Source of the DNA: Sphingorhabdus pulchriflava
Lineage (GTDB): Bacteria > Pseudomonadota > Alphaproteobacteria > Sphingomonadales > Sphingomonadaceae
Direction of reading: 5' to 3'
Assembly: GCF_003367235.1 (NCBI RefSeq)
Contig: NZ_QRGP01000001.1
Coordinates: 806,001-870,000, forward strand
Length of the DNA: 64,000 bases
Shown piece by piece: positions 1 through 64,000 of the stretch (position 1 is its first letter; every line of letters begins with the position of its first letter). The notes below the pieces were generated by a model. It made no database searches. It was not told where the DNA came from and saw only the letters and a program-made list of their open reading frames with translations. The translations under genes were made by a program, and so were the position numbers.

Positions 1-347
1 TCGCACGGCAAATTGGCCTGAAACAGGCGATGGGAATGATATTAACCTCACGGCGCGTGAGTGCAGCGGAAGGCGCGCGGCTTGGCTTCGTCAACGAGGT
101 GGTTGCAACCGGGCAATTGCAGGCTGCAACTTTGCGCTGGTGTTCGGAGATATTGCGGGCTTCCCCAATGTCGATCCGCGCCTCAAAAGAGGCGGTGTAT
201 CGCGGGCTCGATGAAAGTGGCGTGGCAGCAGCGATGCGTAACCAGAAAAGCTACCCCGCATTTGCGGCCTGGGCCGAAAGCGACGATGCCCGCGAAGGGC
301 CCAGGGCATTTGCGGAAAAGCGACCGCCTGTTTGGAAGGGGCGTTAA
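1..347 (+). CDS. Enoyl-CoA hydratase/isomerase family protein, 3' part
   Basis: The reading frame is open from the window edge, so the 5' end is missing and about 115 C-terminal residues remain. The segment LTSRRVSAAEGARLGFVNEV matches the crotonase C-terminal region (LTGRxxxAxEAxxxGLVNxV), followed by the usual SIRASKEAVYRGL helix. Crotonase enzymes hydrate or isomerise enoyl-CoA thioesters in beta-oxidation-like pathways. The catalytic oxyanion-hole half lies outside the window, so hydratase, isomerase and hydrolase subtypes cannot be told apart. It is the first sign of the CoA-ester catabolic cluster that continues to the right. Confidence 0.85.
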   Translation, partial: ARQIGLKQAMGMILTSRRVSAAEGARLGFVNEVVATGQLQAATLRWCSEILRASPMSIRASKEAVYRGLDESGVAAAMRNQKSYPAFAAWAESDDAREGPRAFAEKRPPVWKGR

Positions 348-410
348 AGGTCGATTCCGGAAATTGCTGGACAGCCCATCAGAATCCAAGCTGCGCACAA
401 CAAAAAATAC

Positions 411-432
411 CCCGCCAGCCCAGGCCGACGGG
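411..432 (-). terminator. Rho-independent terminator of the 460-1683 amidohydrolase
   Basis: Read on the minus strand this is a 10-bp stem, CCCGTCGGCC paired with GGCTGGCGGG through two G-U wobbles. It is followed after GTA by six T (complement of the A run at 402-407). It lies about 28 bp past the minus-strand stop codon. On the plus strand the stem has two mismatches, so it serves the minus-strand gene rather than the converging crotonase gene. Confidence 0.7.
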
Positions 433-459
433 ATAAGTGGAGGAGAAGGTTAAACCCTG

Positions 460-1683
460 TCAGGCGGCAATCGCCAGTTCCTGACGCCTTGCATCCACCT
501 GCGATTGCAGATTGGCGCGGCTGAAGAGCTTGGCTGCATTACCCCCCAGGACGGCGACGAAATCGTCGATGCTAGCATCCGGGTGCTCGGCCATCATCTT
601 GTCGACAACGTTGCGGGTGAAGGGAAATGTGCCTTCAGAATGCGGATAGTCGCTGGCGAAAAGCAGAGCCTCGATACCCACGCCGCGCCGTGTGGCGATC
701 GATCCGGTGTCGTTCTGCAAGGCGCAATGCACCTGATCGCGTACGATCTGACTGGGCAGTCGTGACAATTTTGGGGAGATTGACGGGGCGTGCCCGTTAT
801 AGACCTCGTCCATGCGCTCGGCGAGGCCCCAAAGCCAGCCTGCGCTATGCTCGGCAAACAGGATATGGGCTTTCGGATTGCGATCCAGCACACCACCAGC
901 GACCAACTGGGTGATGATTTCGACCGCGTCATTCATCTGCCGGGTGTAGTTGTACAGCGCGCCGCCGGGTCCGCGAAGCGCACGGATGTTGATGTCGCCA
1001 ACACCGGTATGGAAGACCAGGGGAATGCCTTTCTCGCCTGCAAAGGCAAAAATCGGATCCCAGCGTGGATCATTGTAATTGTTGAGGCCCTCCCACAGAC
1101 AGAAAGCGGCATAGCCCAATTCGGCGGTTCGCTTGCATTCTGCCAATGCATCGTCAAAGTCGAAGCAGGGGATCATCGCGGCGGGAATCAACCGGTCGCG
1201 GACGGGGGCGGTATATTCCCAAGCCCAGTCGTTATAGATCTGGCATGCGGTGCGTTGGCCTTCGCGGTCACTGATGCGCGGCAGCATCAGGCCCAGCGAC
1301 GGGAAGACGAGTTCGGCGTCGACGCCGTCACGATCCATGTCGGCCAGACGCAGGTCCAGATCGCGTGCGCCGCGTCTTTTGGTGTCGACGGCACAATCGC
1401 TGACAAAATTTTCCTTGGCATCGGTGCAACTGCGATCGGCGTTGGTGCCGGTTTGGGCGTTGAAGGCGGCATCGCCTTCGCCGGTTTTATGCTGGTGAAA
1501 ATTGGTCTGGATTTTCAGGATGACCTGCTCACCGATCTTTGTGATCCGCAAATCGCCATCGGACTCGCTGCGGATGGCAAATTGCTGCAGATGTTCGGGC
1601 ATTGCCTTCACAAAAAGATCCGGCGGTTCGGCGACATGGGCGTCGCAACTGAAAACAAAGGGGCGGGCAGCGGTATCAGACAT
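460..1683 (-). CDS. Amidohydrolase family protein (ACMSD-like TIM barrel), first of three
   Basis: This 407-residue protein belongs to the amidohydrolase-2 (PF04909) group, which holds metal-dependent hydrolases and non-oxidative decarboxylases such as ACMSD and LigW-like enzymes. Metal-site candidates are visible: DAH at residues 14-16, H225 in HTGVGD, EH at 278-279 and D345 in ASDYPHSEGTFP. Residues about 52-100 form an insertion that its neighbour at 1876-2994 lacks. It is separated from that paralogue by a terminator and has its own upstream region with a TAGGTATCTA element at 1749. The reaction is unknown. Hydrolysis or decarboxylation of a ring-cleavage or CoA-pathway intermediate is the family-based guess. 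Confidence 0.85.
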   Translation of the reverse strand: MSDTAARPFVFSCDAHVAEPPDLFVKAMPEHLQQFAIRSESDGDLRITKIGEQVILKIQTNFHQHKTGEGDAAFNAQTGTNADRSCTDAKENFVSDCAVDTKRRGARDLDLRLADMDRDGVDAELVFPSLGLMLPRISDREGQRTACQIYNDWAWEYTAPVRDRLIPAAMIPCFDFDDALAECKRTAELGYAAFCLWEGLNNYNDPRWDPIFAFAGEKGIPLVFHTGVGDINIRALRGPGGALYNYTRQMNDAVEIITQLVAGGVLDRNPKAHILFAEHSAGWLWGLAERMDEVYNGHAPSISPKLSRLPSQIVRDQVHCALQNDTGSIATRRGVGIEALLFASDYPHSEGTFPFTRNVVDKMMAEHPDASIDDFVAVLGGNAAKLFSRANLQSQVDARRQELAIAA

Positions 1684-1748
1684 GGCATTTCTCCTGCGTA
1701 ACAGCGACGAATCGTTCGCTTCGGCCTTGCAGTTCGAGAATGCCTAAA

Positions 1749-1758
1749 TAGGTATCTA
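1749..1758. promoter_or_regulatory. Operator-like near-palindrome TAGGTATCTA
   Basis: TAGGTATCTA is palindromic except for one central pair (form TAGnTAnCTA). It lies about 66 bp upstream of the minus-strand start at 1683, inside an AT-rich intergenic stretch. The same form recurs at 3038, 10398 and 21695. The binding protein is not known. Confidence 0.45.
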
Positions 1759-1825
1759 ATAAAATTGATATAGGTCAAAATATGCGCAAAATTAGGCAAA
1801 TTAAGACTTTTAAAGATACTTAAAA

Positions 1826-1852
1826 GCCGCGACTACAAGATGTAGCCGCGGC
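1826..1852 (-). terminator. Terminator hairpin of the 1876-2994 amidohydrolase
   Basis: The arms GCCGCGACTACA and TGTAGCCGCGGC form a 12-bp stem with one mismatch around an AGA loop. On the minus strand it starts 24 bp after the stop codon and is followed by TTTTA, so it ends transcription of the upstream amidohydrolase gene. AATTTT on the other side could make it weakly bidirectional. Confidence 0.75.
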
Positions 1853-1875
1853 TCAATTTTGTCAGAAACTGGTAT

Positions 1876-2994
1876 TTATGCTGCCAATAAAACAGGGCTA
1901 GTCGACACCACCGGCTCAATTCCAAACAGCCGAGCTCCGTTCAGTCCCAGAATGTCAGCGCGCACCGAATCACTGACGTTAAGACCTGCGAACAGCTCCT
2001 CAGTGAGTTTGCGACTTATCGGGAAAGTACCTTCTGCATGCGGATAATCGGATCCCCACATGATGTTGCGCGCTCCAGGGAGTCCCGCTGCTGCGGCGGT
2101 AATGCAGGCGCGGTCATGCTGGAAGCTGGCCCACACCTGATCGTCGATGATCTGGCTCGGCTTGCGCGACAATTTCGGGAAAACGAAATTGGCATGTGCT
2201 TCGCAGACTTCATCCATTCGCTCGGCAAGTGCGACTAGCCAGCTTGCGCCACTTTCGATGAACGCGACGCGCGCCTTGGGATTACGATCGAGCACGCCGC
2301 CGGACACCAGATACATGGCGCTGGTGCAGGCATCCATCATCTGGTTCGAATAGTTGATAATGCCAGCACCTTGGCCGCGTTCAATGACTACTGATTCAAG
2401 ACCGGTACCAGTATGCATCACAAAAACGATACCCAACTCTGCACCTTTGGCAAACACGACGTTCCATTTTTCGTCATTGTATTTGGGCAGGTTCGGCGGG
2501 GATACAGCCGGCAGCATTGCTGCCGTGAAGCCCTTGCTTGCTAGATATTCGAGTTCGGCGACGGTATTCGAAAAATCGAGAACGGGCAACATTCCGCAAC
2601 GAACAAAGCGGTTGGGGTGGCTTCCCAAGAAATCATTGTTCCAGTCATTATACAGACGGGCCGAAGCTGCTTCGGCTTCCGCGCTGTCGAGCGCATAGAG
2701 CCACAGGCCGAGCGATGGGAAGCAAATTTCGGCATCGATGCCTTCCAGTTCCATATCTTCCAGACGGCCCGGAATTTCCCGGATGCCCTTGCGTTCGTTA
2801 TCGCCCAACGCCTTTTCGCGATGCTGGCCAACGCGCAGCCGGTAGATGATCTTTTCTTCGGTGCCGGTTATCAGAAATTCGCCTTCTTTACGCGAGTGGA
2901 TTGCGTGTTTCTTGAGCGACGCCGGAAGTCCGTCGAGGAAAATTCCTGCGGGTTCCATGATGTGGCTGTCGGCGCTGAAAACAAAAGGCTTCAT
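1876..2994 (-). CDS. Amidohydrolase family protein (ACMSD-like), second of three
   Basis: This is a 372-residue paralogue of the 460-1683 product, with the same order of motifs: DSH at 9-11, HTGTG with H194, and D316 in GSDYPHAEGTFP. The stretch YNDWNNDF matches YNDWAWEY of its neighbour, and both share the GGVLDRNPKA segment, which points to a tandem duplication followed by divergence. It is transcribed away from the FadR-type regulator at 3136. The divergent region holds a TAGATACCTA element, so regulation by that or another cluster regulator is likely but unproven. The substrate is unknown. Confidence 0.85.
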   Translation of the reverse strand: MKPFVFSADSHIMEPAGIFLDGLPASLKKHAIHSRKEGEFLITGTEEKIIYRLRVGQHREKALGDNERKGIREIPGRLEDMELEGIDAEICFPSLGLWLYALDSAEAEAASARLYNDWNNDFLGSHPNRFVRCGMLPVLDFSNTVAELEYLASKGFTAAMLPAVSPPNLPKYNDEKWNVVFAKGAELGIVFVMHTGTGLESVVIERGQGAGIINYSNQMMDACTSAMYLVSGGVLDRNPKARVAFIESGASWLVALAERMDEVCEAHANFVFPKLSRKPSQIIDDQVWASFQHDRACITAAAAGLPGARNIMWGSDYPHAEGTFPISRKLTEELFAGLNVSDSVRADILGLNGARLFGIEPVVSTSPVLLAA

Positions 2995-3037
2995 TACTAA
3001 ACTCCTCTAACGCTCGTTTTCCATCGAGTCGCATTAA

Positions 3038-3047
3038 TAGATACCTA
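3038..3047. promoter_or_regulatory. Operator-like near-palindrome TAGATACCTA in divergent promoter
   Basis: TAGATACCTA, one central mismatch from a perfect palindrome, is the reverse complement of the site at 1749 (TAGGTATCTA). It sits between the divergent amidohydrolase (start 2994) and the FadR-type gene (start 3136). A weaker relative, TAGATAACTC, lies at 3102-3111 just before the regulator's ribosome binding site. Confidence 0.5.
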
Positions 3048-3135
3048 GTTATACAGGTTAGCGCAAGCGATAACTGGACAGATCCGTTTTAATCCTCTAT
3101 TTAGATAACTCTATACATTTCAATAGGAGGCCTGC

Positions 3136-3837
3136 TTGCTTGCGCTCAATGGTGAAGGTTCACTGGTCACACGTACCGCTCAGGCTTTGTCCAATTTGAG
3201 CATGGAGCATGCTCCCGGAGATTATCTGGGGGCAGAGGATGAACTGCTGGCAAAGCTGTCAGTCAGTCGTCCCACATTGCGGCAAGCGGCAAAAATAGTC
3301 GAAAGTGATCGGCTGATCAGCGTCAGGCGCGGTATCAAAGGCGGTTTCTATGCGACTCGCCCCAATGCAGCAGATGCGATCAAAGCACTTGCCCGCTATT
3401 TACGGTTGAATGGCGCGACAATCGCCGATGTTTTTGCCGTGACTAAGTTGGTCGCGGAACAGGCAGGAGCCTTGGCCGCATCGAGTCGCGATCCAGATCA
3501 TCGCGCGCAACTCACAAGGTTTAGGGATTCGATCGAACGGAATATCACGCCGGGCTCGCTGATACGGGCCGAAGGCGCGCTGGCGCGGCTGATTGCTGAC
3601 ATGAGCGGTAATCCGGCAATGCAGATCGTCATGGAGATCGGCTACACTTTTGGCATGGAAGAACAGGGGATGCGATTTTATGCCAGTGAGGTAGACCGCG
3701 AACGAACGCGGTTGCTCCAAATTACACTTTGCGATGCGATTCTGGCGGGTGACGCTGAAATTGCCAGACTGATGATGCGACGTCGGTCGGCAATGATCGA
3801 AGAGTGGATCAAGCGCGAGGTGGAGGCGACACAATGA
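3136..3837 (+). CDS. FadR/GntR-family transcriptional regulator
   Basis: The protein has 233 residues. An N-terminal winged helix-turn-helix (about 15-75, with LSVSRPTLRQAAKIVESDRL and the RRGIKGGF wing) is followed by an all-helical FCD ligand-binding domain (about 85-225), as in FadR-subfamily GntR proteins that sense small acids or acyl-CoAs. The start is a TTG at 3136, chosen because a perfect AGGAGG lies 5 bases upstream at 3125-3130. The stop overlaps the next start (ATGA). It is a good candidate for local control of the catabolic genes and possibly of its own promoter. The effector is unknown. Confidence 0.88.
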   Translation: MLALNGEGSLVTRTAQALSNLSMEHAPGDYLGAEDELLAKLSVSRPTLRQAAKIVESDRLISVRRGIKGGFYATRPNAADAIKALARYLRLNGATIADVFAVTKLVAEQAGALAASSRDPDHRAQLTRFRDSIERNITPGSLIRAEGALARLIADMSGNPAMQIVMEIGYTFGMEEQGMRFYASEVDRERTRLLQITLCDAILAGDAEIARLMMRRRSAMIEEWIKREVEATQ

Positions 3838-5063
3838 CCTATGTCCGCGAGTTCAAAGGCTTTGCCGGTATTCGGCTGGAGGCGGATGATATCGGGTCAG
3901 CGGACGATCCGTCGATCATCCTCCTTCACGGCGCAGGACAGACGCGACAGGTTTGGGAAGATGTGGCTGTCGCTTTGCAGCAGGCTGGTCGGCATGTAAT
4001 CAACATTGATTTGCGCGGACATGGCGGCAGCGAATGGCCTGAAGATGGTCGTTATGATTTTGATGCGTATGTGGAAGACTTGCGCGCTGTGCTGGCGCAG
4101 ATGCGGACACGGCCTGTCGTAGTCGCGGCAACTTTGGGAGGCTGGATTGCGACTATCGCGCTTGCGGAAGAGGCTGCTACCCTTGCTGCAGGACTTGTTC
4201 TGGTAGACTTGCCGATGACAAACGATCCAGATGTTACGCGAACAATGGCGGAAAAGTTGCGCAATCTAGCAACAACGCGGGTGGGCAAGCCGGATTACGA
4301 CGTTCGGTTTTTCGACCGATTTGATATGAGCGGCGTGATCGACAGGATCAATTCTGCCGCGTCGCAGATAAATATCCCGGTGTTGTTCGTGTGTGGCGCC
4401 CGCAGCAACCTTACGGGTGGTGCTCAAGCCGCATCATTTGTCAACCAATTGCCAGATGTAGAGGCTATTGAGGTGGAGGACAGCGGTCTGTTGGTCACGG
4501 CCGAACGCACCGAGAACTTTAATGCGTTGCTGATTGACTTTCTGGAGCGAAAGCACCCTCGCTTTGTGTCGGAATTCCGGGAAGGATCGGATGCTAGGAC
4601 CTTTCGCGATGCGCTTGGCTGCTTTGCAACGGGTGTGACAATCATCACTGCGATGGCACCCGACGGTTCACCAATCGGCCTGACTGCAAACAGTTTCACC
4701 AGCGTTTCACTTGATCCACCCTTGCTGCTCGTTTGCATCGCCAACAACGCAGGCAGTGGACCCGTTCTGCGTGAAGCGGAGCGTTTTGCGGTGAATGTGC
4801 TGCAGATCGGCCAACAGCCTACATCGAATCGTTTCGCCGGAAAGGGCGAGGATCGCTTTGCCGCCACGCCTTGGGAGATGGGTGAGTTCGGCACACCGGT
4901 GCTTACGGGCTCGCTCAGCAGTTTTGAATGCGCTCGCGATGCGGTGCATGATGGCGGAGACCATTTCATCCTGGTGGGAAGGGTCTTAAAGGCGATGTTT
5001 GAGCCTCGCCGCGATCCTTTGCTCTACTTCCGTGGTAAATATCGCCGCCTGCATTTTGCCTGA
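3834..5063 (+). CDS. Alpha/beta-hydrolase-fold domain fused to a flavin reductase domain
   Basis: This 409-residue fusion starts at ATG 3834, inside an ATGA overlap and 7 bases after GGAGG. Residues 1-240 have an alpha/beta-hydrolase fold (LLHGAG oxyanion loop, DLRGHGGS). All three catalytic positions appear altered by eye alignment: T100 at the nucleophile elbow (AATLGG), N192 at the acid and L219 at the usual histidine. The domain may therefore be a pseudoenzyme or a binding module. Residues about 255-405 form an FMN-binding split barrel of the flavin reductase family (ATGVTIITA, GLTANSFTSVSLDPPLLLVC, GDHFILVGRV), which would supply reduced flavin to a monooxygenase. No flavin monooxygenase lies in the window. 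Confidence 0.85.
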   Translation: MTYVREFKGFAGIRLEADDIGSADDPSIILLHGAGQTRQVWEDVAVALQQAGRHVINIDLRGHGGSEWPEDGRYDFDAYVEDLRAVLAQMRTRPVVVAATLGGWIATIALAEEAATLAAGLVLVDLPMTNDPDVTRTMAEKLRNLATTRVGKPDYDVRFFDRFDMSGVIDRINSAASQINIPVLFVCGARSNLTGGAQAASFVNQLPDVEAIEVEDSGLLVTAERTENFNALLIDFLERKHPRFVSEFREGSDARTFRDALGCFATGVTIITAMAPDGSPIGLTANSFTSVSLDPPLLLVCIANNAGSGPVLREAERFAVNVLQIGQQPTSNRFAGKGEDRFAATPWEMGEFGTPVLTGSLSSFECARDAVHDGGDHFILVGRVLKAMFEPRRDPLLYFRGKYRRLHFA

Positions 5064-5144
5064 TTTGTATCGGGACTGGACAAGCGCTACAGCTTAATCA
5101 TAATGCACTTAGTTATATAAGTTGGGATTCGGAGAGGAAAAGCT

Positions 5145-6362
5145 GTGGCTTGGGCCAATCAAGACAAAACCGCTATCGTCGGTATCGGCGCGACGGACTA
5201 TTATGTTCGTGGCAAGAGCTGGCCGCGCACAATCAACGACATGGCCGCCGAAGCGATCATGAATGCCTGCGCGGATGCGGGTATCAGCCACAAGCAGATA
5301 GATGGTTTCGCCTATTATTCGACTGCAGGAGCGGGCTATCTCGACAAGTTCGATACCGCCAGCCTGATGGAAACGCTGGGCATGCCGCATATCAGCTATT
5401 CGGCAACCTTGACCTCCGGTGGCGGTGGCTGCCCAGGTGCCATTGGACTGGCGACAGCGGGCCTGATGAACGAGGATTGCACCTACACGGTGACGCTAAT
5501 GGCATTGCAACAATTGCCGCAGCATCGGCTGGGTGTCGTTTTCGGCGCCTCCGCGCCGAGCCCCGAGAATAGTTTCCTGCAACCGTCCGGACTGGTCGGC
5601 CCCGGACATCTAATGTCGATGCTGACGCGGCGTCACATGCACCTTTATGGTACCCAACCAGAGGCTTTCAAAGAAATCGTTCAGGCGACGCGAGCCAACA
5701 CACATAACCGCCCCAAGGCCGTGCGCCGCAATCCGCTATCGGACGAGGAATATTGGGGCTCGCCGATGTTGGCGGATCCATTAAGGCGTTTGGACTTCTG
5801 TCTGGAAACCGATGGTGCCGTGGCAGTCATTACGACAACGATGGATCGCGCCAAGGATTGTCGCCACAAACCCGCTGTTGTGCATGCATGTGCCCATGGC
5901 GGGCAGCGTGAATGGGGCAGGGCCTTTGCCTGGATGGGCATGCCCGATCCGCACTTCGCGTCGTCTGGCCACAAATTTACCGCTGATCGGATCTGGGCAC
6001 AATCGGGCCTCACAGCCAAGGATGTGGATGTTGCGCTTATTTACGATCATTTCTCTCCTATGGTGCTTATGCAACTGGAGGATTACGGCTTTTGCGAGAA
6101 GGGGGAGGGCAGTGATTATGTCCTATCAGGGAAAATCCGCTATGATGCCGCTACGCAAGGTGGCGTGAATGGCGGAGTGCCCGTCAATACGCACGGCGGC
6201 AATCTCAACGAAGCCTACATCATCGGCATGACCCACATTGTTGAGGGTGTCGAGCAGGTGCGCGGCACCGCGATCAATCAGGTAAAAGATGCAGAATTTG
6301 CGCTCGTTTCTGGCGGGCCCGCGTCGCTTCCTGTTTCCAGCCTCATTCTCCGGAGTGCCTGA
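5145..6362 (+). CDS. Thiolase-superfamily (Ltp2/SCP2-like) protein, first copy
   Basis: This 405-residue protein starts at GTG 5145, with GGAGAGG at 5131-5137 upstream. It has the lipid-transfer/thiolase fold: N-terminal KTAIVGIGATDY, the IYDHFSPMVLMQLEDYGF motif around Y300, and a C-terminal GGVPVNTHGGNLNEAY. At the thiolase nucleophile position the segment GGGGCPGAIG seems to offer Gly rather than Cys, with the Cys displaced by about three residues. This suggests an Ltp2-type retro-aldolase rather than a thiolase. A DUF35 partner follows one base after the stop codon, as in steroid side-chain aldolase complexes. The substrate would be a beta-hydroxyacyl-CoA. Confidence 0.8.
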   Translation: MAWANQDKTAIVGIGATDYYVRGKSWPRTINDMAAEAIMNACADAGISHKQIDGFAYYSTAGAGYLDKFDTASLMETLGMPHISYSATLTSGGGGCPGAIGLATAGLMNEDCTYTVTLMALQQLPQHRLGVVFGASAPSPENSFLQPSGLVGPGHLMSMLTRRHMHLYGTQPEAFKEIVQATRANTHNRPKAVRRNPLSDEEYWGSPMLADPLRRLDFCLETDGAVAVITTTMDRAKDCRHKPAVVHACAHGGQREWGRAFAWMGMPDPHFASSGHKFTADRIWAQSGLTAKDVDVALIYDHFSPMVLMQLEDYGFCEKGEGSDYVLSGKIRYDAATQGGVNGGVPVNTHGGNLNEAYIIGMTHIVEGVEQVRGTAINQVKDAEFALVSGGPASLPVSSLILRSA

Positions 6363-6363
6363 C

Positions 6364-6792
6364 ATGACCTATGGACCCGCTCGTGCGCTACCCGGCGACC
6401 AGATCAAGATTACTACCAACCCCGATACCGAACCCTTTTGGGAAGCGGCCAAAGAACATAAACTGACGGCTTGCCAGTGCGGAGCTTGTGGTAAATTCCG
6501 CATGCCACCAACCCCGGTTTGCCCTGAATGCGGCAGCCGCGAAAAAAACTGGCCCACATTGCCGGGCACGGCGACCGTGTTCAGCTATGTGGTATGCAAT
6601 AAGAACCCGAAAAATGGCGAGGATTATGTTTACGTGCCTGTCGTCGTTGATCTGGATGGTGCCCCAGGTGCCCGGCTGAACGCCAACGTCTCGGGTTGTG
6701 ATGCCGACGATGTGTACATCGGTATGAAGGTCGTAGTAGACTGGACACCTATTCAGGATGGTTGGGTTTTACCCAATTTCAAAAAGGCCTAA
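6364..6792 (+). CDS. DUF35 OB-fold/zinc-ribbon acyl-CoA-associated protein, first copy
   Basis: The protein has 142 residues. An N-terminal rubredoxin-like zinc knuckle (C39-x2-C42 and C53-x2-C56) is followed by an OB fold, the standard DUF35 layout (ChsH2 C-terminal domain). Such proteins dock on thiolase-fold enzymes and help bind acyl-CoA or form the active aldolase. The start at ATG 6364 follows the thiolase-like stop (6360-6362) by one base, so the two are translationally coupled and almost certainly form a complex. The second pair in this cluster, 16882-18491, repeats the arrangement. Confidence 0.85.
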   Translation: MTYGPARALPGDQIKITTNPDTEPFWEAAKEHKLTACQCGACGKFRMPPTPVCPECGSREKNWPTLPGTATVFSYVVCNKNPKNGEDYVYVPVVVDLDGAPGARLNANVSGCDADDVYIGMKVVVDWTPIQDGWVLPNFKKA

Positions 6793-6798
6793 TCAGCC

Positions 6799-9003
6799 AT
6801 GCTGAGTGATCTGCGCATCGTTGAAATCGGTGAAGGGATGGCGGTTCAAGTCGCGGGGCTGATGCTGAGCGAACTGGGGGCTGATGTGCTGAAGGTTGAG
6901 CGACCCGGCGGCGATCCTACACGCGGCACTGCGCCTTTTGCCAACTGGAATCGGGGCAAGCGCAGTTTGGAACTTGATCTGGACAGTGATCAGGGTCTCT
7001 CTGTCTTAAGGGAAAAGCTGGCGGGCGCAGACGTTTTGCTCCACCAGTTCAGTCCTGCCCAAGCTCAGGCTCGCGGACTGGACGATGCAAGCCTCGCCAA
7101 CGCTTTCCCGCGCCTCGTTGTCTGCGGTATTACCGGATCACCCCACAATCATCCAGATGTCGAGCGGTCTGACGATGAACTTCTCGTCGCCGCGCGCTGG
7201 GGTTTCCTTTATGAAAATGACGGCTATCGCGCTGGGCCGATCGTCTGGCGCTATCAGACTGGAAGCTGGGGCGCGGCGCATCTGGCGGCAGGTGGAATTC
7301 TCGCTAGGCTGGTCGAGCGTTTGCAATCGGGACGTGGCGGCGTGGCACATACATCGCTTGCGCAAGGGATGCTGTCGCAGATTCCCTTGGTCTGGGCGCG
7401 TAACAGCAAGGGGCCAATGCCAAATCCGCCGACATATCCGCCCGGTCCGAGGGCGATGTCTATGCAGCTGTTCCAGTGCAAGGATGGTGACTGGCTCCAG
7501 ATCATGGATCCCACGCGTCAGCTCGATTACGCCACTCTGCCGACGATGTGGGATGTCCTCGCGGAAGGGGCTGATCTTTCGACTGAAGAGGGAACTAAAG
7601 CTGCGTTCCGGCAGCGTCCTCTTGCAGATTGGCTTGCCGATCTTCGTGCCATGGACATTGCTGTCGAACCTGCCTTCCCGATGGGTGAAGTGCTCAAGCA
7701 TGACGACGTTCGTGCCAATGGCTATGTCATCGAAGTGGACGATCCGGAGCTGGGCAAGACCACTCAACCTAATGTGCCGTTTCACACAGATGCACCGCTT
7801 AAGACCGGTCAACCCGCGCCCAGACTAAGCGAACGTGGGGACGCGGACTGGCAGGGTAATCCCGCACCTACGGGCTCTAACGGTCAGGCACCGCACCCCC
7901 TGGCGGGAACCCGCGTGCTCGATCTTGGGATGTTCCTCGCTGGCCCTATGGCGCCGTCGCTGATGGGCGATATGGGCGCGAATGTGATCAAGGTCGAGGC
8001 GCTGACGGGTGACCGCCTTCGGTTCATGCATCGCTATTATCAGGCGGCAGCGCGTTCCAAACGATCGCTCGCGCTCGACCTCACCAAGCCAGAGGCGCAG
8101 CCTATTTTGGAACGCCTGATCAAATGGGCGGAAGTTCTTCACCACAATATGCGCTTCAAAGGTGCCAACAAGCTTGGCCTGTCTGAAGAAGCAATCCGCA
8201 AACATAATCCAAACATCGGATTTTCCTATGTCAGCGCTTATGGCCAGCGCGGTAGTCGTGGGGACTGGCCGGGTTATGACTCTATCTTCAACGCGATCGC
8301 CGGCTGGGAATTTGAAAATGCGGGAGAAGGCAACCCTCCAGTCTTTAATCGCCCTGGCACAATGGACGTGCTGTCTGCGCAAAGTTGCTTCGTCGGCACC
8401 ATGGCCTTGCTCTACGCAAAACGGGCGCATGGGAAGGGCTATAGCCTCCACAGCTCGCTGCTCGGCGTCTCGGCTTTCTCACAAGGTGAGCGATTGCTGC
8501 TGGCCGACGGCAGCCTGACCGAGACTTGGCATCTGAATAGCGACCAGACCGGATACAGCCCTTATCACCGCATTTACGAATGCGCCGACGGCCAATGGAT
8601 CGCGATTGCAGCGCATACTGAAGGTGTGCGCGAGGGTGTGCGATCGGTGCTGGGTGCGAACGAGACTGACTTCGTAGATGCCGCCAAGGTCCAGACCTCT
8701 ATCGAACTGCTCGCCGAACTAGAAGCTTTGGGTGTGCCGTGTGAAGCGGTGTTGTTTGAAGACGCGATGAACCGCTTCTTCGATGACCCGCTCAACCGCG
8801 AGCTTGGGCTGGTCTCTGTTACGTCCCAACCCATTTATGGCGAAATTGAACAGCCTGGCGAATTCTGGGACTTCGGCGACCTTTCCATGAATATAGTCCA
8901 CGCCGCCCCTGCCATCGGCCAGCACAGCGACGAGATCATGCGCGAAATGGGTTATACGGATACTGAGATAGCCGCATTCCGGGAGGCGAAGATTATTGGG
9001 TAA
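6799..9003 (+). CDS. Double-length CaiB/BaiF (class III) CoA-transferase fusion
   Basis: This 734-residue protein has two complete CaiB/BaiF units in tandem, about residues 1-345 and 365-734. Each opens with the family signature (LRIVEIGEGMAVQVAGLMLS; TRVLDLGMFLAGPMAPSLMG). The catalytic Asp that forms the aspartyl-CoA/anhydride intermediate is found in the second half (D523, in TMDVLSAQS). The matching place in the first half appears to be Ser156 (YQTGSWGAA). The protein may therefore act as an internal pseudo-dimer with one competent centre. It would activate an acid by transferring CoA from another thioester. It is the last gene of the plus-strand run and ends flush with the convergent gene at 9004. 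Confidence 0.88.
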   Translation: MLSDLRIVEIGEGMAVQVAGLMLSELGADVLKVERPGGDPTRGTAPFANWNRGKRSLELDLDSDQGLSVLREKLAGADVLLHQFSPAQAQARGLDDASLANAFPRLVVCGITGSPHNHPDVERSDDELLVAARWGFLYENDGYRAGPIVWRYQTGSWGAAHLAAGGILARLVERLQSGRGGVAHTSLAQGMLSQIPLVWARNSKGPMPNPPTYPPGPRAMSMQLFQCKDGDWLQIMDPTRQLDYATLPTMWDVLAEGADLSTEEGTKAAFRQRPLADWLADLRAMDIAVEPAFPMGEVLKHDDVRANGYVIEVDDPELGKTTQPNVPFHTDAPLKTGQPAPRLSERGDADWQGNPAPTGSNGQAPHPLAGTRVLDLGMFLAGPMAPSLMGDMGANVIKVEALTGDRLRFMHRYYQAAARSKRSLALDLTKPEAQPILERLIKWAEVLHHNMRFKGANKLGLSEEAIRKHNPNIGFSYVSAYGQRGSRGDWPGYDSIFNAIAGWEFENAGEGNPPVFNRPGTMDVLSAQSCFVGTMALLYAKRAHGKGYSLHSSLLGVSAFSQGERLLLADGSLTETWHLNSDQTGYSPYHRIYECADGQWIAIAAHTEGVREGVRSVLGANETDFVDAAKVQTSIELLAELEALGVPCEAVLFEDAMNRFFDDPLNRELGLVSVTSQPIYGEIEQPGEFWDFGDLSMNIVHAAPAIGQHSDEIMREMGYTDTEIAAFREAKIIG

Positions 9004-10389
9004 CTAGGAGAGCGGTGTAAACCGCGTCTTCGCCAGCGCACCCATTGCATCAGCCATCAGCGCGGCGTCGCGAGTAGCGTGGGCGTTGGCTATTTGGATA
9101 GCGGTTTTGCGGTTCAGGGTGCCAGCTTTTACCGCCGCACAATAGGCAGTCCATGCCTCTGCATGACTCGTAAACTCCCGCCCGAGCGCCGCGCCAATCT
9201 CTACCCGTTCGGCCTCATGGAAGCCCGGTTCAAAGCGCTCGATATCACGCCACCATTTGACCAGCCGCGCGAGTCCTTTAGCTTTTGCCGCTGCTTGCTG
9301 GTCAGCGAGGCGAGGCACGACGATGTCACGGATGTCGTCTAGAGCAATATCGAAGCTACGGTGATGCGCACCTAGCGGTGAGTCAGGCAGGGCAACCGGC
9401 TCCAAATCCATACCTGCCGCCTCTGCCAGTGCTTCGGAGAGCACCCGGCGGTGGATGGTCGAATAGACCATGTTCATCCCTAGATTGGGTGGAGGCGGGG
9501 CGTCCGGATCGTTAAAACGGCTCGCGCGGGCAAAGCCGGTCTGGAACAGCAGTCGCCAGTAACGCACCCGGTCCAGGTCTACGGGATACCCGCCCGCTGC
9601 CTCATAAGCTGCGAAGGCCGAGGGAAGGGGGACGAAAGGCTGGAACAACATACGCAAGCACAGCATGGCGAGATCCGCCATCGGGTCCCCATAATGCACC
9701 AGTTCCCAATCGAGCAATATGGTTACCTTGCCATTGGAGTATAGGAAATTTGCAGGCCCTGCATCGCCATGGACAATTACGGGCGCAGGCAAATCGGAGG
9801 GAACATTGTCTGCCAGCCAGTCAATGCTGAGTTGGATCAGCGGATCCCAATCCTTCCCCTTGTTTCGGCGTCGCAGCAAATCAATGCGCTGATCAATGAG
9901 GGTGGAGATGGGAGATACTGGCCCCATGCCTTCCACAGGACTAGCGGATACGTCAATTTTATGGAGTTTTGCGAGTTGGTCCATAAAGTCTACTGCGACC
10001 GCCATGCGGTCTTCTGGCGTTACAAGCTTGTTGAAATTGGCTTCTCCGTCTACAAACCCGCCGAGCAGCGCACGTTTTTCGGGGATTGCTGCGATAAATG
10101 GCGCTACTTTGACACCAGCTGCTTTGTGCTGCCCTGATAGGGATTTGATGATCGCGGCTTCACGCAGAAAAGCATCATCATCGCCTGCACCTGCCCGATG
10201 CACGTCATAGTTCATATAAGCGGTTTGCATGCGGCCGTCGGGCCATCGCAAATCAAGTTCTGCACCCTCACGCGACGCGCCGCCGCCGCCCCGCGGGCGA
10301 ACCTGCTCGATTGCCGCCCCTGATGCAGACTGGACTGCATCGAAAAGGCCGTCGGGAAGGAGAGTGTTAAGTTCTGCAGGCAAATTCAT
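9004..10389 (-). CDS. APH-family phosphotransferase (ACAD10/11 kinase-like)
   Basis: This 461-residue protein has the aminoglycoside/choline-kinase fold: HGDAGPANF at 207-215 (catalytic Asp209, Asn214) and the metal-binding DWE at 227-229, both as in the family. In catabolic clusters such proteins sit with acyl-CoA dehydrogenases or CoA-transferases, where animal ACAD10/11 phosphorylate hydroxyacyl-CoAs. Antibiotic resistance is therefore unlikely from context. It is the final gene of the long minus-strand operon, 7 bp after the P450 stop. Its stop codon directly abuts that of the convergent CoA-transferase. The physiological substrate is unknown; a hydroxylated pathway intermediate is the inference. 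Confidence 0.82.
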   Translation of the reverse strand: MNLPAELNTLLPDGLFDAVQSASGAAIEQVRPRGGGGASREGAELDLRWPDGRMQTAYMNYDVHRAGAGDDDAFLREAAIIKSLSGQHKAAGVKVAPFIAAIPEKRALLGGFVDGEANFNKLVTPEDRMAVAVDFMDQLAKLHKIDVSASPVEGMGPVSPISTLIDQRIDLLRRRNKGKDWDPLIQLSIDWLADNVPSDLPAPVIVHGDAGPANFLYSNGKVTILLDWELVHYGDPMADLAMLCLRMLFQPFVPLPSAFAAYEAAGGYPVDLDRVRYWRLLFQTGFARASRFNDPDAPPPPNLGMNMVYSTIHRRVLSEALAEAAGMDLEPVALPDSPLGAHHRSFDIALDDIRDIVVPRLADQQAAAKAKGLARLVKWWRDIERFEPGFHEAERVEIGAALGREFTSHAEAWTAYCAAVKAGTLNRKTAIQIANAHATRDAALMADAMGALAKTRFTPLS

Positions 10390-10396
10390 ATCTTAC

Positions 10397-11656
10397 TTAG
10401 TTATCTACCTGCCACTCCAAAGGCAAGTTGCGGATTGAGAGCAACCCGGGGGTCACGGTTGTGTCCGTGTCTGGCTTGATGCGGAATTCGGGAATGCGTC
10501 TGAACCATTCGTCTAGCAAGCAACGCAATTCGCGTCGCGCAAGATGGGCGCCGAGGCACAGGTGTATGCCGCCTGCCAGGGTAAAGTGTCGATTGGCTTT
10601 TCGTTCAGCATCAAATTTGTGTGGGTCTGTGAATTGCGCCTCATCAAAGTTGCCCGAACTGTTGAACACGGTCACCCAATCACCTGCTTTGATTTGAACG
10701 CCGTGCCAGATGAAGTCCCGCTTCACTTTCCGTCCTGAGTTGACCAGCGGTTGGACGCGCAGAAATTCTTCTACGGCAGTCGGGATGATTTCGGGATTGT
10801 TTCGGATGCTTGCCTGAAGCGCAGGGTCCATTCCTAACCGACGGTACATTTGACTGATCGTCGACGCCACGGTGTCGAGGCCACCAAGCCACAGGAACCA
10901 GGTCATGCCAAGCACTTCTTCCGGCGTTAGCAATTTGCCATCGATAGACCCGTTGGCAATATAGCTGCCAAGAGACTCATCTGCTGTAGCCTGCTTTTCT
11001 GCTATGAAGCCACGCAGATAGGCGAGGATTCCCTGCACCGCCGCCGCCTTGGTCTCGATCGCAGGTTCGTGAAGAATGTCCCATTCCCAGGCAAGAAACT
11101 GATCGAACATGGAAAAGGGAAAGCCCATCAGATCCAAGAAGACACGGACGGGGAAAACGCGCCCGAAATCATAAGCAATGTCAACTTCGCCCCGGTCCGC
11201 AAACTGACCGATCATTTCGGCCAGGATTGCCCGGATCCGCGGTTCCATTTTTTTCATGGCGACGGGCGTGAACCACGGGTTCAGGAATTTGCGATATTTG
11301 CTGTGATCGGGCGGATCGATACCGAGCGGAATGGATGGCCATGTTTCCCCGGCAAGCCGCTGGAACTGCGCAACGCCTTCAGTGGAAAAAAGGTCATTAT
11401 CTTCATAAACTCTCTGGATATCTTCGTAGCGCGTGACCACCCACGCACCATGCTGGTTTCCGCTTGCCGGCCAAGGGTAGTAATGTATGCGCGGAAAGGC
11501 TGGATCACGAAGGATATCGGTTGGCGTATAAGGGTCAGGCAGATCATTGGCTGCTTGACCATTTGCGAAGCGCGTATCGAGAACCAACTCGGCTGGTACG
11601 TGGTCTGGTACAGGCGGCGCGCCAGTGGGGGCGAGTGGAACGGGGCAGTCTGTCAT
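10397..11656 (-). CDS. Bacterial class I cytochrome P450
   Basis: The protein has 419 residues. Visible motifs are the I-helix GGLDTVAS (258-265), the ExxR pair E297/R300 and the heme ligand C367 in LAGGIHLCLGAHLAR. The usual Phe seven residues before the Cys is Leu360. The variant AGGIHxCLGxxLAR is common in bacterial CYPs that act on terpenes or steroids. No ferredoxin or ferredoxin reductase is encoded in the cluster, so electrons must come from elsewhere; the 2Fe-2S ferredoxin at 38686 is one candidate. The start overlaps the membrane-protein stop upstream by 4 bp. The predicted role is hydroxylation of the growth substrate. Confidence 0.93.
   Translation of the reverse strand: MTDCPVPLAPTGAPPVPDHVPAELVLDTRFANGQAANDLPDPYTPTDILRDPAFPRIHYYPWPASGNQHGAWVVTRYEDIQRVYEDNDLFSTEGVAQFQRLAGETWPSIPLGIDPPDHSKYRKFLNPWFTPVAMKKMEPRIRAILAEMIGQFADRGEVDIAYDFGRVFPVRVFLDLMGFPFSMFDQFLAWEWDILHEPAIETKAAAVQGILAYLRGFIAEKQATADESLGSYIANGSIDGKLLTPEEVLGMTWFLWLGGLDTVASTISQMYRRLGMDPALQASIRNNPEIIPTAVEEFLRVQPLVNSGRKVKRDFIWHGVQIKAGDWVTVFNSSGNFDEAQFTDPHKFDAERKANRHFTLAGGIHLCLGAHLARRELRCLLDEWFRRIPEFRIKPDTDTTVTPGLLSIRNLPLEWQVDN
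10398..10407. promoter_or_regulatory. Operator-like TAGTTATCTA at P450 end
   Basis: TAGTTATCTA fits the TAGnTAnCTA form seen at 1749, 3038 and 21695. It overlaps the last codons of the P450 gene and lies 9 bp upstream of the phosphotransferase start. It could be an internal control site or a chance occurrence, because the two genes are otherwise operon-like. Confidence 0.3.
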
Positions 11657-12003
11657 GCAGCATCTCCCGAACGATAATGGCGCCCCAGCAGGAGATGCCC
11701 AACGCTGCCATCACTTTTGAAGCTGCGAACCAGCAGATAAGCGAAACTGAACAAGCCCCCCCCTAAAATCGTGAACAACCCGACAAAGGGAGCAGCAAGA
11801 CGATTTTTCTCTGTCCACCACAACCAAAGCGCCGCGAGCAGAAGATGCGCTATGAAGTCGATATTGAACTGTCCGCGCCAAGGATGGCTCATGTCGCCGA
11901 AGAAAAAATCTCCGGCAAGATCGAGCCCCATATTGGCAGCTCGCAACGTCGCCCACAGGACAAATGCCCAGCCAACGACCAGCAATATTCTTACAAAGTT
12001 CAT
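11653..12003 (-). CDS. Small three-helix membrane protein
   Basis: The protein has 116 residues starting at ATG 12003, which has AGAGGA shortly upstream; longer starts would run into the preceding gene. Hydrophobic segments at about 5-23, 47-64 and 70-93 predict three membrane helices. A conserved-looking PWRGQFNIDFIAHLLL lies before the second. I do not recognise the family with confidence; a DUF2834-like protein is possible. It lies between an amidohydrolase and the P450 with tight coupling, so it probably serves the same pathway, for example in substrate entry or membrane placement. Confidence 0.7.
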   Translation of the reverse strand: MNFVRILLVVGWAFVLWATLRAANMGLDLAGDFFFGDMSHPWRGQFNIDFIAHLLLAALWLWWTEKNRLAAPFVGLFTILGGGLFSFAYLLVRSFKSDGSVGHLLLGRHYRSGDAA

Positions 12004-12022
12004 GGCATATCCTCTTTGACGC

Positions 12023-13339
12023 TCAGGCTGCGGCAAACATGCGTTCGATATCGCCTGAAGTGACTGGTCTGCGCGCCTTGCCGATCGCATCCATGCTATC
12101 GGTTTTAAGCCCACCGAGATTGTGCCGGGGCGACACGTCGACGTGCTTACCCAGTTCGCGAAGATGTCCGACGGTGCATTTTTCACGGCCACCGTTGAGC
12201 GAGAATGCATCAAAGCTGTATTCGCGCATCACGTTCAAATGGGTGATCTTGTCGATCACGCTCTTGTCTAACCCGTTGACTGAAGCCCACAGATATTCCG
12301 GAACATTCGGCCAAACCGTATCTGAATGCGGATAATCGCATTCATAGGCCACCATGTCGACATTCATATATTCCAGATTTTTCACGCCGAATTGGTCGTC
12401 AATGAAACAGCAGATAATATGGCGCTTGAAGATATCGGAAGGACGCTCTCCGCCAAAATCACTGAACGTCCATTCGTGATGATGCTCATGTGTGAAATCG
12501 GCACGCTCCAGAAAATAGGGGATCCAGCCGATACCTCCTTCGGACAATGCCATGCGCAATTCGGGGTAGCGTTTCCAGAAACTGGCAAAGGTCCAGTCGG
12601 CGGCTGAGTTTGCGATGGAGATTGGCATAGCAGTAATCCACGCATCAATCGGGCTTTCGGGCGACGGATGCATGGCGCGGGCACCGGTGCCGATATGACA
12701 GTTGATGACCATTTTATAGTCAACACACGCCTTCCAGAAGGGCTCCCAATAGGCGTTATGAATGCTGGGTAGGCCGATATTTGCCGGGTTATCGGAAAAG
12801 GATACGGCGTGAACACCGAGCGCGCTCATACGCTTCATTTCTGCAAGTGTTGCATCCATATCCCACATCGGCACAAGACACATAGGTATGAAGCGCCCCG
12901 GGGCGGATGCGCACCATTCCTGAACGTGCCAGTCATTCCATGCCTGTACAGCAAGCAAGGCTTCATCGGGGGCACTTGTTGCCGCCGCTACGAAAACACC
13001 TCCCGCAAAGGATGGCATGGTCGGGAAATTCAGCGAGGCCAAGACGCCGTTGGCGTTCATGTCATCCACGCGCGCCTTGGGATCATAGGTGCCTTCGCGC
13101 AACTGGCTGAACTGGCTCGGTTCCATGCCATATTCCGAGCGCGGGCGTCCGACGACAGCATTCAATCCGATTGTCGGATAGCGCTTTCCGTTCCATAGCC
13201 AGATGTCTTTGCCGTCTTCTTCGACAATGCGCGGAGCCCGGTCTTTTTTGCCTTCAGGATAATGGCGGATAAATGCTTCCGGGGGTTCGACTGCGTGATC
13301 GTCAACGCTAATGATCACCATTTCGTCCATGCTGTTCAT
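12023..13339 (-). CDS. Amidohydrolase family protein (ACMSD-like), third of three
   Basis: This 438-residue amidohydrolase-2 family member carries DDH at 13-15 followed by AVEPPEAF, a central NCHIGTGA histidine and an ECDYPHSD aspartate near the C-terminus. It is more distant from the two tandem copies on the left, being longer and having a C-terminal LNGGREKC helix region, so it is not a simple duplicate. AAAGGAG lies about 8 bases before the start. Its ATG overlaps the CoA-transferase stop by 4 bp. It probably performs a distinct hydrolytic or decarboxylating step within the long operon. Confidence 0.85.
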   Translation of the reverse strand: MNSMDEMVIISVDDHAVEPPEAFIRHYPEGKKDRAPRIVEEDGKDIWLWNGKRYPTIGLNAVVGRPRSEYGMEPSQFSQLREGTYDPKARVDDMNANGVLASLNFPTMPSFAGGVFVAAATSAPDEALLAVQAWNDWHVQEWCASAPGRFIPMCLVPMWDMDATLAEMKRMSALGVHAVSFSDNPANIGLPSIHNAYWEPFWKACVDYKMVINCHIGTGARAMHPSPESPIDAWITAMPISIANSAADWTFASFWKRYPELRMALSEGGIGWIPYFLERADFTHEHHHEWTFSDFGGERPSDIFKRHIICCFIDDQFGVKNLEYMNVDMVAYECDYPHSDTVWPNVPEYLWASVNGLDKSVIDKITHLNVMREYSFDAFSLNGGREKCTVGHLRELGKHVDVSPRHNLGGLKTDSMDAIGKARRPVTSGDIERMFAAA

Positions 13340-14565
13340 GCGATTGCTCCTTTGGTTTTCAATTCTTCAATTCGGTCCCACTCGACGCCGAGTTCCATCA
13401 AGAATAGCTCGGTGTGTTCACTCGCTTCGGGTGCGCGTGTGTTGGTGATCGGTTCCCGATTGAACTGAACCGGGCTGGCGACCAGTTTGATTGGAGCACC
13501 GCCATCGGCGGACTCGACCTCAAATATCAGATCATTTGCAAGAACCTGCTCGTCCGTGCCGACGTCCGCGGGGGACTGATACATTGCCCATTGGCCACGC
13601 ATCGTTTTCAAATGTTGTACCCAATATCCAAAGGGTTTTGCTGCGATGGCTTCGACCACCAGGCTGTGTGCGGCCGCGGCATTTTCCATTACCTTTTCAA
13701 CTGTATTGAAACGTTCGTCCTCCATCAGATTGGCCAGCCCAAGATGGGTGAATGTATCTTCCAGCACTGGTCCGGGAGACAGGACGGTCAGATTGATAAA
13801 CCCGCCATCGCTCGTCTTGAACACCCCCATAAACGGGTTCGTACCGACAGCGGTCGTGCCGGGTAAGGCGTTCTGGAAAGGATTTGTGCCCATTTCCATG
13901 CAGACATCGACGCTGCATGCAGTTGCCCATACGCCTGATGAAAGCAGCGATACATCGACTTCAGTGGCTTCGCCGGTCCTTTCGCGATGGAAGAGCGCCG
14001 CCGCAATTCCGCCTGCAATGTTCATCCCTCCTATCGTATCGCCATAGGCAGGGCCCGGCTGAAGCAGCGGGCCATCGAGTTCCTTCGGTGTCACAAGGAT
14101 CGAAGAGCCGCCGCGTGCCCAATAAGCAGTTGAATCGAACCCACCCTTCTCACGCTCGGGACCTTTGTCACCATAAGCGCTGCCGCGTACATAGATGATG
14201 TTCGGGTTCGCTGCCCGGATATGCTCAATGTCGATTTTGAGCTTCTGACGCTGCGCCGGAAGGTAGTTGGTGAGGAAGATGTCGCACGTTTTTGCGATCT
14301 CGTAGATTAACTCCTGCCCTTCAGGCGTTGATACATCGATGCCGACCGAGCGCTTTCCCCGATTGGGGTGCTGCATCAGGGCGTTACGCCGTTGATCGAC
14401 CGCGAAACGCTGCAATTCTTTGATTCCTCGCTGTGCATCGCCGCGTATAGGATGCTCGATCTTGATCACGTCCGCACCCCAGTCGGTCAGCACGGCACCT
14501 GCTGCCGGGACGAAGGTAAACTGCGCCACCTCGAGCATGCGGATGCCTTTCATTACTTGCGTCAT
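13336..14565 (-). CDS. CaiB/BaiF (class III) CoA-transferase
   Basis: This 409-residue single-domain CoA-transferase has the N-terminal LEVAQFTFVPAAGAVLTDWG and the catalytic Asp176 in YGDTIGGMNIAGG, ten residues before the GIAAAL helix as in formyl-CoA transferase. HRERTGEATEVDVSLL follows. It would move CoA between carboxylic acids without ATP. It lies between the aldehyde dehydrogenase and the amidohydrolase, consistent with activating the acid the dehydrogenase makes. It complements the double-length enzyme at 6799, so the pathway has two CoA-transfer steps or two substrates. Confidence 0.9.
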   Translation of the reverse strand: MTQVMKGIRMLEVAQFTFVPAAGAVLTDWGADVIKIEHPIRGDAQRGIKELQRFAVDQRRNALMQHPNRGKRSVGIDVSTPEGQELIYEIAKTCDIFLTNYLPAQRQKLKIDIEHIRAANPNIIYVRGSAYGDKGPEREKGGFDSTAYWARGGSSILVTPKELDGPLLQPGPAYGDTIGGMNIAGGIAAALFHRERTGEATEVDVSLLSSGVWATACSVDVCMEMGTNPFQNALPGTTAVGTNPFMGVFKTSDGGFINLTVLSPGPVLEDTFTHLGLANLMEDERFNTVEKVMENAAAAHSLVVEAIAAKPFGYWVQHLKTMRGQWAMYQSPADVGTDEQVLANDLIFEVESADGGAPIKLVASPVQFNREPITNTRAPEASEHTELFLMELGVEWDRIEELKTKGAIA

Positions 14566-14568
14566 TGG

Positions 14569-16044
14569 TCAGGCTCCGTGGAATGAAATGGTTTTTTGGT
14601 AAGTGAACTCGTTCAGCCCATCTACGCCATATTCGCGACCATAGCCGGAACGCTTGATACCGCCGAACGGCGCCTCGCTTTGCATCGTTCCCGCGCCGCC
14701 GTTGATCGAAACGCCGCCGGTGCGCAATTGCAGCGCCATTTCGAAGGCAGTGCCCGCATCGGCCGAGAATATGCCACCCGAAAGGCCGAAATCGCTGTTA
14801 TTGGCGATCGCGATGGCCTCATCATCGCTGTCAAAGCCCATGACTGCGCCGATGGGACCGAATACCTCTTCCTGCGCCAATCGACTGTCGCTTCTCACAT
14901 CGACGAAGAGCGTGGGTTCGTAAAAAAAGCCCTTGTCGAAGCCATCCGGGCGTTTGCCGCCTGAAACCAGCTTCGCGCCATCCGCATAGGCGCTTTCGAC
15001 AAAAGATTCGGTGCGCGTTCGCGCGACTTCTCGGATGAGCGGTCCAAAGGAGACGCTCGGGTCCTGCGGGTTACCAATTTTAACGTGGGACAGCATGCCG
15101 CGCAGCATTTCTACATATTGGTCCTTCACAGAGTTGTGGACGAGATGGCGGGTCAGCAAAGCACAACCCTGTCCGCAGTGGGTGACGAAACCCCCGAGGC
15201 CCGCTTGTGCCGCTTGCAACAGGTCTGCATCCGGACGTACGATTAACGCCGACTTTCCGCCCAGTTCCATGACGCAGCGCGTAAGGTTATGCGATGCCTG
15301 TGCCTGGATCATTGCGCCAACTTTGTCTGATCCGGTAAAGTGGATAAGATCGATCCGCTTGTCGGTAGTCAGGAGTTTGCTAGCCTCAATATCACCGGTC
15401 ACGATGTTGAGTACACCCTTGGGCAGGCCAACTTCGTTGGCAATTTCGCCAAGAAACAGCGCTTCTATTGGGGTGTAAGGAGAGGGTTTGAGGACAACGC
15501 TGCACCCTGTTGCCAGTGCAGGTATGATTTTTCCAATGTTGAGAAAGAAGGGGAAATTATAGGGTGTGATTGCCGACACGACGCCAACCGGTTCCCTGCT
15601 GACAACACCGGTGCCAAGCGTCTTGCCGCCTTGGGCATTGGGCGTAAGCTCGACGGGGAGTGACGACATTGCAGGCCTTGAAGCGATCTCCACCGTCTTG
15701 CGTGCATGCTTCATCGGGATTCCAAACTGCAGGAAATCGGCGAGCATCCGCGTAGAACCGGCCTCGGCTATGATGAGTTCGACAATCTCCGCCTTCCGCC
15801 GATCAATAGCGTCGAGAAATTCCGTCAGCTTTGACTGCCGTTCCGTCACAGCCATGCGGCGCCACGGGCCGTTGTGAAAGGCATCGTAAGCGATACCAAT
15901 GGCATCGGAAATCGCCGCGGCCCTTCCTACAGGCGCTTCGGCGATTACGCTTTCATCTGCAGGATTGATGACCGCTTCTTTGTCCGAAGCGCGCACCCAT
16001 TCACCACCAATGTAAAGGCTATCAGGCTGCTGCAGTTTCAACAT
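14569..16044 (-). CDS. NAD(P)-dependent aldehyde dehydrogenase
   Basis: This 491-residue ALDH has ITPYNFPFF (oxyanion Asn163), FTGSDKVG, the general base E260 in MELGGKSA and the nucleophile C294 in GQGCALLTR. Length and motif spacing are normal. The start codon overlaps the SDR stop by one base (TAATG). With the SDR upstream and the P450 in the same operon, the likely order is hydroxylation, alcohol oxidation, aldehyde oxidation to the acid, then CoA transfer. The substrate is not evident. Confidence 0.93.
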   Translation of the reverse strand: MLKLQQPDSLYIGGEWVRASDKEAVINPADESVIAEAPVGRAAAISDAIGIAYDAFHNGPWRRMAVTERQSKLTEFLDAIDRRKAEIVELIIAEAGSTRMLADFLQFGIPMKHARKTVEIASRPAMSSLPVELTPNAQGGKTLGTGVVSREPVGVVSAITPYNFPFFLNIGKIIPALATGCSVVLKPSPYTPIEALFLGEIANEVGLPKGVLNIVTGDIEASKLLTTDKRIDLIHFTGSDKVGAMIQAQASHNLTRCVMELGGKSALIVRPDADLLQAAQAGLGGFVTHCGQGCALLTRHLVHNSVKDQYVEMLRGMLSHVKIGNPQDPSVSFGPLIREVARTRTESFVESAYADGAKLVSGGKRPDGFDKGFFYEPTLFVDVRSDSRLAQEEVFGPIGAVMGFDSDDEAIAIANNSDFGLSGGIFSADAGTAFEMALQLRTGGVSINGGAGTMQSEAPFGGIKRSGYGREYGVDGLNEFTYQKTISFHGA

Positions 16045-16871
16045 TATTGACCTCCCGCAAGCGACGCCCGGAAGGCGGCCATATCAACAAGGCCGGTTAA
16101 AACACCTCCGGTAAAGCCCGCATCGGTTGGCAGGCAAACGCCATTGATGAAACTTGCAGCCGGGCTGTTGAGCAAAATCAGCGGCCAGGCCTGTTCTTCG
16201 GACGTCGCCTGCCTGCCAATTGGTTTGGAGAAGAAGTCGAACACGGCTTGAGGCGCGATTTTAGTGAATTCGCTCATCATCGGCGTCGCAGTTGGGCTGG
16301 GGAAAGTACAGTTGATGCGCTTGCCTTGGGTGATCAGATCGACACCGCGTTGCTGTGTCCAGACCGCCAAAGCTTCCTTGGAAAAGCCATAACCGTCCGC
16401 AACATCATCGGGATGAGCAGCAACCCAGTCCAGCGCTTCTGCCCGGTCCTTAATCGCAACGAACTCGCTGATCAAACCGATGCGCTGCATATAGCCCATA
16501 GCGGCGTTTGATGACACGCTGACGATGGCAGCTCCGGGACGCATCCGCGGCATCCATTGTTCGCTCCAATGGCGAATTCCCAGAAAATTGACCGCGACGA
16601 CGTCCGCCGCCGGATAGGTCTGGGGAAGCCCGGCGCAGTTGAATACTGCGTCGACCTCACCTCCGATTGTGGCGACCACCTGGTCAATGGCGGTCCAATC
16701 CTTGAGATCGAGCTCGGTAAAGCTAGCTAGCGCGACGGGGGAGGTGCGGATATCGGCACCGTGTACTTCCGCTCCCAACTCCGTCAAAATGCGCGCACAC
16801 GCTTCCCCCATTCCGGAGTAGCACCCTGCAATTACGACACGCTTGCCGGCATAGCTCATCAAATTCGTCAT
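16044..16871 (-). CDS. SDR of the 3-alpha-HSD / coniferyl-alcohol-dehydrogenase type
   Basis: This 275-residue short-chain dehydrogenase has the cofactor motif GCYSGMGEA, an acidic GADIRTS turn typical of NAD preference, NCAGLPQ, a serine in VSVSSNAA and YGFSKEAL with the catalytic Tyr/Lys. The GADIR turn and the long segment between Ser and Tyr resemble Comamonas 3-alpha-hydroxysteroid dehydrogenase and coniferyl alcohol dehydrogenases. ATG 16871 was chosen because AGGAGG ends 5 bases upstream; the ATG at 16874 is only 2 bases away. It lies between the second thiolase-fold gene and the ALDH. The likely role is oxidation of a secondary or primary alcohol. Confidence 0.85.
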   Translation of the reverse strand: MTNLMSYAGKRVVIAGCYSGMGEACARILTELGAEVHGADIRTSPVALASFTELDLKDWTAIDQVVATIGGEVDAVFNCAGLPQTYPAADVVAVNFLGIRHWSEQWMPRMRPGAAIVSVSSNAAMGYMQRIGLISEFVAIKDRAEALDWVAAHPDDVADGYGFSKEALAVWTQQRGVDLITQGKRINCTFPSPTATPMMSEFTKIAPQAVFDFFSKPIGRQATSEEQAWPLILLNSPAASFINGVCLPTDAGFTGGVLTGLVDMAAFRASLAGGQ

Positions 16872-16881
16872 CATATCCTCC

Positions 16882-18084
16882 TTAATCCCGGCACAGCAGG
16901 AACGAACCCGCCAGTGGACCGCCGGCTGTCGTCATAACCGCAACCTTGGGTGTATCCTTGCCTTTGCGTTTCACTTGTCGCTCGCCGCCCAAGCCCCACA
17001 GCTGGATGCAGGCTTCATGAACCTGACCATAGGCATGCATCCGGCCAGCAGACATTGCTCCGCCATTGGTGTTGATCGGAAATTCACCATCCAGCGCAAT
17101 CCTGTGACCGCCCTCGATAAAATCCTTCGCACCCCAGCGGTCGCAAACTCCCAGATTTTCGAGCCAGTTGATCGTATGATAACTGAAGCCGTCATAGAGT
17201 TCGGCGACGTCAATATCCTTCACCGTCAGATCGGTACGGTTCCACATCATTGCTGCAACCTCTGGCTGGCATTGTGTGGCGAGCGCGTCGCCCTCCATCT
17301 GGGTCCAACTGTTGCGATAGCGCATCGAACTGCCAACGGCCTCAATCCAGGTCAGCGGGTTAGGGCCATCCTTTGCGGCATCCCGGTGTGAAAGAATGAT
17401 GGCCGTCGACCCGTCGCAGGGCACATCGCAATCGAACAGCCGCAGCGGCGTTGCGATGATCGGCGACGCCATATAGTCATCGACGGTAATCGGTGTGCGA
17501 TAGATTGCTGCCGGATTTAGTGCAGCATTGCGCCGTCCGTTGATTGCAATCTGTGCGACCTGTTCCGGCTTGATTCCAGACTTGTGGACATAGGCATTGA
17601 AGAACAATGCCTGCTGTAGCGACGCTGCATATACATGGTAAGGCGCATACCAGTTGAAGATTCCATAAACCGGTTCTCCAGGCTGGCTAAGCGCATTCGC
17701 GAAACTGGTCTTGCGCGCGGTGGCCTCGTACATGGTTCGATAGATCAGCACATGCCGCGCTAGCCCGGCTGCAATGGCCCCGATTGCGTTGAAGAGTGCG
17801 CCATATTGGCCAGAGGTCTCGCTGGCATTTGAGTACCAGTTAAGTTTGAGCCGTAGCGCGTCTTGCAGCACCGGTATGCTAATCGGGGCGAAGCCATTCG
17901 CTTCGCCGGTGCCGCCCGGCCAGCATGCCATGCCATCGATATCTTCGCGCTTGAGACCCGCATTTTCAATGGCCTGAAGTGCGGCATCGATTGTCAGGCC
18001 GAGTGCTGGCTTGTCCGCCCCGCGCGATATTTTGGACTGGCCAATTCCGCTGATAGCCGTCTGTTTTTCGGGATAGGAGGTCAT
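16882..18084 (-). CDS. Thiolase-superfamily (Ltp2/SCP2-like) protein, second copy
   Basis: This 400-residue paralogue of the 5145-6362 product has TAISGIGQSKI at the N-terminus, a central ELYDGFSYHTINWLENLGV motif and INTNGGAMSAGRMH near the end. At the normal thiolase nucleophile site it reads SETSGQYGALF, with no Cys at all, which argues against thiolysis and for an Ltp2-type aldol cleavage. Its start overlaps the DUF35 stop by 4 bp. The two thiolase-fold/DUF35 pairs differ clearly in sequence, so they probably act on different intermediates. Confidence 0.8.
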   Translation of the reverse strand: MTSYPEKQTAISGIGQSKISRGADKPALGLTIDAALQAIENAGLKREDIDGMACWPGGTGEANGFAPISIPVLQDALRLKLNWYSNASETSGQYGALFNAIGAIAAGLARHVLIYRTMYEATARKTSFANALSQPGEPVYGIFNWYAPYHVYAASLQQALFFNAYVHKSGIKPEQVAQIAINGRRNAALNPAAIYRTPITVDDYMASPIIATPLRLFDCDVPCDGSTAIILSHRDAAKDGPNPLTWIEAVGSSMRYRNSWTQMEGDALATQCQPEVAAMMWNRTDLTVKDIDVAELYDGFSYHTINWLENLGVCDRWGAKDFIEGGHRIALDGEFPINTNGGAMSAGRMHAYGQVHEACIQLWGLGGERQVKRKGKDTPKVAVMTTAGGPLAGSFLLCRD

Positions 18085-18491
18085 GCGGATAACTCCGGAG
18101 CGAATAAAGGTATCCAGAGGTCATCCGACTGTTCGAATGTCACATTCACTGGCATATCGAACTCGACCAGTTCGGGGTCGCAGCCAACGATATTGGTGAC
18201 CAGCCGAACATGGGGTGCATCTGCCAGCCGAACCATTGCCAACACCATATGATCGGGCATTCCGGGCATCCACTGTTTGTGGTTGATGGTGAAGGTGTCG
18301 ATGAACGCCTTGCCTGACACGGGTTGGAAATGCGTCTTTCGGCTTTCACATTCAGGGCAAAAGCCGGTCGGCGGGTGGATGTAGTAATTGCAGGCATCGC
18401 ATTGCTCGATCAGCAGTTCTCCCCGCGCTCCGCCAGTCCAGAAAGGGCGATTGTCGGCGGTCAGCGCAGGACGGGGACGGGGTAGGCTCAT
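18081..18491 (-). CDS. DUF35 OB-fold/zinc-ribbon protein, second copy
   Basis: The protein has 136 residues with a zinc knuckle C31-x2-C34 and C45-x2-C48 and an OB-fold C-terminal half (TFTINHKQW, HVRLVTNIVGCD). It is coupled by 4-bp overlaps both to the thiolase-fold gene downstream and to the MFS gene upstream. It is the presumed partner subunit of the 16882-18084 enzyme, as in Ltp2-ChsH2(DUF35) complexes. Confidence 0.85.
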   Translation of the reverse strand: MSLPRPRPALTADNRPFWTGGARGELLIEQCDACNYYIHPPTGFCPECESRKTHFQPVSGKAFIDTFTINHKQWMPGMPDHMVLAMVRLADAPHVRLVTNIVGCDPELVEFDMPVNVTFEQSDDLWIPLFAPELSA

Positions 18492-19918
18492 TGCATTTCG
18501 ATCTTTCCTTTGGGCAGCGCGAGCGCCGTAAATGTGGCAAGGATGGCAAAGCCGGTGATGACAGTAACCGTCAGATGATAGGCATCGATCGTTGGATAGC
18601 TTGCATTGCTGGCAGGATCTTTCAGTGTCTCGCTGGCGAGCAACAACGTCACCATCATCGATCCGATGCCGGCGAAAAGGCCGCGCACCACGCTCAACAT
18701 GCCAACCACCTCGCTCACCCGATCAGGTGGTGCTGCCATCGCCATAATCGTGGGTGCGACGGAAAATAATATGGTTGTTCCGAAGGAAATTATGCAGAGC
18801 ACAGCTACAACCGTCCAGTAATCCTGGTGGAAGCACCGCGCCAGAATCCATCCCAATGTGGCCAGACAACCACCGAACAACATGGTTGTCCTCCCTCCAC
18901 CGCGACCGGTCAACCAGCCGCCAAGCGGCCCGGCAAAGGTCGACAAGATGTTTGATGGCAGCTTCGCCAGCCCTGCCAGAAACGCCGTTACCCCGATGCC
19001 GATTCCCGTCCATGCAGGTGTCTGGAGTAAAACCGCGAATACCAGAGTGATCTGAAGTGAACTGAGCGCCACCAGAGTTGAAACGCCGATCGGAATATTG
19101 ATGTCCCGACGTGCGAGCAGCCGGATATCGAACAAGGGGTTTGTGATACGCAAACTATGCCACACCCATATCGCCAGCAGAATAATCCCAGCAAAAAGCG
19201 TCGCAAGGCTCAGCGGTTCATCCCAACCAGTCTTGGCGAGTGAGGCAGCGTAATACAGCACACCCAATGTGCCTGGCGCAAAGAGTATGCCCGACAACCA
19301 ATCTGTTTTGCCGACATTTTCGAGACGACCGGAAGGGGTGACCCAAAGCAAGCAGGCCGCTATGGTTGAAGCGCAAAATGCAGCACTTGCTACGAAAATG
19401 CCCTGCCAGCTGAAATTGTCGGCAATCCAGCCGCCAAGCACCAACCCGGCAGCCGTGCCCAGCGATGCACCCGAAATCATGAGGCCAATTCCCATCGGCA
19501 CAATAGGTGCCGGCATTTTCTCGCGAACTAAGCCGATGCACAGAGCAAGCACAGCGCCGGAAAGCCCCTGCAATGTACGACCGAACAACAGCCAACCAAA
19601 ATTTGGCGCAAAGGCACTGATCAAGGAACCTATAAAGGCAATGGCTAGCACGAAAATCAACAATCGACGCCGACCGAAAAGGTCGCCAAGCCGCCCCACC
19701 ACTGCGGCCGAGGCAGCACCGACGATACCGAAAGTGGAAATCAACCAACCAAGAGCCACCGGATCACCAAAATCCTGAAGCAACGGTCGCATCGCTGCGA
19801 GGATCATTGCCGCCTCAAACGAGCCTGTTACTTCCGCGATCCAAAGCGCTATCAGCAAGGGTAGATAAGGCTTCAAAGCCACCCAGTCGAACGAGCCAGA
19901 TGCGACCGTTGCCGTCAT
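18488..19918 (-). CDS. MFS transporter
   Basis: This 476-residue hydrophobic protein has the major-facilitator signature GRLGDLFGRRRLLI in the loop after helix 2 and roughly 12-14 membrane helices, closest in style to the DHA/EmrB type. It overlaps its neighbours on both sides by 4 bp inside the catabolic operon. Uptake of the growth substrate is the likely role, although efflux of a toxic intermediate cannot be excluded from sequence. Confidence 0.88.
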   Translation of the reverse strand: MTATVASGSFDWVALKPYLPLLIALWIAEVTGSFEAAMILAAMRPLLQDFGDPVALGWLISTFGIVGAASAAVVGRLGDLFGRRRLLIFVLAIAFIGSLISAFAPNFGWLLFGRTLQGLSGAVLALCIGLVREKMPAPIVPMGIGLMISGASLGTAAGLVLGGWIADNFSWQGIFVASAAFCASTIAACLLWVTPSGRLENVGKTDWLSGILFAPGTLGVLYYAASLAKTGWDEPLSLATLFAGIILLAIWVWHSLRITNPLFDIRLLARRDINIPIGVSTLVALSSLQITLVFAVLLQTPAWTGIGIGVTAFLAGLAKLPSNILSTFAGPLGGWLTGRGGGRTTMLFGGCLATLGWILARCFHQDYWTVVAVLCIISFGTTILFSVAPTIMAMAAPPDRVSEVVGMLSVVRGLFAGIGSMMVTLLLASETLKDPASNASYPTIDAYHLTVTVITGFAILATFTALALPKGKIEMQ

Positions 19919-20691
19919 TGCTGTTTGGTACCTTCGGGGACACCGGATTGTGCCGCGCGAACATCAATCAGCCTTGGGCAAACATCGGCGGGCAATCCGA
20001 CAATACCGATTAACGCCTGAGCCATCGATTCAGCGGACGCTGCAGATCCCGCCATCTGGGCATGACCGGTTTCCATGATTTTGGCATAAAATGCCTGTTT
20101 CGCGTCCGCGCTCCAGCTATCACCGCCACTTCCGCCAGCAACTGAACCCGATCGTAGAACGGAGACGCGGATACCATCTGACCGCAATTCGTCAGCGAGT
20201 GCTGTCGAAAAGGTCTCTACAGCTGCTTTTGATGCTGCGTAAGTCGCTAGCATCGGAAAGGGATGGACTACCGATTCACTGGATATTGAAACGATGTGCC
20301 CCTTGGTTTTTTTTAGGTGGGGTATCGACGCCCTGATCATCCAGACAGTTCCCAACACATTGGTGTTGAAATGGTTCGCAACATCCTCGTCCGTCGCCAG
20401 TTCGGTCAGGAAAGGATGGAAGATTGCTGCATTATTGACGAGCAGGTCCAGCTGGCCGAATCTGCCAACACATGCAGTGATGGCGTCATTAACCTGCGCG
20501 GAGTCTGTAATGTCGCATTCGACGGTTAGCGCGCTTTTGCCCAATTCATGGCGCAGAGAATCGAGTTCGACAGATGGCCGGGCAATCGCTGCGACGTGAA
20601 CGCCAGCATCGACAAGGGCGCGGACAAACACACGCCCCATCCCTTTTGACGCACCCGTCACGACGGCAACTTTTCCGGCAAGCGGTTTCAT
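19915..20691 (-). CDS. SDR-family oxidoreductase
   Basis: This 258-residue classical SDR has TGASKGMG (cofactor loop), NNAA at 86-89, VSISSES (Ser), and Y151-x3-K155 in YAASKAA. It is the first gene of the 11-gene minus-strand operon. The region upstream carries the TetR-type palindrome 20727-20745. An NAD(P)-dependent alcohol/ketone conversion in the pathway is expected; it differs from the 3-alpha-HSD-type SDR at 16044. Confidence 0.9.
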   Translation of the reverse strand: MKPLAGKVAVVTGASKGMGRVFVRALVDAGVHVAAIARPSVELDSLRHELGKSALTVECDITDSAQVNDAITACVGRFGQLDLLVNNAAIFHPFLTELATDEDVANHFNTNVLGTVWMIRASIPHLKKTKGHIVSISSESVVHPFPMLATYAASKAAVETFSTALADELRSDGIRVSVLRSGSVAGGSGGDSWSADAKQAFYAKIMETGHAQMAGSAASAESMAQALIGIVGLPADVCPRLIDVRAAQSGVPEGTKQQ

Positions 20692-20712
20692 CGCTTTATC
20701 CTCTCCTGCGAC

Positions 20713-20722
20713 TCGTTATCTA
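20713..20722. promoter_or_regulatory. Weak match to the cluster motif upstream of the long operon
   Basis: TCGTTATCTA differs at one key position from the TAGnTAnCTA form. It lies 22 bp upstream of the SDR start at 20691, next to the perfect palindrome at 20727. It is recorded because it occupies the promoter region of the main operon. Confidence 0.25.
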
Positions 20723-20726
20723 GTAA

Positions 20727-20745
20727 AATTGACGATGCGTCAATT
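20727..20745. promoter_or_regulatory. Perfect 8-3-8 palindrome, probable TetR operator
   Basis: AATTGACG-ATG-CGTCAATT has fully complementary 8-bp arms around a 3-bp centre. It lies in the divergent region between the TetR-type gene (20813) and the long catabolic operon (20691), where a TetR repressor would be expected to control both directions. The form TTGACG-n3-CGTCAA is typical of TetR-family operators. Confidence 0.7.
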
Positions 20746-20812
20746 CTTGTTCAACTTGTTTTTTTCCGCTAACGGATGGTCGAACAAGTGACGAGTGATG
20801 GAGGGACGCTCA

Positions 20813-21481
20813 ATGCTGAATAAATTTGTGTCAGGGTCAGTTGTCCTAGACACGGCCCTACATAACCAGATTGGCCAGAAAATTGGTTCCAAAGGCCTGC
20901 GGACCCGACAAAAGCTAATCGAAACGACCATCGAATTGCTTGAGACGCATGGGCTGCGCGATTTGTCTGTAGCGGACATCGCGCGTGCCGCGAGTACCTC
21001 ACCTGCGACTTTCTACGTGTATTTTGAAGGTGTGCCTGAGGTGCTTCTGGCTGCCTTGGAACACGTTACGCAAAGCACGCCGGAACTGGTCAAGATGGCC
21101 GAAGAAAACTGGTCAGAGCTAGGACAGCAGGACCGTGCACGACGTTTTGTCGAACTGTACTGTGCACACTGGTGGCGGTGGCGTACCGTTTTCCGCTGCC
21201 GCAATCTGGCTTCGGAAGAGGGTGATATTCGTTTTCAAGAAGCACGCCGTCAAAGTGTCGCCCCTTTGATTGAAGCTTTGACTGGTCAGATAATGCGCGC
21301 GCAATCAAAGGGCCTCGTGCCTGATAACCTCTCGCCGAGGGCAAGCGCCGGTGCGATATTGACGCTGCTGGAACGACTTGCCGCTGTTGGACCGCTTACG
21401 CCCGAACAGCCAGATATGAGCTTCGAAACACTTAAAGATGCGGCCGCTTATATGGTCGCTGCTCTGACCGTCGGGCGATGA
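20813..21481 (+). CDS. TetR-family transcriptional regulator
   Basis: The product has 222 residues. The ATG at 20813 was chosen because GGAGGG lies 7 bases upstream (20800-20805); in-frame GTG/ATG codons at 20795/20798 lack a comparable site. The N-terminal helix-turn-helix is clear (LIETTIELLETHGLRDLS, then ADIARAASTSPATFYVYF). The C-terminal helical ligand domain is variable, as usual, and contains an unusual WWRWRTVFRCR segment. It is divergent from the long operon with a perfect palindrome between them, so it probably represses the operon and itself until a pathway ligand binds. Confidence 0.9.
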   Translation: MLNKFVSGSVVLDTALHNQIGQKIGSKGLRTRQKLIETTIELLETHGLRDLSVADIARAASTSPATFYVYFEGVPEVLLAALEHVTQSTPELVKMAEENWSELGQQDRARRFVELYCAHWWRWRTVFRCRNLASEEGDIRFQEARRQSVAPLIEALTGQIMRAQSKGLVPDNLSPRASAGAILTLLERLAAVGPLTPEQPDMSFETLKDAAAYMVAALTVGR

Positions 21482-21782
21482 AGGCGGAACGAATCGATTT
21501 AGTTTTCAAGGCATGCACCAAGTTCACTGCTTCGTAAAAATTGATTTCGCTGACATGTAAATCAACGCTTATCGAACTCCAGCGTTGAGGACCACCCATC
21601 CCCGTGAATCACTATGGCGACGACACGTTTAATAATTCGGTCCATCGCATTGACTCCAAATGACAGCTAACTTTGGCGCGCCAGAAAAACAATGTAGCTA
21701 CCTAGAAAGCTACCTAGCTATCATCGAGTTGTTGTATGCAAATTTGAGGTTCGATCCAAGCTTATGATAAAAAGACATAAAA
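21482..21782. other. Gene-free gap at the cluster edge
   Basis: No convincing coding region is seen in about 300 bp between the TetR gene and tRNA-Lys. The only structure is the TAGCTACCTAG repeat pair at 21695-21719. The stretch is richer in A+T than the flanking genes. Confidence 0.5.
21695..21719. repeat. Tandem AGCTACCTAG operator-like repeats
   Basis: AGCTACCTAG occurs twice with a 12-bp period (21696-21705 and 21708-21717). The first copy lies in TAGCTACCTA, a match to the TAGnTAnCTA form. The second is part of the palindrome AGCTA-CC-TAGCT (21708-21719). No adjacent gene starts here. Confidence 0.5.
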
Positions 21783-21858
21783 TGGTGAGCCCTGCTGGAT
21801 TCGAACCAGCGACCTACTGATTAAAAGTCAGTTGCTCTACCGACTGAGCTAAGGGCCC
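21783..21858 (-). tRNA. tRNA-Lys (anticodon UUU)
   Basis: On the minus strand a complete cloverleaf can be drawn: acceptor GGGCCCT paired with AGGGCTC (one G-U), D arm GCTC/GAGC, anticodon stem CTGA/TCAG with loop CTTTTAA (anticodon TTT), and T arm CTGG-TTCGAAT-CCAG. Discriminator A and an encoded CCA follow, giving 76 nt. It marks the right-hand border of the catabolic region. Confidence 0.95.
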
Positions 21859-21899
21859 ATCACGGCGCGGAAGCTCCCGCGCGCTCAGGAGCGCTCCCC

Positions 21900-22427
21900 C
21901 TAATGCGGGCTTTGCCAACGGTCAAGCGGCTTGGGGCGGTTCAAGCGATGAAAAAGTTGCCTTATGGTCAGGCCGGTCAACGGATCGCGCCAATCCGGTG
22001 CGATTTCAGTAGCCGGGCCGAGCACGAAGTTGCGGTCACGCATCGCGGCATGCGGAATGCCAAGCGCAGGGCGTTCGCCAGACCAGATCCCGCCCGACCA
22101 TAAGAGAATATCGAGATCAAGCGTACGCGCGCGCCAGCGTTGACCATTCCGTCGTCGGCCAAAATGGATTTCGATCGAGTGCAAACGGCGCAGCAAGGCG
22201 GGCGGATCAAGGTCACTCGCGATCACCGCAACCGCATTGGCATAGCGGCGCCTTGACGAGCCCATCGCTGCACTTTCGATGACTGATGACTGTGCGAACA
22301 CGTCAATATCCCGCATTTCCAGGGCTTCGATGGCCTGCTCGATGATTTTTTGCGGACTGCCTGCGAGTTCGTGACGCTGGTTTGAGCCCAGTGCGATCAG
22401 ATAGAGATGTGAGGATTTTCCGGTCAT
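21900..22427 (-). CDS. folK: 2-amino-4-hydroxy-6-hydroxymethyldihydropteridine pyrophosphokinase
   Basis: This 175-residue HPPK transfers pyrophosphate from ATP to 6-hydroxymethyl-dihydropterin in folate synthesis. Seen are YLIALGSNQRHE at the N-terminus, the ATP/metal loop HFGRRRNGQRWRARTLDLDI and PHAAMRDRNFVLGPATEI. The ATG at 22427 follows a GGCGGGG stretch and gives the normal family length; a longer in-frame start at 22490 only adds an unconserved tail. It stands alone here, without folB/folP. Confidence 0.92.
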   Translation of the reverse strand: MTGKSSHLYLIALGSNQRHELAGSPQKIIEQAIEALEMRDIDVFAQSSVIESAAMGSSRRRYANAVAVIASDLDPPALLRRLHSIEIHFGRRRNGQRWRARTLDLDILLWSGGIWSGERPALGIPHAAMRDRNFVLGPATEIAPDWRDPLTGLTIRQLFHRLNRPKPLDRWQSPH

Positions 22428-22510
22428 ATCCCCGCCTAGCGCGGTTGCGCGAGGCGGGGAAGCGCAATCCGGGACTGCCAATTCCCCCAAGCAGCCCCGG
22501 AGCGTGACGA

Positions 22511-23272
22511 TCAGAAGTGGAAGTTCAGCCCAACGCGGATCAGGTGCATATCCAGATCCTGGCGCAAGGTTTCCGTGTAGGCAGGTGTCACAAAGGTACT
22601 GCCTGGAAGATATCCGGTCACATAGCTGGTGCCACCCTGATCGGTATATGCATAGTCGAGGCGAGCCGAGACTGCGTCGGAGAATTTGTGCTCAACACCG
22701 CCGCCGATGATGAAGCCGTCCAGCGTCTTCTTGGTTCCACCGGCTTTATTGTACCCGCCGTTTGACGCCATCGTTGCTGCGAATTCGGCTTTGGTCCACG
22801 CCCAGCCGCCCGATGCGTAGATAAGCGTCTTATCCATCGCTATACCGGCGCGAGCGCGCAGCGAGAACATATGTTTCGCATCAACGCCATTACCAAAATT
22901 GTAGCTTAGCGTTGGGAATGGGGTTGTCGGAACCAATCCGGTCGAGCGGCTGTCATCGGCGTTCAAGATGGTGAAATCAGCCTCGGCACCGAGGACGAAG
23001 TTATCAGCGGTCTGATAGTTATAGCCCAGCTGACCGCCGAAGTTGAAACCTTCCGGTTTGCGGCCGTCGGCAAAGGTCGACGTCACATAATCTCGCAAGC
23101 CTTGTGATTCCGTGGTCCAAGCGCCGCTTAAAGCCACATCGGTGTCGGACGATCCCGTGCCATATCCAGCCTGGACGCCGACATAAGGGCCAGTCCAATC
23201 TGCATCCTGAGCGAATGCGGGGTTTGCGATCATGGCAATGGCAGAAGCCGAGATGAGTGAAAGTTTCTTCAT
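22511..23272 (-). CDS. Outer-membrane beta-barrel protein (Omp25/Opa-like), first
   Basis: This 253-residue protein starts with a signal peptide (MKKLSLISASAIAMIANPAFA, cleavage after AFA). Alternating aromatic beta-strands follow, such as WTGPYVGVQAGYGTG and FNFGGQLGYNYQ. The C-terminal strand ends in LNFHF, the terminal Phe recognised by the BAM machinery. The layout fits the small eight-strand barrels common in alphaproteobacteria (Omp25/Omp31, Opa). A second, shorter barrel lies at 29968-30411, and both have a TGTTGY-n6-GYAACA element upstream. The function is structural or unknown. Confidence 0.85.
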   Translation of the reverse strand: MKKLSLISASAIAMIANPAFAQDADWTGPYVGVQAGYGTGSSDTDVALSGAWTTESQGLRDYVTSTFADGRKPEGFNFGGQLGYNYQTADNFVLGAEADFTILNADDSRSTGLVPTTPFPTLSYNFGNGVDAKHMFSLRARAGIAMDKTLIYASGGWAWTKAEFAATMASNGGYNKAGGTKKTLDGFIIGGGVEHKFSDAVSARLDYAYTDQGGTSYVTGYLPGSTFVTPAYTETLRQDLDMHLIRVGLNFHF

Positions 23273-23434
23273 GGTAAGTTCCTTCAATTGGTTCCGATTC
23301 CTCGGAAACAAGTTGGTGCGACCCATGAATGCGACCGCAGGCGAGTGGAGCCGTGCGATCACGAAGCCCGGTTAGCGCAACGAAGCTTTCTGGATATTGT
23401 ATGAAATCGACGTCCAGGTCGATTTAACAGACCT

Positions 23435-23452
23435 TGTTGCAAAAATGTAACA
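23435..23452. promoter_or_regulatory. Near-palindrome TGTTGC-n6-GTAACA upstream of barrel gene 1
   Basis: TGTTGCAAAAATGTAACA lies about 165 bp upstream of the barrel start at 23272, just past the aguB stop. It matches the element at 30528-30545 upstream of the second barrel gene (TGTTGY-n6-GYAACA). The protein that binds it is unknown. Confidence 0.35.
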
Positions 23453-23466
23453 GGCGGACTCGCGTC

Positions 23467-24333
23467 TTAGCGATCCTCCACCAGCCGCCCATAGAGCTGG
23501 GGTCTGCGATCACGGAAAAAGCCCATGCTGGCACGATGCAGTTGCGCTTGTTCGAGGTCGAAGCTGGCGACGAGTACGCCCGTCTCACTTTCATCCAGAT
23601 CGCAGACAACATCACCCCATTCATTGGCAATGAAGCTGGTGCCGTAAAATTTCTGCGCTGGCCCACCATGGTCGGATTCGGCACCAACGCGGTTGGCAGC
23701 GATCACCGGCATACAGTTGGACACGGCATGGCCGACCATTGCGCGCCGCCACATATGACGGGTATCGAGCGTGGCATCCTGCGGTTCCGCACCGATGGCT
23801 GTGGGGTAAAACAGCATTTCCGCCCCCATCAGCGCCATGGCACGCGCGCATTCAGGATACCATTGATCCCAGCAAATGCCGATACCGATGCGGGTGCCGA
23901 AGACATCCCACACCTTGAAACCGCTATTGCCGGGACGGAAATAATATTTCTCCTGATAACCGGGGCCATCGGGGATGTGGCTTTTGCGATATGTGCCGAG
24001 GATTTCCCCGTCGGCGTTGATCATCGCTAAGGTATTATAGAAATGTGAGCCGTCGCGTTCGAAAAAGCTGGTCGGAATGGCGACTTTCAGCTTCTGCGCC
24101 AGCTTCGTCATCGCCTGCACCGATGGGTGCTCCAATGTGGGGCGAGCGAGCGCGAAATGCGCTTCTTCCTGTGTTTTGCAGAAATAGGGCCCGGAAAAGA
24201 GCTCAGGCGGAAGAATGATTTGCGCACCATCAGACGCCGCCTTCTCTATCAAAGCAGAGACTGCTTCAATGTTATCGGACTCGCTACCCTGCAGAGGCAG
24301 TTGGAGCGCGGCGACGGTGATTGTGCGTGTCAT
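23467..24333 (-). CDS. aguB: N-carbamoylputrescine amidase
   Basis: This 288-residue nitrilase-superfamily enzyme has the Glu-Lys-Cys triad visible in order: LPPELF, YRKSHIPD and GIGICWDQWYPE. It hydrolyses N-carbamoylputrescine to putrescine, CO2 and ammonia. Subfamily assignment rests on the high similarity of motifs such as KYYFRPGNSGFKVWD and on the presence of agmatine deiminase (25625-26605) in the same run. ATG 24333 is preferred over an upstream in-frame ATG because it begins with the conserved MTRTITVAALQ. It is the distal gene of the aguA operon. Confidence 0.93.
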   Translation of the reverse strand: MTRTITVAALQLPLQGSESDNIEAVSALIEKAASDGAQIILPPELFSGPYFCKTQEEAHFALARPTLEHPSVQAMTKLAQKLKVAIPTSFFERDGSHFYNTLAMINADGEILGTYRKSHIPDGPGYQEKYYFRPGNSGFKVWDVFGTRIGIGICWDQWYPECARAMALMGAEMLFYPTAIGAEPQDATLDTRHMWRRAMVGHAVSNCMPVIAANRVGAESDHGGPAQKFYGTSFIANEWGDVVCDLDESETGVLVASFDLEQAQLHRASMGFFRDRRPQLYGRLVEDR

Positions 24334-24340
24334 GCCTTGC

Positions 24341-24688
24341 CTATAGCCGCACGCCGAAACGCGCGGCAATCCCGATTGTCAGCAAATACAGTATGAAGGT
24401 CAATGCAATACCGGCTGACAGGGCCGGCCAAAAACCATGTCCGGACCGCAACATCCATGGGATTAGTAGGAACATCGGAATTGATGGCAAGAAATACCAA
24501 AATGCCGAATAGACATAATCGGCAACCAGCTTCGGGTCGCCGGTATCGCGCCAAAGCCAGATCATTCCAAGCGTCGAGACGAGGGGGATGGAAGCAATCA
24601 ATCCCCCAAGTCCCGGGCTTTTTCTGGCGATCAGGGCAATGGTTGCAACCAGCAACCCCGACAACATGGCGCGAATGGCAAGTTCCAA
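24341..24688 (-). CDS. DUF3147-family membrane protein
   Basis: This 115-residue hydrophobic protein has about four membrane helices and the family-like segments GLGGLIASIPLVSTLGMIWLW and YFLPSIPMFLLIPWML. It sits 7 bp upstream of aguB and 4 bp downstream of the methyltransferase-like gene, so it is co-transcribed with the agmatine genes. A transport or support role is possible; no function is established for the family that I can name. Confidence 0.75.
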   Translation of the reverse strand: MELAIRAMLSGLLVATIALIARKSPGLGGLIASIPLVSTLGMIWLWRDTGDPKLVADYVYSAFWYFLPSIPMFLLIPWMLRSGHGFWPALSAGIALTFILYLLTIGIAARFGVRL

Positions 24689-24692
24689 AACT

Positions 24693-25556
24693 TTAGGGCC
24701 GCTTCTTGAAGAGCAAGGTCATGCGGTCGCTTTCGCCAATCGCTTCATATTTGGCCTTGTCGACATCTTTGAGGCGAAGGGCAGGAGGAAGCGTCCACAC
24801 GCCGTCGGGCCAGTTGGCACTGTCCTTGGCATTGGCGTTGATTTCGCTCTTCGCGACCAGTTCAAAGCCGTTCACTTCCATGAACTTGATGACATCGGCT
24901 TCGCGCAGATAGCCTTTATTGCCATCGGCATAGCTATAGGGTGCATCGGTCTTGGCGCGGTGCTGTTCGATGCCGAGAAGGCCGTCATCCTTGAGCAGTT
25001 CGCGCATCCGTTTGATTTCCTGATCGGCCATGTTCCAGCGGAAAAGGTTGTGCATCATGCGCATGACAATGATCCGGTCGAACGTGCCCTTTGCGCCTTC
25101 GGGAATGGCATCGAGTGTGAAGGCTCGGTAGTCGGATGCAGGCTTGCCGGTGACTTTCGCGACGTCATCTGGGAATTTGGCCGCACCGGCCTTTACGGCT
25201 TCACGGGTCTTTTCATCTGCAAAGACGGTGGTGCTGAAATAAAGGCCGTTAAACTTGCCGCTGCCTTCCATGTAGCGCCCGAGCGTTCGCGAGATCCACT
25301 CTCCGCCCGGCGCATATTCGCCTACGACATGATCTGGGTGAATGCGGAAAAATTCGAAGGTTTCGGCTGGATGGCGATATTTGTCGCGCTTTGCATCTTC
25401 GGCGCGCGAAGGATCGGCAAGGATTTTAGCCATGCGCTCCTGATGCGCTTTGTGCGTAGCGGCATGTGCCTTGTCGTGCTTGTGACCGTGATTTTCCGCA
25501 ATTGCGGGCGCGGAAAGGGCAGTTGCTGCCAAGGCGAGAAATAGCATCTTTTTCAT
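24693..25556 (-). CDS. Exported class I methyltransferase-like protein (COG4798 type)
   Basis: The protein has 287 residues. A clear signal peptide (FLALAATALSAPAIAENHGH) is followed by a methyltransferase fold with a degenerate SAM motif (VVGEYAPGGEWISRTLGRYM) and MRMMHNLFRW, DDGLLGIEQHRA and LREADVIKFMEVNGF. This matches the predicted-methyltransferase group often found exported in sphingomonads. A His-rich start to the mature protein (HGHKHDKAHAATHKAH) could bind metal. Its place between aguA and the DUF3147/aguB genes is odd for an exported protein. The substrate is unknown. Confidence 0.8.
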   Translation of the reverse strand: MKKMLFLALAATALSAPAIAENHGHKHDKAHAATHKAHQERMAKILADPSRAEDAKRDKYRHPAETFEFFRIHPDHVVGEYAPGGEWISRTLGRYMEGSGKFNGLYFSTTVFADEKTREAVKAGAAKFPDDVAKVTGKPASDYRAFTLDAIPEGAKGTFDRIIVMRMMHNLFRWNMADQEIKRMRELLKDDGLLGIEQHRAKTDAPYSYADGNKGYLREADVIKFMEVNGFELVAKSEINANAKDSANWPDGVWTLPPALRLKDVDKAKYEAIGESDRMTLLFKKRP

Positions 25557-25624
25557 CGGGGAGGTCCTCTCTCTGGAATTTTCTATCTTCCTTATGCGTC
25601 AGCTTGCGCTGCAAGGGAATACAG

Positions 25625-26605
25625 TCAAAGCGGCACTTGCTGGCTAGAGCAGTGGAAGCTTCCGCCACCAGTCAGCACAGCGTCGGCGCGCAGACCGATG
25701 ATTTTTCGGTCAGGGAATAGCGGTTCCAATTCGGCCAGCGCGACTTCGTCATAAAGGCTACCATATACCGGGACCACAACCGCGCTGTTTCCGACATAGA
25801 AGTTCATATAGCTGGCTGGCACAGCCTCCCCATCTTGCTCAAAGCGGCCAACAGAGGGCAGCGGGGTGACTTTGCAGCCAAAGGCTTCGGAGCGGCGGCG
25901 GGCATCGGCGTAAACTGCAGCATTGGGGTCATCGGCATCGCGCGCTTCTGGCAGCACAAGATGATTGGGGGCCACAAAGCGCGCCAAATTATCGACATGG
26001 CCGTCGGTATGGTCGTTTGCGAGGCCGTCGCCGAGCCACAATAGGCGGTCGATACCGAGATCGCGGGCCAGCCGCGCTTCGATGGCTGCTCGGTCAAGGT
26101 TCGGATTACGGTTGGGATTGAGCAGGCAATCGACCGTGGTGACAGCAAGACTTTCGCCATCGACATCGATCGAGCCGCCTTCGAGAATCCAGCCACAATC
26201 GGTCACGGGAAAGCCAGCCGCCTCAGCCATCTCGCGCCCAATGGTCTGGTCGCCTTCATAATCGAACCGGTTGCCCCAACCATTAAAACCGAAGTTGCGC
26301 GCCACACGGTCGGTGCCGTTGCCAGTGATGATGCAGCCGGTATCGCGCAACCAGATATCGCCGATCAGCCGGTCTTCGACAATCACGCCGGCATCGCAAA
26401 GATCGCGAGCTCTGGCTGCTGCTTGGGCGCCTTTGGCAATCAGGTGCACCGCCTCTCCTTCGCCGCCATCATGAACGGCGTTGGCAAAGGCGGCTATCTG
26501 GCGTTGTGCCTCGGCCAGCGGCTCACCCCAGGCGGCGGGATCGGACGGAAAGCCGATCCAGACGCGTTCATGTGGCGCCCATTCGGCAGGCATTCGAAAA
26601 GTCAT
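25625..26605 (-). CDS. aguA: Agmatine deiminase
   Basis: This 326-residue guanidino-modifying enzyme (PPAD_Porph fold) has the motifs MPAEWAPHERVWIGFPSD at the start, WLRDTGC, EGGSIDVDGES, NDHTDGHVDN and the catalytic Cys in GGGSFHCSSQQ near the C-terminus. It converts agmatine to N-carbamoylputrescine, which AguB, encoded two genes downstream, turns into putrescine. It is the first gene of the run. Confidence 0.95.
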   Translation of the reverse strand: MTFRMPAEWAPHERVWIGFPSDPAAWGEPLAEAQRQIAAFANAVHDGGEGEAVHLIAKGAQAAARARDLCDAGVIVEDRLIGDIWLRDTGCIITGNGTDRVARNFGFNGWGNRFDYEGDQTIGREMAEAAGFPVTDCGWILEGGSIDVDGESLAVTTVDCLLNPNRNPNLDRAAIEARLARDLGIDRLLWLGDGLANDHTDGHVDNLARFVAPNHLVLPEARDADDPNAAVYADARRRSEAFGCKVTPLPSVGRFEQDGEAVPASYMNFYVGNSAVVVPVYGSLYDEVALAELEPLFPDRKIIGLRADAVLTGGGSFHCSSQQVPL

Positions 26606-26689
26606 GCAATATAATCCGGCTTGTTTGGCATGAAGCTGCCTGAAATGCGGATATGCGCGATTAAACCGTTCTCAACAAGGGGGCAGTTG

Positions 26690-28006
26690 TTAGCCGATTT
26701 TCATTGGCTGGCGCTGCCAATAGGTCAGCGAACGCCAAAGCCATTCAAATGGCCCGAAACGAAAGTGACGTAGCCAAATCGGGCTCCAGATCAGCTCAAC
26801 AGTCCAGATGGCAGCAACAATGATGTAAAGTTCATGCCGTTCGAGTTTGCTGAACAGCGCGAAACCAAAGCCGTAGAACAAAGTTACGCAGATCAGCGTC
26901 TGTGCCAGATAATTGCTCAACGCCATCTGCCCTGTAGCTGCCAAGGCACGTTGCAGGAATTGCAGTAACCCACTTTTGATGAACAACAATATCAAGCCCA
27001 GATGGCCGCAGACCATGGCAAGCCGACTGAATTGATACGTGATATCTGCCGACTTGAATCCCATCACTTCAAAACCGGAGGCCAAGATCAGGTTCAATTC
27101 GTAAAGCCCCAACGGAACACCGATGCCATAGCCTGTGACCATCAAAGCCAGGTAAAAACGACGGCTGCGGCTTGCGGATAGGACGCCCAGTTTCAGCAAT
27201 CCCATGCCGATCAGCATGAAGGAAGACATGTCAAATATCAGCCAGAAGGGGGCCTCGGTCCATTGGAATTGATAGCTGCTGTCGAACTGGTCGGTAACTG
27301 CCTGCCAATATCCGACATTGTGGATATTGCGCACCGCCTTTGCGGCTTCCGCAGTCGGATAGAAATGTTCGCGCAAGCCATTCCAACCCTCAATCGCGCT
27401 TTCCTGTTCCTTGCTCAACTTTTGGCCAGCATCTTTAGCAGCCAGAGCGTCGTTAGCTGAGGCTTGCATCGCGGCAGCCTCCTTGTAGCTCTGCGCTTGG
27501 AACCCGGCAGCACCGAGCAAGAGAAGGGCAGCCACAGCAAGTTGCCACTTTGCGGCAATCTTGCGGAAGGCAAACAGCACGAAACCGCACATTGCATAGG
27601 CAAAGAGAATTTCTCCATACCAAAGCAGCAGCGACCAGTGGATGAAGCCGAAGACCAACATCCAGAACATTCGCCGGAAATAGATTTCTGCGGTATCCAG
27701 ACCGGCGCCGCTTTGCTCCATTCGTTCGGTTAGCAACACAATGCTTGCGCCAAACAGCAGCGAGAAAATGCCGCGCATCGTGCCCTCAAACAGGATTGTC
27801 GTGGTTTGGTAAGTTGTCAGATTGATGCCCGTGCCCCCGCCATCGGCCATCGGATTTCCATAGGCATGAGGCAGCAAGCCAAATCCGGTGATGTTCATCA
27901 ACAGGATGCCGAGCACGGCTACGCCGCGCAATATGTCGAGCGAGTCGATACGCGCAGCCTTTGTCACAGGTCGCAGCGCGGAATCAGTCTGTGCCTGTGT
28001 TGTCAT
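26690..28006 (-). CDS. DUF418-family (YeiB-like) membrane protein
   Basis: This 438-residue polytopic protein opens with RIDSLDILRGVAVLGILLMN, the hallmark of DUF418 proteins. The C-terminal half matches the DUF418 domain: SNYLAQTLICVTLFYGFGF, then ELIWSPIWLRHFRFGPFEWLWR. About ten membrane helices are predicted. It is monocistronic by spacing. These proteins resemble acyltransferase-type membrane proteins, but no reaction is established. Confidence 0.88.
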   Translation of the reverse strand: MTTQAQTDSALRPVTKAARIDSLDILRGVAVLGILLMNITGFGLLPHAYGNPMADGGGTGINLTTYQTTTILFEGTMRGIFSLLFGASIVLLTERMEQSGAGLDTAEIYFRRMFWMLVFGFIHWSLLLWYGEILFAYAMCGFVLFAFRKIAAKWQLAVAALLLLGAAGFQAQSYKEAAAMQASANDALAAKDAGQKLSKEQESAIEGWNGLREHFYPTAEAAKAVRNIHNVGYWQAVTDQFDSSYQFQWTEAPFWLIFDMSSFMLIGMGLLKLGVLSASRSRRFYLALMVTGYGIGVPLGLYELNLILASGFEVMGFKSADITYQFSRLAMVCGHLGLILLFIKSGLLQFLQRALAATGQMALSNYLAQTLICVTLFYGFGFALFSKLERHELYIIVAAIWTVELIWSPIWLRHFRFGPFEWLWRSLTYWQRQPMKIG

Positions 28007-28171
28007 AATTGCCTCCCCCGAAGCAGATTATGCCGCGCCAAGCTCTAGCCCACGCAAGGCCAGCTTTTACGGCATCTTGCGAGGTTAGTTCAGATGGCTG
28101 TTTTTTACAAGCAGATAGAGACTAGTTGACGCTACGTTTTCCTTGCATATCAAAGGATATAGCCGATGGGT

Positions 28172-29854
28172 TCATTTCGCGTCGCGGCTTTTGTCGCGGA
28201 TTGCGCGGAACTCATCGCCTTCGACCCAATTGGGCCATGCGCTGGTCATCGCGAGCATCCGTCCGACGCGGTAATAGAGTCGCAGGTCGGCCATCACACC
28301 TGACCAATCCCAGCTTTCGTCAAATTCGTCACCGGGCGCGTGATAGCGGTTCTCTTCATAGTCTTTGGCCGCCTTTTCGGCGGCTTCCTTGCCGCCATTG
28401 ACCAGATCGTCTCCGCCCTCGAAATAGACCATTGGCACGCCCAGCTTGGCGAAGCTGAAATGGTCCGAACGATAATAGAAACCCTTTTCAGGAGTAGGCT
28501 CGCGATCAGGCGTGCGGCCTTCGATTTTCGCGGCGGCGTTCAGATAGCTGTCCAGGTCCGACTTGCCCATGCCGATAACGGTCAGGTTCTTGGCAGGACC
28601 CGACATCGAAAAAGCGTCCATGTTGACACCGCCGACGGTCTTCGCCAGCGGGTAGATCGGGTTCTCCGCATAATATTTGGAGCCGAGCAAGCCGGACTCT
28701 TCAGCCGTCACCGCCAGGAAAACGATGCTGCGGTCGGGTGCACCGGCTTTCTTGTGCGCTTCTGCAAGCGCGACAAGAGCCGCAGTGCCAGTGGCGTTAT
28801 CTACCGCGCCATTGCAGATTTCGTCGCCGTCAACGGGTGTGCAACGTCCAAGATGGTCCCAATGTGCAGTGTAGAGCACATATTCGTCAGGACGCTTCGC
28901 GCCCTTCAATACGCCAATGATGTTGCGGCTGTTTTTCTTAGAGATTGCATTTTCAAAGCTGACTCCGGCTTTAAGGCCAAGTGAAACAGCTTTGAAACCC
29001 TTGGTTTTTGCCGCAGCCATCGCCTTGGCCAAATCCTGCCCGCCAGCGGCCATGATTTTGGTGGCTACATCCTTTTGCACCCAGCCATTGGCCTTGGTCT
29101 GGTCAGCACCGCCATTTTTAGATTGGGCAAGGAATTGAGGTCCGGTCCAGCTCGAATTGACCACATTCCAGCCATAGGCCGCAGGCGCGGTATCGTGGAC
29201 GATCAGTGCAGCAGCAGCGCCTTGGCGTGCGGCTTCTTCGAACTTATAGGTCCAGCGGCCATAATAGGTCATTGCCTTGCCGCCGAACGGCCCTTCGAGG
29301 CCGGGTGTTTCAAAGTCTGGATCGTTGACGAGGATAAGGACGGTCTTGCCCTTCACGTCGACGCCCGCATAATCGTTCCAGCCCTTTTCAGGGGCGTTGA
29401 TCCCGTAACCGACGAAGACAACATCGCTGTCCTTGATGTCGATTTTCGCCTGTTCCTGATAGGTCCCCGCAACATATTCGGTGCCATAAGCAAAGCTCAT
29501 CGCCTTGCCGTCTTTGCCGGTGACTATGAGCGGCGAGAAATTCTTGGCCGCGATTTCGACCAGCGGCACGTCCTGCGTCCAGCCGCCATCCTTGTCGCTC
29601 GAAGGGTTCCCCGGTTCGAGACCTGCGGCTTTGAACTTTTCGATCATCAGCGCGACGGTTTTTTCTTCACCCGCTGTGCCGGGCGCACGCCCTTCAAAGG
29701 CATCGGACGAAAGCGTGCGGGTGATGTCCTTCATCGTCGCTTCCGACAAATCTGGAACCGAAACTTCAGGCAAACTGCCGGAGCCTGAATCATCAATCTT
29801 TTTGCACCCCGAAAGGGCAAGCGCGGAAACCAAGGCGAGCGTCAAAAGGCGCAT
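28172..29854 (-). CDS. M28-family zinc aminopeptidase, lipoprotein, with PA domain
   Basis: The product has 560 residues with a lipobox (LALSGC) after ATG 29854. A protease-associated domain (about 130-300) is inserted before the peptidase. Zinc ligands and the base are seen: AHWDHLG (His), GAVDNATGTAAL (Asp), AEESGLLG (Glu-Glu), GVNMDAFS (Asp) and YRSDHFSF (His). It would release N-terminal residues from peptides at the cell envelope. It is monocistronic. Confidence 0.92.
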   Translation of the reverse strand: MRLLTLALVSALALSGCKKIDDSGSGSLPEVSVPDLSEATMKDITRTLSSDAFEGRAPGTAGEEKTVALMIEKFKAAGLEPGNPSSDKDGGWTQDVPLVEIAAKNFSPLIVTGKDGKAMSFAYGTEYVAGTYQEQAKIDIKDSDVVFVGYGINAPEKGWNDYAGVDVKGKTVLILVNDPDFETPGLEGPFGGKAMTYYGRWTYKFEEAARQGAAAALIVHDTAPAAYGWNVVNSSWTGPQFLAQSKNGGADQTKANGWVQKDVATKIMAAGGQDLAKAMAAAKTKGFKAVSLGLKAGVSFENAISKKNSRNIIGVLKGAKRPDEYVLYTAHWDHLGRCTPVDGDEICNGAVDNATGTAALVALAEAHKKAGAPDRSIVFLAVTAEESGLLGSKYYAENPIYPLAKTVGGVNMDAFSMSGPAKNLTVIGMGKSDLDSYLNAAAKIEGRTPDREPTPEKGFYYRSDHFSFAKLGVPMVYFEGGDDLVNGGKEAAEKAAKDYEENRYHAPGDEFDESWDWSGVMADLRLYYRVGRMLAMTSAWPNWVEGDEFRAIRDKSRDAK

Positions 29855-29919
29855 GTCATTCTCCAGAAAACGAATTGCGCAGCTTCTGCCAGAGGCAGAG
29901 TGTGGGCTCAAACAAAAAA

Positions 29920-29943
29920 GGCGGCTCCATTGCTGGAGCCGCC
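29920..29943 (-). terminator. Rho-independent terminator of barrel gene 2
   Basis: The perfect 10-bp stem GGCGGCTCCA / TGGAGCCGCC has a TTGC loop. Read on the minus strand it begins 24 bp after the barrel stop codon and is followed by six T. Confidence 0.88.
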
Positions 29944-29967
29944 CCGCTAATTTTGCAGGCTAAAAGC

Positions 29968-30411
29968 TTAGAACTTCACGCCGATACCAACGCCAGCGGC
30001 GTTCAGATCGGTGCCGTTCAGGAAATAACGGCGATATTCGACCTTGCCGAACACCTTGTCGTTGAAGCTGTGCTGATAGCCAACGCCCGCATTGATTTCT
30101 TCAATGTCGTTCACTTCATAGCCGGCAGCGATGTACAGCTTGCCCTTTTCGCCAACTTTGGCACCGAGGCGGCCGCCGAGGTTGACAAGATCGGCACCAT
30201 CAAAGTTGGTGTCATAGGACACTTCGGGGCCGACAAATGCGGTCTCGCCGAGGTCGATATCATAACCGGCAGCGACGCCAGCGAAGAAATCTTCGGAGCC
30301 GCCGCCCCAGCCAAGTGCACCGCGGCCTTCGACGCGGCCTTCGCCTGCAGCCATGGCAGGGGTCGCGATCACAGCTACAGCAGCCGAAGCAAGAATGAGG
30401 AGTTTTTTCAT
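29968..30411 (-). CDS. Outer-membrane beta-barrel protein (Omp25/Opa-like), second
   Basis: This 147-residue protein has a signal peptide (MKKLLILASAAVAVIATPAMA) and short amphipathic strands such as GALGWGGGSEDFFAGVAAGYD and AGYEVNDIEEINAGVGYQ, ending in GVGIGVKF with a C-terminal Phe. It is a small porin-like barrel of unknown function. ATG 30411 was chosen because the signal peptide begins there. A strong terminator follows, and a TGTTGT-n6-GCAACA element lies 117 bp upstream of the start. Confidence 0.85.
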   Translation of the reverse strand: MKKLLILASAAVAVIATPAMAAGEGRVEGRGALGWGGGSEDFFAGVAAGYDIDLGETAFVGPEVSYDTNFDGADLVNLGGRLGAKVGEKGKLYIAAGYEVNDIEEINAGVGYQHSFNDKVFGKVEYRRYFLNGTDLNAAGVGIGVKF

Positions 30412-30527
30412 TTTTATATCCTTGATTTTAGGGAGATAAACCACGTCAGTGGCTGAACCCTATGTAGGAAGCCAATTCTTGCTGGCCAATGAATGTTACG
30501 CAAATTTGTAAATATAAACTCAGAATA

Positions 30528-30545
30528 TGTTGTAAAGTTGCAACA
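30528..30545. promoter_or_regulatory. Near-palindrome TGTTGT-n6-GCAACA upstream of barrel gene 2
   Basis: TGTTGTAAAGTTGCAACA shares the outer arms of the 23435-23452 element (TGTTGY-n6-GYAACA). A looser relative with TGTTAC and GTAAAT arms lies at about 30494-30513. Both are in the leader region of the minus-strand barrel gene. Confidence 0.35.
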
Positions 30546-30590
30546 GTTCTGATGTCGTTTTCGACGAACGGCTGTTTCTGGCGGACAATA

Positions 30591-30614
30591 AAAGAGCGGC
30601 CGAGGCCGCTCTTT
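30591..30614 (-). terminator. Terminator of rpsD
   Basis: AAAGAGCGGC / GCCGCTCTTT is a perfect 10-bp stem around CGAG. On the minus strand it follows the rpsD stop by 24 bp and runs into a T-rich end (TTTTATTG). Confidence 0.88.
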
Positions 30615-30638
30615 CGAACATTTGCGATGGACCGCTGA

Positions 30639-31253
30639 TTAACGCGAATAGAATTCGACGACCAGATTGGGCTCCATCTTCACCGGATAGGGTACTTCGT
30701 CGAGCGTCGGAACGCGCGTGAAGGTTACCTTGTCATTGCCATCGGGGCTGACATATTCCGGAATATCGCGTTCAGCGAGGCCCTGTGCTTCGATAACCAG
30801 CGCCATTTCCTTGGCCTTGTTGCCCAGGCTGATAACACTGCCGACGTCAACCTGACGGCTGGCAATGTTGCACTTCACGCCGTTGACGCGAATGTGGCCG
30901 TGGCTGACGATCTGACGAGCCGCGAAGATGGTGGGTGCGAACTTGGCGCGATACACAATCATGTCGAGGCGGCGCTCGAGCAGACCGATAAGGTTCTGCG
31001 AGGTATCGCCCTTCATGCGGTTCGCTTCCTGATAAGCGCGCTTGAACTGCTTTTCGGTGATGTCGCCATAATAGCCCTTCAGCTTCTGCTTGGCGCGGAG
31101 CTGGAGGCCATAGTCGGAGATTTTGCCCTTGCGGCGCTGACCGTGCTGGCCGGGGCCATATTCGCGACGGTTGACGGGCGATTTGGGACGACCCCAGATA
31201 TTTTCACCAAGACGACGGTCAATTTTATACTTCGAATTCTGACGCTTCGACAT
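30639..31253 (-). CDS. rpsD: 30S ribosomal protein S4
   Basis: This 204-residue primary 16S rRNA-binding protein has the S4 N-terminal domain ([16 protein letters not shown]) and the S4 RNA-binding fold ([32 protein letters not shown]). It lacks the zinc-binding Cys cluster found in some S4 paralogues. As usual in alphaproteobacteria it stands alone with its own terminator. Confidence 0.97.
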
Positions 31254-31430
31254 GTGTCAAAGTCCTTTCAATTTGCCTCAATTTTCAGGTCCCGGATCGC
31301 ACCACCAAGCCAATTTACCTAGTGCGGCCGCCACTTCACCGGGGTGTGGGGCCAATTGCGAAGGCGCGCCTATGGCGGGGAGTGTGGACAAAGTCAAGTA
31401 TCGGCTCGACAGAAAGCCGACTGAACCCTA

Positions 31431-31769
31431 ATGGCGCGGGCCATGACAATAGAAACTTCTTCCCAAGGCGTAAAAGACCCGGCGGATTGCGCCAACATGG
31501 CCGAAGTTCGCGCCGGTGTCGACAATGTCGATGCGCAGCTGGTCGAGCTTCTTGCCCGCCGTTTCGGTTATATGGACGCCGCAGCGCGCATCAAGCAGGA
31601 TCGCGAGACAGTGCGTGACGAGGTTCGCAAGGCACAAGTTATCGCTAATGCGCGGAAGGCCGCACTCGATCTGCGTATCCCGCAGGACGTCATTGCCGAG
31701 ATGTGGGAAGCGCTGGTCGAAGGCTCGATAGCCTATGAATATGGCCGCTGGGACGCATTGCGCGGCTGA
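31431..31769 (+). CDS. Chorismate mutase, AroQ/PchB class
   Basis: This all-helical protein of about 112 residues has the AroQ pattern: VRAGVDNVDAQLVELLARRF in helix 1, DAAARIKQDR with the conserved Lys, and an IAEMWEALVEGSIAYEY tail. It converts chorismate to prephenate, or, if PchB-like, splits isochorismate; no salicylate genes are nearby, so mutase is favoured. ATG 31431 and ATG 31443 both lack a clear ribosome binding site; the shorter form would begin MTIETSS. Confidence 0.85.
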   Translation: MARAMTIETSSQGVKDPADCANMAEVRAGVDNVDAQLVELLARRFGYMDAAARIKQDRETVRDEVRKAQVIANARKAALDLRIPQDVIAEMWEALVEGSIAYEYGRWDALRG

Positions 31770-31798
31770 ATATTAGAGCTGGCCCACTACGCGACAAA

Positions 31799-32059
31799 TT
31801 ACCGTGTCTTGGTACCCATAGATTCGATCTGGCCATCTACGCTTTCGCGTTCGACCAAGCCCCATTGTTCCGCAGTCTTGCAAATGCGCTTTGCTGTGCG
31901 GCTTCCCTGGCCGGTGCGGTCGTCGGCTCTGCAAATCTTTTTCGGCTTCTTTTTGGCGGCAACTGCCGGCTGAACAGGCGTGTCGACATTCTGCTGCGAG
32001 ACTGGTTCGGTTGGCGCAATTGCGGACGAAATTAGAAAAATGGCAGCGAATAACGACAT
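31799..32059 (-). CDS. Small exported Cys-pair protein, sphingomonad type
   Basis: This 86-residue protein has a short signal-like hydrophobic start (MSLFAAIFLISSAIA), a Lys-rich linker and a core ICRADDRTGQGSRTAKRICKTAEQWG. The spacing of two Cys around a GSR segment is a pattern I associate with small sphingomonad periplasmic proteins. No function is known. It is transcribed alone, convergent with the chorismate mutase gene. Confidence 0.65.
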   Translation of the reverse strand: MSLFAAIFLISSAIAPTEPVSQQNVDTPVQPAVAAKKKPKKICRADDRTGQGSRTAKRICKTAEQWGLVERESVDGQIESMGTKTR

Positions 32060-32118
32060 TGAAGATTTCCGTAGTTGAAAGAGGGCACGCGTCTATCTCG
32101 CACTATCAGTATTGGCAA

Positions 32119-32835
32119 TCAATCCTGACGAGCTTTTCCGAATGCACTAAGGACGCCGCGCAGTGTTCGCATCTCCAGGCTGTTCCAGCCGGGTTTGGTT
32201 AGAAGATTGCGCAATGTCTGTTGTGTAACTGCGGTGCGTTTTTCGGGAAAGAAATATCCCCGATCCTCCAAAAGGCCGAAAAGATGCCGGATCATGCCAT
32301 CCAGTTCTTTTTGCGGGGCAGGGGGGGCGATGTCGACTTTGGGTGGGCTGGCCAAACCCTGATGCTTTGACCATTCATAGGCGCACAAAATGACTGCCTG
32401 TGCCAGATTGAGCGAACCGAATTCCGGATTGATGGGTACGGTAATAATCTTGCGGGCAGCTGCAACCTCGTCGGTTTCAAGCCCGGATCGCTCTGCACCG
32501 AACAGGATAGCGCTGCGACCTTGTGCGGTAACGATTTCGCCCGCAGCTTCCTGCGGTGTGAGCACCGGCTTGGTAACGCCGCGTTTGCGTACGGTGGTTG
32601 CGTAGATGTGGCTTATATCGGCAGTGGCTTCGGCAAGCGTATCGAACACTTGCGCCTGTTCTAGGACAATATCTGCTCCGGATGCCGCTGGCCCGGCTGA
32701 CGGATTCGGCCAGCCATCACGCGGGTTGACGATCCGCATCTGGGTAAGACCGAAATTAAGCATGGCGCGCGCGGCCTTACCGATATTTTCGCCCAGCTGT
32801 GGCCGGACGAGAATGATAATCGGCGGCTCGCTCAC
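32119..32835 (-). CDS. trmJ: tRNA 2'-O-methyltransferase, TrmJ-like (SpoU family)
   Basis: This 238-residue SPOUT methyltransferase has the trefoil-knot motifs [22 protein letters not shown] at the start, [15 protein letters not shown] and [22 protein letters not shown]. TrmJ methylates the ribose of nucleotide 32 in tRNAs; the C-terminal helical extension (about 160-238) fits that subfamily. Its start overlaps the nrdR stop by 4 bp, forming a three-gene run with the zinc-ribbon membrane protein. Confidence 0.88.
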
Positions 32836-33293
32836 TTCTTTGCTGCTTCGGCGACGCTACCTGCGAACTCCTCAAAGTCTTTGGCTTCGGCAAATTCCTT
32901 GTACACGCTGGCAAAGCGGATATAAGCGACGGTATCCAGGCCTTTGAGCCCTTCCATCACAAATTCACCAATTTTCGCAGATTCAATCTCGGTTTCGCCC
33001 AGTGTTTCGAGCTGGCGCTGGATACCCGACACCAGTTTGTCTATTCTGGCTTGATCGATAGGTCGTTTGCGACATGCCACGGCGACCGAACGCTCGAGTT
33101 TTTCGCGTTCGAATGGTTCGCGCCGGCCTTCGGTTTTTAGGACTGTCAGTTCGCGCAACTGAATACGTTCAAAGGTCGTGAAGCGTGCGCCACAGCCTTC
33201 GCACTGACGCCGTCTGCGAATGGCGGCGCCATCCTCTGTCGGGCGACTGTCTTTTACCTGGCTGTCATCATGTCCGCAAAAGGGGCAACGCAT
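32832..33293 (-). CDS. nrdR: Transcriptional repressor NrdR
   Basis: This 153-residue protein has an N-terminal zinc ribbon (CPFCGHDD at 3-10, [13 protein letters not shown]) and an ATP-cone from about 49 ([19 protein letters not shown]). NrdR senses dATP/ATP and represses ribonucleotide reductase genes through NrdR boxes. The glyA gene lies nearby upstream, as in many alphaproteobacteria, separated by one small gene. Confidence 0.96.
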
Positions 33294-33646
33294 TATTTCT
33301 CTTTTTCTTGGTTCTTTTTCTTATTCATGTGGCGGTATGCGACAATTCCCGCTCCGATCACCGCACCGGTTGCGATGCTAACAGGAGCTATCAGGGCCGC
33401 TGCTGCACCTAGCGCGGCACCGCCGGCCACTTTCTTTGCGGAATCGGTGTCGGCTAGGTGTTTGCCGGTGTGGAAGGCATCCTTGGTTGCACCCCACAAT
33501 TCATCCGCAGCCTCTCCGACATAATGCTTTGCTTGATTGGGGAAGCTCTCTTCCGCCAATCGCTCAGGTGTCTTTGCGCCACATTTCGGGCAGAATTTCA
33601 TGCCGTCGCTGATTTCGGCTGCACATTCATTGCACATCTGGGACAT
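33293..33646 (-). CDS. Zinc-ribbon protein with C-terminal hydrophobic segment
   Basis: The product has 117 residues. An N-terminal zinc ribbon ([19 protein letters not shown]) is joined to a hydrophobic, Gly/Ala-rich stretch (about 74-102, [20 protein letters not shown]) and a very basic-acidic tail (KKKNQEKEK). ATG 33646 was chosen for a GGGAG site 7 bases upstream. The stop overlaps the nrdR start by one base. The function is unknown. Confidence 0.75.
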
Positions 33647-33713
33647 CACTTGTCTCCCTTCATCTCTGTATTAGATGAGTAAGTCACTTGTCCTTTTCAA
33701 GTGCGAATATAGC

Positions 33714-35018
33714 TCAGGACGGATAAATCGGGAAGCGTGCACATAGTGCCTCAGCTTCGGCCTTTATTTTGGCTTCTATCTGGCCGTCACCCGCTTCGCC
33801 GTTCTTGCGCAATCCTTCGACCACATCGGCAATCATACGGCCGATTTCACGGAATTCGGCAGGCCCAAAACCGCGCGTCGTGCCTGCCGGAGTGCCGAGA
33901 CGCAGGCCGGACGTTACGAACGGCTTTTCTGTGTCATAAGGGATGGCGTTCTTGTTGCAGGTAATCGAGGCGCGGTCGAGAGCATGCTCGGCATGCTTGC
34001 CCTTCGCCTGTTTCGGGCGCAGGTCGACCAGCATCGAATGGTTGTCGGTTCCGCCCGAAACGATATCAAGGCCCTGCTCTTGCAAGCTGGAAGCCAGCGC
34101 GCGGGCATTTTCGACGACATTTGCCGCATAGGTTTTGAACTCGGGCCGCATCGCTTCGGCAAAGCACACCGCCTTGGCCGCAACGACATGCATCAACGGG
34201 CCACCCTGCAAACCCGGGAAGATCGCCGAGTTCATCTTTTTCGCAATCGCTTCGTCATTCGACAGGATCACGCCCGAACGTGGGCCACGGAGCGACTTGT
34301 GCGTTGTGGTTGTCACGACATGTGCGTGCGGAATGGGCGAGGGGTGGGCACCGCCTGCGACGAGTCCCGAAATGTGCGACATGTCGACCAGCAGGAGTGC
34401 GCCGACTTCATCGGCAATTGCACGAAAGGCCGCCCAGTCCCAGATACGTGAGTAGGCCGTACCGCCAGCGATAATGAGCTTCGGCTTGTTTTCATGAGCG
34501 ATGCGCGCGACCTCTTCCATATCGACGCGGCAGTCATCACGGCGCACGCCATAGGCGACGGGATTGAACCATTTGCCCGACATGTTGACGGGGCTGCCAT
34601 GGGTCAGGTGGCCACCGGCGGCAAGATCAAGCCCCATGAAGGTGTCGCCTGGTTGCAAAAGGCCAAGGAACACCGCTTGATTCATCTGGCTGCCCGAATT
34701 CGGCTGCACATTGGCAAAGCCGCAACCGAACAGCTTCTTGGCACGCTCGATCGCGATGGTTTCGATCTCATCTACATATTCGCAGCCGCCATAATAGCGT
34801 TTGCCCGGATAGCCTTCGGCATATTTATTGGTGAGCACCGAACCAGTTGCCTCCAGCACCGCGCGCGAGGTGATGTTTTCCGAAGCGATCAGTTCGATCT
34901 TTTCCTGCTGGCGCTGCAGTTCCTTGTCAATCCAGCCGGCGATTTCGGGATCGCGTTCGGCAAGGCTTTGGGTGAAGAAACCATCAGGCTGGATATCATT
35001 GGCGGCGGTGGCAGTCAT
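33714..35018 (-). CDS. glyA: Serine hydroxymethyltransferase
   Basis: This 434-residue PLP enzyme converts serine plus tetrahydrofolate to glycine and methylene-THF. Motifs include [37 protein letters not shown], the PLP lysine in [16 protein letters not shown] and [11 protein letters not shown]. The start overlaps the rpiB stop by 4 bp, so the two genes are coupled, the common alphaproteobacterial rpiB-glyA arrangement. Confidence 0.97.
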
Positions 35019-35467
35019 ACGGGATCCTTCGTAAAGGCGGGATTGGATAGCTTGCCGACGCGGCGCGCATGGCGTTCACCGGCAAAAGGGGTGGCGAGGA
35101 ATGTGTCGAGACAGGCCTTCGCCATGTCGATGCCAGTCAGGCGGGCGCCCATTGCAATCACATTGGCGTCGTTGTGCTCGCGTGCGAGTTTGGCCGACAA
35201 TGGCTCAGAAACCAAAGCTGCGCGACAGGCAGGGTTGCGGTTGACTGCGATTGAAATACCGATGCCTGAGCCGCACAGCGCTACGCCAAATTGCGCGTCC
35301 CCGGCTGCGACCGCTTCTGCCAGCTTGTACCCATAATCCGGATAGTCGACCGACGATTCATCGTAGGGACCAAGGTCTGCCACGTCGTGACCGGCGCTTT
35401 GCAAATGCTCTATCAACGCAGATTTCAGCGCGATAGCGGCATGATCGGAAGCAATGGCAATACGCAT
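35015..35467 (-). CDS. rpiB: Ribose 5-phosphate isomerase B
   Basis: This 150-residue RpiB/LacAB-family isomerase shows [49 protein letters not shown] and [12 protein letters not shown]. It interconverts ribose 5-phosphate and ribulose 5-phosphate. ATG 35467 is chosen as the conserved N-terminus; upstream in-frame residues are not family-like. Confidence 0.95.
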
Positions 35468-35595
35468 GGGCCTGTCCTTCCACGCGGGTGAATCGGGATG
35501 CGCGCTCTCTAGGGTAGGTGTCTTCAAAAGGCCATGCAGAATATAGCCTCATTGGCGGCTTGACCGCGCCCTTCCACAGCTTTTATCGGGGCGGT

Positions 35596-35802
35596 ATGAC
35601 ATCCGCCTTGCTCTCAATCGCCATGATTGCCGGTTTCGCGCTTCTATGGGGCGCGTGGCGGCTGTGGAAGCGCGATGGCTTGGGCCAGAAAGTCTGGCTT
35701 ATGATTGCGGCGGCCTTGGTGCTGTTCGTAAATATCGCGATCTGGACCGTGCCGGACGAGCAGGGCCGGTCATTGGCGGAATCCACCGACCAGCCCAACT
35801 AA
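35596..35802 (+). CDS. Small two-helix membrane protein
   Basis: This 68-residue protein begins at ATG 35596, where the family-like N-terminus MTSALLSIAMIAGFALLWGA forms a first membrane helix; KVWLMIAAALVLFVNIAIW forms a second. It ends in a polar tail. The function is unknown; it lies between the rpiB run and a convergent hydrolase gene. Confidence 0.6.
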   Translation: MTSALLSIAMIAGFALLWGAWRLWKRDGLGQKVWLMIAAALVLFVNIAIWTVPDEQGRSLAESTDQPN

Positions 35803-35815
35803 AAGATTTAGGCGG

Positions 35816-36472
35816 TCACTTGATCGGGCAGGCCGGGTCGAGCCGCATATCGAGATAATTGTCGACCGAGGCCATCAGCAGATCCATTTCATTTTCATAG
35901 AAATGGTTCGCGCGCGGGATTTCGTCATGGTGCACGGTGATGTGCTTCTGCGTCCGCAATTTATCGACCAGCTTTTGTACCGAATTGGGTGTCACCACCT
36001 CATCCTGGGTGCCGTGGATGATGATCCCCGATGACGGGCAGGGTGCCAGAAAGCTGAAATCATACATGTTTGCCGGCGGCGATACCGAGATAAAGCCGCG
36101 CACTTCGGGACGACGCATCAGCAATTGCATGCCAATCCACGCACCAAAGCTGAACCCAGCGATCCATGTGGTCGAGGCTTCCGGATGGAAGGCCTGGATC
36201 CAGTCGAGCGCAGCGGCTGCATCGGACAGTTCGCCTATGCCATTGTCAAATTCGCCTTCGCTGCGGCCGACGCCGCGAAAGTTGAAACGCAGCGTGGCAA
36301 AGCCGCGGTTGACGAATGTCTTGTACATCGCCTGCGTGATACGGTCGTTCATCGTGCCGCCAGCCTGCGGATGCGGGTGCAGGATCATCGCGACCGGCGC
36401 GCGCGGGCGCGGCGGCGGAGAGAAGCGGGCTTCGATACGGCCTTCGGGACCGGGAATGGCAATGGCGGGCAT
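35816..36472 (-). CDS. Alpha/beta hydrolase (dienelactone-hydrolase-like, small)
   Basis: This 218-residue protein has the oxyanion region ILHPHPQAGGTMND, the nucleophile elbow AGFSFGAW, the acid in HGTQDEVVTP and the base in PRANHFYENE. This short form (HPHP..GGTM) is a well-defined bacterial hydrolase group of unknown substrate. All triad residues appear intact. It is monocistronic and divergent from the cysteine desulfurase genes. Confidence 0.85.
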   Translation of the reverse strand: MPAIAIPGPEGRIEARFSPPPRPRAPVAMILHPHPQAGGTMNDRITQAMYKTFVNRGFATLRFNFRGVGRSEGEFDNGIGELSDAAAALDWIQAFHPEASTTWIAGFSFGAWIGMQLLMRRPEVRGFISVSPPANMYDFSFLAPCPSSGIIIHGTQDEVVTPNSVQKLVDKLRTQKHITVHHDEIPRANHFYENEMDLLMASVDNYLDMRLDPACPIK

Positions 36473-36593
36473 ATGCTTGGTTCAATCGTGATATAGGGTG
36501 GGGCTGTTTCACCCTTCGGGCTAGGCAGCAGTCGATGGGCTATATAGAAGGCAAACCGAAATTCGCAACCATCACGGATGTCAGCACCCCATA

Positions 36594-37634
36594 ATGGCGC
36601 AAGAACGTCTCTATCTGGACCATGCCGCAACGACACCGGTTCTGCCGAGTGTGCGCGCTGCGATGGCGGATGCGCTTGAGCGCTGGGCTAACCCATCTTC
36701 ACCACATGGGGAGGGCAGGGCCGCGCGTGCAGCACTTGAGAACGCCCGTACGCGGATAGGCAAGGCGTTGCGTTGGGACGGTGAGATTTTGTTCACGAGC
36801 GGCGCCAGTGAGGCGATTGGACTGGCCCTAGATGGCTTTGACGCAGTGGCAAGTGCAGTAGAGCACGACGCTGTTTTGTCTGCGGTCGGTGAGGAGCCCC
36901 GGCTTTCGGTCGATGGCAATGGCCTGGTCCAGTTGGGAATTATTGCAAAAGGTCGGCGATACGCGATTCAGCAGGTCAATAACGAAACCGGAGTGATTCA
37001 GCCATTGCCCGAACTTGGTGCACGCATACGCGCAGGTGGCGGATTGCTCGTCGCAGATTGCTCGCAAGGTGCCGGAAAATTACAGCTGCCGGATGCTGAT
37101 ATTATAATATTATCGGCACATAAGCTGGGCGGGCCGCCTGGCCTGGGTGCTTTGCTGGTTAAGGATCTGGCATTGCTGCGGCCAACTGGAGGACAGGAAA
37201 AGGGTTACCGGCGCGGTACCGAGAATTTGCCTGCAATCCTTGGCCTAGCAGCAGCACTAGAGGCTGGATCCGATTGGCTGGTTGAAGCGAGCGCCCTTAG
37301 GACAAAATTGGAAACAGCGATCGAGTATGAGGATGGCGATGTGATTGCCAAAGGGGTGCCGCGTCTTGCCACGATTGGAAGCTACCGGATGCCGGGTGTA
37401 TCGGCATCCAGCCAGTTGATTTCGTTCGATCTAGCTGGAATCTCGGTATCCGCGGGCAGTGCCTGCTCGTCCGGTACGTTGAAGGCGAGCCATGTTCTCA
37501 CAGCAATGGGTTGGGACGCAAAAGCAGCCGGTGAGGTTGTTCGCGTCAGCTTTGGTCCGCAAACCAAAGAGGCAGATATCGACCGTTTCATAGCGACATG
37601 GAAAACTATCCGAGAGCGCGCACAAGCAGCATGA
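36594..37634 (+). CDS. Cysteine desulfurase (class V aminotransferase), first of tandem pair
   Basis: This 346-residue PLP enzyme of the NifS/IscS type has LDHAATTPVLPSVRAAM, VNNETGVIQPLPELG, the PLP lysine in LSAHKLGGPPGLGALL and the persulfide Cys in SAGSACSSGT. It is shorter and more divergent than its downstream paralogue. Its stop overlaps that gene's start (ATGA). Sulfur donation to Fe-S clusters or thiolated cofactors is expected. Confidence 0.88.
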   Translation: MAQERLYLDHAATTPVLPSVRAAMADALERWANPSSPHGEGRAARAALENARTRIGKALRWDGEILFTSGASEAIGLALDGFDAVASAVEHDAVLSAVGEEPRLSVDGNGLVQLGIIAKGRRYAIQQVNNETGVIQPLPELGARIRAGGGLLVADCSQGAGKLQLPDADIIILSAHKLGGPPGLGALLVKDLALLRPTGGQEKGYRRGTENLPAILGLAAALEAGSDWLVEASALRTKLETAIEYEDGDVIAKGVPRLATIGSYRMPGVSASSQLISFDLAGISVSAGSACSSGTLKASHVLTAMGWDAKAAGEVVRVSFGPQTKEADIDRFIATWKTIRERAQAA

Positions 37635-38689
37635 GCGCAAGCATCTATCTCGACTATCAGGCGACGACGCCACTCGCGTCCGAAGTGTTTGCAGCGATGG
37701 AACCTTGGTTGAAGAAGAATTTCTGGAACCCGCACAGCGTGCATGTCGGCGGACGGCAGGCGGCGGCGGCAATAGAGGCGGCGCGTGAACAAGTGGCTGC
37801 ACTGCTTCCTGCGGGCGGGCGCGTGATTTTTACCAGCGGTGCGACAGAGGCGATAAACCTTGCGACCAAAGGATGCGGACTTTCAGTGACTGCATTGGCG
37901 ACCGAGCATGCCGCCGCACTCGATTGTGTGGAGCATTTGGGTGGGAGCATTGTTCCAACGCGGGCTGATGGTTTGCGTGCGCACGATCCCGCTGCGCCCG
38001 GCCTGTTTGCGGCGATGTTCGTGAATAATGAGATCGGAACAATCCAGCCGATCAGCGCGATTGCCGCTTCGATCCACGAAACGGGCGGCCTGTTGCTGTG
38101 CGACGCCGTGCAGGGCTTTGGCCGGATGCCCGTACCCCATGGTCCCGACCTAATTGCCATTTCAGCGCACAAGATCCATGGTCCTAAAGGCATCGGTGCG
38201 CTTTGGGTCCGCAATGGTGTCCACCTGCAACCGCTTATCCATGGCGGCGGGCAAGAGCAGGGGCTGCGGTCTGGCACTTTGTCGCCCGCGCTCTGCGTTG
38301 GTTTTGGTGCAGCGGCAGCGCTTGCGGCCGAGCGGATGGAGGCGGACGCCAATCATGTTGAAACACTGTGGAACCGGGCGAAGGAACTTTTCACCGACTG
38401 GGAAATCAATGGCTCCGCCACGCACCGCTACAAAGGCAATCTCAACATCCGCCTCGATGGGCTGGATGTGGCCCGTCTTATGAGCGAGTGCCGCGAAGTG
38501 CTGTTTTCGGCAGGGAGCGCATGCGCCAGCGGGTCAGGGCGCCCCAGCCATGTGTTGCGTGCGATTGGTTTGAGCGACGCACAGGCGAAATCCTCTATCC
38601 GCTTGGGATTCGGGCGTTATACGACACTCGAAGAAATCGAACGCGCGGCATCATTGATCAAAGCGGCGGCAGAAAGGCAATTGGTTTGA
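37631..38689 (+). CDS. Cysteine desulfurase, second of tandem pair
   Basis: This 352-residue NifS/IscS-family enzyme has YLDYQATTPLASEVFAAM, VNNEIGTIQPISAI, the PLP lysine in ISAHKIHGPKGIGALW and the active Cys in SAGSACASGSGRPSHVL. The start at 37631 lies in an ATGA overlap with the first copy, and the stop overlaps the ferredoxin TTG start. The trio probably works in Fe-S cluster assembly. The Suf scaffold genes are not in the window. Confidence 0.9.
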   Translation: MSASIYLDYQATTPLASEVFAAMEPWLKKNFWNPHSVHVGGRQAAAAIEAAREQVAALLPAGGRVIFTSGATEAINLATKGCGLSVTALATEHAAALDCVEHLGGSIVPTRADGLRAHDPAAPGLFAAMFVNNEIGTIQPISAIAASIHETGGLLLCDAVQGFGRMPVPHGPDLIAISAHKIHGPKGIGALWVRNGVHLQPLIHGGGQEQGLRSGTLSPALCVGFGAAAALAAERMEADANHVETLWNRAKELFTDWEINGSATHRYKGNLNIRLDGLDVARLMSECREVLFSAGSACASGSGRPSHVLRAIGLSDAQAKSSIRLGFGRYTTLEEIERAASLIKAAAERQLV

Positions 38690-39018
38690 AAGTCCATTTC
38701 ATCAGCCCCGATGGCGAAACGACGCAAACGGTCGAAGCCAAGGCAGGCAGCAACCTGCTTGAGGTCGCCCAGAATGCCGGGCAACCGCTTGAAGGCACCT
38801 GCGAAGGACAGATGGCTTGCTCGACCTGCCATGTGGTTATCGCGAAAGAGTGGTTCGACAAACTCCCCGTTGCCAGCGACGACGAAGAAGACATGCTCGA
38901 CCTTGCCAGTGGTGCACGCCGCACAAGCCGACTTTCGTGCCAGATTGATCTGACGGCAGAAATGGATGGGTTGGTGGTGCACATTCCCGCCGAGAGTCGG
39001 AACATGCAGGGAATTTAG
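38686..39018 (+). CDS. 2Fe-2S ferredoxin, adrenodoxin type
   Basis: The protein has 110 residues. No ATG precedes the conserved domain, so translation most likely starts at TTG 38686, which overlaps the desulfurase TGA and has AGAAAGG 8 bases upstream. Cluster ligands are C39, C45 and C48 (CEGQMACSTCHV) and C85 (RLSCQ). Adrenodoxin-type ferredoxins serve Fe-S assembly (Isc Fdx) or donate electrons to class I P450s. The neighbours favour the first role, but it could also serve the P450 at 10397. Confidence 0.9.
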   Translation: MKVHFISPDGETTQTVEAKAGSNLLEVAQNAGQPLEGTCEGQMACSTCHVVIAKEWFDKLPVASDDEEDMLDLASGARRTSRLSCQIDLTAEMDGLVVHIPAESRNMQGI

Positions 39019-39070
39019 CTTCCTTCACTTCCCATTCACCCAAAACCGCCTATATAGGTCGCGTTCGTTT

Positions 39071-39400
39071 CGGCGGACTATGGCGATAAATTGCGGCGTG
39101 CAATAGGCACAGCGGACCCGGGGGCGGTACCCGGCAGCTCCACCATAACCCCTGAAATTCAGGGGATTTTGACGGGGCTGAACTAGGATCGACGTGTGTT
39201 GAAAGACGCTGTTTTTGCCCGGCATGAATAAGCCGTGAAATGGTTCAAAACTCATAAGTGCCAACGATAACGAAGCACTTGCTCTCGCAGCATAATCTCG
39301 GGCCTCACGGTCTAGGATTATTCTAAAAGAACGCGGCCGAACCGGCCGGGCAACAGAAAGGTTACAGCGGCCGGGGCGCGCCGGGCAACAGAAGCGCCCC
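39071..39400 (+). ncRNA. ssrA: Permuted two-piece tmRNA (ssrA)
   Basis: The acceptor piece comes first, ending in CAGCTCC-A-CCA at 39135-39145. After an excised spacer the coding piece begins at 39174 with GGGGCTGAACTAGGATCGAC. GGGGCTG (39174-39180) pairs with CAGCTCC (39135-39141) to rebuild the acceptor stem, with one G-U. The tag reading frame at 39260-39292 encodes ANDNEALALAA, followed by TAA. This is the circularly permuted form typical of alphaproteobacteria. A TATATA -10-like box lies at 39051. Outer ends are approximate: the 5' end is placed near 39071 and the 3' end after the GGGGCGC/GCGCCCC stem near 39400. Confidence 0.9.
39149..39165 (+). other. Hairpin in the excised tmRNA spacer
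   Basis: CCCCTGAA-A-TTCAGGGG is a perfect inverted repeat between the acceptor CCA (39145) and the coding-piece start (39174). It falls wholly inside the intervening segment that is removed during maturation of the two-piece tmRNA, so it may guide processing rather than end transcription. Confidence 0.6.
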
Positions 39401-39411
39401 ACTTCCCCCAA

Positions 39412-39456
39412 GCATTTTCAGGAAAAGTGGGAGCCGGTTTGCCGGCTTGAAAATGC
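39412..39456. repeat. Alphaproteobacterial palindromic repeat element
   Basis: Outer arms GCATTTTC (39412-39419) and GAAAATGC (39449-39456) enclose AGGAAAAGTGGG and an inner hairpin AGCCGG-TTTG-CCGGCT. This matches the widespread GCATTTTC..AAAAGTGGG..CCGG..GAAAATGC intergenic repeats of alphaproteobacteria. It lies just downstream of ssrA and may also act as its terminator. Confidence 0.65.
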
Positions 39457-39496
39457 GTTTCAATTGGAATCAGCAGGGCAACAAAATCTGGGGGCC

Positions 39497-39721
39497 TTAT
39501 TCCTGCCCGAACATCTGCTGCAATTCGACTGCCTGGAGCATTTTTGCCGAAGCGAGGAAAACCGCGCCACATGTCAAGGCGAGGAAAATCCAGCCGATCT
39601 TGCCTGGATAGAGCGCCATATAATCCTGCCCTCGCTTCACCGCACCCAGTGCGAGTGGATAGGTGATCAGGAAGACCTCGGTCTTGGTTTTGATCTGGAA
39701 CAGGCGGGCAAATTTTTTCAT
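39497..39721 (-). CDS. Small single-helix membrane protein, sphingomonad type
   Basis: This 74-residue protein has KTKTEVFLITYPLALGAVKRG near the start and one strong membrane helix (KIGWIFLALTCGAVFLASAK), then an acidic C-terminus. The TEVFLITYPLALGAV segment recurs in small sphingomonad proteins I have seen, so it is likely a real, conserved gene. No function is known. Confidence 0.7.
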   Translation of the reverse strand: MKKFARLFQIKTKTEVFLITYPLALGAVKRGQDYMALYPGKIGWIFLALTCGAVFLASAKMLQAVELQQMFGQE

Positions 39722-39816
39722 AGGTTAACACGCGTATAGGCAAACCGCGTGCCAGTTCAGCATTTCCTTAGGTATCGATGGTTAACGCTGACGCGCTTTG
39801 TAAAGCTTTTCGACAG

Positions 39817-41073
39817 TCAGGCCAGACAGGTCAGACCGCAGGCGTCGAGCAGGGCGCGGCGTGCTTTTTGAACCTGTTCGACAAGTGCCGCATCGCCCAG
39901 TTGATCAGGTGCGATGCTCTCCGGCCAATGCTTGGCAATCACTTCGGCCATGACGGCAAGTTTCGCTTCGTCTGCGATGAAACGCTGATCCACGGTTGCC
40001 GGGTCAGCTACCACGCGCAGACGCAAGCATGCTGGACCGCCACCATTGGCCATCGACTGACGGACATCGACCGGTATGAGTTTGCGGATCGGCCCATTCC
40101 CGGCAACATGCTCTTCGAGCCAGCCCCAGACATTCGGATTCGACTGTGCTTCGGTGGGCAGGATCAGAGCCATTCCCCCACTTTCGGGCAGAGTGACGAG
40201 TTGGGCGTTAAACAGATAGCTTTGCACCGCATCGGCCAAGCTCACCCGATCAGCTGGGACAACAACAATCTCTGTCTCCGGCATCTTTGCGCGGATTGTG
40301 GCATAGGCGGCTTCGGGATCTTCAAATGCCTGTTCATGGGTGAAGAGCACCCGTTCATTGGCGACAGCCACTACATCGTTGTGGAACGCCCCGGCAGCGA
40401 TAGCGATTTCGGACTGCTGGATGAACAATGTTCGTTCCGGGTCAAGCATGTGCGCCCGTGCAATGGCCTTCGACGATTCAATATGCTGGCGGGCGGGAAA
40501 AGGACCTCCTGATTTGCCATAAACAAAGATTTCGAGGCCTGATTCACCGTGCGACGGACAAAGCCGCATGAAGTTTGCGGCCCCTTCATCGCCATAAGGG
40601 GGCGGCACTGGTCCATGGACGACGAAATGGCGTTCGTCTGCAAATGCCAGCTTCAGTTGCGCGAGCGTGCCCGTCCATTCGTGGCTGCGATGCGCCATGG
40701 TCAGCAGGTTAGCCGCCGACAAATGGCATTTACCGTCGGTCGTATCGGGTGCCGGCGAAACGGTAGCAGCGTTCGCTGCCCACATTGCCGAAGCCGAGAA
40801 GGCGGCCGCGCGGATATGTGGCTCTGCTGTCTTCATGTCGATAGCCAGGCCTGCAAGCCATTGCTTATTTGGTCGGTCGAGCGGCATGAAAAAGCCCTGC
40901 GCCAAACCTAAACGCAAATTGGTCCGCATCTTCTCCAACCCTTGCAAGGCTGCTGCGCGCGGCTGTGAAACCGCACCAGCATTGCTGGTTGCGGCCAGAT
41001 TGCCCAAACTCAGCCCGGCATAATTGTGGCTGGGGCCGATAATGCCATCAAAGTTTATCTCGACGAGTGCCAT
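39817..41073 (-). CDS. astB: N-succinylarginine dihydrolase
   Basis: This 418-residue enzyme has the characteristic N-terminus EINFDGIIGPSHNYAGLSLGN, a central FMRLCPSHGESGLEIFVYG, HNDVVAVANE and the C-terminal GGGPACLRLRVV with the catalytic Cys. It hydrolyses N2-succinylarginine to succinylornithine, CO2 and ammonia, the second step of the AST arginine-degradation pathway. It lies 3 bp after astA in a run with an M20 hydrolase. Confidence 0.95.
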   Translation of the reverse strand: MALVEINFDGIIGPSHNYAGLSLGNLAATSNAGAVSQPRAAALQGLEKMRTNLRLGLAQGFFMPLDRPNKQWLAGLAIDMKTAEPHIRAAAFSASAMWAANAATVSPAPDTTDGKCHLSAANLLTMAHRSHEWTGTLAQLKLAFADERHFVVHGPVPPPYGDEGAANFMRLCPSHGESGLEIFVYGKSGGPFPARQHIESSKAIARAHMLDPERTLFIQQSEIAIAAGAFHNDVVAVANERVLFTHEQAFEDPEAAYATIRAKMPETEIVVVPADRVSLADAVQSYLFNAQLVTLPESGGMALILPTEAQSNPNVWGWLEEHVAGNGPIRKLIPVDVRQSMANGGGPACLRLRVVADPATVDQRFIADEAKLAVMAEVIAKHWPESIAPDQLGDAALVEQVQKARRALLDACGLTCLA

Positions 41074-41076
41074 GGC

Positions 41077-42120
41077 TTACCACCGCGGCACGAAGGTAAT
41101 GGTATCGCCCGTACCAACCCCGAGATTTCTGGCGCACCGCGTATCGAGGATGACGCCGTTGTCCTGGACCTCGACCCAGCCATAGGAAGCCCGGAAATCT
41201 TCGAGAAGGCCGCGCGTGACGAGCATCTTGGTGCCGCCAGCCTTGCCTTCATGGGGATCGCCCAGCGTGTCGCTTATGGTCAGGATTTGCGCATCCTTGG
41301 CTTCGCGCACGCTGCGGATCTGGTCGGTGCGGACCGTCATGGTCGGACCACCATCAAAGATGTCAATGTAATTTTCCCAGGCAAAACCCTCTTCTTCCAG
41401 CATGCGCATGGCTGCCCGGCCGGTGGGGTGGGGAACGCCGATCACATGGCGCGCGGCTTCGGACAGCATCGCGATATAGACCGGATGTTTGGGCATCAGG
41501 TCGGCGATGAACTGGTTTCCGAATTTGGCGTTGAATTCGTCTGCATCCTGAAAGTTCATGCCGAAGAAGCGACCGGCGACGCCATCCCAAAAAGGTGATC
41601 CCCCGGCTTCGTCGATAACGCCGCGCAATTCGGCCAAAGTGCGGTCGGCAAAGCGCGCGCGGTGGTTGCGGATGAACAGATAGCGGCTGCGTGCGATAAG
41701 CATGCCGAGCCCGCCTGCGCGTTCGCCAGGGTGGAGGAACAAGCCGCCAACCTCGGTCGCACCTTCCAGATCAGTCGAAAGGTTGAGGATGTCGGCACGA
41801 AAAGTGCGTTCCAGTTCGACGCTATGCTGGGTCAATGCGCCGATGCGATAGCTGTAAAAAGGCCATTTCTGACCGACTGCCGAGAAAATCTGGCAGGTGC
41901 CGCGCACTTCGCAGGTTTCAAGGTTTTCGAGTACGAAGACGAAAAGATCATCCTCTACGCCTTCGCCGATGCGCGAAAACCCGTCGGCAGAACGCTCGAG
42001 CTTTGCTGTCAGTGCCTTGCGGTCAGGCGGTAGGTTGGTGAACCCACCACCCGTGCGCTTGGCCATTTCATACATGGGTTGCAGGTCCGACGGATTGGCC
42101 GGACGGATAATGAAACTCAT
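41077..42120 (-). CDS. astA: Arginine N-succinyltransferase
   Basis: This 347-residue GNAT-fold enzyme transfers succinyl from succinyl-CoA to arginine, the first AST step. Motifs: SFIIRPANPSDLQPMYEMAK, VGGLFLHPGERAGGLG, FWDGVAGRFFGMNF and DIFDGGPTMTVRTDQIR. The ATG at 42120 was chosen as the conserved start; it overlaps the M20 stop by 4 bp. astC, astD and astE are absent here. Confidence 0.95.
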   Translation of the reverse strand: MSFIIRPANPSDLQPMYEMAKRTGGGFTNLPPDRKALTAKLERSADGFSRIGEGVEDDLFVFVLENLETCEVRGTCQIFSAVGQKWPFYSYRIGALTQHSVELERTFRADILNLSTDLEGATEVGGLFLHPGERAGGLGMLIARSRYLFIRNHRARFADRTLAELRGVIDEAGGSPFWDGVAGRFFGMNFQDADEFNAKFGNQFIADLMPKHPVYIAMLSEAARHVIGVPHPTGRAAMRMLEEEGFAWENYIDIFDGGPTMTVRTDQIRSVREAKDAQILTISDTLGDPHEGKAGGTKMLVTRGLLEDFRASYGWVEVQDNGVILDTRCARNLGVGTGDTITFVPRW

Positions 42121-43328
42121 ATTGCCCCTTTTTGTGCGATCCGAAGCAGGGTGAGGGCGGAGAGTTTGGCGCGCTCGACCAGGCTTTCGGTTATCAGAAA
42201 TTCGTCGCTGCTGTGGATGCTGCCACCGCGTACGCCCATCGTATCGACAACGGGTACGCCGCAAGCCTCGATATTATTGCCATCGCATACGCCGCCGGTC
42301 GACTTCCAGCCGATGGAAAGGCCCAAATCCTCGCCGCAACTTTTGACGAGTCCGAACAGCTTTTCGGCCTCGGGTGTCAGCGGCTTCGGCGGACGGTTGA
42401 AATGGCCGTGCAGGTGAATTGAAACTTCATGCTCTAGCTCAATAATTGAAATCAATCTCTTGATTTCATTATAAGCTATATCTTGAAGGTCTGGGCCGTG
42501 CGGTCGCAGGTTGACGCGAAGGACTGCATGGTCGGGCACCACATTGTTCGGGCTGCCTCCGTCGATCTTGGCCGGATTGACCGAGAGACCGTCACGTGTC
42601 AGCGCCTTTAGCCGAAGCGCAAGATCCGCTGCGGCCAACACCGCGTTGCGGCCTTCTTGCGGATTGCGCCCGGCATGCGCGCTGCGGCCTGTGATAATGA
42701 TCGAAAAATTGCCGCTTCCTGCCCGGGCACCGGCGAGCGTTCCGTCGGGCAGCGCGGATGGTTCATAGGTCAAGGCAGCCAGCTTGCCCCTTGCGAGCTG
42801 CTTGATAAGCTCCGCAGAAGAGGCCGAACCGGTTTCCTCATCGCTGTTAATCAGCACCTGATAGCCGATCTGCTGAAATTCTGGCGCGGTTTCCGCCGCA
42901 GACAGGGCGGCGAGCATGACGGCGATTCCGCCCTTCATGTCGGCCACGCCGGGGCCATTCAGTACCCCTTCGTCGAGCCAGCGTTGTTCCTGAAACGGGT
43001 GATCGACCGCGAAGACGGTGTCCATATGGCCGGTCAGCAACAGCTGGATTGGCGCGTCTGGGCGAACCGTTGTAACCAGATGGCGGCCATGCGCCACTTC
43101 TACAATTGCGCCGTCGGCGAGCACTTTTTCGACGGGTGCAGGTTCGATCAGTTCGACTTCGCCATGCAGCGATGTAAAGGCATCGGCGAGCAGACTTGCC
43201 GTGGTGCCAAGCCCTTTCAGATTGCCGGTTCCGCTGTTTATCCCGGCCCAGATTTGTACCTGCGCCAGCATCCGGTCATGGTCCGGACGTTCGAGTGCGG
43301 CGAGTTCCGATTTCGAAAGCGGTTGCAT
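42117..43328 (-). CDS. M20-family metallohydrolase upstream of astA
   Basis: This M20 enzyme of about 403 residues has zinc-site motifs LLTGHMDTVFA, GVADMKGGIAVM and NSDEETGS, plus a dimerisation domain (GRSAHAGRNPQEGRNAV). It resembles carboxypeptidase G2/ArgE-type hydrolases, which split N-acyl or N-glutamyl bonds. Tight coupling to astA and astB suggests it might desuccinylate an AST intermediate, for example succinylglutamate in place of AstE; that is inference. The start is uncertain: ATG 43328 or the in-frame start at 43364, neither with a strong ribosome binding site. Confidence 0.8.
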   Translation of the reverse strand: MQPLSKSELAALERPDHDRMLAQVQIWAGINSGTGNLKGLGTTASLLADAFTSLHGEVELIEPAPVEKVLADGAIVEVAHGRHLVTTVRPDAPIQLLLTGHMDTVFAVDHPFQEQRWLDEGVLNGPGVADMKGGIAVMLAALSAAETAPEFQQIGYQVLINSDEETGSASSAELIKQLARGKLAALTYEPSALPDGTLAGARAGSGNFSIIITGRSAHAGRNPQEGRNAVLAAADLALRLKALTRDGLSVNPAKIDGGSPNNVVPDHAVLRVNLRPHGPDLQDIAYNEIKRLISIIELEHEVSIHLHGHFNRPPKPLTPEAEKLFGLVKSCGEDLGLSIGWKSTGGVCDGNNIEACGVPVVDTMGVRGGSIHSSDEFLITESLVERAKLSALTLLRIAQKGAI

Positions 43329-43378
43329 TTGATACGTGTAGCGAGGTGCAGCGCGTTGCGCCACCCCTAGCGACGCGT

Positions 43379-44200
43379 TTAGAGCAGTCTGGCCAGTTCA
43401 AGCCATTCCTCAATGGCGAGCGTTTCCGGTCGGCGTTCTGCTGCAATTCCAGCACGTTCCATCGCCTCTGCTGCGCCGCGAACGCCCTTCAGGCTTTGGC
43501 GCAGCATTTTGCGACGCTGGCCGAAAGCCGCCGCAGTCAGAGTTTCAAGCGTCGCCATTTGCACACCCTCGGGCTGATCTTTTGGCGTAATATGAACGAC
43601 AGCCGACATAACCTTGGGGGGAGGGGTAAAGGCGCTGCGGTGCACCGGCATCGCGATGCGGGCCTCGCACCGCCATTGGGCAAGAATTGCCAGCCGTCCA
43701 TAGGCTTCGGTATCGGGTTTGGCTATGATGCGGTCTGCCACTTCGCGCTGAAACATCAGGGTCAATGATTTCCACGCAGGCGGCCATTCTTCTCCGCTCA
43801 ACCAGCCAACGGCGAGGGCAGTGCCGACATTGTACGGCAGGTTAGAGGCGATGTGGAATGGTCCGCCGATTTCCTGCAACGGATCGATTTTCATCGCATC
43901 GCCTTCGATGACGCGTAACTGCCCAGGAAAGGCCTCGGAAAGCTCCTCAAGGGCAGGCAAACAGCGCCGGTCGCGTTCAACTGCCGTGACTTTGGCTCCC
44001 GCTCTCAAAAGCGCACGTGTTAAACCGCCCGGGCCAGGGCCGACTTCGTAAACCTGTTCGCCCTGAAGCGAACCAGGGACTGCCGCAATCCGGTCGAGCA
44101 ATTGTTCATCGAACAGGAAATTCTGTCCCAACGCCTTATTTGCGGACAAACCATGCCGGGCGATAACGTCACGCAGTGGTGGGAGCGCAGGCAAGGTCAT
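43379..44200 (-). CDS. rsmA: 16S rRNA A1518/A1519 dimethyltransferase
   Basis: This 273-residue KsgA/RsmA enzyme has ALGQNFLFDEQLLDRIA, the SAM motif VYEVGPGPGGLTRALL, IASNLPYNVGTALAV (NLPY catalytic motif) and LTLMFQREVADRI. It dimethylates two adenosines in the 16S 3' hairpin. The start at 44200 overlaps the pdxA stop (ATGA), preserving the lptD-surA-pdxA-rsmA order also known in enterobacteria. Confidence 0.96.
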   Translation of the reverse strand: MTLPALPPLRDVIARHGLSANKALGQNFLFDEQLLDRIAAVPGSLQGEQVYEVGPGPGGLTRALLRAGAKVTAVERDRRCLPALEELSEAFPGQLRVIEGDAMKIDPLQEIGGPFHIASNLPYNVGTALAVGWLSGEEWPPAWKSLTLMFQREVADRIIAKPDTEAYGRLAILAQWRCEARIAMPVHRSAFTPPPKVMSAVVHITPKDQPEGVQMATLETLTAAAFGQRRKMLRQSLKGVRGAAEAMERAGIAAERRPETLAIEEWLELARLL

Positions 44201-45222
44201 GCAGGGCAAGCAGCGGCGGCGAATGCCTTGCGGTTAGCGACAGCTTCGCCTGCCATGCGGATTGCTGCGATCATCGAATCCGGGCGCGCCTCGCCTTTTC
44301 CGGCTATGCCAAAAGCCGTACCATGATCGGGCGATGTTCTTATGATCGGTAGGCCGAGCGTAATGTTGACTGCTTCATGAAAATACAGCGTCTTAAGCGG
44401 GATAAGTGCCTGATCATGATAAGCGCAAAGGGCCGCATCAAAATTTTGCCGGGCTTCTGCATGGAACATAGTATCGGCGGGCAAGGGCCCTATGATGTCA
44501 AAGCCTTCGTCGGCGATCGATGCAATTGCGGGCATGAAAATGTCAATTTCTTCACGCCCCAGATTACCGCTTTCTCCCGCATGCGGGTTGAAGCCAGCAA
44601 TAGCGAGTCGCGGGTTTTTGATGCCGAAATCGCGGCATAACCCCTTGGCGGTGGCACGTATTCTGCGCCTGATCAGGCGCACATCGAGCTGAGATGCGAC
44701 ACTGGCCAGCGGAATGTGCGTCGTCATGGGAACAACGCGCAGGTCCGGACCAGCGAGCATCATCACAGCGTTGCGGCGTTCCACCCCGCAACGTTCGGCC
44801 ACAAATTCCGTTTGCCCCGGATAGTTAAATCCTATGGCGTAAAGCTGTGCTTTGGAAACAGGACCGGTAACTAAACCGGCAACGGTTCCCGATCGGGCAA
44901 AGCCGGTGGCTAGCTCCAATGCCTGCAAAGCGCAGTGCGCCCCGTCGAGGTCGGGATGACCCGGCACAATGGAAGCACAATCATGCACGTGGAATACGGG
45001 CAGGGCATCGTCAAACCGTTCGGCGGCTTGATCAGGATTGTCGATCCGGACGACCGGGCCATCCCAGTGATGCTCAAAACTGGCAATGTCACCGATTGCA
45101 AAGAAGCTGGAGAGCTTTTGCTTTTTTCGCGCTTCCCAAGCCTTGCCGATGATTTCCGGGCCGACTCCCGCAGGGTCGCCGCTGGAAATAGCCAGCGGCA
45201 GCATTTCGTCGGCCTCTGCCAT
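44197..45222 (-). CDS. pdxA: 4-hydroxythreonine-4-phosphate dehydrogenase
   Basis: This 341-residue enzyme of vitamin B6 synthesis has SSGDPAGVGPEIIGKAW, FVAERCGVERRNAVMMLAG, MTTHIPLA (metal His), FNPHAGESGNLGREE and CAYHDQALIPLKTL. ATG 45222 overlaps the surA TGA by one base (TGATG); an in-frame TTG one codon earlier is less likely. Confidence 0.96.
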   Translation of the reverse strand: MAEADEMLPLAISSGDPAGVGPEIIGKAWEARKKQKLSSFFAIGDIASFEHHWDGPVVRIDNPDQAAERFDDALPVFHVHDCASIVPGHPDLDGAHCALQALELATGFARSGTVAGLVTGPVSKAQLYAIGFNYPGQTEFVAERCGVERRNAVMMLAGPDLRVVPMTTHIPLASVASQLDVRLIRRRIRATAKGLCRDFGIKNPRLAIAGFNPHAGESGNLGREEIDIFMPAIASIADEGFDIIGPLPADTMFHAEARQNFDAALCAYHDQALIPLKTLYFHEAVNITLGLPIIRTSPDHGTAFGIAGKGEARPDSMIAAIRMAGEAVANRKAFAAAACPA

Positions 45223-46565
45223 CAATTATATTCGACGATTGCGTCGCGGCGAAGGTCGCGCAAGTACAGACGGGCGCGCTTGTTGGTGCGCTCATCTTCC
45301 AGCCGTGACATCACTTCGTCGAACGACTCCTGCGTTGCCGATTCAGGTGCGTCGCGTCCGCAGAGGACGAATACTCGCACACCATCCGCCATCGAACCAT
45401 AGGGTGGGGTCGATTGACCAATGGGCAGGTCAAGCATGATTTGCTGCAGCGGTCCGGGAAGGTCACGCACACGCAGGCTGTCGCGATTGACGACATCCGC
45501 ACCAAGCGTTTTTGCAACATCGTCGGCCGCGCCACAGCCGCGAATTTTCTGCGTTTCTTCGCTGAATCGCTTCACCATCGGAGCTGCCTGCGCCTCTGTC
45601 GAGCCTGCAGGAAAGCTTATCGCGATCTGTTTCAGGCTGAGGGTAGAATCGCGCGGGTCGCTGGTTGCCACCTGGCGGCGATCAATCAGCAACAACAGCG
45701 AAATGCCGCCGGGAGCAGGCACAGCCACGATTTCATTGCTGCTCATTTCGGCTGCAGCGGTGGCAAGCGACTGCGGCAATTGCTCAAGCCGGACCCAACC
45801 CAAATCGCCGCCTACAGCTGCGGTTGAGGCTTCCGAAAACTGGCGCGCATAAGCGGTAAACGATCCGCCTTGCTGAATCTGCTCCAATATTTTTCGGGCG
45901 TTGGCAAACACCTGCTCCTGATTTTCAGGCGTTGCCGATAGATAGATTTCGCCCAGCCGGTATTCAGTCGTCCCTTTGGTTGTGTTGATCCGCTGGATGA
46001 TCGCGTTCACCTCGTCATCGCTGACGTTGATGAACGGGCGAACGTTCCGGCTCAACAACCGGTTCCACGACAATTCGGCCTTGATTTGGCGCTTCAGCGT
46101 CGCAATCGACGACCCTTTCGATGCCAGATAGGCTTCCGTTTCCGGGACGGTTTTGCGGAAATTCTGCTCGGCTACGCGCACGAAATATTGATCGACTTCT
46201 TCATTGGTCACTTCGACTTCGTTGGCAGCGGCTTCCTGAATCTGAAGTGATTCATCTATGAGATTGGTCAGGATCTGCGCGCGAAAGCGTTCGATTTCTT
46301 CGGGCGGCAGTTGATCATTGTTCGCTGCAACGATCAAAGCGAGGCGGTGGTCGACATCGGTCCCGGTGATGATTTCACCGTTGACCACAGCCGTGGCGCG
46401 GCGAACATTGGGATCATTGGGTTTGGCCAGCAACTGGCCTCCTCCTGGGATATCGAGCGCAGCTTCAGGTGTGGATTCGTCGGCAACTGTCTGACTGGAG
46501 GCAGGCGACAATGCGGTAATGGCCGCGACACCGGTAACCAGGGCAAGACGGGTAAATAGTTTCAT
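45222..46565 (-). CDS. surA: Peptidylprolyl isomerase / outer-membrane protein chaperone SurA
   Basis: This 447-residue periplasmic chaperone starts with a signal peptide (FTRLALVTGVAAITALSPASS). The N-terminal SurA domain (about 55-170, ATAVVNGEIITGTDVDHRLA) is followed by a parvulin domain (about 205-305, YRLGEIYLSATPEN and AVGGDLGWV) and a weaker second unit. ATG 46565 was chosen as the signal-peptide start. It escorts outer-membrane proteins such as LptD, encoded just upstream. Confidence 0.93.
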   Translation of the reverse strand: MKLFTRLALVTGVAAITALSPASSQTVADESTPEAALDIPGGGQLLAKPNDPNVRRATAVVNGEIITGTDVDHRLALIVAANNDQLPPEEIERFRAQILTNLIDESLQIQEAAANEVEVTNEEVDQYFVRVAEQNFRKTVPETEAYLASKGSSIATLKRQIKAELSWNRLLSRNVRPFINVSDDEVNAIIQRINTTKGTTEYRLGEIYLSATPENQEQVFANARKILEQIQQGGSFTAYARQFSEASTAAVGGDLGWVRLEQLPQSLATAAAEMSSNEIVAVPAPGGISLLLLIDRRQVATSDPRDSTLSLKQIAISFPAGSTEAQAAPMVKRFSEETQKIRGCGAADDVAKTLGADVVNRDSLRVRDLPGPLQQIMLDLPIGQSTPPYGSMADGVRVFVLCGRDAPESATQESFDEVMSRLEDERTNKRARLYLRDLRRDAIVEYN

Positions 46566-46660
46566 TGCATACTTCCATGAATGGCCGATACAGGCCGCGC
46601 GCAATAGGGAGCCGTGGCTGAACAATAGCTGACGAGCCTAGAATCCCCCTTTAACCCGTC

Positions 46661-48883
46661 TTAGACGCCCAGATTTCGAAATGCCAGACGGAAGAGGAAT
46701 GTATTCCCCTTACGGGCGTCGCCGGTCGGCTGATAGTCGCGCCGCCAAGTGAGCGAAAGCGACAGGCAATCATCGTCATAAGCGAGGCCCAGTCGATGGC
46801 GAATGGGATCGAATCCATCGCTCAATGCAATCGGGTCTTCTTTCGGCCCGGTCAGATCGATAATTGTCGACCCAAAGACTGACCAATAGCGAGCGACGCG
46901 CAGTCGCCCGGCAAGTCGAATTTCTTCGCGGTCCGCAAGATCCTCTACCGTCGCACCGATATCCCGGTTGAGTTTCAAATAGCCGATTTGTGCATAGGTA
47001 CTGCGCGAACCGATGGTGGCGTCGATTTCGTTGCGACGGATGGCAAAATTATCCTTGTCGAGCCGGAACCGGTGGGTCAGTTTGACGAAATCCCGGAAAC
47101 GGAATTCGCTCCGCCCAACAATGTCCGAAACCTTGTTCGACAGTCCCGTGCCGTCCGGGAAAATTGTTGCCTTGTTCGACAGGCGGTAGCTTTGGCCGAT
47201 ATTGAATTCGAAGGATGCCTTTCTGCCCTGCACGGACCAGTCCAGGCCATAAGTCAGCCGGACATTATCTTCGATACGGTCATAGCCCGGAAAGCGGTTC
47301 AGCGCGAACAGATTGCTGTCTTCCAGGTCGACAGCACGAGCATCCTCATTTGGCATTTCAAGGTTTGCCGTGGTGTAAGCCGCGACCATTTGCACGCGGG
47401 GTGTCAATATCTGCGTGCCGCCAAACGCTTCGCCAACGAACGGCCAGCGAACATCCACAGCGCCGGCTGCGATACCGCGCGCCTGCCAACCGCTTTCACC
47501 GCGATAGATGGGCGTAATCGACGTCGCGTTTTCATCGCTATGATAAACGTCGCCACGTCCGAGCAACGTGAAATTCACTTCCTGACCCAAAGCGGTGAGT
47601 GTGCGCAAATCCCATTTGGCCATGCCAAAAGCGCGCCGCGTATCCTGACCTGACGTGCGGCCGATCAGCAGACTATTGGCCTGTAACTGGACTTTGCCGC
47701 CCAGAACCGGGTCGGTCAGTCGCAGTCGATAGTCGATTTCGGGCAGCGCAATAGGTTGCAACCCTTGCCGATCACCCGTCCGCAGAGTCTGCACCCCCCA
47801 GCCATTAAAGGCAAAATAGCTGTTATCGTCTATCCGTTCGAGGTTGATGTTATTGCGCAGCCGATCATCTCGACTGATATCGTAACGGCGGAGGAATGTG
47901 CGGTCGGTCGCTAACCGGATGGAGGCCGAACTGGACCAATTGGGCGTGAACTGGAATTTGCCGCTGCCTTCCAGATAACCGCGAAACCGGTTTTCGCCTG
48001 TGGCAGCGACGCCCGCCGTCGATACCCTGTTACTATAGGTGGCATAGCCAGTGATCTGGAATGCACCTTTGTCTTCCCAAGCGCGATACTGGGCTTGCGC
48101 CATCGGGGCGACATCGCTGAACAGATGGGCCGATAGCAAAAGGTCACGATTGTCGGCCAGTCGCCAATAATAGCCTTGCTCAACTTCGACGCCGTTGTTT
48201 CGCGAAAAGCGCAATTTGGGGATAAGGAATCCGCTACCGGCGGTCGCTTCAGCTGGGTGCGAAAGGCCCGGCAGAGGTATGACGGGCAAGCCGAATAGCT
48301 CGATGCGTGCGCCTTGATAGCGCACTCTCTTTTTGTTCGGGTCGTAAATAACCTTGACCGCTTTGACCTGCCAACTGGGATCCTTGGGGCAGCCGTCGGG
48401 ACCTTCGACTTTGCAGGCGGTATAGGCTGCTCCGTCGAGAGAATAGACACCGTTTTCACGCTTTCCGGAATTTGCGGCCAGACGGCTGCCGTCTTTCAGC
48501 ACGAGCAGCAGATTTTCGACAATGCCATCGCGCAAGCTTTCGGTCACTTCGATACTGTCGCTATAGGCAACATCCCCGTCAGGCCCGACCGAACGGATAT
48601 TCCCGCGCGCCATCACTTTGCCCGAACGCCGGTCCCAGATTATTGTGTCGGCGCGCAGGCGATATCCGTCTCGATTGGCAATGACATTGCCCGATGCGGT
48701 GACCACATCGGTGGGGGCTTCGTAAATAATCTGGTCAGCAGAAAAAGCGATTTCGTCCGGCTCGGCGTTCGATTGTTCCTTGCCTTCATCCTGCGCCCAA
48801 GCCGGGTTTGCTACACAGCCTAATGCGACCAGTGCCAAGCACAGGCTGTAGTTCACAATCTTTGGCGAAAGGGGCTGCCGCAT
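46661..48883 (-). CDS. lptD: LPS-assembly protein LptD
   Basis: This 740-residue outer-membrane translocon has a signal peptide ending near PAWAQ, an N-terminal OstA/LptA-like jellyroll (about 40-140, FSADQIIYEAPTDVVTASGN) and a C-terminal LptD barrel (from about 210, LPVIPLPGLSHPAEATAGSG). With LptE it inserts lipopolysaccharide into the outer leaflet. It heads the lptD-surA-pdxA-rsmA run and is divergent from pepA across 209 bp. Confidence 0.95.
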   Translation of the reverse strand: MRQPLSPKIVNYSLCLALVALGCVANPAWAQDEGKEQSNAEPDEIAFSADQIIYEAPTDVVTASGNVIANRDGYRLRADTIIWDRRSGKVMARGNIRSVGPDGDVAYSDSIEVTESLRDGIVENLLLVLKDGSRLAANSGKRENGVYSLDGAAYTACKVEGPDGCPKDPSWQVKAVKVIYDPNKKRVRYQGARIELFGLPVIPLPGLSHPAEATAGSGFLIPKLRFSRNNGVEVEQGYYWRLADNRDLLLSAHLFSDVAPMAQAQYRAWEDKGAFQITGYATYSNRVSTAGVAATGENRFRGYLEGSGKFQFTPNWSSSASIRLATDRTFLRRYDISRDDRLRNNINLERIDDNSYFAFNGWGVQTLRTGDRQGLQPIALPEIDYRLRLTDPVLGGKVQLQANSLLIGRTSGQDTRRAFGMAKWDLRTLTALGQEVNFTLLGRGDVYHSDENATSITPIYRGESGWQARGIAAGAVDVRWPFVGEAFGGTQILTPRVQMVAAYTTANLEMPNEDARAVDLEDSNLFALNRFPGYDRIEDNVRLTYGLDWSVQGRKASFEFNIGQSYRLSNKATIFPDGTGLSNKVSDIVGRSEFRFRDFVKLTHRFRLDKDNFAIRRNEIDATIGSRSTYAQIGYLKLNRDIGATVEDLADREEIRLAGRLRVARYWSVFGSTIIDLTGPKEDPIALSDGFDPIRHRLGLAYDDDCLSLSLTWRRDYQPTGDARKGNTFLFRLAFRNLGV

Positions 48884-49092
48884 AAATGGTTACGCAAATC
48901 CTTTAGAACCGGAAAATGGCGGGGTCCAGACCCGCTATTGAAAGGGTGATAGGCCCATGGACGCTAAGCCTTGGTTACCGCAACCATCTTTTGCTTTAAT
49001 CCCGGCTGAATGTTTGCTTATAGCATTCGCCAGAACAAGCGCGGGCCAGATTCCCCGCAATTTTTATTCAATCACTGAAAGGCCGTTTCGAC

Positions 49093-50550
49093 ATGCAGGT
49101 AAGTTTTGCCGCCCAACGCCCCGCCGATTCCGATGTAATCGGTTTTGTGATCCAAAAAAGCACATGGGACAGCTTCGTTTTTCCGCTTGAAAATCCGGAA
49201 GCGGCCCGCGACACTGCAAAGCTTGCCCGTTTTGAAGGTAATGCCGGGCAAAGCTTCCTTTATTTTGCGCAGGAAGGCGGACGGACAATCCGTATCGCCC
49301 TGATCGCAGTCGCCGATGGTGATGCGGCGGATTATTCCCGTGCAGGCGGCGATCTGCTCGCCAAGGTACAGACTTGCGGTGCCAAGACCATCGCGCTGCA
49401 CGCGGCCAATCTTGATGCAAAGGCGGCGGCTGAGGTTGCTTACGGTGCAACGCTTCGTAACTGGCGCATCGACAAATACCGCACCAAACTGCCTGAAACG
49501 TCAAAGCCGACAATTACGGGCCTGACCGTGGTCGGCGCTCCTGCTGAAGCGGAAGCCTTGTGGGCTAGCTATGCTGCGATTGCCGATGGTGTTGCCCTGA
49601 CCAAAGAATTGGTTAGCGAACCCGCCAACATCATTTATCCTGAAAGTTTTGTCGAACGCTGCCAGCATCTGCAAGCATTGGGTATCGAAATCGATGTTCT
49701 TGACGATAAGGAAATGGCTAAGCTCGGCATGGGCGCGCTGCTTGGCGTTGCACAGGGTTCGGTCCGTCCGGCGCGTATGCTGGTGATGAAATGGGATGGC
49801 ACGGGCGGCAAACAGGAAAAGCCGGTGGTGTTCGTTGGCAAGGGAGTGACTTTTGACACCGGCGGCATCTCTATCAAGCCCGCTGCCGGCATGGAAGACA
49901 TGAAGTGGGACATGGGCGGCGCAGGCGCGGTTGCCGGCACGATGAAGGCCCTCGCAGGTCGCAAGGCCAAGGCCCATGTTGTCGGTATTTGCGGCCTTGT
50001 CGAGAATATGCCTGACGGCAATGCACAACGCCCGGGCGATGTCGTTACCAGCATGTCCGGCCAGACCATCGAGGTGATCAACACCGATGCAGAAGGTCGT
50101 CTCGTTCTTTGCGACGCGCTGCATTACGCGCAGGAGAAGTTCAAGCCGGATACCATCATCGATCTGGCCACACTGACCGGTGCGATCATCATTTCGCTCG
50201 GTAAGGAACATGCCGGCCTGTTTTCGAACAGCGACGAACTTTCGGACAAGCTTCTTGCCGCCGGCAAAGCGACCGGTGACAAATTGTGGCGCCTGCCGGT
50301 GGGCCCTGCCTATGACAAGCTGATCGACAGCCCGATTGCCGACATCAAGAATGTCGGTCCGCGCGATGCAGGCTCGATCACCGCTGCCCAGTTCCTCCAG
50401 CGCTTTATCCAGGACGGCGTCAAATGGGCGCATCTCGATATCGCTGGCACTGTCTGGGGCGACAAGGATGGTCCGACCTGGGCCAAGGGTGCCACCGGCT
50501 ATGGCGTGAAGCTGCTCGACCGTTTTGTGGCCGACAATTACGAGGCATAA
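49093..50550 (+). CDS. pepA: Leucyl aminopeptidase (M17)
   Basis: This 485-residue M17 peptidase has GKGVTFDTGGISIKPA (metal Lys/Asp), MKWDMGGAGAVAGTM and the signature NTDAEGRLVLCDAL, with the catalytic Lys and Arg in place. It releases N-terminal residues from peptides in the cytoplasm. The N-terminal M17 domain (about 1-150) is present. holC follows 12 bp downstream, a pairing common in proteobacteria. Confidence 0.96.
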   Translation: MQVSFAAQRPADSDVIGFVIQKSTWDSFVFPLENPEAARDTAKLARFEGNAGQSFLYFAQEGGRTIRIALIAVADGDAADYSRAGGDLLAKVQTCGAKTIALHAANLDAKAAAEVAYGATLRNWRIDKYRTKLPETSKPTITGLTVVGAPAEAEALWASYAAIADGVALTKELVSEPANIIYPESFVERCQHLQALGIEIDVLDDKEMAKLGMGALLGVAQGSVRPARMLVMKWDGTGGKQEKPVVFVGKGVTFDTGGISIKPAAGMEDMKWDMGGAGAVAGTMKALAGRKAKAHVVGICGLVENMPDGNAQRPGDVVTSMSGQTIEVINTDAEGRLVLCDALHYAQEKFKPDTIIDLATLTGAIIISLGKEHAGLFSNSDELSDKLLAAGKATGDKLWRLPVGPAYDKLIDSPIADIKNVGPRDAGSITAAQFLQRFIQDGVKWAHLDIAGTVWGDKDGPTWAKGATGYGVKLLDRFVADNYEA

Positions 50551-50562
50551 TCGGAAAGGCCG

Positions 50563-51000
50563 ATGCAGGTCGATTTCTACCAGCTGACCCGCGATCCTGC
50601 GGAACAGGTCATACCCGCCATTGCCCAGAAAATTCTGGACGATGGCGGGCGGCTGCTTGTCGTCAGTGGCGACGATGCACAACTCGGCAAACTCTCGGTC
50701 GCGCTGTGGAGCGCGAAGCCGGAAAGCTTTATCGCGCACCAAAGGTCGGGAGAGGGCGATGATAGCCTGCAACCCGTATTGCTTGCGAACGAAGCCTTAG
50801 CTTCCAACGGTGCGCGCATGATTGCCCTAGCTGATGGCGAGTGGCGCGATCACGCGCTTGGCTTTGACCGGGCCTTTTATCTGTTCCCGCCAGAAAAGAC
50901 CGACAATGCCCGGGCCGCCTGGCGCGCGCTGGCGGACCGGCCAGATGTCGAGCGTCGTTACTGGAAACAGGACGGCGGAAAATGGCGGCAAGGCCCTTGA
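50563..51000 (+). CDS. holC: DNA polymerase III chi subunit
   Basis: This 145-residue protein has the chi-subunit pattern: VDFYQLTRDPAEQVIPAIAQ, LVVSGDDAQLGKLSVALW, SFIAH and the central QPVLLANE. Chi links the clamp loader to SSB. It sits directly after pepA in the conserved pepA-holC arrangement. Confidence 0.93.
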   Translation: MQVDFYQLTRDPAEQVIPAIAQKILDDGGRLLVVSGDDAQLGKLSVALWSAKPESFIAHQRSGEGDDSLQPVLLANEALASNGARMIALADGEWRDHALGFDRAFYLFPPEKTDNARAAWRALADRPDVERRYWKQDGGKWRQGP

Positions 51001-51062
51001 GCTTCCAAATTTCAGCGATATTCTGAACGCATATGGGGTCGCAGCCATTTCGGGAGAATGTG

Positions 51063-51554
51063 ATGAAGAAACTCACCCTGCTATTTGCGACCGCCTTGAT
51101 CGCATCTTGTGGTTCAGAGCCAACCACAACGGTGACTACGTCAGACGGAAAATCGGTCGAACTGACCCAAAATGGTCAAAACGAAGCGACGGTCAAAGCC
51201 GAAGATGGCACCACAGCCACTTTCTCTACCGGTGCTGCCGCTGCAAAGGACCTCCCTTTGGGAATTTCGGCTTATCCCGGTGCAGCGGTCACGGCAAACA
51301 TCTCTGGGAATCGCCCGGACGGCAAAGGTGGGGCAATGGTCACTATGACAACGTCTGATGCGCCTGACAAAGTCACGACCTTCTATAAAGCCGAAGCAGC
51401 GAAGCGAGGCATGACGACCAAGTCCCAGGAAACGGCGGTTGGCAATATGGCCAGTTTCTCGGCGGAAAACGACGCAGGTGAAAAACTGGTCGCTACCGCT
51501 ACGCCAGGTGGTGACGGCAAGACGCAGGTAATGCTGGTAATAGAGACCAAATAG
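51063..51554 (+). CDS. Putative lipoprotein
   Basis: This 163-residue protein starts at ATG 51063 after GGGAGAATG and carries a lipobox (LLFATALIASC) with lipidation Cys16. The mature part is Thr/Ala/Lys-rich, with a segment DLPLGISAYPGAAVTANISG and a C-terminal TQVMLVIETK. It is likely anchored to the inner leaflet of the outer membrane. I do not recognise the family. Confidence 0.75.
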   Translation: MKKLTLLFATALIASCGSEPTTTVTTSDGKSVELTQNGQNEATVKAEDGTTATFSTGAAAAKDLPLGISAYPGAAVTANISGNRPDGKGGAMVTMTTSDAPDKVTTFYKAEAAKRGMTTKSQETAVGNMASFSAENDAGEKLVATATPGGDGKTQVMLVIETK

Positions 51555-51559
51555 CCGGT

Positions 51560-52201
51560 TTAGCCGTCCATCAGGACGATATCCCAGTTATACTTTGTCG
51601 GAGCAGCCAGCTTGGCAACCGAGTGCAGCGCATCCCTGCCGAGCGTCTTGTAAAGCTCGTCTGTTGAGTTGGTTGCATGATCATCTTCGAAATACATCTG
51701 CGCGATTAGCCTGTGGCTCTTCCCACGAACATCGAAATGGATGTGCGGCGTGCGTTTGCCAATCGGCGAGTCATAGCCCGAAGGCTTGATTGTCGTGATG
51801 TGCCATTCGCCTGCTTTGCCAGTCCGGATCGCCGCGAATCCCTGAAAGTTAGGATCTAGCGGTGCGGTTGCGATGTCGGCGGCATGTGCATAGCGGCCGA
51901 CCGAATTGCACTGCCACAATTCAAGCGTCGCCCCGCTGACCGGATTGCCGTGCCGGTCGAGCACGCGGCCGCTGACTTCGATGACATTGCCAAGTGCGCG
52001 TTGCGAATGGCCTTTGATCCAAGTGAGATCTGCATCTTCTTCGGCAATGCGCTCGATCGGATAAAACGGCCCCATGTCGGATGACGGCGTCAGTGCAACA
52101 TGCCCATCAGCAGCTTTCAGGCCCGCGGCACCCAATGCTCCTGCGGCTAGTGCTGCGCCTGCAAAGCCGCGGCGCGACAGATTCAACTCACGATGTTCCA
52201 T
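51560..52201 (-). CDS. Tat-exported intradiol-dioxygenase-like protein
   Basis: The product has 213 residues. A Tat signal (LSRRGFAGAALAAGALGAAG) is followed by an intradiol dioxygenase fold (protocatechuate 3,4-dioxygenase beta type): GATLELWQCNSVGRYAHA, GYDSPIGKRTPHIHFDV and HRLIAQMYFEDD. The non-heme Fe(III) ligands expected are two Tyr (GRYAH and GYDSP) and two His (HIH), all visible. ATG 52201 follows GGGGGAGGAT. Export suggests an extracytoplasmic aromatic substrate. It is monocistronic. Confidence 0.85.
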   Translation of the reverse strand: MEHRELNLSRRGFAGAALAAGALGAAGLKAADGHVALTPSSDMGPFYPIERIAEEDADLTWIKGHSQRALGNVIEVSGRVLDRHGNPVSGATLELWQCNSVGRYAHAADIATAPLDPNFQGFAAIRTGKAGEWHITTIKPSGYDSPIGKRTPHIHFDVRGKSHRLIAQMYFEDDHATNSTDELYKTLGRDALHSVAKLAAPTKYNWDIVLMDG

Positions 52202-52346
52202 GATATCCTCCCCCCTCTTCCGAGTCGGCTTTAGCACAAATCTAACCTGACGTAACGGAAAGCCGGTCCTGCTTGGTATTGCCATAACCGGTCCATGCCG
52301 CTAGAGGCGCGCGCAATCTTAATCCCCCAGCAAATGGAGTTCTCCC

Positions 52347-52769
52347 ATGGCGGTTACCCGCACCTTTTCGATCATCAAGCCCGACGCCACCCGTCGCAAC
52401 CTGACCGGCGCCGTCACCAAGATGCTGGAAGAAGCCGGCCTGCGCGTCGTCGCTTCAAAGCGCATCCACATGAGCAAGGAACAGGCCGAAGGCTTTTACG
52501 CGGTCCACAAGGAACGCCCCTTCTTCGGCGAACTGGTTGAGTTCATGATGAGCGAACCGGTTGTCGTCCAGGTATTGGAAGGCGAAGACGCCGTCACCCG
52601 CAACCGCGACATCATGGGCGCGACCAATCCGGCAGAAGCCGCCGAAGGTACCATCCGCAAGACTCACGCGCTGTCGATCGGCGAAAACAGCGTACACGGC
52701 AGCGACAGCGACGAAAACGCCGCAATCGAAATTGCCTATTTCTTCAAGCCGGAAGAAATCGTCGGCTAA
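52347..52769 (+). CDS. ndk: Nucleoside diphosphate kinase
   Basis: This 140-residue NDK has [17 protein letters not shown] at the start and the phosphohistidine in [16 protein letters not shown]. It equilibrates nucleoside di- and triphosphates. A strong terminator follows at 52795. Confidence 0.97.
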
Positions 52770-52794
52770 TCCGGCATTCAAGCGAATCTGGAGA

Positions 52795-52820
52795 GGGCCG
52801 TCCGCGCAATCGGGCGGCCC
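52795..52820 (+). terminator. Rho-independent terminator of ndk
   Basis: GGGCCGTCC pairs with GGGCGGCCC (one T-G pair) around an 8-base loop and is followed by five T at 52821. It lies 26 bp after the ndk stop. Confidence 0.88.
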
Positions 52821-52869
52821 TTTTTGTTGCACCCGTCACAACACGCGCTATTCGGTTGGCGAAGAGGAG

Positions 52870-53121
52870 ATGCGCATGCTGGGAATGGGTGAGGGCGAAG
52901 ACTGTCCCTTTCAGTTCAATTTCGACCCTGCGACCTTCAAGGTGGGCGATACGGTGAGCTATCGCGTGACCGGCAGCCTGGAGGGCTTTCCCTTTGTCGG
53001 CACGCTGCTGGAGGTGCATGAGGATTATGTGATCATCTCCCCCGGCGAAAGCGAACCTGATGCGCGCTATCGCGGGACGCGGGAGGACAGGCCGGTGGTG
53101 GATGCGGGGGAGATTGGGTAG
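52870..53121 (+). CDS. Small conserved hypothetical protein
   Basis: This 83-residue protein begins MRMLGMGEGEDCPFQF after GAAGAGG. The core VGDTVSYRVTGSLEGFPFVG, with HEDYVIISPGE, looks like a small beta-barrel (SH3 or OB-like) domain. No function is known. It precedes the long inverted-repeat element at 53131. Confidence 0.65.
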   Translation: MRMLGMGEGEDCPFQFNFDPATFKVGDTVSYRVTGSLEGFPFVGTLLEVHEDYVIISPGESEPDARYRGTREDRPVVDAGEIG

Positions 53122-53130
53122 CTTGCCTAT

Positions 53131-53285
53131 CCCTCTCCAATGGGAGAGGGTTGCGAAAGCTTGGCAGCTTGCTGACTAGCTGCGCTGGGTGAGGGGTTGT
53201 GCCCTTTCGATAACCCACACCCCCTCACCAACTAAGCCTAATTCGCTTTGCTCATAAGGCTTCGTATCCTCTCCCACAGGAGAGG
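53131..53285. repeat. Long imperfect inverted repeat with nested hairpins
   Basis: Hairpins at both ends (CCCTCTCC-AATG-GGAGAGGG at 53131-53150; CCTCTCC/GGAGAGG at 53268-53285) flank long arms that meet at GGTGAGGGGTTGTG (53188-53201) and CACACCCCCTCACC (53216-53229). The left arm resembles the reverse complement of the right over about 65 bp. It fits the CCCTCTCCC-type intergenic repeats common in sphingomonads. Confidence 0.65.
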
Positions 53286-53297
53286 AGGTTCCGGATT

Positions 53298-53729
53298 TCA
53301 GACTTCGGGCCTCCAAGAATCACGGCCAATTTCGTTGCCGAACATGATGATCTGGGGCAGCCCAACGCATAGACATTCGTAGCACTTGTCATGCCCGATA
53401 AATTGGAAATGACGGATATCGCCTTGTTCCAGATATTCCTTGTCTCGGTAAAGCGTCAGAAGTTTTGAATGCGTCGCTTCTCGAATGTAACAATTCGGCG
53501 ATTCCGACAATGTTATGCAAGCGTGATCGGCGAGCGAAAACAATGCTTCGTCGATTGCCATATATGCGATCGCGTCAAGCACGACACCAAATGACAGGTC
53601 GCCGCCTCCTTCCGCGATGGTCAAATACAGCTTTCCCTTCCAACATCCTTTGTCAAAAACGAAGGGATTATCTATTCCATCTATTATTGACGGAAACTCT
53701 TTCCATTTGGCGGACGGGTCAGGAAACAT
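53298..53729 (-). CDS. Orphan protein coupled to purN
   Basis: This 143-residue acidic protein has several Cys (KCYECLCVGLP) and a Trp/Lys-rich start. I do not recognise the family; the style recalls small immunity-type proteins, but that is only a resemblance. ATG 53729 follows the purN stop with no gap, and AGGGGAG lies just upstream, so it is the third gene of the purM-purN run. Its codons are more A+T-rich than those of its neighbours, hinting at recent acquisition. The right-hand repeat element ends 13 bp beyond its stop. Confidence 0.7.
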   Translation of the reverse strand: MFPDPSAKWKEFPSIIDGIDNPFVFDKGCWKGKLYLTIAEGGGDLSFGVVLDAIAYMAIDEALFSLADHACITLSESPNCYIREATHSKLLTLYRDKEYLEQGDIRHFQFIGHDKCYECLCVGLPQIIMFGNEIGRDSWRPEV

Positions 53730-54680
53730 CTAAAACTCCCCTACCAAATCCATCATCGCCGCCAGCTTCCTCGGCGCCACCGCGCGCCAGCTTTTTCTCA
53801 GCCATTCTGCAATATGGTCCCAATCATTGTCGCCCAGATCGAGCCTGATGCCCACCCAGCCATCCCCGAAATAGGCGGGGCGGTAGTATCGATCGGGGTC
53901 GGTTTCGATCAGCATCGCCTGTTCTTCCGCGCCGCTGATCTTGACCAGCAATGACACTTTGCCATCGCCATGATGGTCGTTGGAGACATAAGCGAATTTC
54001 TTGCCCTTGATGATGCCGAAACAGGGCATGCCGTGGCTGAGTACCTCGTCCGCTTCGGGCAGCGCCAAGGCGCGTTCGCGGATTTGGGCGATCAGATAAT
54101 CGGGCGAGCTTTCGCGGGCGACAAAGGCGGCGAGCGTGCGCGAATAAAGCTGGTGTTCGGCAATCAGCACGCGCTGGCCAAGGCTTTCGGGCGTGTCGCC
54201 GGGCAGAATCGCGACCGGGGTCTGGCCGAGGATCGGGCCATCATCGAGTTCGGCGGTGACGAGGTGCACGCTGCACCCGCCATGGCTGTCGCCCGCCTCC
54301 AGCGCGCGTTCATGCGTATGGAGGCCTTTATATTTGGGCAATAGGCTGGGATGGATGTTGAGCATCCGGCCCTCCCATTTTCCGACAAATTCTGGGGAGA
54401 GGATGCGCATATAGCCCGCGAGTGCGACATAATCCGCTTTCGCTGCGACCAGCGCGTCGTGCATGATATCGTCATGCGCCTCCCGGCTGAGGCCTTTGTG
54501 CGGATGGGCGAAGGTGGCGATCCCCTCTGCCTCTGCCAGTTTCAGTCCCGCAGCATCGGGGTTGTTGCTGGCGACAAGTGCAATCTCATACGGGCAATCT
54601 TCCGCCTTTGCCGCATACAGCAACGCCGCCATGTTGGTTCCGGTCCCCGAAATCAGCACGGCGACGCGGGCCTTAGCCAT
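53730..54680 (-). CDS. purN: Phosphoribosylglycinamide formyltransferase fused to an MmcQ/YjbR domain
   Basis: The product has 316 residues. Residues 1-195 are PurN ([20 protein letters not shown]; catalytic [40 protein letters not shown]), which formylates GAR with 10-formyl-THF in purine synthesis. Residues about 200-316 form an MmcQ/YjbR domain ([46 protein letters not shown]). The two domains are in one uninterrupted frame. The start overlaps the purM end by 8 bp. The role of the added domain is unknown. Confidence 0.92.
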
Positions 54681-55767
54681 GATGCGTTGCGCTCCAGTCA
54701 GACTTGGCACTCCAGGTCTCGATCGAGCCTTTGACGGTGCAGCCTTTATCACCTTTGGCGATGTGCCCGATGCGGAAGACGGTTTCGCCAGCAGCTTCGA
54801 GTGCTGTAACCGCATCCGCGACATCGGCTTCAGCGATAACTACCGCCATACCAATCCCGCAGTTAAAGGTGCGCGCCATCTCTTCCGGCTCGATATTGCC
54901 TTGGGCCTGCAGGAACGCCATGAGCCTTGGCTGCTCCCATGCATCGGCATCGACATGGGCGTGCAGCCCTTCAGGCAGCACGCGCGGGATATTCTCGAGC
55001 AGTCCACCACCGGTAATATGCGCCATCGCGTGAACCTTGCCCGTGCGAACCAGCGGGAGCAGCGATTTCACATAGATGCGCGTGGGCGCCATAAGAGCGT
55101 CTATCAGCAGCGTGTCGATATCGAACAGGGCAGGGCGATCCAGCTTCCAACCCTTGTCGGCGGCTAGGCGGCGCACCAATGAAAAACCATTCGAGTGAAC
55201 GCCCGACGAGGCAAGCCCAAGGATGACATCACCCTCGGCTACCTTGTCCGCCGTCAACACCTGATCGCGCTCGACCGCGCCAACGCAGAAGCCGGCAAGA
55301 TCATAATCGCCGTCGCAGTACATGCCGGGCATTTCCGCGGTTTCGCCGCCAATCAGCGCGCAACCTGCCTGCTTGCAGCCTTCAGCGATGCTGGCGACGA
55401 CAGCCGTGGCGACATCATTGTCGAGTTTTCCAGTGGCGTAGTAATCTAGGAAGAACAGCGGCTCAGCACCCTGAACGATCAGGTCGTTGGCGCACATAGC
55501 AACCAGATCGATGCCAACGCCATGATGCTTCCCGCTTTCGATTGCGAGTTTAAGCTTGGTGCCCACGCCGTCATTGGCCGCGACCAGCAAAGGATCGGTG
55601 AATCCTGCCGCTTTCAGATCAAAAAAGCCGCCAAATCCACCGAGATCGGCGTCCGCCCCGGCACGCCTTGTGGCTTTGGCCAGCGGTGCGATGGCGCGCA
55701 CCAACGCGTTGCCAGTTTCGATCGAGACGCCCGCCTTGGCGTAAGTGTAAGACTCATTATCGCTCAT
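54673..55767 (-). CDS. purM: Phosphoribosylformylglycinamidine cyclo-ligase
   Basis: This 364-residue AIR synthetase has [38 protein letters not shown]-type [29 protein letters not shown] and [21 protein letters not shown] 55767 gives the conserved N-terminus. It is followed by purN, the common purM-purN pair. Confidence 0.96.
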
Positions 55768-55828
55768 TTTACCGCCGCTAGCGACTTCCCCCTTGGATTT
55801 CCAATCATAAGTCGCCAAAAGGCGCGCA

Positions 55829-57070
55829 ATGAGGGTTCGGGTTTCAAAGTCTCTGTGGAAATATGCGCTGGCAGTGCCGCTTTTGGTCGGCAGCGGCGTA
55901 CTTGTTCACGCGCAAATCGAAGGGCCAAAGCGCGGAATTCCTCCGATTGCCAGCAATGGTGACTTTGAAGTTACCAATGTCATGGTCAACACCACGGGCA
56001 AAAATGCCGAAGAGGCGCGTCGCGCAGGATGGGAAGAAGCACAGCGTAAGGCATGGAGCATGTTGTGGGCCAAGACCCATGGCGGGACTGGATCAACGCT
56101 TGCCGATGGCACACTCGATGGCATTGTTTCCGCCATCATCGTAGAGGAAGAACAGATCGGCCCGCGACGCTATATTGCTAAACTGGGTGTTTCCTTCGAT
56201 CGTGCGCGTGCCGGACAATTGCTTGGCGTCAAAGGCGTTGGCCGCAAGTCTGCACCTTTGCTGGTGATACCGGTGATGTACAGCAACGGCGCGCCTTATG
56301 TTTTTGAGCGGCAAACGCCCTGGCAGGCCGCATGGGCCAAATTCCGCACGGCAGACAGTATGGTCGACTATGTTCGTCCATTTGGAGGGGGCGGAGAATC
56401 GCTACTGCTTAATGCTGGCCAAATGGACAGACGCAGCCGCACCTGGTGGCGCGTAATCCTCGATCAGTTCGGTGCCGCCGATGTAGTCTATCCGTTGGTT
56501 CGACTCGAGCGGCAATATCCGGGCGGCCCTGTCATCGGCAAATTTGCTGCCCGATACGGCCCCGAAAACCGCTTTCTTGGCAGCTTCACCCTGCGCGCTC
56601 AAAATGCGGAAGGCATACCGGTCATGATGGCTGAGGGCGTTCGCAAGATGGATGAGTTGCTGCAGCAAGCCTTTGCGGCTGGCCGTCTCCGCGCAGAAGC
56701 TTCGCTTTTGCTTGAAGAGATCGACGAAGAGGATCTGGAAGAACTCGAAGAAGAGGCTGAAGAAGCCGCCGAAGAAGAGACAGATCCCTTGGCGGCTGCG
56801 GTCGATTCGGTGTCTGGACGCGCTGAGGGTGAGCAGGGAACTCGTCAGAATCCCGCGACACCAGCGCAGCAAATAACCGTCAATGTTCAAGTCAGCACCC
56901 CCTCGCCAGAGTCGGTTGATCGTGCCGAGGCGTCACTTCGCGGCATTCCGGGCGTGCGTTCGGTCGTGACATCCAGCCTCGCACTTGGCGGAACCTCTGT
57001 GATGCGCGTCAGCTATCAGGGCGATCCAGCTGCGCTTACCGCTGCATTGCAGGCGCGTGGTTTCAAATAA
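55829..57070 (+). CDS. DUF2066-domain exported protein with acidic linker
   Basis: The product has 413 residues. A signal peptide ([19 protein letters not shown]) is followed by a DUF2066 domain (about 40-290, [20 protein letters not shown]). A strongly acidic linker ([20 protein letters not shown]) and a C-terminal HMA/ferredoxin-like fold ([20 protein letters not shown]) lacking the metal CxxC complete it. hdaA lies 36 bp downstream. The role is unknown; envelope localisation is inferred. Confidence 0.8.
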
Positions 57071-57106
57071 TTTTGAACGGCCTTTTCAGGCTCCAAACAC
57101 CGACAC

Positions 57107-57694
57107 ATGAAACAGATTGCGCTACCCTTTGACGAACTCAATCCGGATCGAACCGACGATTGCCTGATTGTGACTGCTTCGAACGCGGTTGCCTTTGCGG
57201 CCTTGGGGAATAGTGCGAGTTGGCCTGGACATTGCGCAATTCTAGTTGGCCCGCCGCGTTCCGGCAAAAGCCTGATGGCGCGTTATTTCGCGACGCAAGG
57301 TGGGCAGGTGATCGACGATGCCGACCGCTTGCCTGAAGAAAAGCTATTCCATCAGTGGAATGCTGCGAAAAGTGCGGGGATTGGCCTTTTGCTGGTTTCA
57401 AGTTCAGCGCCAGCGGATTGGGACATTTCCCTGCCTGACCTGCGGTCGCGGCTTGGCGCATCGCAATTGCTCGAAATTGGTCCGCTCGATGATGAACTGG
57501 CCGAACAATTGCTGCTCAAATTTCTGCGTGATCGGGGAACCTCGATCGGACCCGAAGCCCTGGCTTTTGTCGTTCGACGGATTGAACGCAGCCATGTCGC
57601 GGTCGAAAATCTCGCAAAAATGGCTAACGCGCTGGCCCTCGCCGAGGGAACGGCGATTACCCTGCCTCTGGTCCGCAGATTGATGCCGACTTAG
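57107..57694 (+). CDS. hdaA: DnaA-related replication regulator HdaA
   Basis: This 195-residue DnaA-like AAA+ protein has no DNA-binding domain: QIALPFDEL at the start (clamp-binding type QLPLxL motif), Walker A GPPRSGKS, Walker B VIDDAD, sensor-like SSSAPADW and arginine-rich DLRSRL. With the beta clamp, Hda proteins stimulate ATP hydrolysis by DnaA after initiation. The 3' end overlaps the convergent I78 gene by 4 bp. Confidence 0.88.
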   Translation: MKQIALPFDELNPDRTDDCLIVTASNAVAFAALGNSASWPGHCAILVGPPRSGKSLMARYFATQGGQVIDDADRLPEEKLFHQWNAAKSAGIGLLLVSSSAPADWDISLPDLRSRLGASQLLEIGPLDDELAEQLLLKFLRDRGTSIGPEALAFVVRRIERSHVAVENLAKMANALALAEGTAITLPLVRRLMPT

Positions 57695-58020
57695 CCGCAG
57701 TTGATGCGGATGATATTTTTCGCGTCATCGACAAAGATGTTCAAGCGCGACGCGTTGTAATCCATTGTGATGGCACCATTGTGCGGCGCAACGCGAACAA
57801 CTTCGGCCTTTGCTTCGGCTTGCAGCTTTTTCTGCAGGTCTGCCGTCAGCATTCGACCGACAGCATCATCCAGCTTGCTTGCATCGCACGCGTTGGCGAG
57901 TTCCGGCTGGCCAGCAGGTGTCTCTGCTGCGGGCGTGCTTTCGGATTTGTCTGCAGCGGGGGCACAGGCACCGAGCGCGACTAAAACACCCGCCAGATGT
58001 AAGCTCACAATCTGCTTCAT
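57691..58020 (-). CDS. I78-type peptidase-inhibitor-like lipoprotein
   Basis: This 109-residue protein has a lipobox (VLVALGAC), a Pro/Ala-rich linker and a C-terminal domain NACDASKL..VRVAPHNGAITMDYNASRLNIFV..RINCG. The tMDY..RLN...I..I.CG pattern is that of the peptidase inhibitor I78 family. It would act at the envelope against serine proteases. Its start overlaps the rnd stop by 4 bp. Confidence 0.82.
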   Translation of the reverse strand: MKQIVSLHLAGVLVALGACAPAADKSESTPAAETPAGQPELANACDASKLDDAVGRMLTADLQKKLQAEAKAEVVRVAPHNGAITMDYNASRLNIFVDDAKNIIRINCG

Positions 58021-59195
58021 TCTGCTGCTTCCTCCGTTCGGGTCATCCTCAGTTTCCCATTCACAACGGCAAACGCCAGTCGTCCTTCAACCAAGTCGAG
58101 CGCGTCATGGCCAAATTGTTCAAATCGCCAGCCCTTGAGCAGTTCCAGACCTTCACGTTCACCAGCGGCCAAGCGTTCCAGCTCTTCGCTGCGTGTGATC
58201 AAACGCGCGGCGACATTGATTTCGCGGGAACGGATTTTGAGAAGAAGCTTGAGCAGGTCGGCAACCAGCGCGCCCTCTTTCCCGCCGCCAGTTCCGTTAT
58301 GGTTCCGGTCGGGCATTTCGTCTTTTGAGAGCGGTTGCGCATCGGCGAGCGTCGCCATCAACCGCGCGCCGATTTCGTTGTCGCGCCAAGCCGGCGAAAG
58401 CCCGCGCACCTTTGGCAATTCGGCCTGCGCCTTGGGTGGATGCGAGGCAATGTCGGCGATCGTTTCGTCCTTCATGATGCGGCCCCGGGGGATATTTTTG
58501 CGCTGTGCTTCGCGCTCACGCCATCCGCCAAGCGCCTTTAACCGCCCCAGCACATCGGCCTTGCGAGATTGCATCTTGATACGGCGCCATATGGTTTCGG
58601 GGTCGTTGCGGTAATTGTCTGCGTCCGCCAGTCGTTCCATCTCATCGTTCAGCCATTCGCCGCGGCCGGTCGCGACCAGTTTCTCCAGCATTTTCGGGAA
58701 GATGTCGGCCAGATGGGTTACATCGCCAATGGCATAATCGATTTGCCGCTTGTCGAGAGGTCGACGAGACCAGTCGGTAAAGCGCGCGCCTTTGTCGAGC
58801 TGTATGCCCAGCCAAAGGTCGACCAGATTCGAATAGCCGATCTGTTCACCCTGACCCAAGGCCATCGCGGCAATTTGCGTGTCGAACAAAGGATGCGGGG
58901 TCTTGCCAGTCAGATTATAGAATATTTCAATGTCCTGTCCGCCGGCGTGGAATACCTTGAGGACATCTTCATTGTTGGTCATCAACTCGAGAAGAGGGGT
59001 CATATCGAGCCCGTCTGCTTTCGGATCGATAGCCGCCGCCTCATTCTCATCGGCCAATTGGATGAGGCAAAGCTCGGGATAATAAGTGTTTTCGCGCATG
59101 AACTCGGTGTCGACCGCAACGAAGTCAGACTTCGAAATCCGGGCGCAAAAATCGGCGAGTTGTTTGCTATCGGTGATGAGTGGATGTATCTGCAT
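58017..59195 (-). CDS. rnd: Ribonuclease D
   Basis: This 392-residue DEDD exonuclease has FVAVDTEFMRENTYYPELCL (Exo I), VFHAGGQDIEIFYNLTG (Exo II) and QIDYAIGDVTHLADIFPKM (Exo III), then an HRDC domain (about 210-290). It trims tRNA 3' ends and other structured RNAs. It precedes the I78 lipoprotein gene with a 4-bp overlap. Confidence 0.95.
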   Translation of the reverse strand: MQIHPLITDSKQLADFCARISKSDFVAVDTEFMRENTYYPELCLIQLADENEAAAIDPKADGLDMTPLLELMTNNEDVLKVFHAGGQDIEIFYNLTGKTPHPLFDTQIAAMALGQGEQIGYSNLVDLWLGIQLDKGARFTDWSRRPLDKRQIDYAIGDVTHLADIFPKMLEKLVATGRGEWLNDEMERLADADNYRNDPETIWRRIKMQSRKADVLGRLKALGGWREREAQRKNIPRGRIMKDETIADIASHPPKAQAELPKVRGLSPAWRDNEIGARLMATLADAQPLSKDEMPDRNHNGTGGGKEGALVADLLKLLLKIRSREINVAARLITRSEELERLAAGEREGLELLKGWRFEQFGHDALDLVEGRLAFAVVNGKLRMTRTEEAAE

Positions 59196-59301
59196 GCAAG
59201 GCCGCCCATAACAGCCATTCGCAACTTGACAAAGGGGCGTTGCAAGGGTCTAGCGCCGCGTTCATATTTTCCTGTCGAAAACCCAAAGAAAAAGAACAAA
59301 A

Positions 59302-61083
59302 ATGCACGCTTATCGTACGCACAAATGCGCAGAACTCCGCGCTTCCCATGTTGGCGAAACCGTCCGTCTGTCGGGCTGGGTTCATCGCAAGCGCGACCAT
59401 GGGGGCGTCCTTTTCGTCGACTTACGCGACCATTATGGCATGACCCAGATCGTCGCGGACAGCGACAGTCCCGCTCTTCCTGTGCTTGAAAGTCTAAGGC
59501 TGGAGAGCGTCGTGACCATCGATGGCGAAGTGAAGGCTCGCAGCGAAGCAACGGTGAACGCCAATCTGCCGACAGGTACAATCGAAGTTTTTGCTCGCTC
59601 TGCAACCGTGCTGAGCCGCGCTGACGAACTGCCGCTGCCTGTCGCAGGCGAGCAGGAATATCCGGAGGAAATCCGTCTCAAATACCGCTTCCTCGATCTG
59701 CGCCGCGAAACGCTGCACGCCAACATCGTTAAGCGTACACAGATTATCCGCGAAACGCGGCGCCGGATGGAAGATATCGGCTTTACCGAATATTCGACGC
59801 CGATCCTGACCGCGTCTTCACCCGAAGGTGCGCGCGACTTCCTGGTGCCGAGCCGTATCCATGCAGGAAAGTTTTTCGCGCTTCCGCAGGCGCCGCAGCA
59901 GTACAAGCAATTGCTGATGGTCGCTGGTTTCGACCGCTATTTCCAGATCGCACCCTGCTTCCGCGATGAAGACCCGCGTGCTGACCGTTTGCCGGGTGAA
60001 TTCTATCAGCTCGACCTCGAAATGAGCTTTGTCACGCAGGAAGAGGTTTGGGAGACGATGGAGCCGGTCATGGCAGGCATCTTCGAAACCTTTGCCGAAG
60101 GCCGAAAGGTTACCCCGGCGGGCGAATTCCCCCGCATTCCTTACGCAAAGGCCATGCTTGATTACGGCACCGACAAGCCCGATCTTCGCAACCCGCTGAT
60201 CATTCGTGATGTGACAGCTGAATTCCAGCAGTCCGGTTTCGGCCTGTTCGAAAAGATCGTCGGCACTGGCGGCGTCGTTCGCCTTATCCCCGCACCAGAA
60301 ACGGCTGGCCTCAGCCGCAAGTTCTTCGACGACATGAACGAATGGGCACGCAGCGAAGGCCATGCAGGTCTGGGTTATGCGACCCGAAAGGATGGCGTCT
60401 TTGGTGGTCCGATTGCCAAGAACCATGGCGAAGACAAAATGGCGGCGCTGTGGGATTCGCTTGGACTTGGTCCAAATGATGGTGCATTTTTTGCTGCCGG
60501 CAAGGAAGAACAGGCTGCCAAGCTGGCTGGTGCCGCGCGTACGCGCATTGGCGAGCAGTTGGATGTCGTCGAGAAGGACGCCTTCCGCTTCTGCTGGATC
60601 ATCGACTTCCCCTTCTATGAATGGAGCGAGGAAGAGAAAAAGGTCGATTTTGCACACAACCCCTTCTCGATGCCGCAAGGCGGGCTGGAGGCGCTCGAAA
60701 CACAGGATCCGCTCACCATCAAGGCCTATCAATATGATATGGTCTGCAACGGCTATGAGCTGGCTTCGGGTTCGATCCGGAACCAGCATCCCGACCTGAT
60801 GGTCAAGGCGTTCGAGCTGACCGGTTTGACGCAAGCCGATGTGGAGGAGCGTTTCGGTGGTATGTACCGCGCGTTCCAGTTTGGCGCGCCGCCGCATGGG
60901 GGTATGGCCGCAGGTGTCGACCGGATGGTGATGCTGCTTTGCGGAGTGCAGAACCTGCGCGAGATCACGCTATTCCCGATGAACCAGCGCGCCGAAGATC
61001 TGCTGATGGGCGCTCCGTCGCCCGCCATGGTCAAACAGCTACGCGAACTGCATATCCGCGTCGTGGAACCGCCAAAAGTCTGA
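59302..61083 (+). CDS. aspS: Aspartyl-tRNA synthetase (probably Asp/Asn non-discriminating)
   Basis: This 593-residue class IIb synthetase has an OB anticodon domain ([20 protein letters not shown]), motif 2 [19 protein letters not shown], the GAD insertion (about 285-420) and motif 3 [13 protein letters not shown]. Alphaproteobacterial AspRS often also charges tRNA-Asn for GatCAB. The stop overlaps the next start (TGATG). Confidence 0.97.
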
Positions 61084-61958
61084 TGCAACCCAAGGAGCAT
61101 CGTTACGCAGCCGCCGAGGGGGAACTGTGCTGGTTTGAATGGGGTAGCCCCAATGACAAACCGACTTTGCTGTTCTTGCACGCGACAGGTTTTCACGCAC
61201 GTTGCTGGGATGCTGTGATACGCGCATTGCCACATGATTGGCATAGCATTGCGATCGATCTGCGGGGGCACGGGCGCAGCTACCGTCCAGAGTCGCTGGG
61301 CAATTGGCATGCGACTGCTGACGATGTTGCCGCATTCGTGGAATCACAAATTTCGTCGGCTGCGATCTTTGTCGGCCATTCGATGGGCGGATTTGTTGCA
61401 GCACGCGTCGCTGCCATCCGTCCGGAAAGGGCTGAACAACTTTTACTCGTCGACCCAGTGATGATGACGCCGGATACATATGCCCAGCGTCCTGTCTCTG
61501 GCGATTCATCCACCGACCATCCGGTTGCCCGGCGCAGAAACAAATGGGACAATGCTGATCAGATGATCGCGCATTTTTCAACACGCGAACCCTATACGCA
61601 TTGGCGCCCCGATGTGCTCGCCGATTATTGTCGCTTCGGACTCGTCCCGTCCAGCGATGGTGAGGGATTGGAACTAGGCTGTCCGCCGGTTCTCGAGGCG
61701 TCGGCCTATATGGGGTCTTGGCGGTCCAATCCCTATGAATGGCTTGGCGAAGTGAAGTGCAAAATAACAGTTTTGCGCGCTCGCAATGCCGATCGCGCCG
61801 GGCCCATGGATTTCTCAATCAGCCCGACTGCGCCCGATTTGTGGCAAAAATTTCCAAATGCGACCGATATGCATTGGTCCGATTTGTCGCATTTCATCCC
61901 TATGGAGCAGCCAGACAGGCTGGCGGATCTGATCGGCGAATTGGTTTCTTCTAACTGA
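61083..61958 (+). CDS. Alpha/beta hydrolase
   Basis: This 291-residue protein has LLFLHATGFHARCWD, AIDLRGHGRS, the nucleophile elbow VGHSMGGFVAAR and the base in WSDLSHFIPMEQPD; the full Ser-Asp-His triad looks intact, in contrast to the fused domain at 3834. ATG 61083 overlaps the aspS stop by one base. The substrate is unknown. Confidence 0.85.
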   Translation: MQPKEHRYAAAEGELCWFEWGSPNDKPTLLFLHATGFHARCWDAVIRALPHDWHSIAIDLRGHGRSYRPESLGNWHATADDVAAFVESQISSAAIFVGHSMGGFVAARVAAIRPERAEQLLLVDPVMMTPDTYAQRPVSGDSSTDHPVARRRNKWDNADQMIAHFSTREPYTHWRPDVLADYCRFGLVPSSDGEGLELGCPPVLEASAYMGSWRSNPYEWLGEVKCKITVLRARNADRAGPMDFSISPTAPDLWQKFPNATDMHWSDLSHFIPMEQPDRLADLIGELVSSN

Positions 61959-62047
61959 CTGTCCCGAAATCGGGCAGCCCGTGGCGGCCCCTTGAGCCAT
62001 GCCAGCAAAAGCGCCTATGTTAGCCATTGCGATTTACTGGAGACCCA

Positions 62048-62836
62048 ATGGCCATCGACCTTTCCGAATATGAATCGGGCAAAAAATATTCTGGGAATTA
62101 TGACAAGGATCTGGCGGCGCTGCAGAAGCGATTGGCGGATTTGCAAGCCTTGCATATCATCCATGACTGCAAGACCCTGATCATTGTCGAAGGCTGGGAT
62201 GCTGCCGGCAAGGGAGGGGCCATAAAGCGCCTGACCGCCAATTGGGATCCGCGCTATTTTGAAGTCTATCCGATTAGTGCGCCGTCGGCTGAGGAGAAGG
62301 AACGGCATTTCCTGTGGCGCTTTTGGCAAAAACTTCCGCGCGCCTGTGAAATCGCCATTCTGGACCGCAGCCATTATGGCCGCGTATTGGTCGAACGCGT
62401 CGAAGGTTTCTGCTCCGAAGCCGATTGGCAGCGCGGCTATGATGAAATCAATGAGTTCGAGGCGCGCCAGCACGAAATTGGTACCAACATCATCAAGATG
62501 TTTTTGCATGTTACGCAAAAGCGGCAGGATAAGGTTCTAAAAGAACGGCTTGAAGACCCGGCCAAGCGCTGGAAGGTCACCGCAGAGGATTTCCGAAACC
62601 GCGAAAAGCGTGAAGAATATCTGGCGGCTATGCATGACATGTTCGCCAAAACCGACACGCGCTGGGCGCCCTGGAAGGTTTTTGATGGGAACAACCAGAA
62701 AGCGGCGCGTATCGCAGTATTAAACTACATCGCCGATGAACTGGCCGCGCGAATACCTGGTGACTATCCAGAACTGGCTTCAGATATATCCGAACTGGCT
62801 GAAGCGGCGTTCGGCAATCAGGCGGGTGAGGGATAG
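62048..62836 (+). CDS. ppk2: Polyphosphate kinase 2 family protein
   Basis: This 262-residue PPK2 has Walker A VEGWDAAGKGGAIKRL, Walker B AILDRSHYGRVLVERVEGF and the lid RWKVTAEDFRNREKREEY. PPK2 enzymes phosphorylate nucleotides using polyphosphate, or the reverse. ATG 62048 follows CTGGAGA. The single-domain length fits class I. The 3' end overlaps the convergent greB gene by 19 bp. Confidence 0.93.
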   Translation: MAIDLSEYESGKKYSGNYDKDLAALQKRLADLQALHIIHDCKTLIIVEGWDAAGKGGAIKRLTANWDPRYFEVYPISAPSAEEKERHFLWRFWQKLPRACEIAILDRSHYGRVLVERVEGFCSEADWQRGYDEINEFEARQHEIGTNIIKMFLHVTQKRQDKVLKERLEDPAKRWKVTAEDFRNREKREEYLAAMHDMFAKTDTRWAPWKVFDGNNQKAARIAVLNYIADELAARIPGDYPELASDISELAEAAFGNQAGEG

Positions 62837-63312
62837 TCGATCCCTACTATTTCCCATTCCTTTGGCCCGCCGGGCAACTGGACGGTTCGTAAATCACCAA
62901 TTTGAGAGCCACGCAATGCCCTCGCTAAAGGTGAGTTCCATCCGATCCGGTTCGAAGTAGCGTCTGCCTCGTCGTCGCCGACAATCGTGACGCTGCGCTG
63001 ATTATCGTCCTCGTCCGCCAATGTTACCGTTGCGCCAAAATAGACGCGGCTGCGATCATCTTGGTGCGCGGGGTCGATGACCTTCGCAAATTTCATCTGC
63101 TTGGATAGTCGACCCAGTTTCCGGTCAATCTCGCGCAGGCGCTGGCGGCCATAGATATAGTCGCCATTTTCGCTGCGATCGCCGTTGCCGGCTGCCCAGC
63201 TGACGATTTCCACCACCTTCGGGCGTTCGTCAGCGAACAGTCGCTCATATTCGGCTCGCAACGCCGAAAAGCCCGACGGGGTAATCGGGTTGGTTCGCTC
63301 GCTAATTGACAT
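62818..63312 (-). CDS. greB: Transcription elongation factor GreB
   Basis: This 164-residue Gre factor has an N-terminal coiled coil (NPITPSGFSALRAEYERLFA, EIVSWAAGNGDRSENGDYIY with the acidic tip) and an FKBP-like C-terminal domain (SRVYFGATVTLADEDDNQ, SPLARALRGSQIGD). It rescues backtracked RNA polymerase. GreB rather than GreA is indicated by the GDRSENGDYIYGRQRLREID tip. Start ATG 63312 is preferred over a TTG one codon earlier. Confidence 0.93.
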   Translation of the reverse strand: MSISERTNPITPSGFSALRAEYERLFADERPKVVEIVSWAAGNGDRSENGDYIYGRQRLREIDRKLGRLSKQMKFAKVIDPAHQDDRSRVYFGATVTLADEDDNQRSVTIVGDDEADATSNRIGWNSPLARALRGSQIGDLRTVQLPGGPKEWEIVGIDYPSPA

Positions 63313-63316
63313 CAAA

Positions 63317-64000
63317 TCAGCCGACCGACTTCTTTCCCAGATAATGGCTCAGCGGCGTGTTGTTCCGATAGCGCGCCTTGTCGGGGTTCAGATGGTCATA
63401 CATCACTGCATTTTCCAGAACGCGTTGCACATAGTTGCGCGTTTCGAAAATTGGGATCTGCTCAATCCAGTCGAGAATGTCGATGCCACCGCTGCGCGGA
63501 TCGCCATTGCGGGCGAGCCATTTGTTTACATTGCCAGGTCCTGCATTATAGGCCGCAACTGCTAGCGGATAGCTGCCATTATAATAGCTCAGCATGCGCT
63601 GAAAATAGGTCGAACCCAGCTGAATGTTATAGGCGGTGTCGCTGTTCAATGCCTCAGGGCGATAGGCGAGGGCGATTTTGCCCGATGTTTCGCGCGCTGT
63701 TCCCGGCATCAACTGCATCAGCCCACGGGCGCCCGCATGACTGGTAGCGTTGCGATCAAACTGGCTTTCCTGTCGAGCAATGGCGTGGATGAAGGTCCAG
63801 TTGCCTGCGTGCTCTGGCGGTACGGCGACGGTCGGATAGCCCAGGCGGATTAGGCCGTCATGCCCTTCGATACGTGCGCTGCGGGCTGCGATGACCGACA
63901 GGTCGGGGCGGCCGATCAGGTTAGACCAGGCGAACAAGCTTTTGAAATCACTCTCGGTTTTTGCCGAATTCGAAAGTGCTTTCATAAAGCTGTTCGAATC
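63317..64000 (-). CDS. Soluble lytic murein transglycosylase, C-terminal part
   Basis: The frame is open to the window edge, so the N-terminal part is missing. The visible 227 residues hold the SLT domain: AIARQESQFDRNATSHAGAR (catalytic Glu), GLMQLMPGTARE, NIQLGSTYFQRMLSYYNGSY and AVAAYNAGPGNVNKWL. It cleaves the glycan strands of peptidoglycan. The greB start lies 4 bp beyond its stop. Confidence 0.92.
   Translation of the reverse strand, partial: DSNSFMKALSNSAKTESDFKSLFAWSNLIGRPDLSVIAARSARIEGHDGLIRLGYPTVAVPPEHAGNWTFIHAIARQESQFDRNATSHAGARGLMQLMPGTARETSGKIALAYRPEALNSDTAYNIQLGSTYFQRMLSYYNGSYPLAVAAYNAGPGNVNKWLARNGDPRSGGIDILDWIEQIPIFETRNYVQRVLENAVMYDHLNPDKARYRNNTPLSHYLGKKSVG

Follow-up and report, generated by a model that had tools for sequence, protein, structure and literature searches.

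A flavin reductase carrying an N-terminal alpha/beta-hydrolase-fold domain without a catalytic triad in Sphingorhabdus pulchriflava

What does an alpha/beta-hydrolase domain do once all three of its catalytic residues have been replaced and it is joined to a flavin reductase? The question is raised by one gene in a 64,000-nucleotide stretch of Sphingorhabdus pulchriflava contig NZ_QRGP01000001.1, referred to hereafter as the window. Loss of catalysis in the alpha/beta-hydrolase fold is already known, as in the pseudoenzymes and receptors GID1, NDRG, and neuroligin, which kept the fold after losing triad residues; none of this type is known to us to be fused to a flavin reductase. Pseudoenzymes are usually viewed as finished products. 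The present family displays graded stages: versions with the triad whole, in part, or missing, and others without the lid or without the domain altogether, are all found in one family and on one reductase, so that the order in which catalysis was lost and the cause of retention become measurable by ordinary assays. The family is an apt example from nature of how an enzyme domain becomes non-catalytic, and no report of such a fused, disabled, and shortened series was found in the literature searched, which consisted largely of sources other than subscription journals. The best explanation of the protein, to which we assign a probability of roughly 0.55, is that the pseudo-hydrolase attached to the flavin reductase has been retained for a non-catalytic role, as a scaffold or in regulation.

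A hydrolase domain without its triad on a complete reductase

The layout of the fusion gene and its surroundings is given in Table 1. Pfam matches to alpha/beta-hydrolase families cover residues 26-161 of the protein, while the Flavin_Reduct match, nearly end to end, spans residues 262-406. Scoring 139.6 bits against a gathering threshold of 27, with positions 2-152 of the 153-position profile covered, the C-terminal half is a complete PF01613 domain, as the sequence-only reading had proposed in describing a fusion to a flavin reductase; from this match we infer that the fusion protein would have reductase activity. The N-terminal domain belongs to the alpha/beta-hydrolase fold by its family match and by its predicted fold, which is complete (the structure used is a second prediction, superseding a first made with 8 rows at pLDDT 71). 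A sequencing error or pseudogene was ruled out by the open frame and by orthologues at 81-83% identity.

Table 1. Features of the window discussed in the text, with positions counted from its first nucleotide.
Feature	Positions	Strand	Basis
Fusion gene, 409 aa: pseudo-hydrolase and flavin reductase	3834..5063	+	ORF and domain matches
Alpha/beta-hydrolase-fold domain without catalytic triad, residues 1-245	3834..4568	+	Pfam and predicted structure
Flavin reductase domain PF01613, residues 250-409	4581..5060	+	Profile matches
Codon of T100, nucleophile-elbow position (Ser in triad-bearing relatives)	4131..4133	+	Alignment and predicted structure
Codon of D125, after strand beta6; kept in 107 of 112 relatives	4206..4208	+	Alignment
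Lid region, residues 131-180; fast-changing in the window's subclade, largely deleted in some relatives	4224..4373	+	Alignment, rates
Codon of N192, post-beta7 acid position (Asp/Glu in triad-bearing relatives)	4407..4409	+	Alignment and predicted structure
Codon of L219, post-beta8 His position	4488..4490	+	Alignment and predicted structure
GntR/FCD (FadR-subfamily) regulator; start provisional	3136..3837	+	Domain matches
Thiolase-like/lipid-transfer-type protein, next gene after the fusion	5145..6362	+	Profile matches
Zinc-ribbon/OB-fold protein (ChsH2-type domains); start provisional	6289..6792	+	Profile matches
CoA-transferase family III protein, two matched stretches	6799..9003	+	Profile matches
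Amidohydrolase PF04909	460..1683	-	Profile match
Amidohydrolase PF04909	1876..2994	-	Profile match

That the three catalytic residues are replaced in a fold that is otherwise kept, as first claimed from the letters of the DNA, was upheld when alignment and predicted structure together placed T100 at the nucleophile elbow, N192 at the acid site that follows beta7, and L219 at the His site that follows beta8. The GxSxG elbow with a Ser, Asp, or Cys nucleophile, expected of a catalytic serine hydrolase, is absent, T100 standing in its place, and the His after beta8 is replaced by L219; of the two acid sites, that at beta7 holds N192 and that at beta6 the conserved D125. A triad elsewhere in the domain, which would have overturned the claim, was searched for and rejected because no His is available between residues 63 and 241. 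We infer from these residues that the window protein would be devoid of hydrolase activity. As a control, seven of the eight other matches in the window genome were inspected, partly by eye: each of the seven has a C-terminally placed His, and the elbow carries Ser or Asp in six and is ambiguous in the seventh. The name "alpha/beta fold hydrolase", under which at least one relative has been annotated, describes the half of the fusion without a triad and serves as an annotation warning.

Triad states, selection, and shortening among relatives

A total of 140 family sequences from 148 loci were aligned, and merging identical rows and dropping those shorter than 340 aa left 112, in which near relatives are over-represented because the rows were picked, among the matches listed, for their resemblance to the protein of the window itself. 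The count leaves aside the remnants (L149-L152, L154, and L156) and the domain-less reductases (L153, L155, and L157-L175) and retains row L095, the N-terminal stretch of which is garbled, probably through a frame error. None of the three triad residues is present in 45 of these 112 distinct relatives, the window's protein among them, and a Ser-Asp/Glu-His triad is present in ten (Ser-Asp-His in seven, Ser-Glu-His in three), all of which share the fused architecture and align gap-free with the window protein at the three sites. Counted singly, Ser occurs in 33 rows, Asp/Glu in 43, and His in 24. All ten triad-bearing rows fall in one 23-row clade of the Hyphomonas/Henriciella type (SH-aLRT 99). 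Three of them (L129, L131, and L138) are from MAGs, two of which bear the label Acidobacteria and one Sulfopaludibacter; their close grouping with Hyphomonas fusions on the tree suggests that these MAGs may be mis-binned.

The 52-row Sphingorhabdus-Sphingopyxis clade (SH-aLRT 83) lacks His at position 219 throughout, and its position 100 is occupied by T (34 rows), S (12), M (5), or A (1); positions 100, 101, and 192 vary even among close relatives. The motifs HG.GQTR.VW and DLRGHGGS.WP are conserved at 90% or more across the same 52 rows, with the HG at residues 32-33 kept in 51. With the three triad columns left out of tree building, at least eight changes are required at the nucleophile, nine at the acid, and five at the His position, and three for the intact triad as a whole; the counts carry no direction of change, and the triad is assumed to be the ancestral state. 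Two distant fusions, from Agrobacterium vitis (49% identity) and Cupriavidus necator N-1 (39%), are by eye also without an intact triad. The latter (L218:6989-8347), a dead-looking version by eye, reads GANLGG at the elbow, with Asn in place of the nucleophile; its hydrolase part is longer, and it adjoins a KstD-like flavoprotein. The family is uncommon in broad samples, being matched at 1e-60 in 4 of 385 class genomes and 7 of 398 phylum genomes, the window's own included; the genus group of the window genome includes Sphingorhabdus wooponensis and other Sphingorhabdus records.

The triad-less domain is under purifying selection: the median dN/dS of the hydrolase domain was 0.02-0.19 across ten groups, the truncated group and L030 included, so that the domain is not neutral debris. 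Of the three pairs in the window's own subclade, two show saturated dS, which weakens the result there. Rates of the core and lid were compared with the truncated group and L030 set aside. Within the window's subclade (three sequences), the core (residues 1-130) accumulates non-synonymous change at 1.06 times the rate of the reductase (0.59-1.84). Relative to that core, the lid changes 3.8 times faster (2.3-6.2), while staying below the synonymous level, and the factor for the C-terminal part is 2.1 (1.2-3.6). The corresponding ratios to the core in the Ser-Asp-His group are 1.9 (1.1-3.2) for the lid and 1.2 (0.7-1.9) for the C-terminal part. Other groups weaken the contrast. Lid-to-core ratios of 1.8, 2.5, and 2.6 in three other triad-less groups and of 1.9 and 2.1 in triad-bearing ones lie close together with overlapping ranges, and a fast lid is also seen in groups missing one residue (4.3 in the Ser-Glu-Gln group, 2.9 in Henriciella). 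The Sphingopyxis core changes 1.75 times as fast as the reductase (1.1-3.0).

An order-wide search returned matches at 1e-60 or better in 57 of 396 genomes, of which 18 align from near the N-terminus, 18 from residue 169-226 onwards, and 21 over the reductase only. The hydrolase region is shortened in all 18 of the second kind. Ten of these, of 361-367 aa and from the genus group containing Sphingopyxis, have lost most of the lid together with loops and the HG and RGHG motifs, and the remaining shortened forms shrink to remnants of about 160-200 residues. The 21 reductase-only matches have no such domain, and 20 of them carry short N-terminal tails; L174 has a 64-residue tail of other sequence. 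On the reductase tree, full, shortened, and domain-less forms group as one family apart from 27 further reductases of the order (SH-aLRT 100). The same tree suggests that the domain-less reductases lost the domain rather than never having had it, a loss that the AU test does not secure (p 0.094 and 0.106). The shortened domains and domain-less reductases suggest that the hydrolase domain is dispensable in relatives. The description of the domain as a selective loss of catalysis and not decay is thus only half right: purifying selection speaks for it, and the fast lid in the clade, with the domain shortened or missing in related lineages, speaks against it.

What the retained domain may do

Under the preferred reading, the protein would be an NAD(P)H:flavin reductase giving reduced flavin to some two-component monooxygenase, and its N-terminal domain would derive from an active serine hydrolase that subsequently lost catalysis, the core (about residues 1-130) being held while the lid above the former pocket changes faster. 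As a scaffold or regulatory appendage, the domain could, for example, hold a dimer together, gate the flavin site, or dock a partner. A fuller version, which we put forward only tentatively, is that a serine hydrolase processing the product of the oxygenase was fused to the reductase of that oxygenase, lost catalysis several times independently, and kept its core as a control or docking module of the sole PF01613 reductase, the family showing every stage from intact triad to domain loss. It is also conceivable, if on balance doubtful, that the domain was left jobless by the fusion and is eroding as a passive remnant, persisting since a misfolded N-terminus would harm the reductase. The several changes at each triad position, the deletions and domain-less forms among relatives, and the faster core of Sphingopyxis would all fit such erosion; the core of the window's subclade is nevertheless about as slow as the reductase, its two motifs are conserved across the clade, and the nested loss in domain-less reductases is not secured by the AU values given above.

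The sequence-only reading had also offered that the domain may bind a pathway ligand. Flavin reductases with extra domains are already known, and in PMC10816480 C1 of p-hydroxyphenylacetate hydroxylase is described as carrying a C-terminal MarR domain at which substrate binding relieves self-inhibition. C1 offers the closest functional parallel for a reductase of this family with a sensor domain. By analogy, the pseudo-hydrolase might bind a pathway substrate and turn on flavin reduction, and the presence of C1 structures (5zc2/5zyr) among the close solved relatives of the reductase domain and of catabolic-looking neighbour genes, a regulator included, is in keeping with this. The extra domain of C1 is, however, unrelated and sits at the opposite end, the window protein having an N-terminal alpha/beta hydrolase and its reductase at the C-terminal end in place of a C-terminal MarR-like sensor; the type and placement of its extra domain set it apart from the C1-HPAH kind, and it would work like C1 only given a ligand response. 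The fast lid lends no support to ligand sensing, since the pocket-shaping lid and C-terminal part are the fastest-changing in the window's subclade and the pocket-side positions differ even between close relatives; with the least conserved part of the domain lying there and no positive evidence found for ligand binding, sensing is possible and a ligand-gated reductase improbable. Less probable still is that the domain remains a hydrolase or another enzyme of the fold with a non-standard mechanism, using for instance Thr as nucleophile and D125 as acid. The retention of D125 and of the HG motif could be taken in its favour, but there is no His after beta8 and position 100 takes four different residues among close relatives. 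The cofactor-free dioxygenases of the alpha/beta-hydrolase fold also require a His-Asp pair.

Reductase kin, neighbouring genes, and candidate partners

The PF01613 match in the fusion gene is the only one in the 3.2-Mb genome (estimated completeness 99.99%), other flavin reductase families having been outside the search. Against NCBIfam, the reductase domain scored best with HsaB (165 bits), FerA (157), and the HPAH reductase (156), each under its curated cut-off (230, 260, and 340, respectively), so it is not a member of the HsaB equivalog NF045630; the HsaB and FerA models, of 186 and 158 positions, leave no room for a hydrolase domain, unlike the window protein. Identity to 3rh7, 3nfw, and 5zyr is 42-50% over 139-148 columns. 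The hydrolase domain shares about 20% identity with E-2-(acetamidomethylene)succinate hydrolase (3kxp) and N-formylmaleamate deformylase (4l0c), rows within 1 Z being tied; both are active enzymes, unlike the triad-less domain.

The coupling to a FadR-type regulator noticed in the sequence holds, in that the stop of the upstream regulator gene and the start of the fusion overlap by four bases (ATGA, window 3834-3837), which suggests translational coupling of the two. Among 81 loci (80 plus the window), the neighbours include the regulator in 25, the thiolase-like gene in 30, the amidohydrolase in 30, and the OB-fold and CoA-transferase genes in 23 each, as counted over up to 8 kb on each side, with many contigs shorter and a simple gene caller that recovered the fusion in 75 of the 81. 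A Sphingorhabdus paralogue of about 69% identity, present together with the window-type form in two genomes, adjoins a 4HBT thioesterase in 16 loci and a gene of the hydroxyphenylpyruvate-dioxygenase type in 11. A second catabolic-looking set lies at window 10397-18084 on the minus strand, with P450, amidohydrolase, CoA-transferase III, aldehyde dehydrogenase, and thiolase-like genes.

The sequence-only reading had offered a monooxygenase as another possible binding partner of the domain. No two-component oxygenase was found among the scanned operon genes of the window, nor any HsaA-type match over cut-off in the genome (best NF045629, 38 bits versus 450). Other partner candidates were looked at: the two HpaB_N matches in the genome are weak and under cut-off; the best four of 21 PF08028 matches are ordinary acyl-CoA dehydrogenases by eye; and the LLM candidates, one SsuD-like (245 versus 518 bits) and one over the cut-off of its MsnO8 subfamily, lie outside the window. 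The fusion locus of A. vitis contains an oxygenase resembling HsaA (245 bits against a cut-off of 450), two VOC genes, and a gene of the fumarylacetoacetate-hydrolase family. In Mesorhizobium, a hydrolase is fused to a PF01613-type flavin reductase (599 aa), and in Pantoea, Ensifer, and Acinetobacter, a hydrolase adjoins the reductase; in the two loci examined for it, those of Mesorhizobium and Pantoea, an LLM oxygenase comes next. These hydrolases belong to another branch and, unlike the window's, keep a GHSMG elbow and a His (by eye), that of Mesorhizobium scoring best with PcaD-type models, under cut-off; their reductases have a C-terminal extension. Together with A. vitis, these loci suggest a common logic in which reductase, oxygenase, and hydrolase share one pathway.

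A stand-alone hydrolase of Sphingobium sp. TCM1 (L126:13063-13896), in which a His accompanies a GASLGG elbow, lies about 4 kb from the fusion; resembling the N-terminal domain of the fusion, it is possibly kin to the source of the fused domain. A different hydrolase adjoins the fusion on the opposite strand in two Hyphomonas records (L115:6976-7896 and L127:9227-10099), with a Ser elbow (AHSYGG) and a His, and a similar one occurs at L002 in the window genome.
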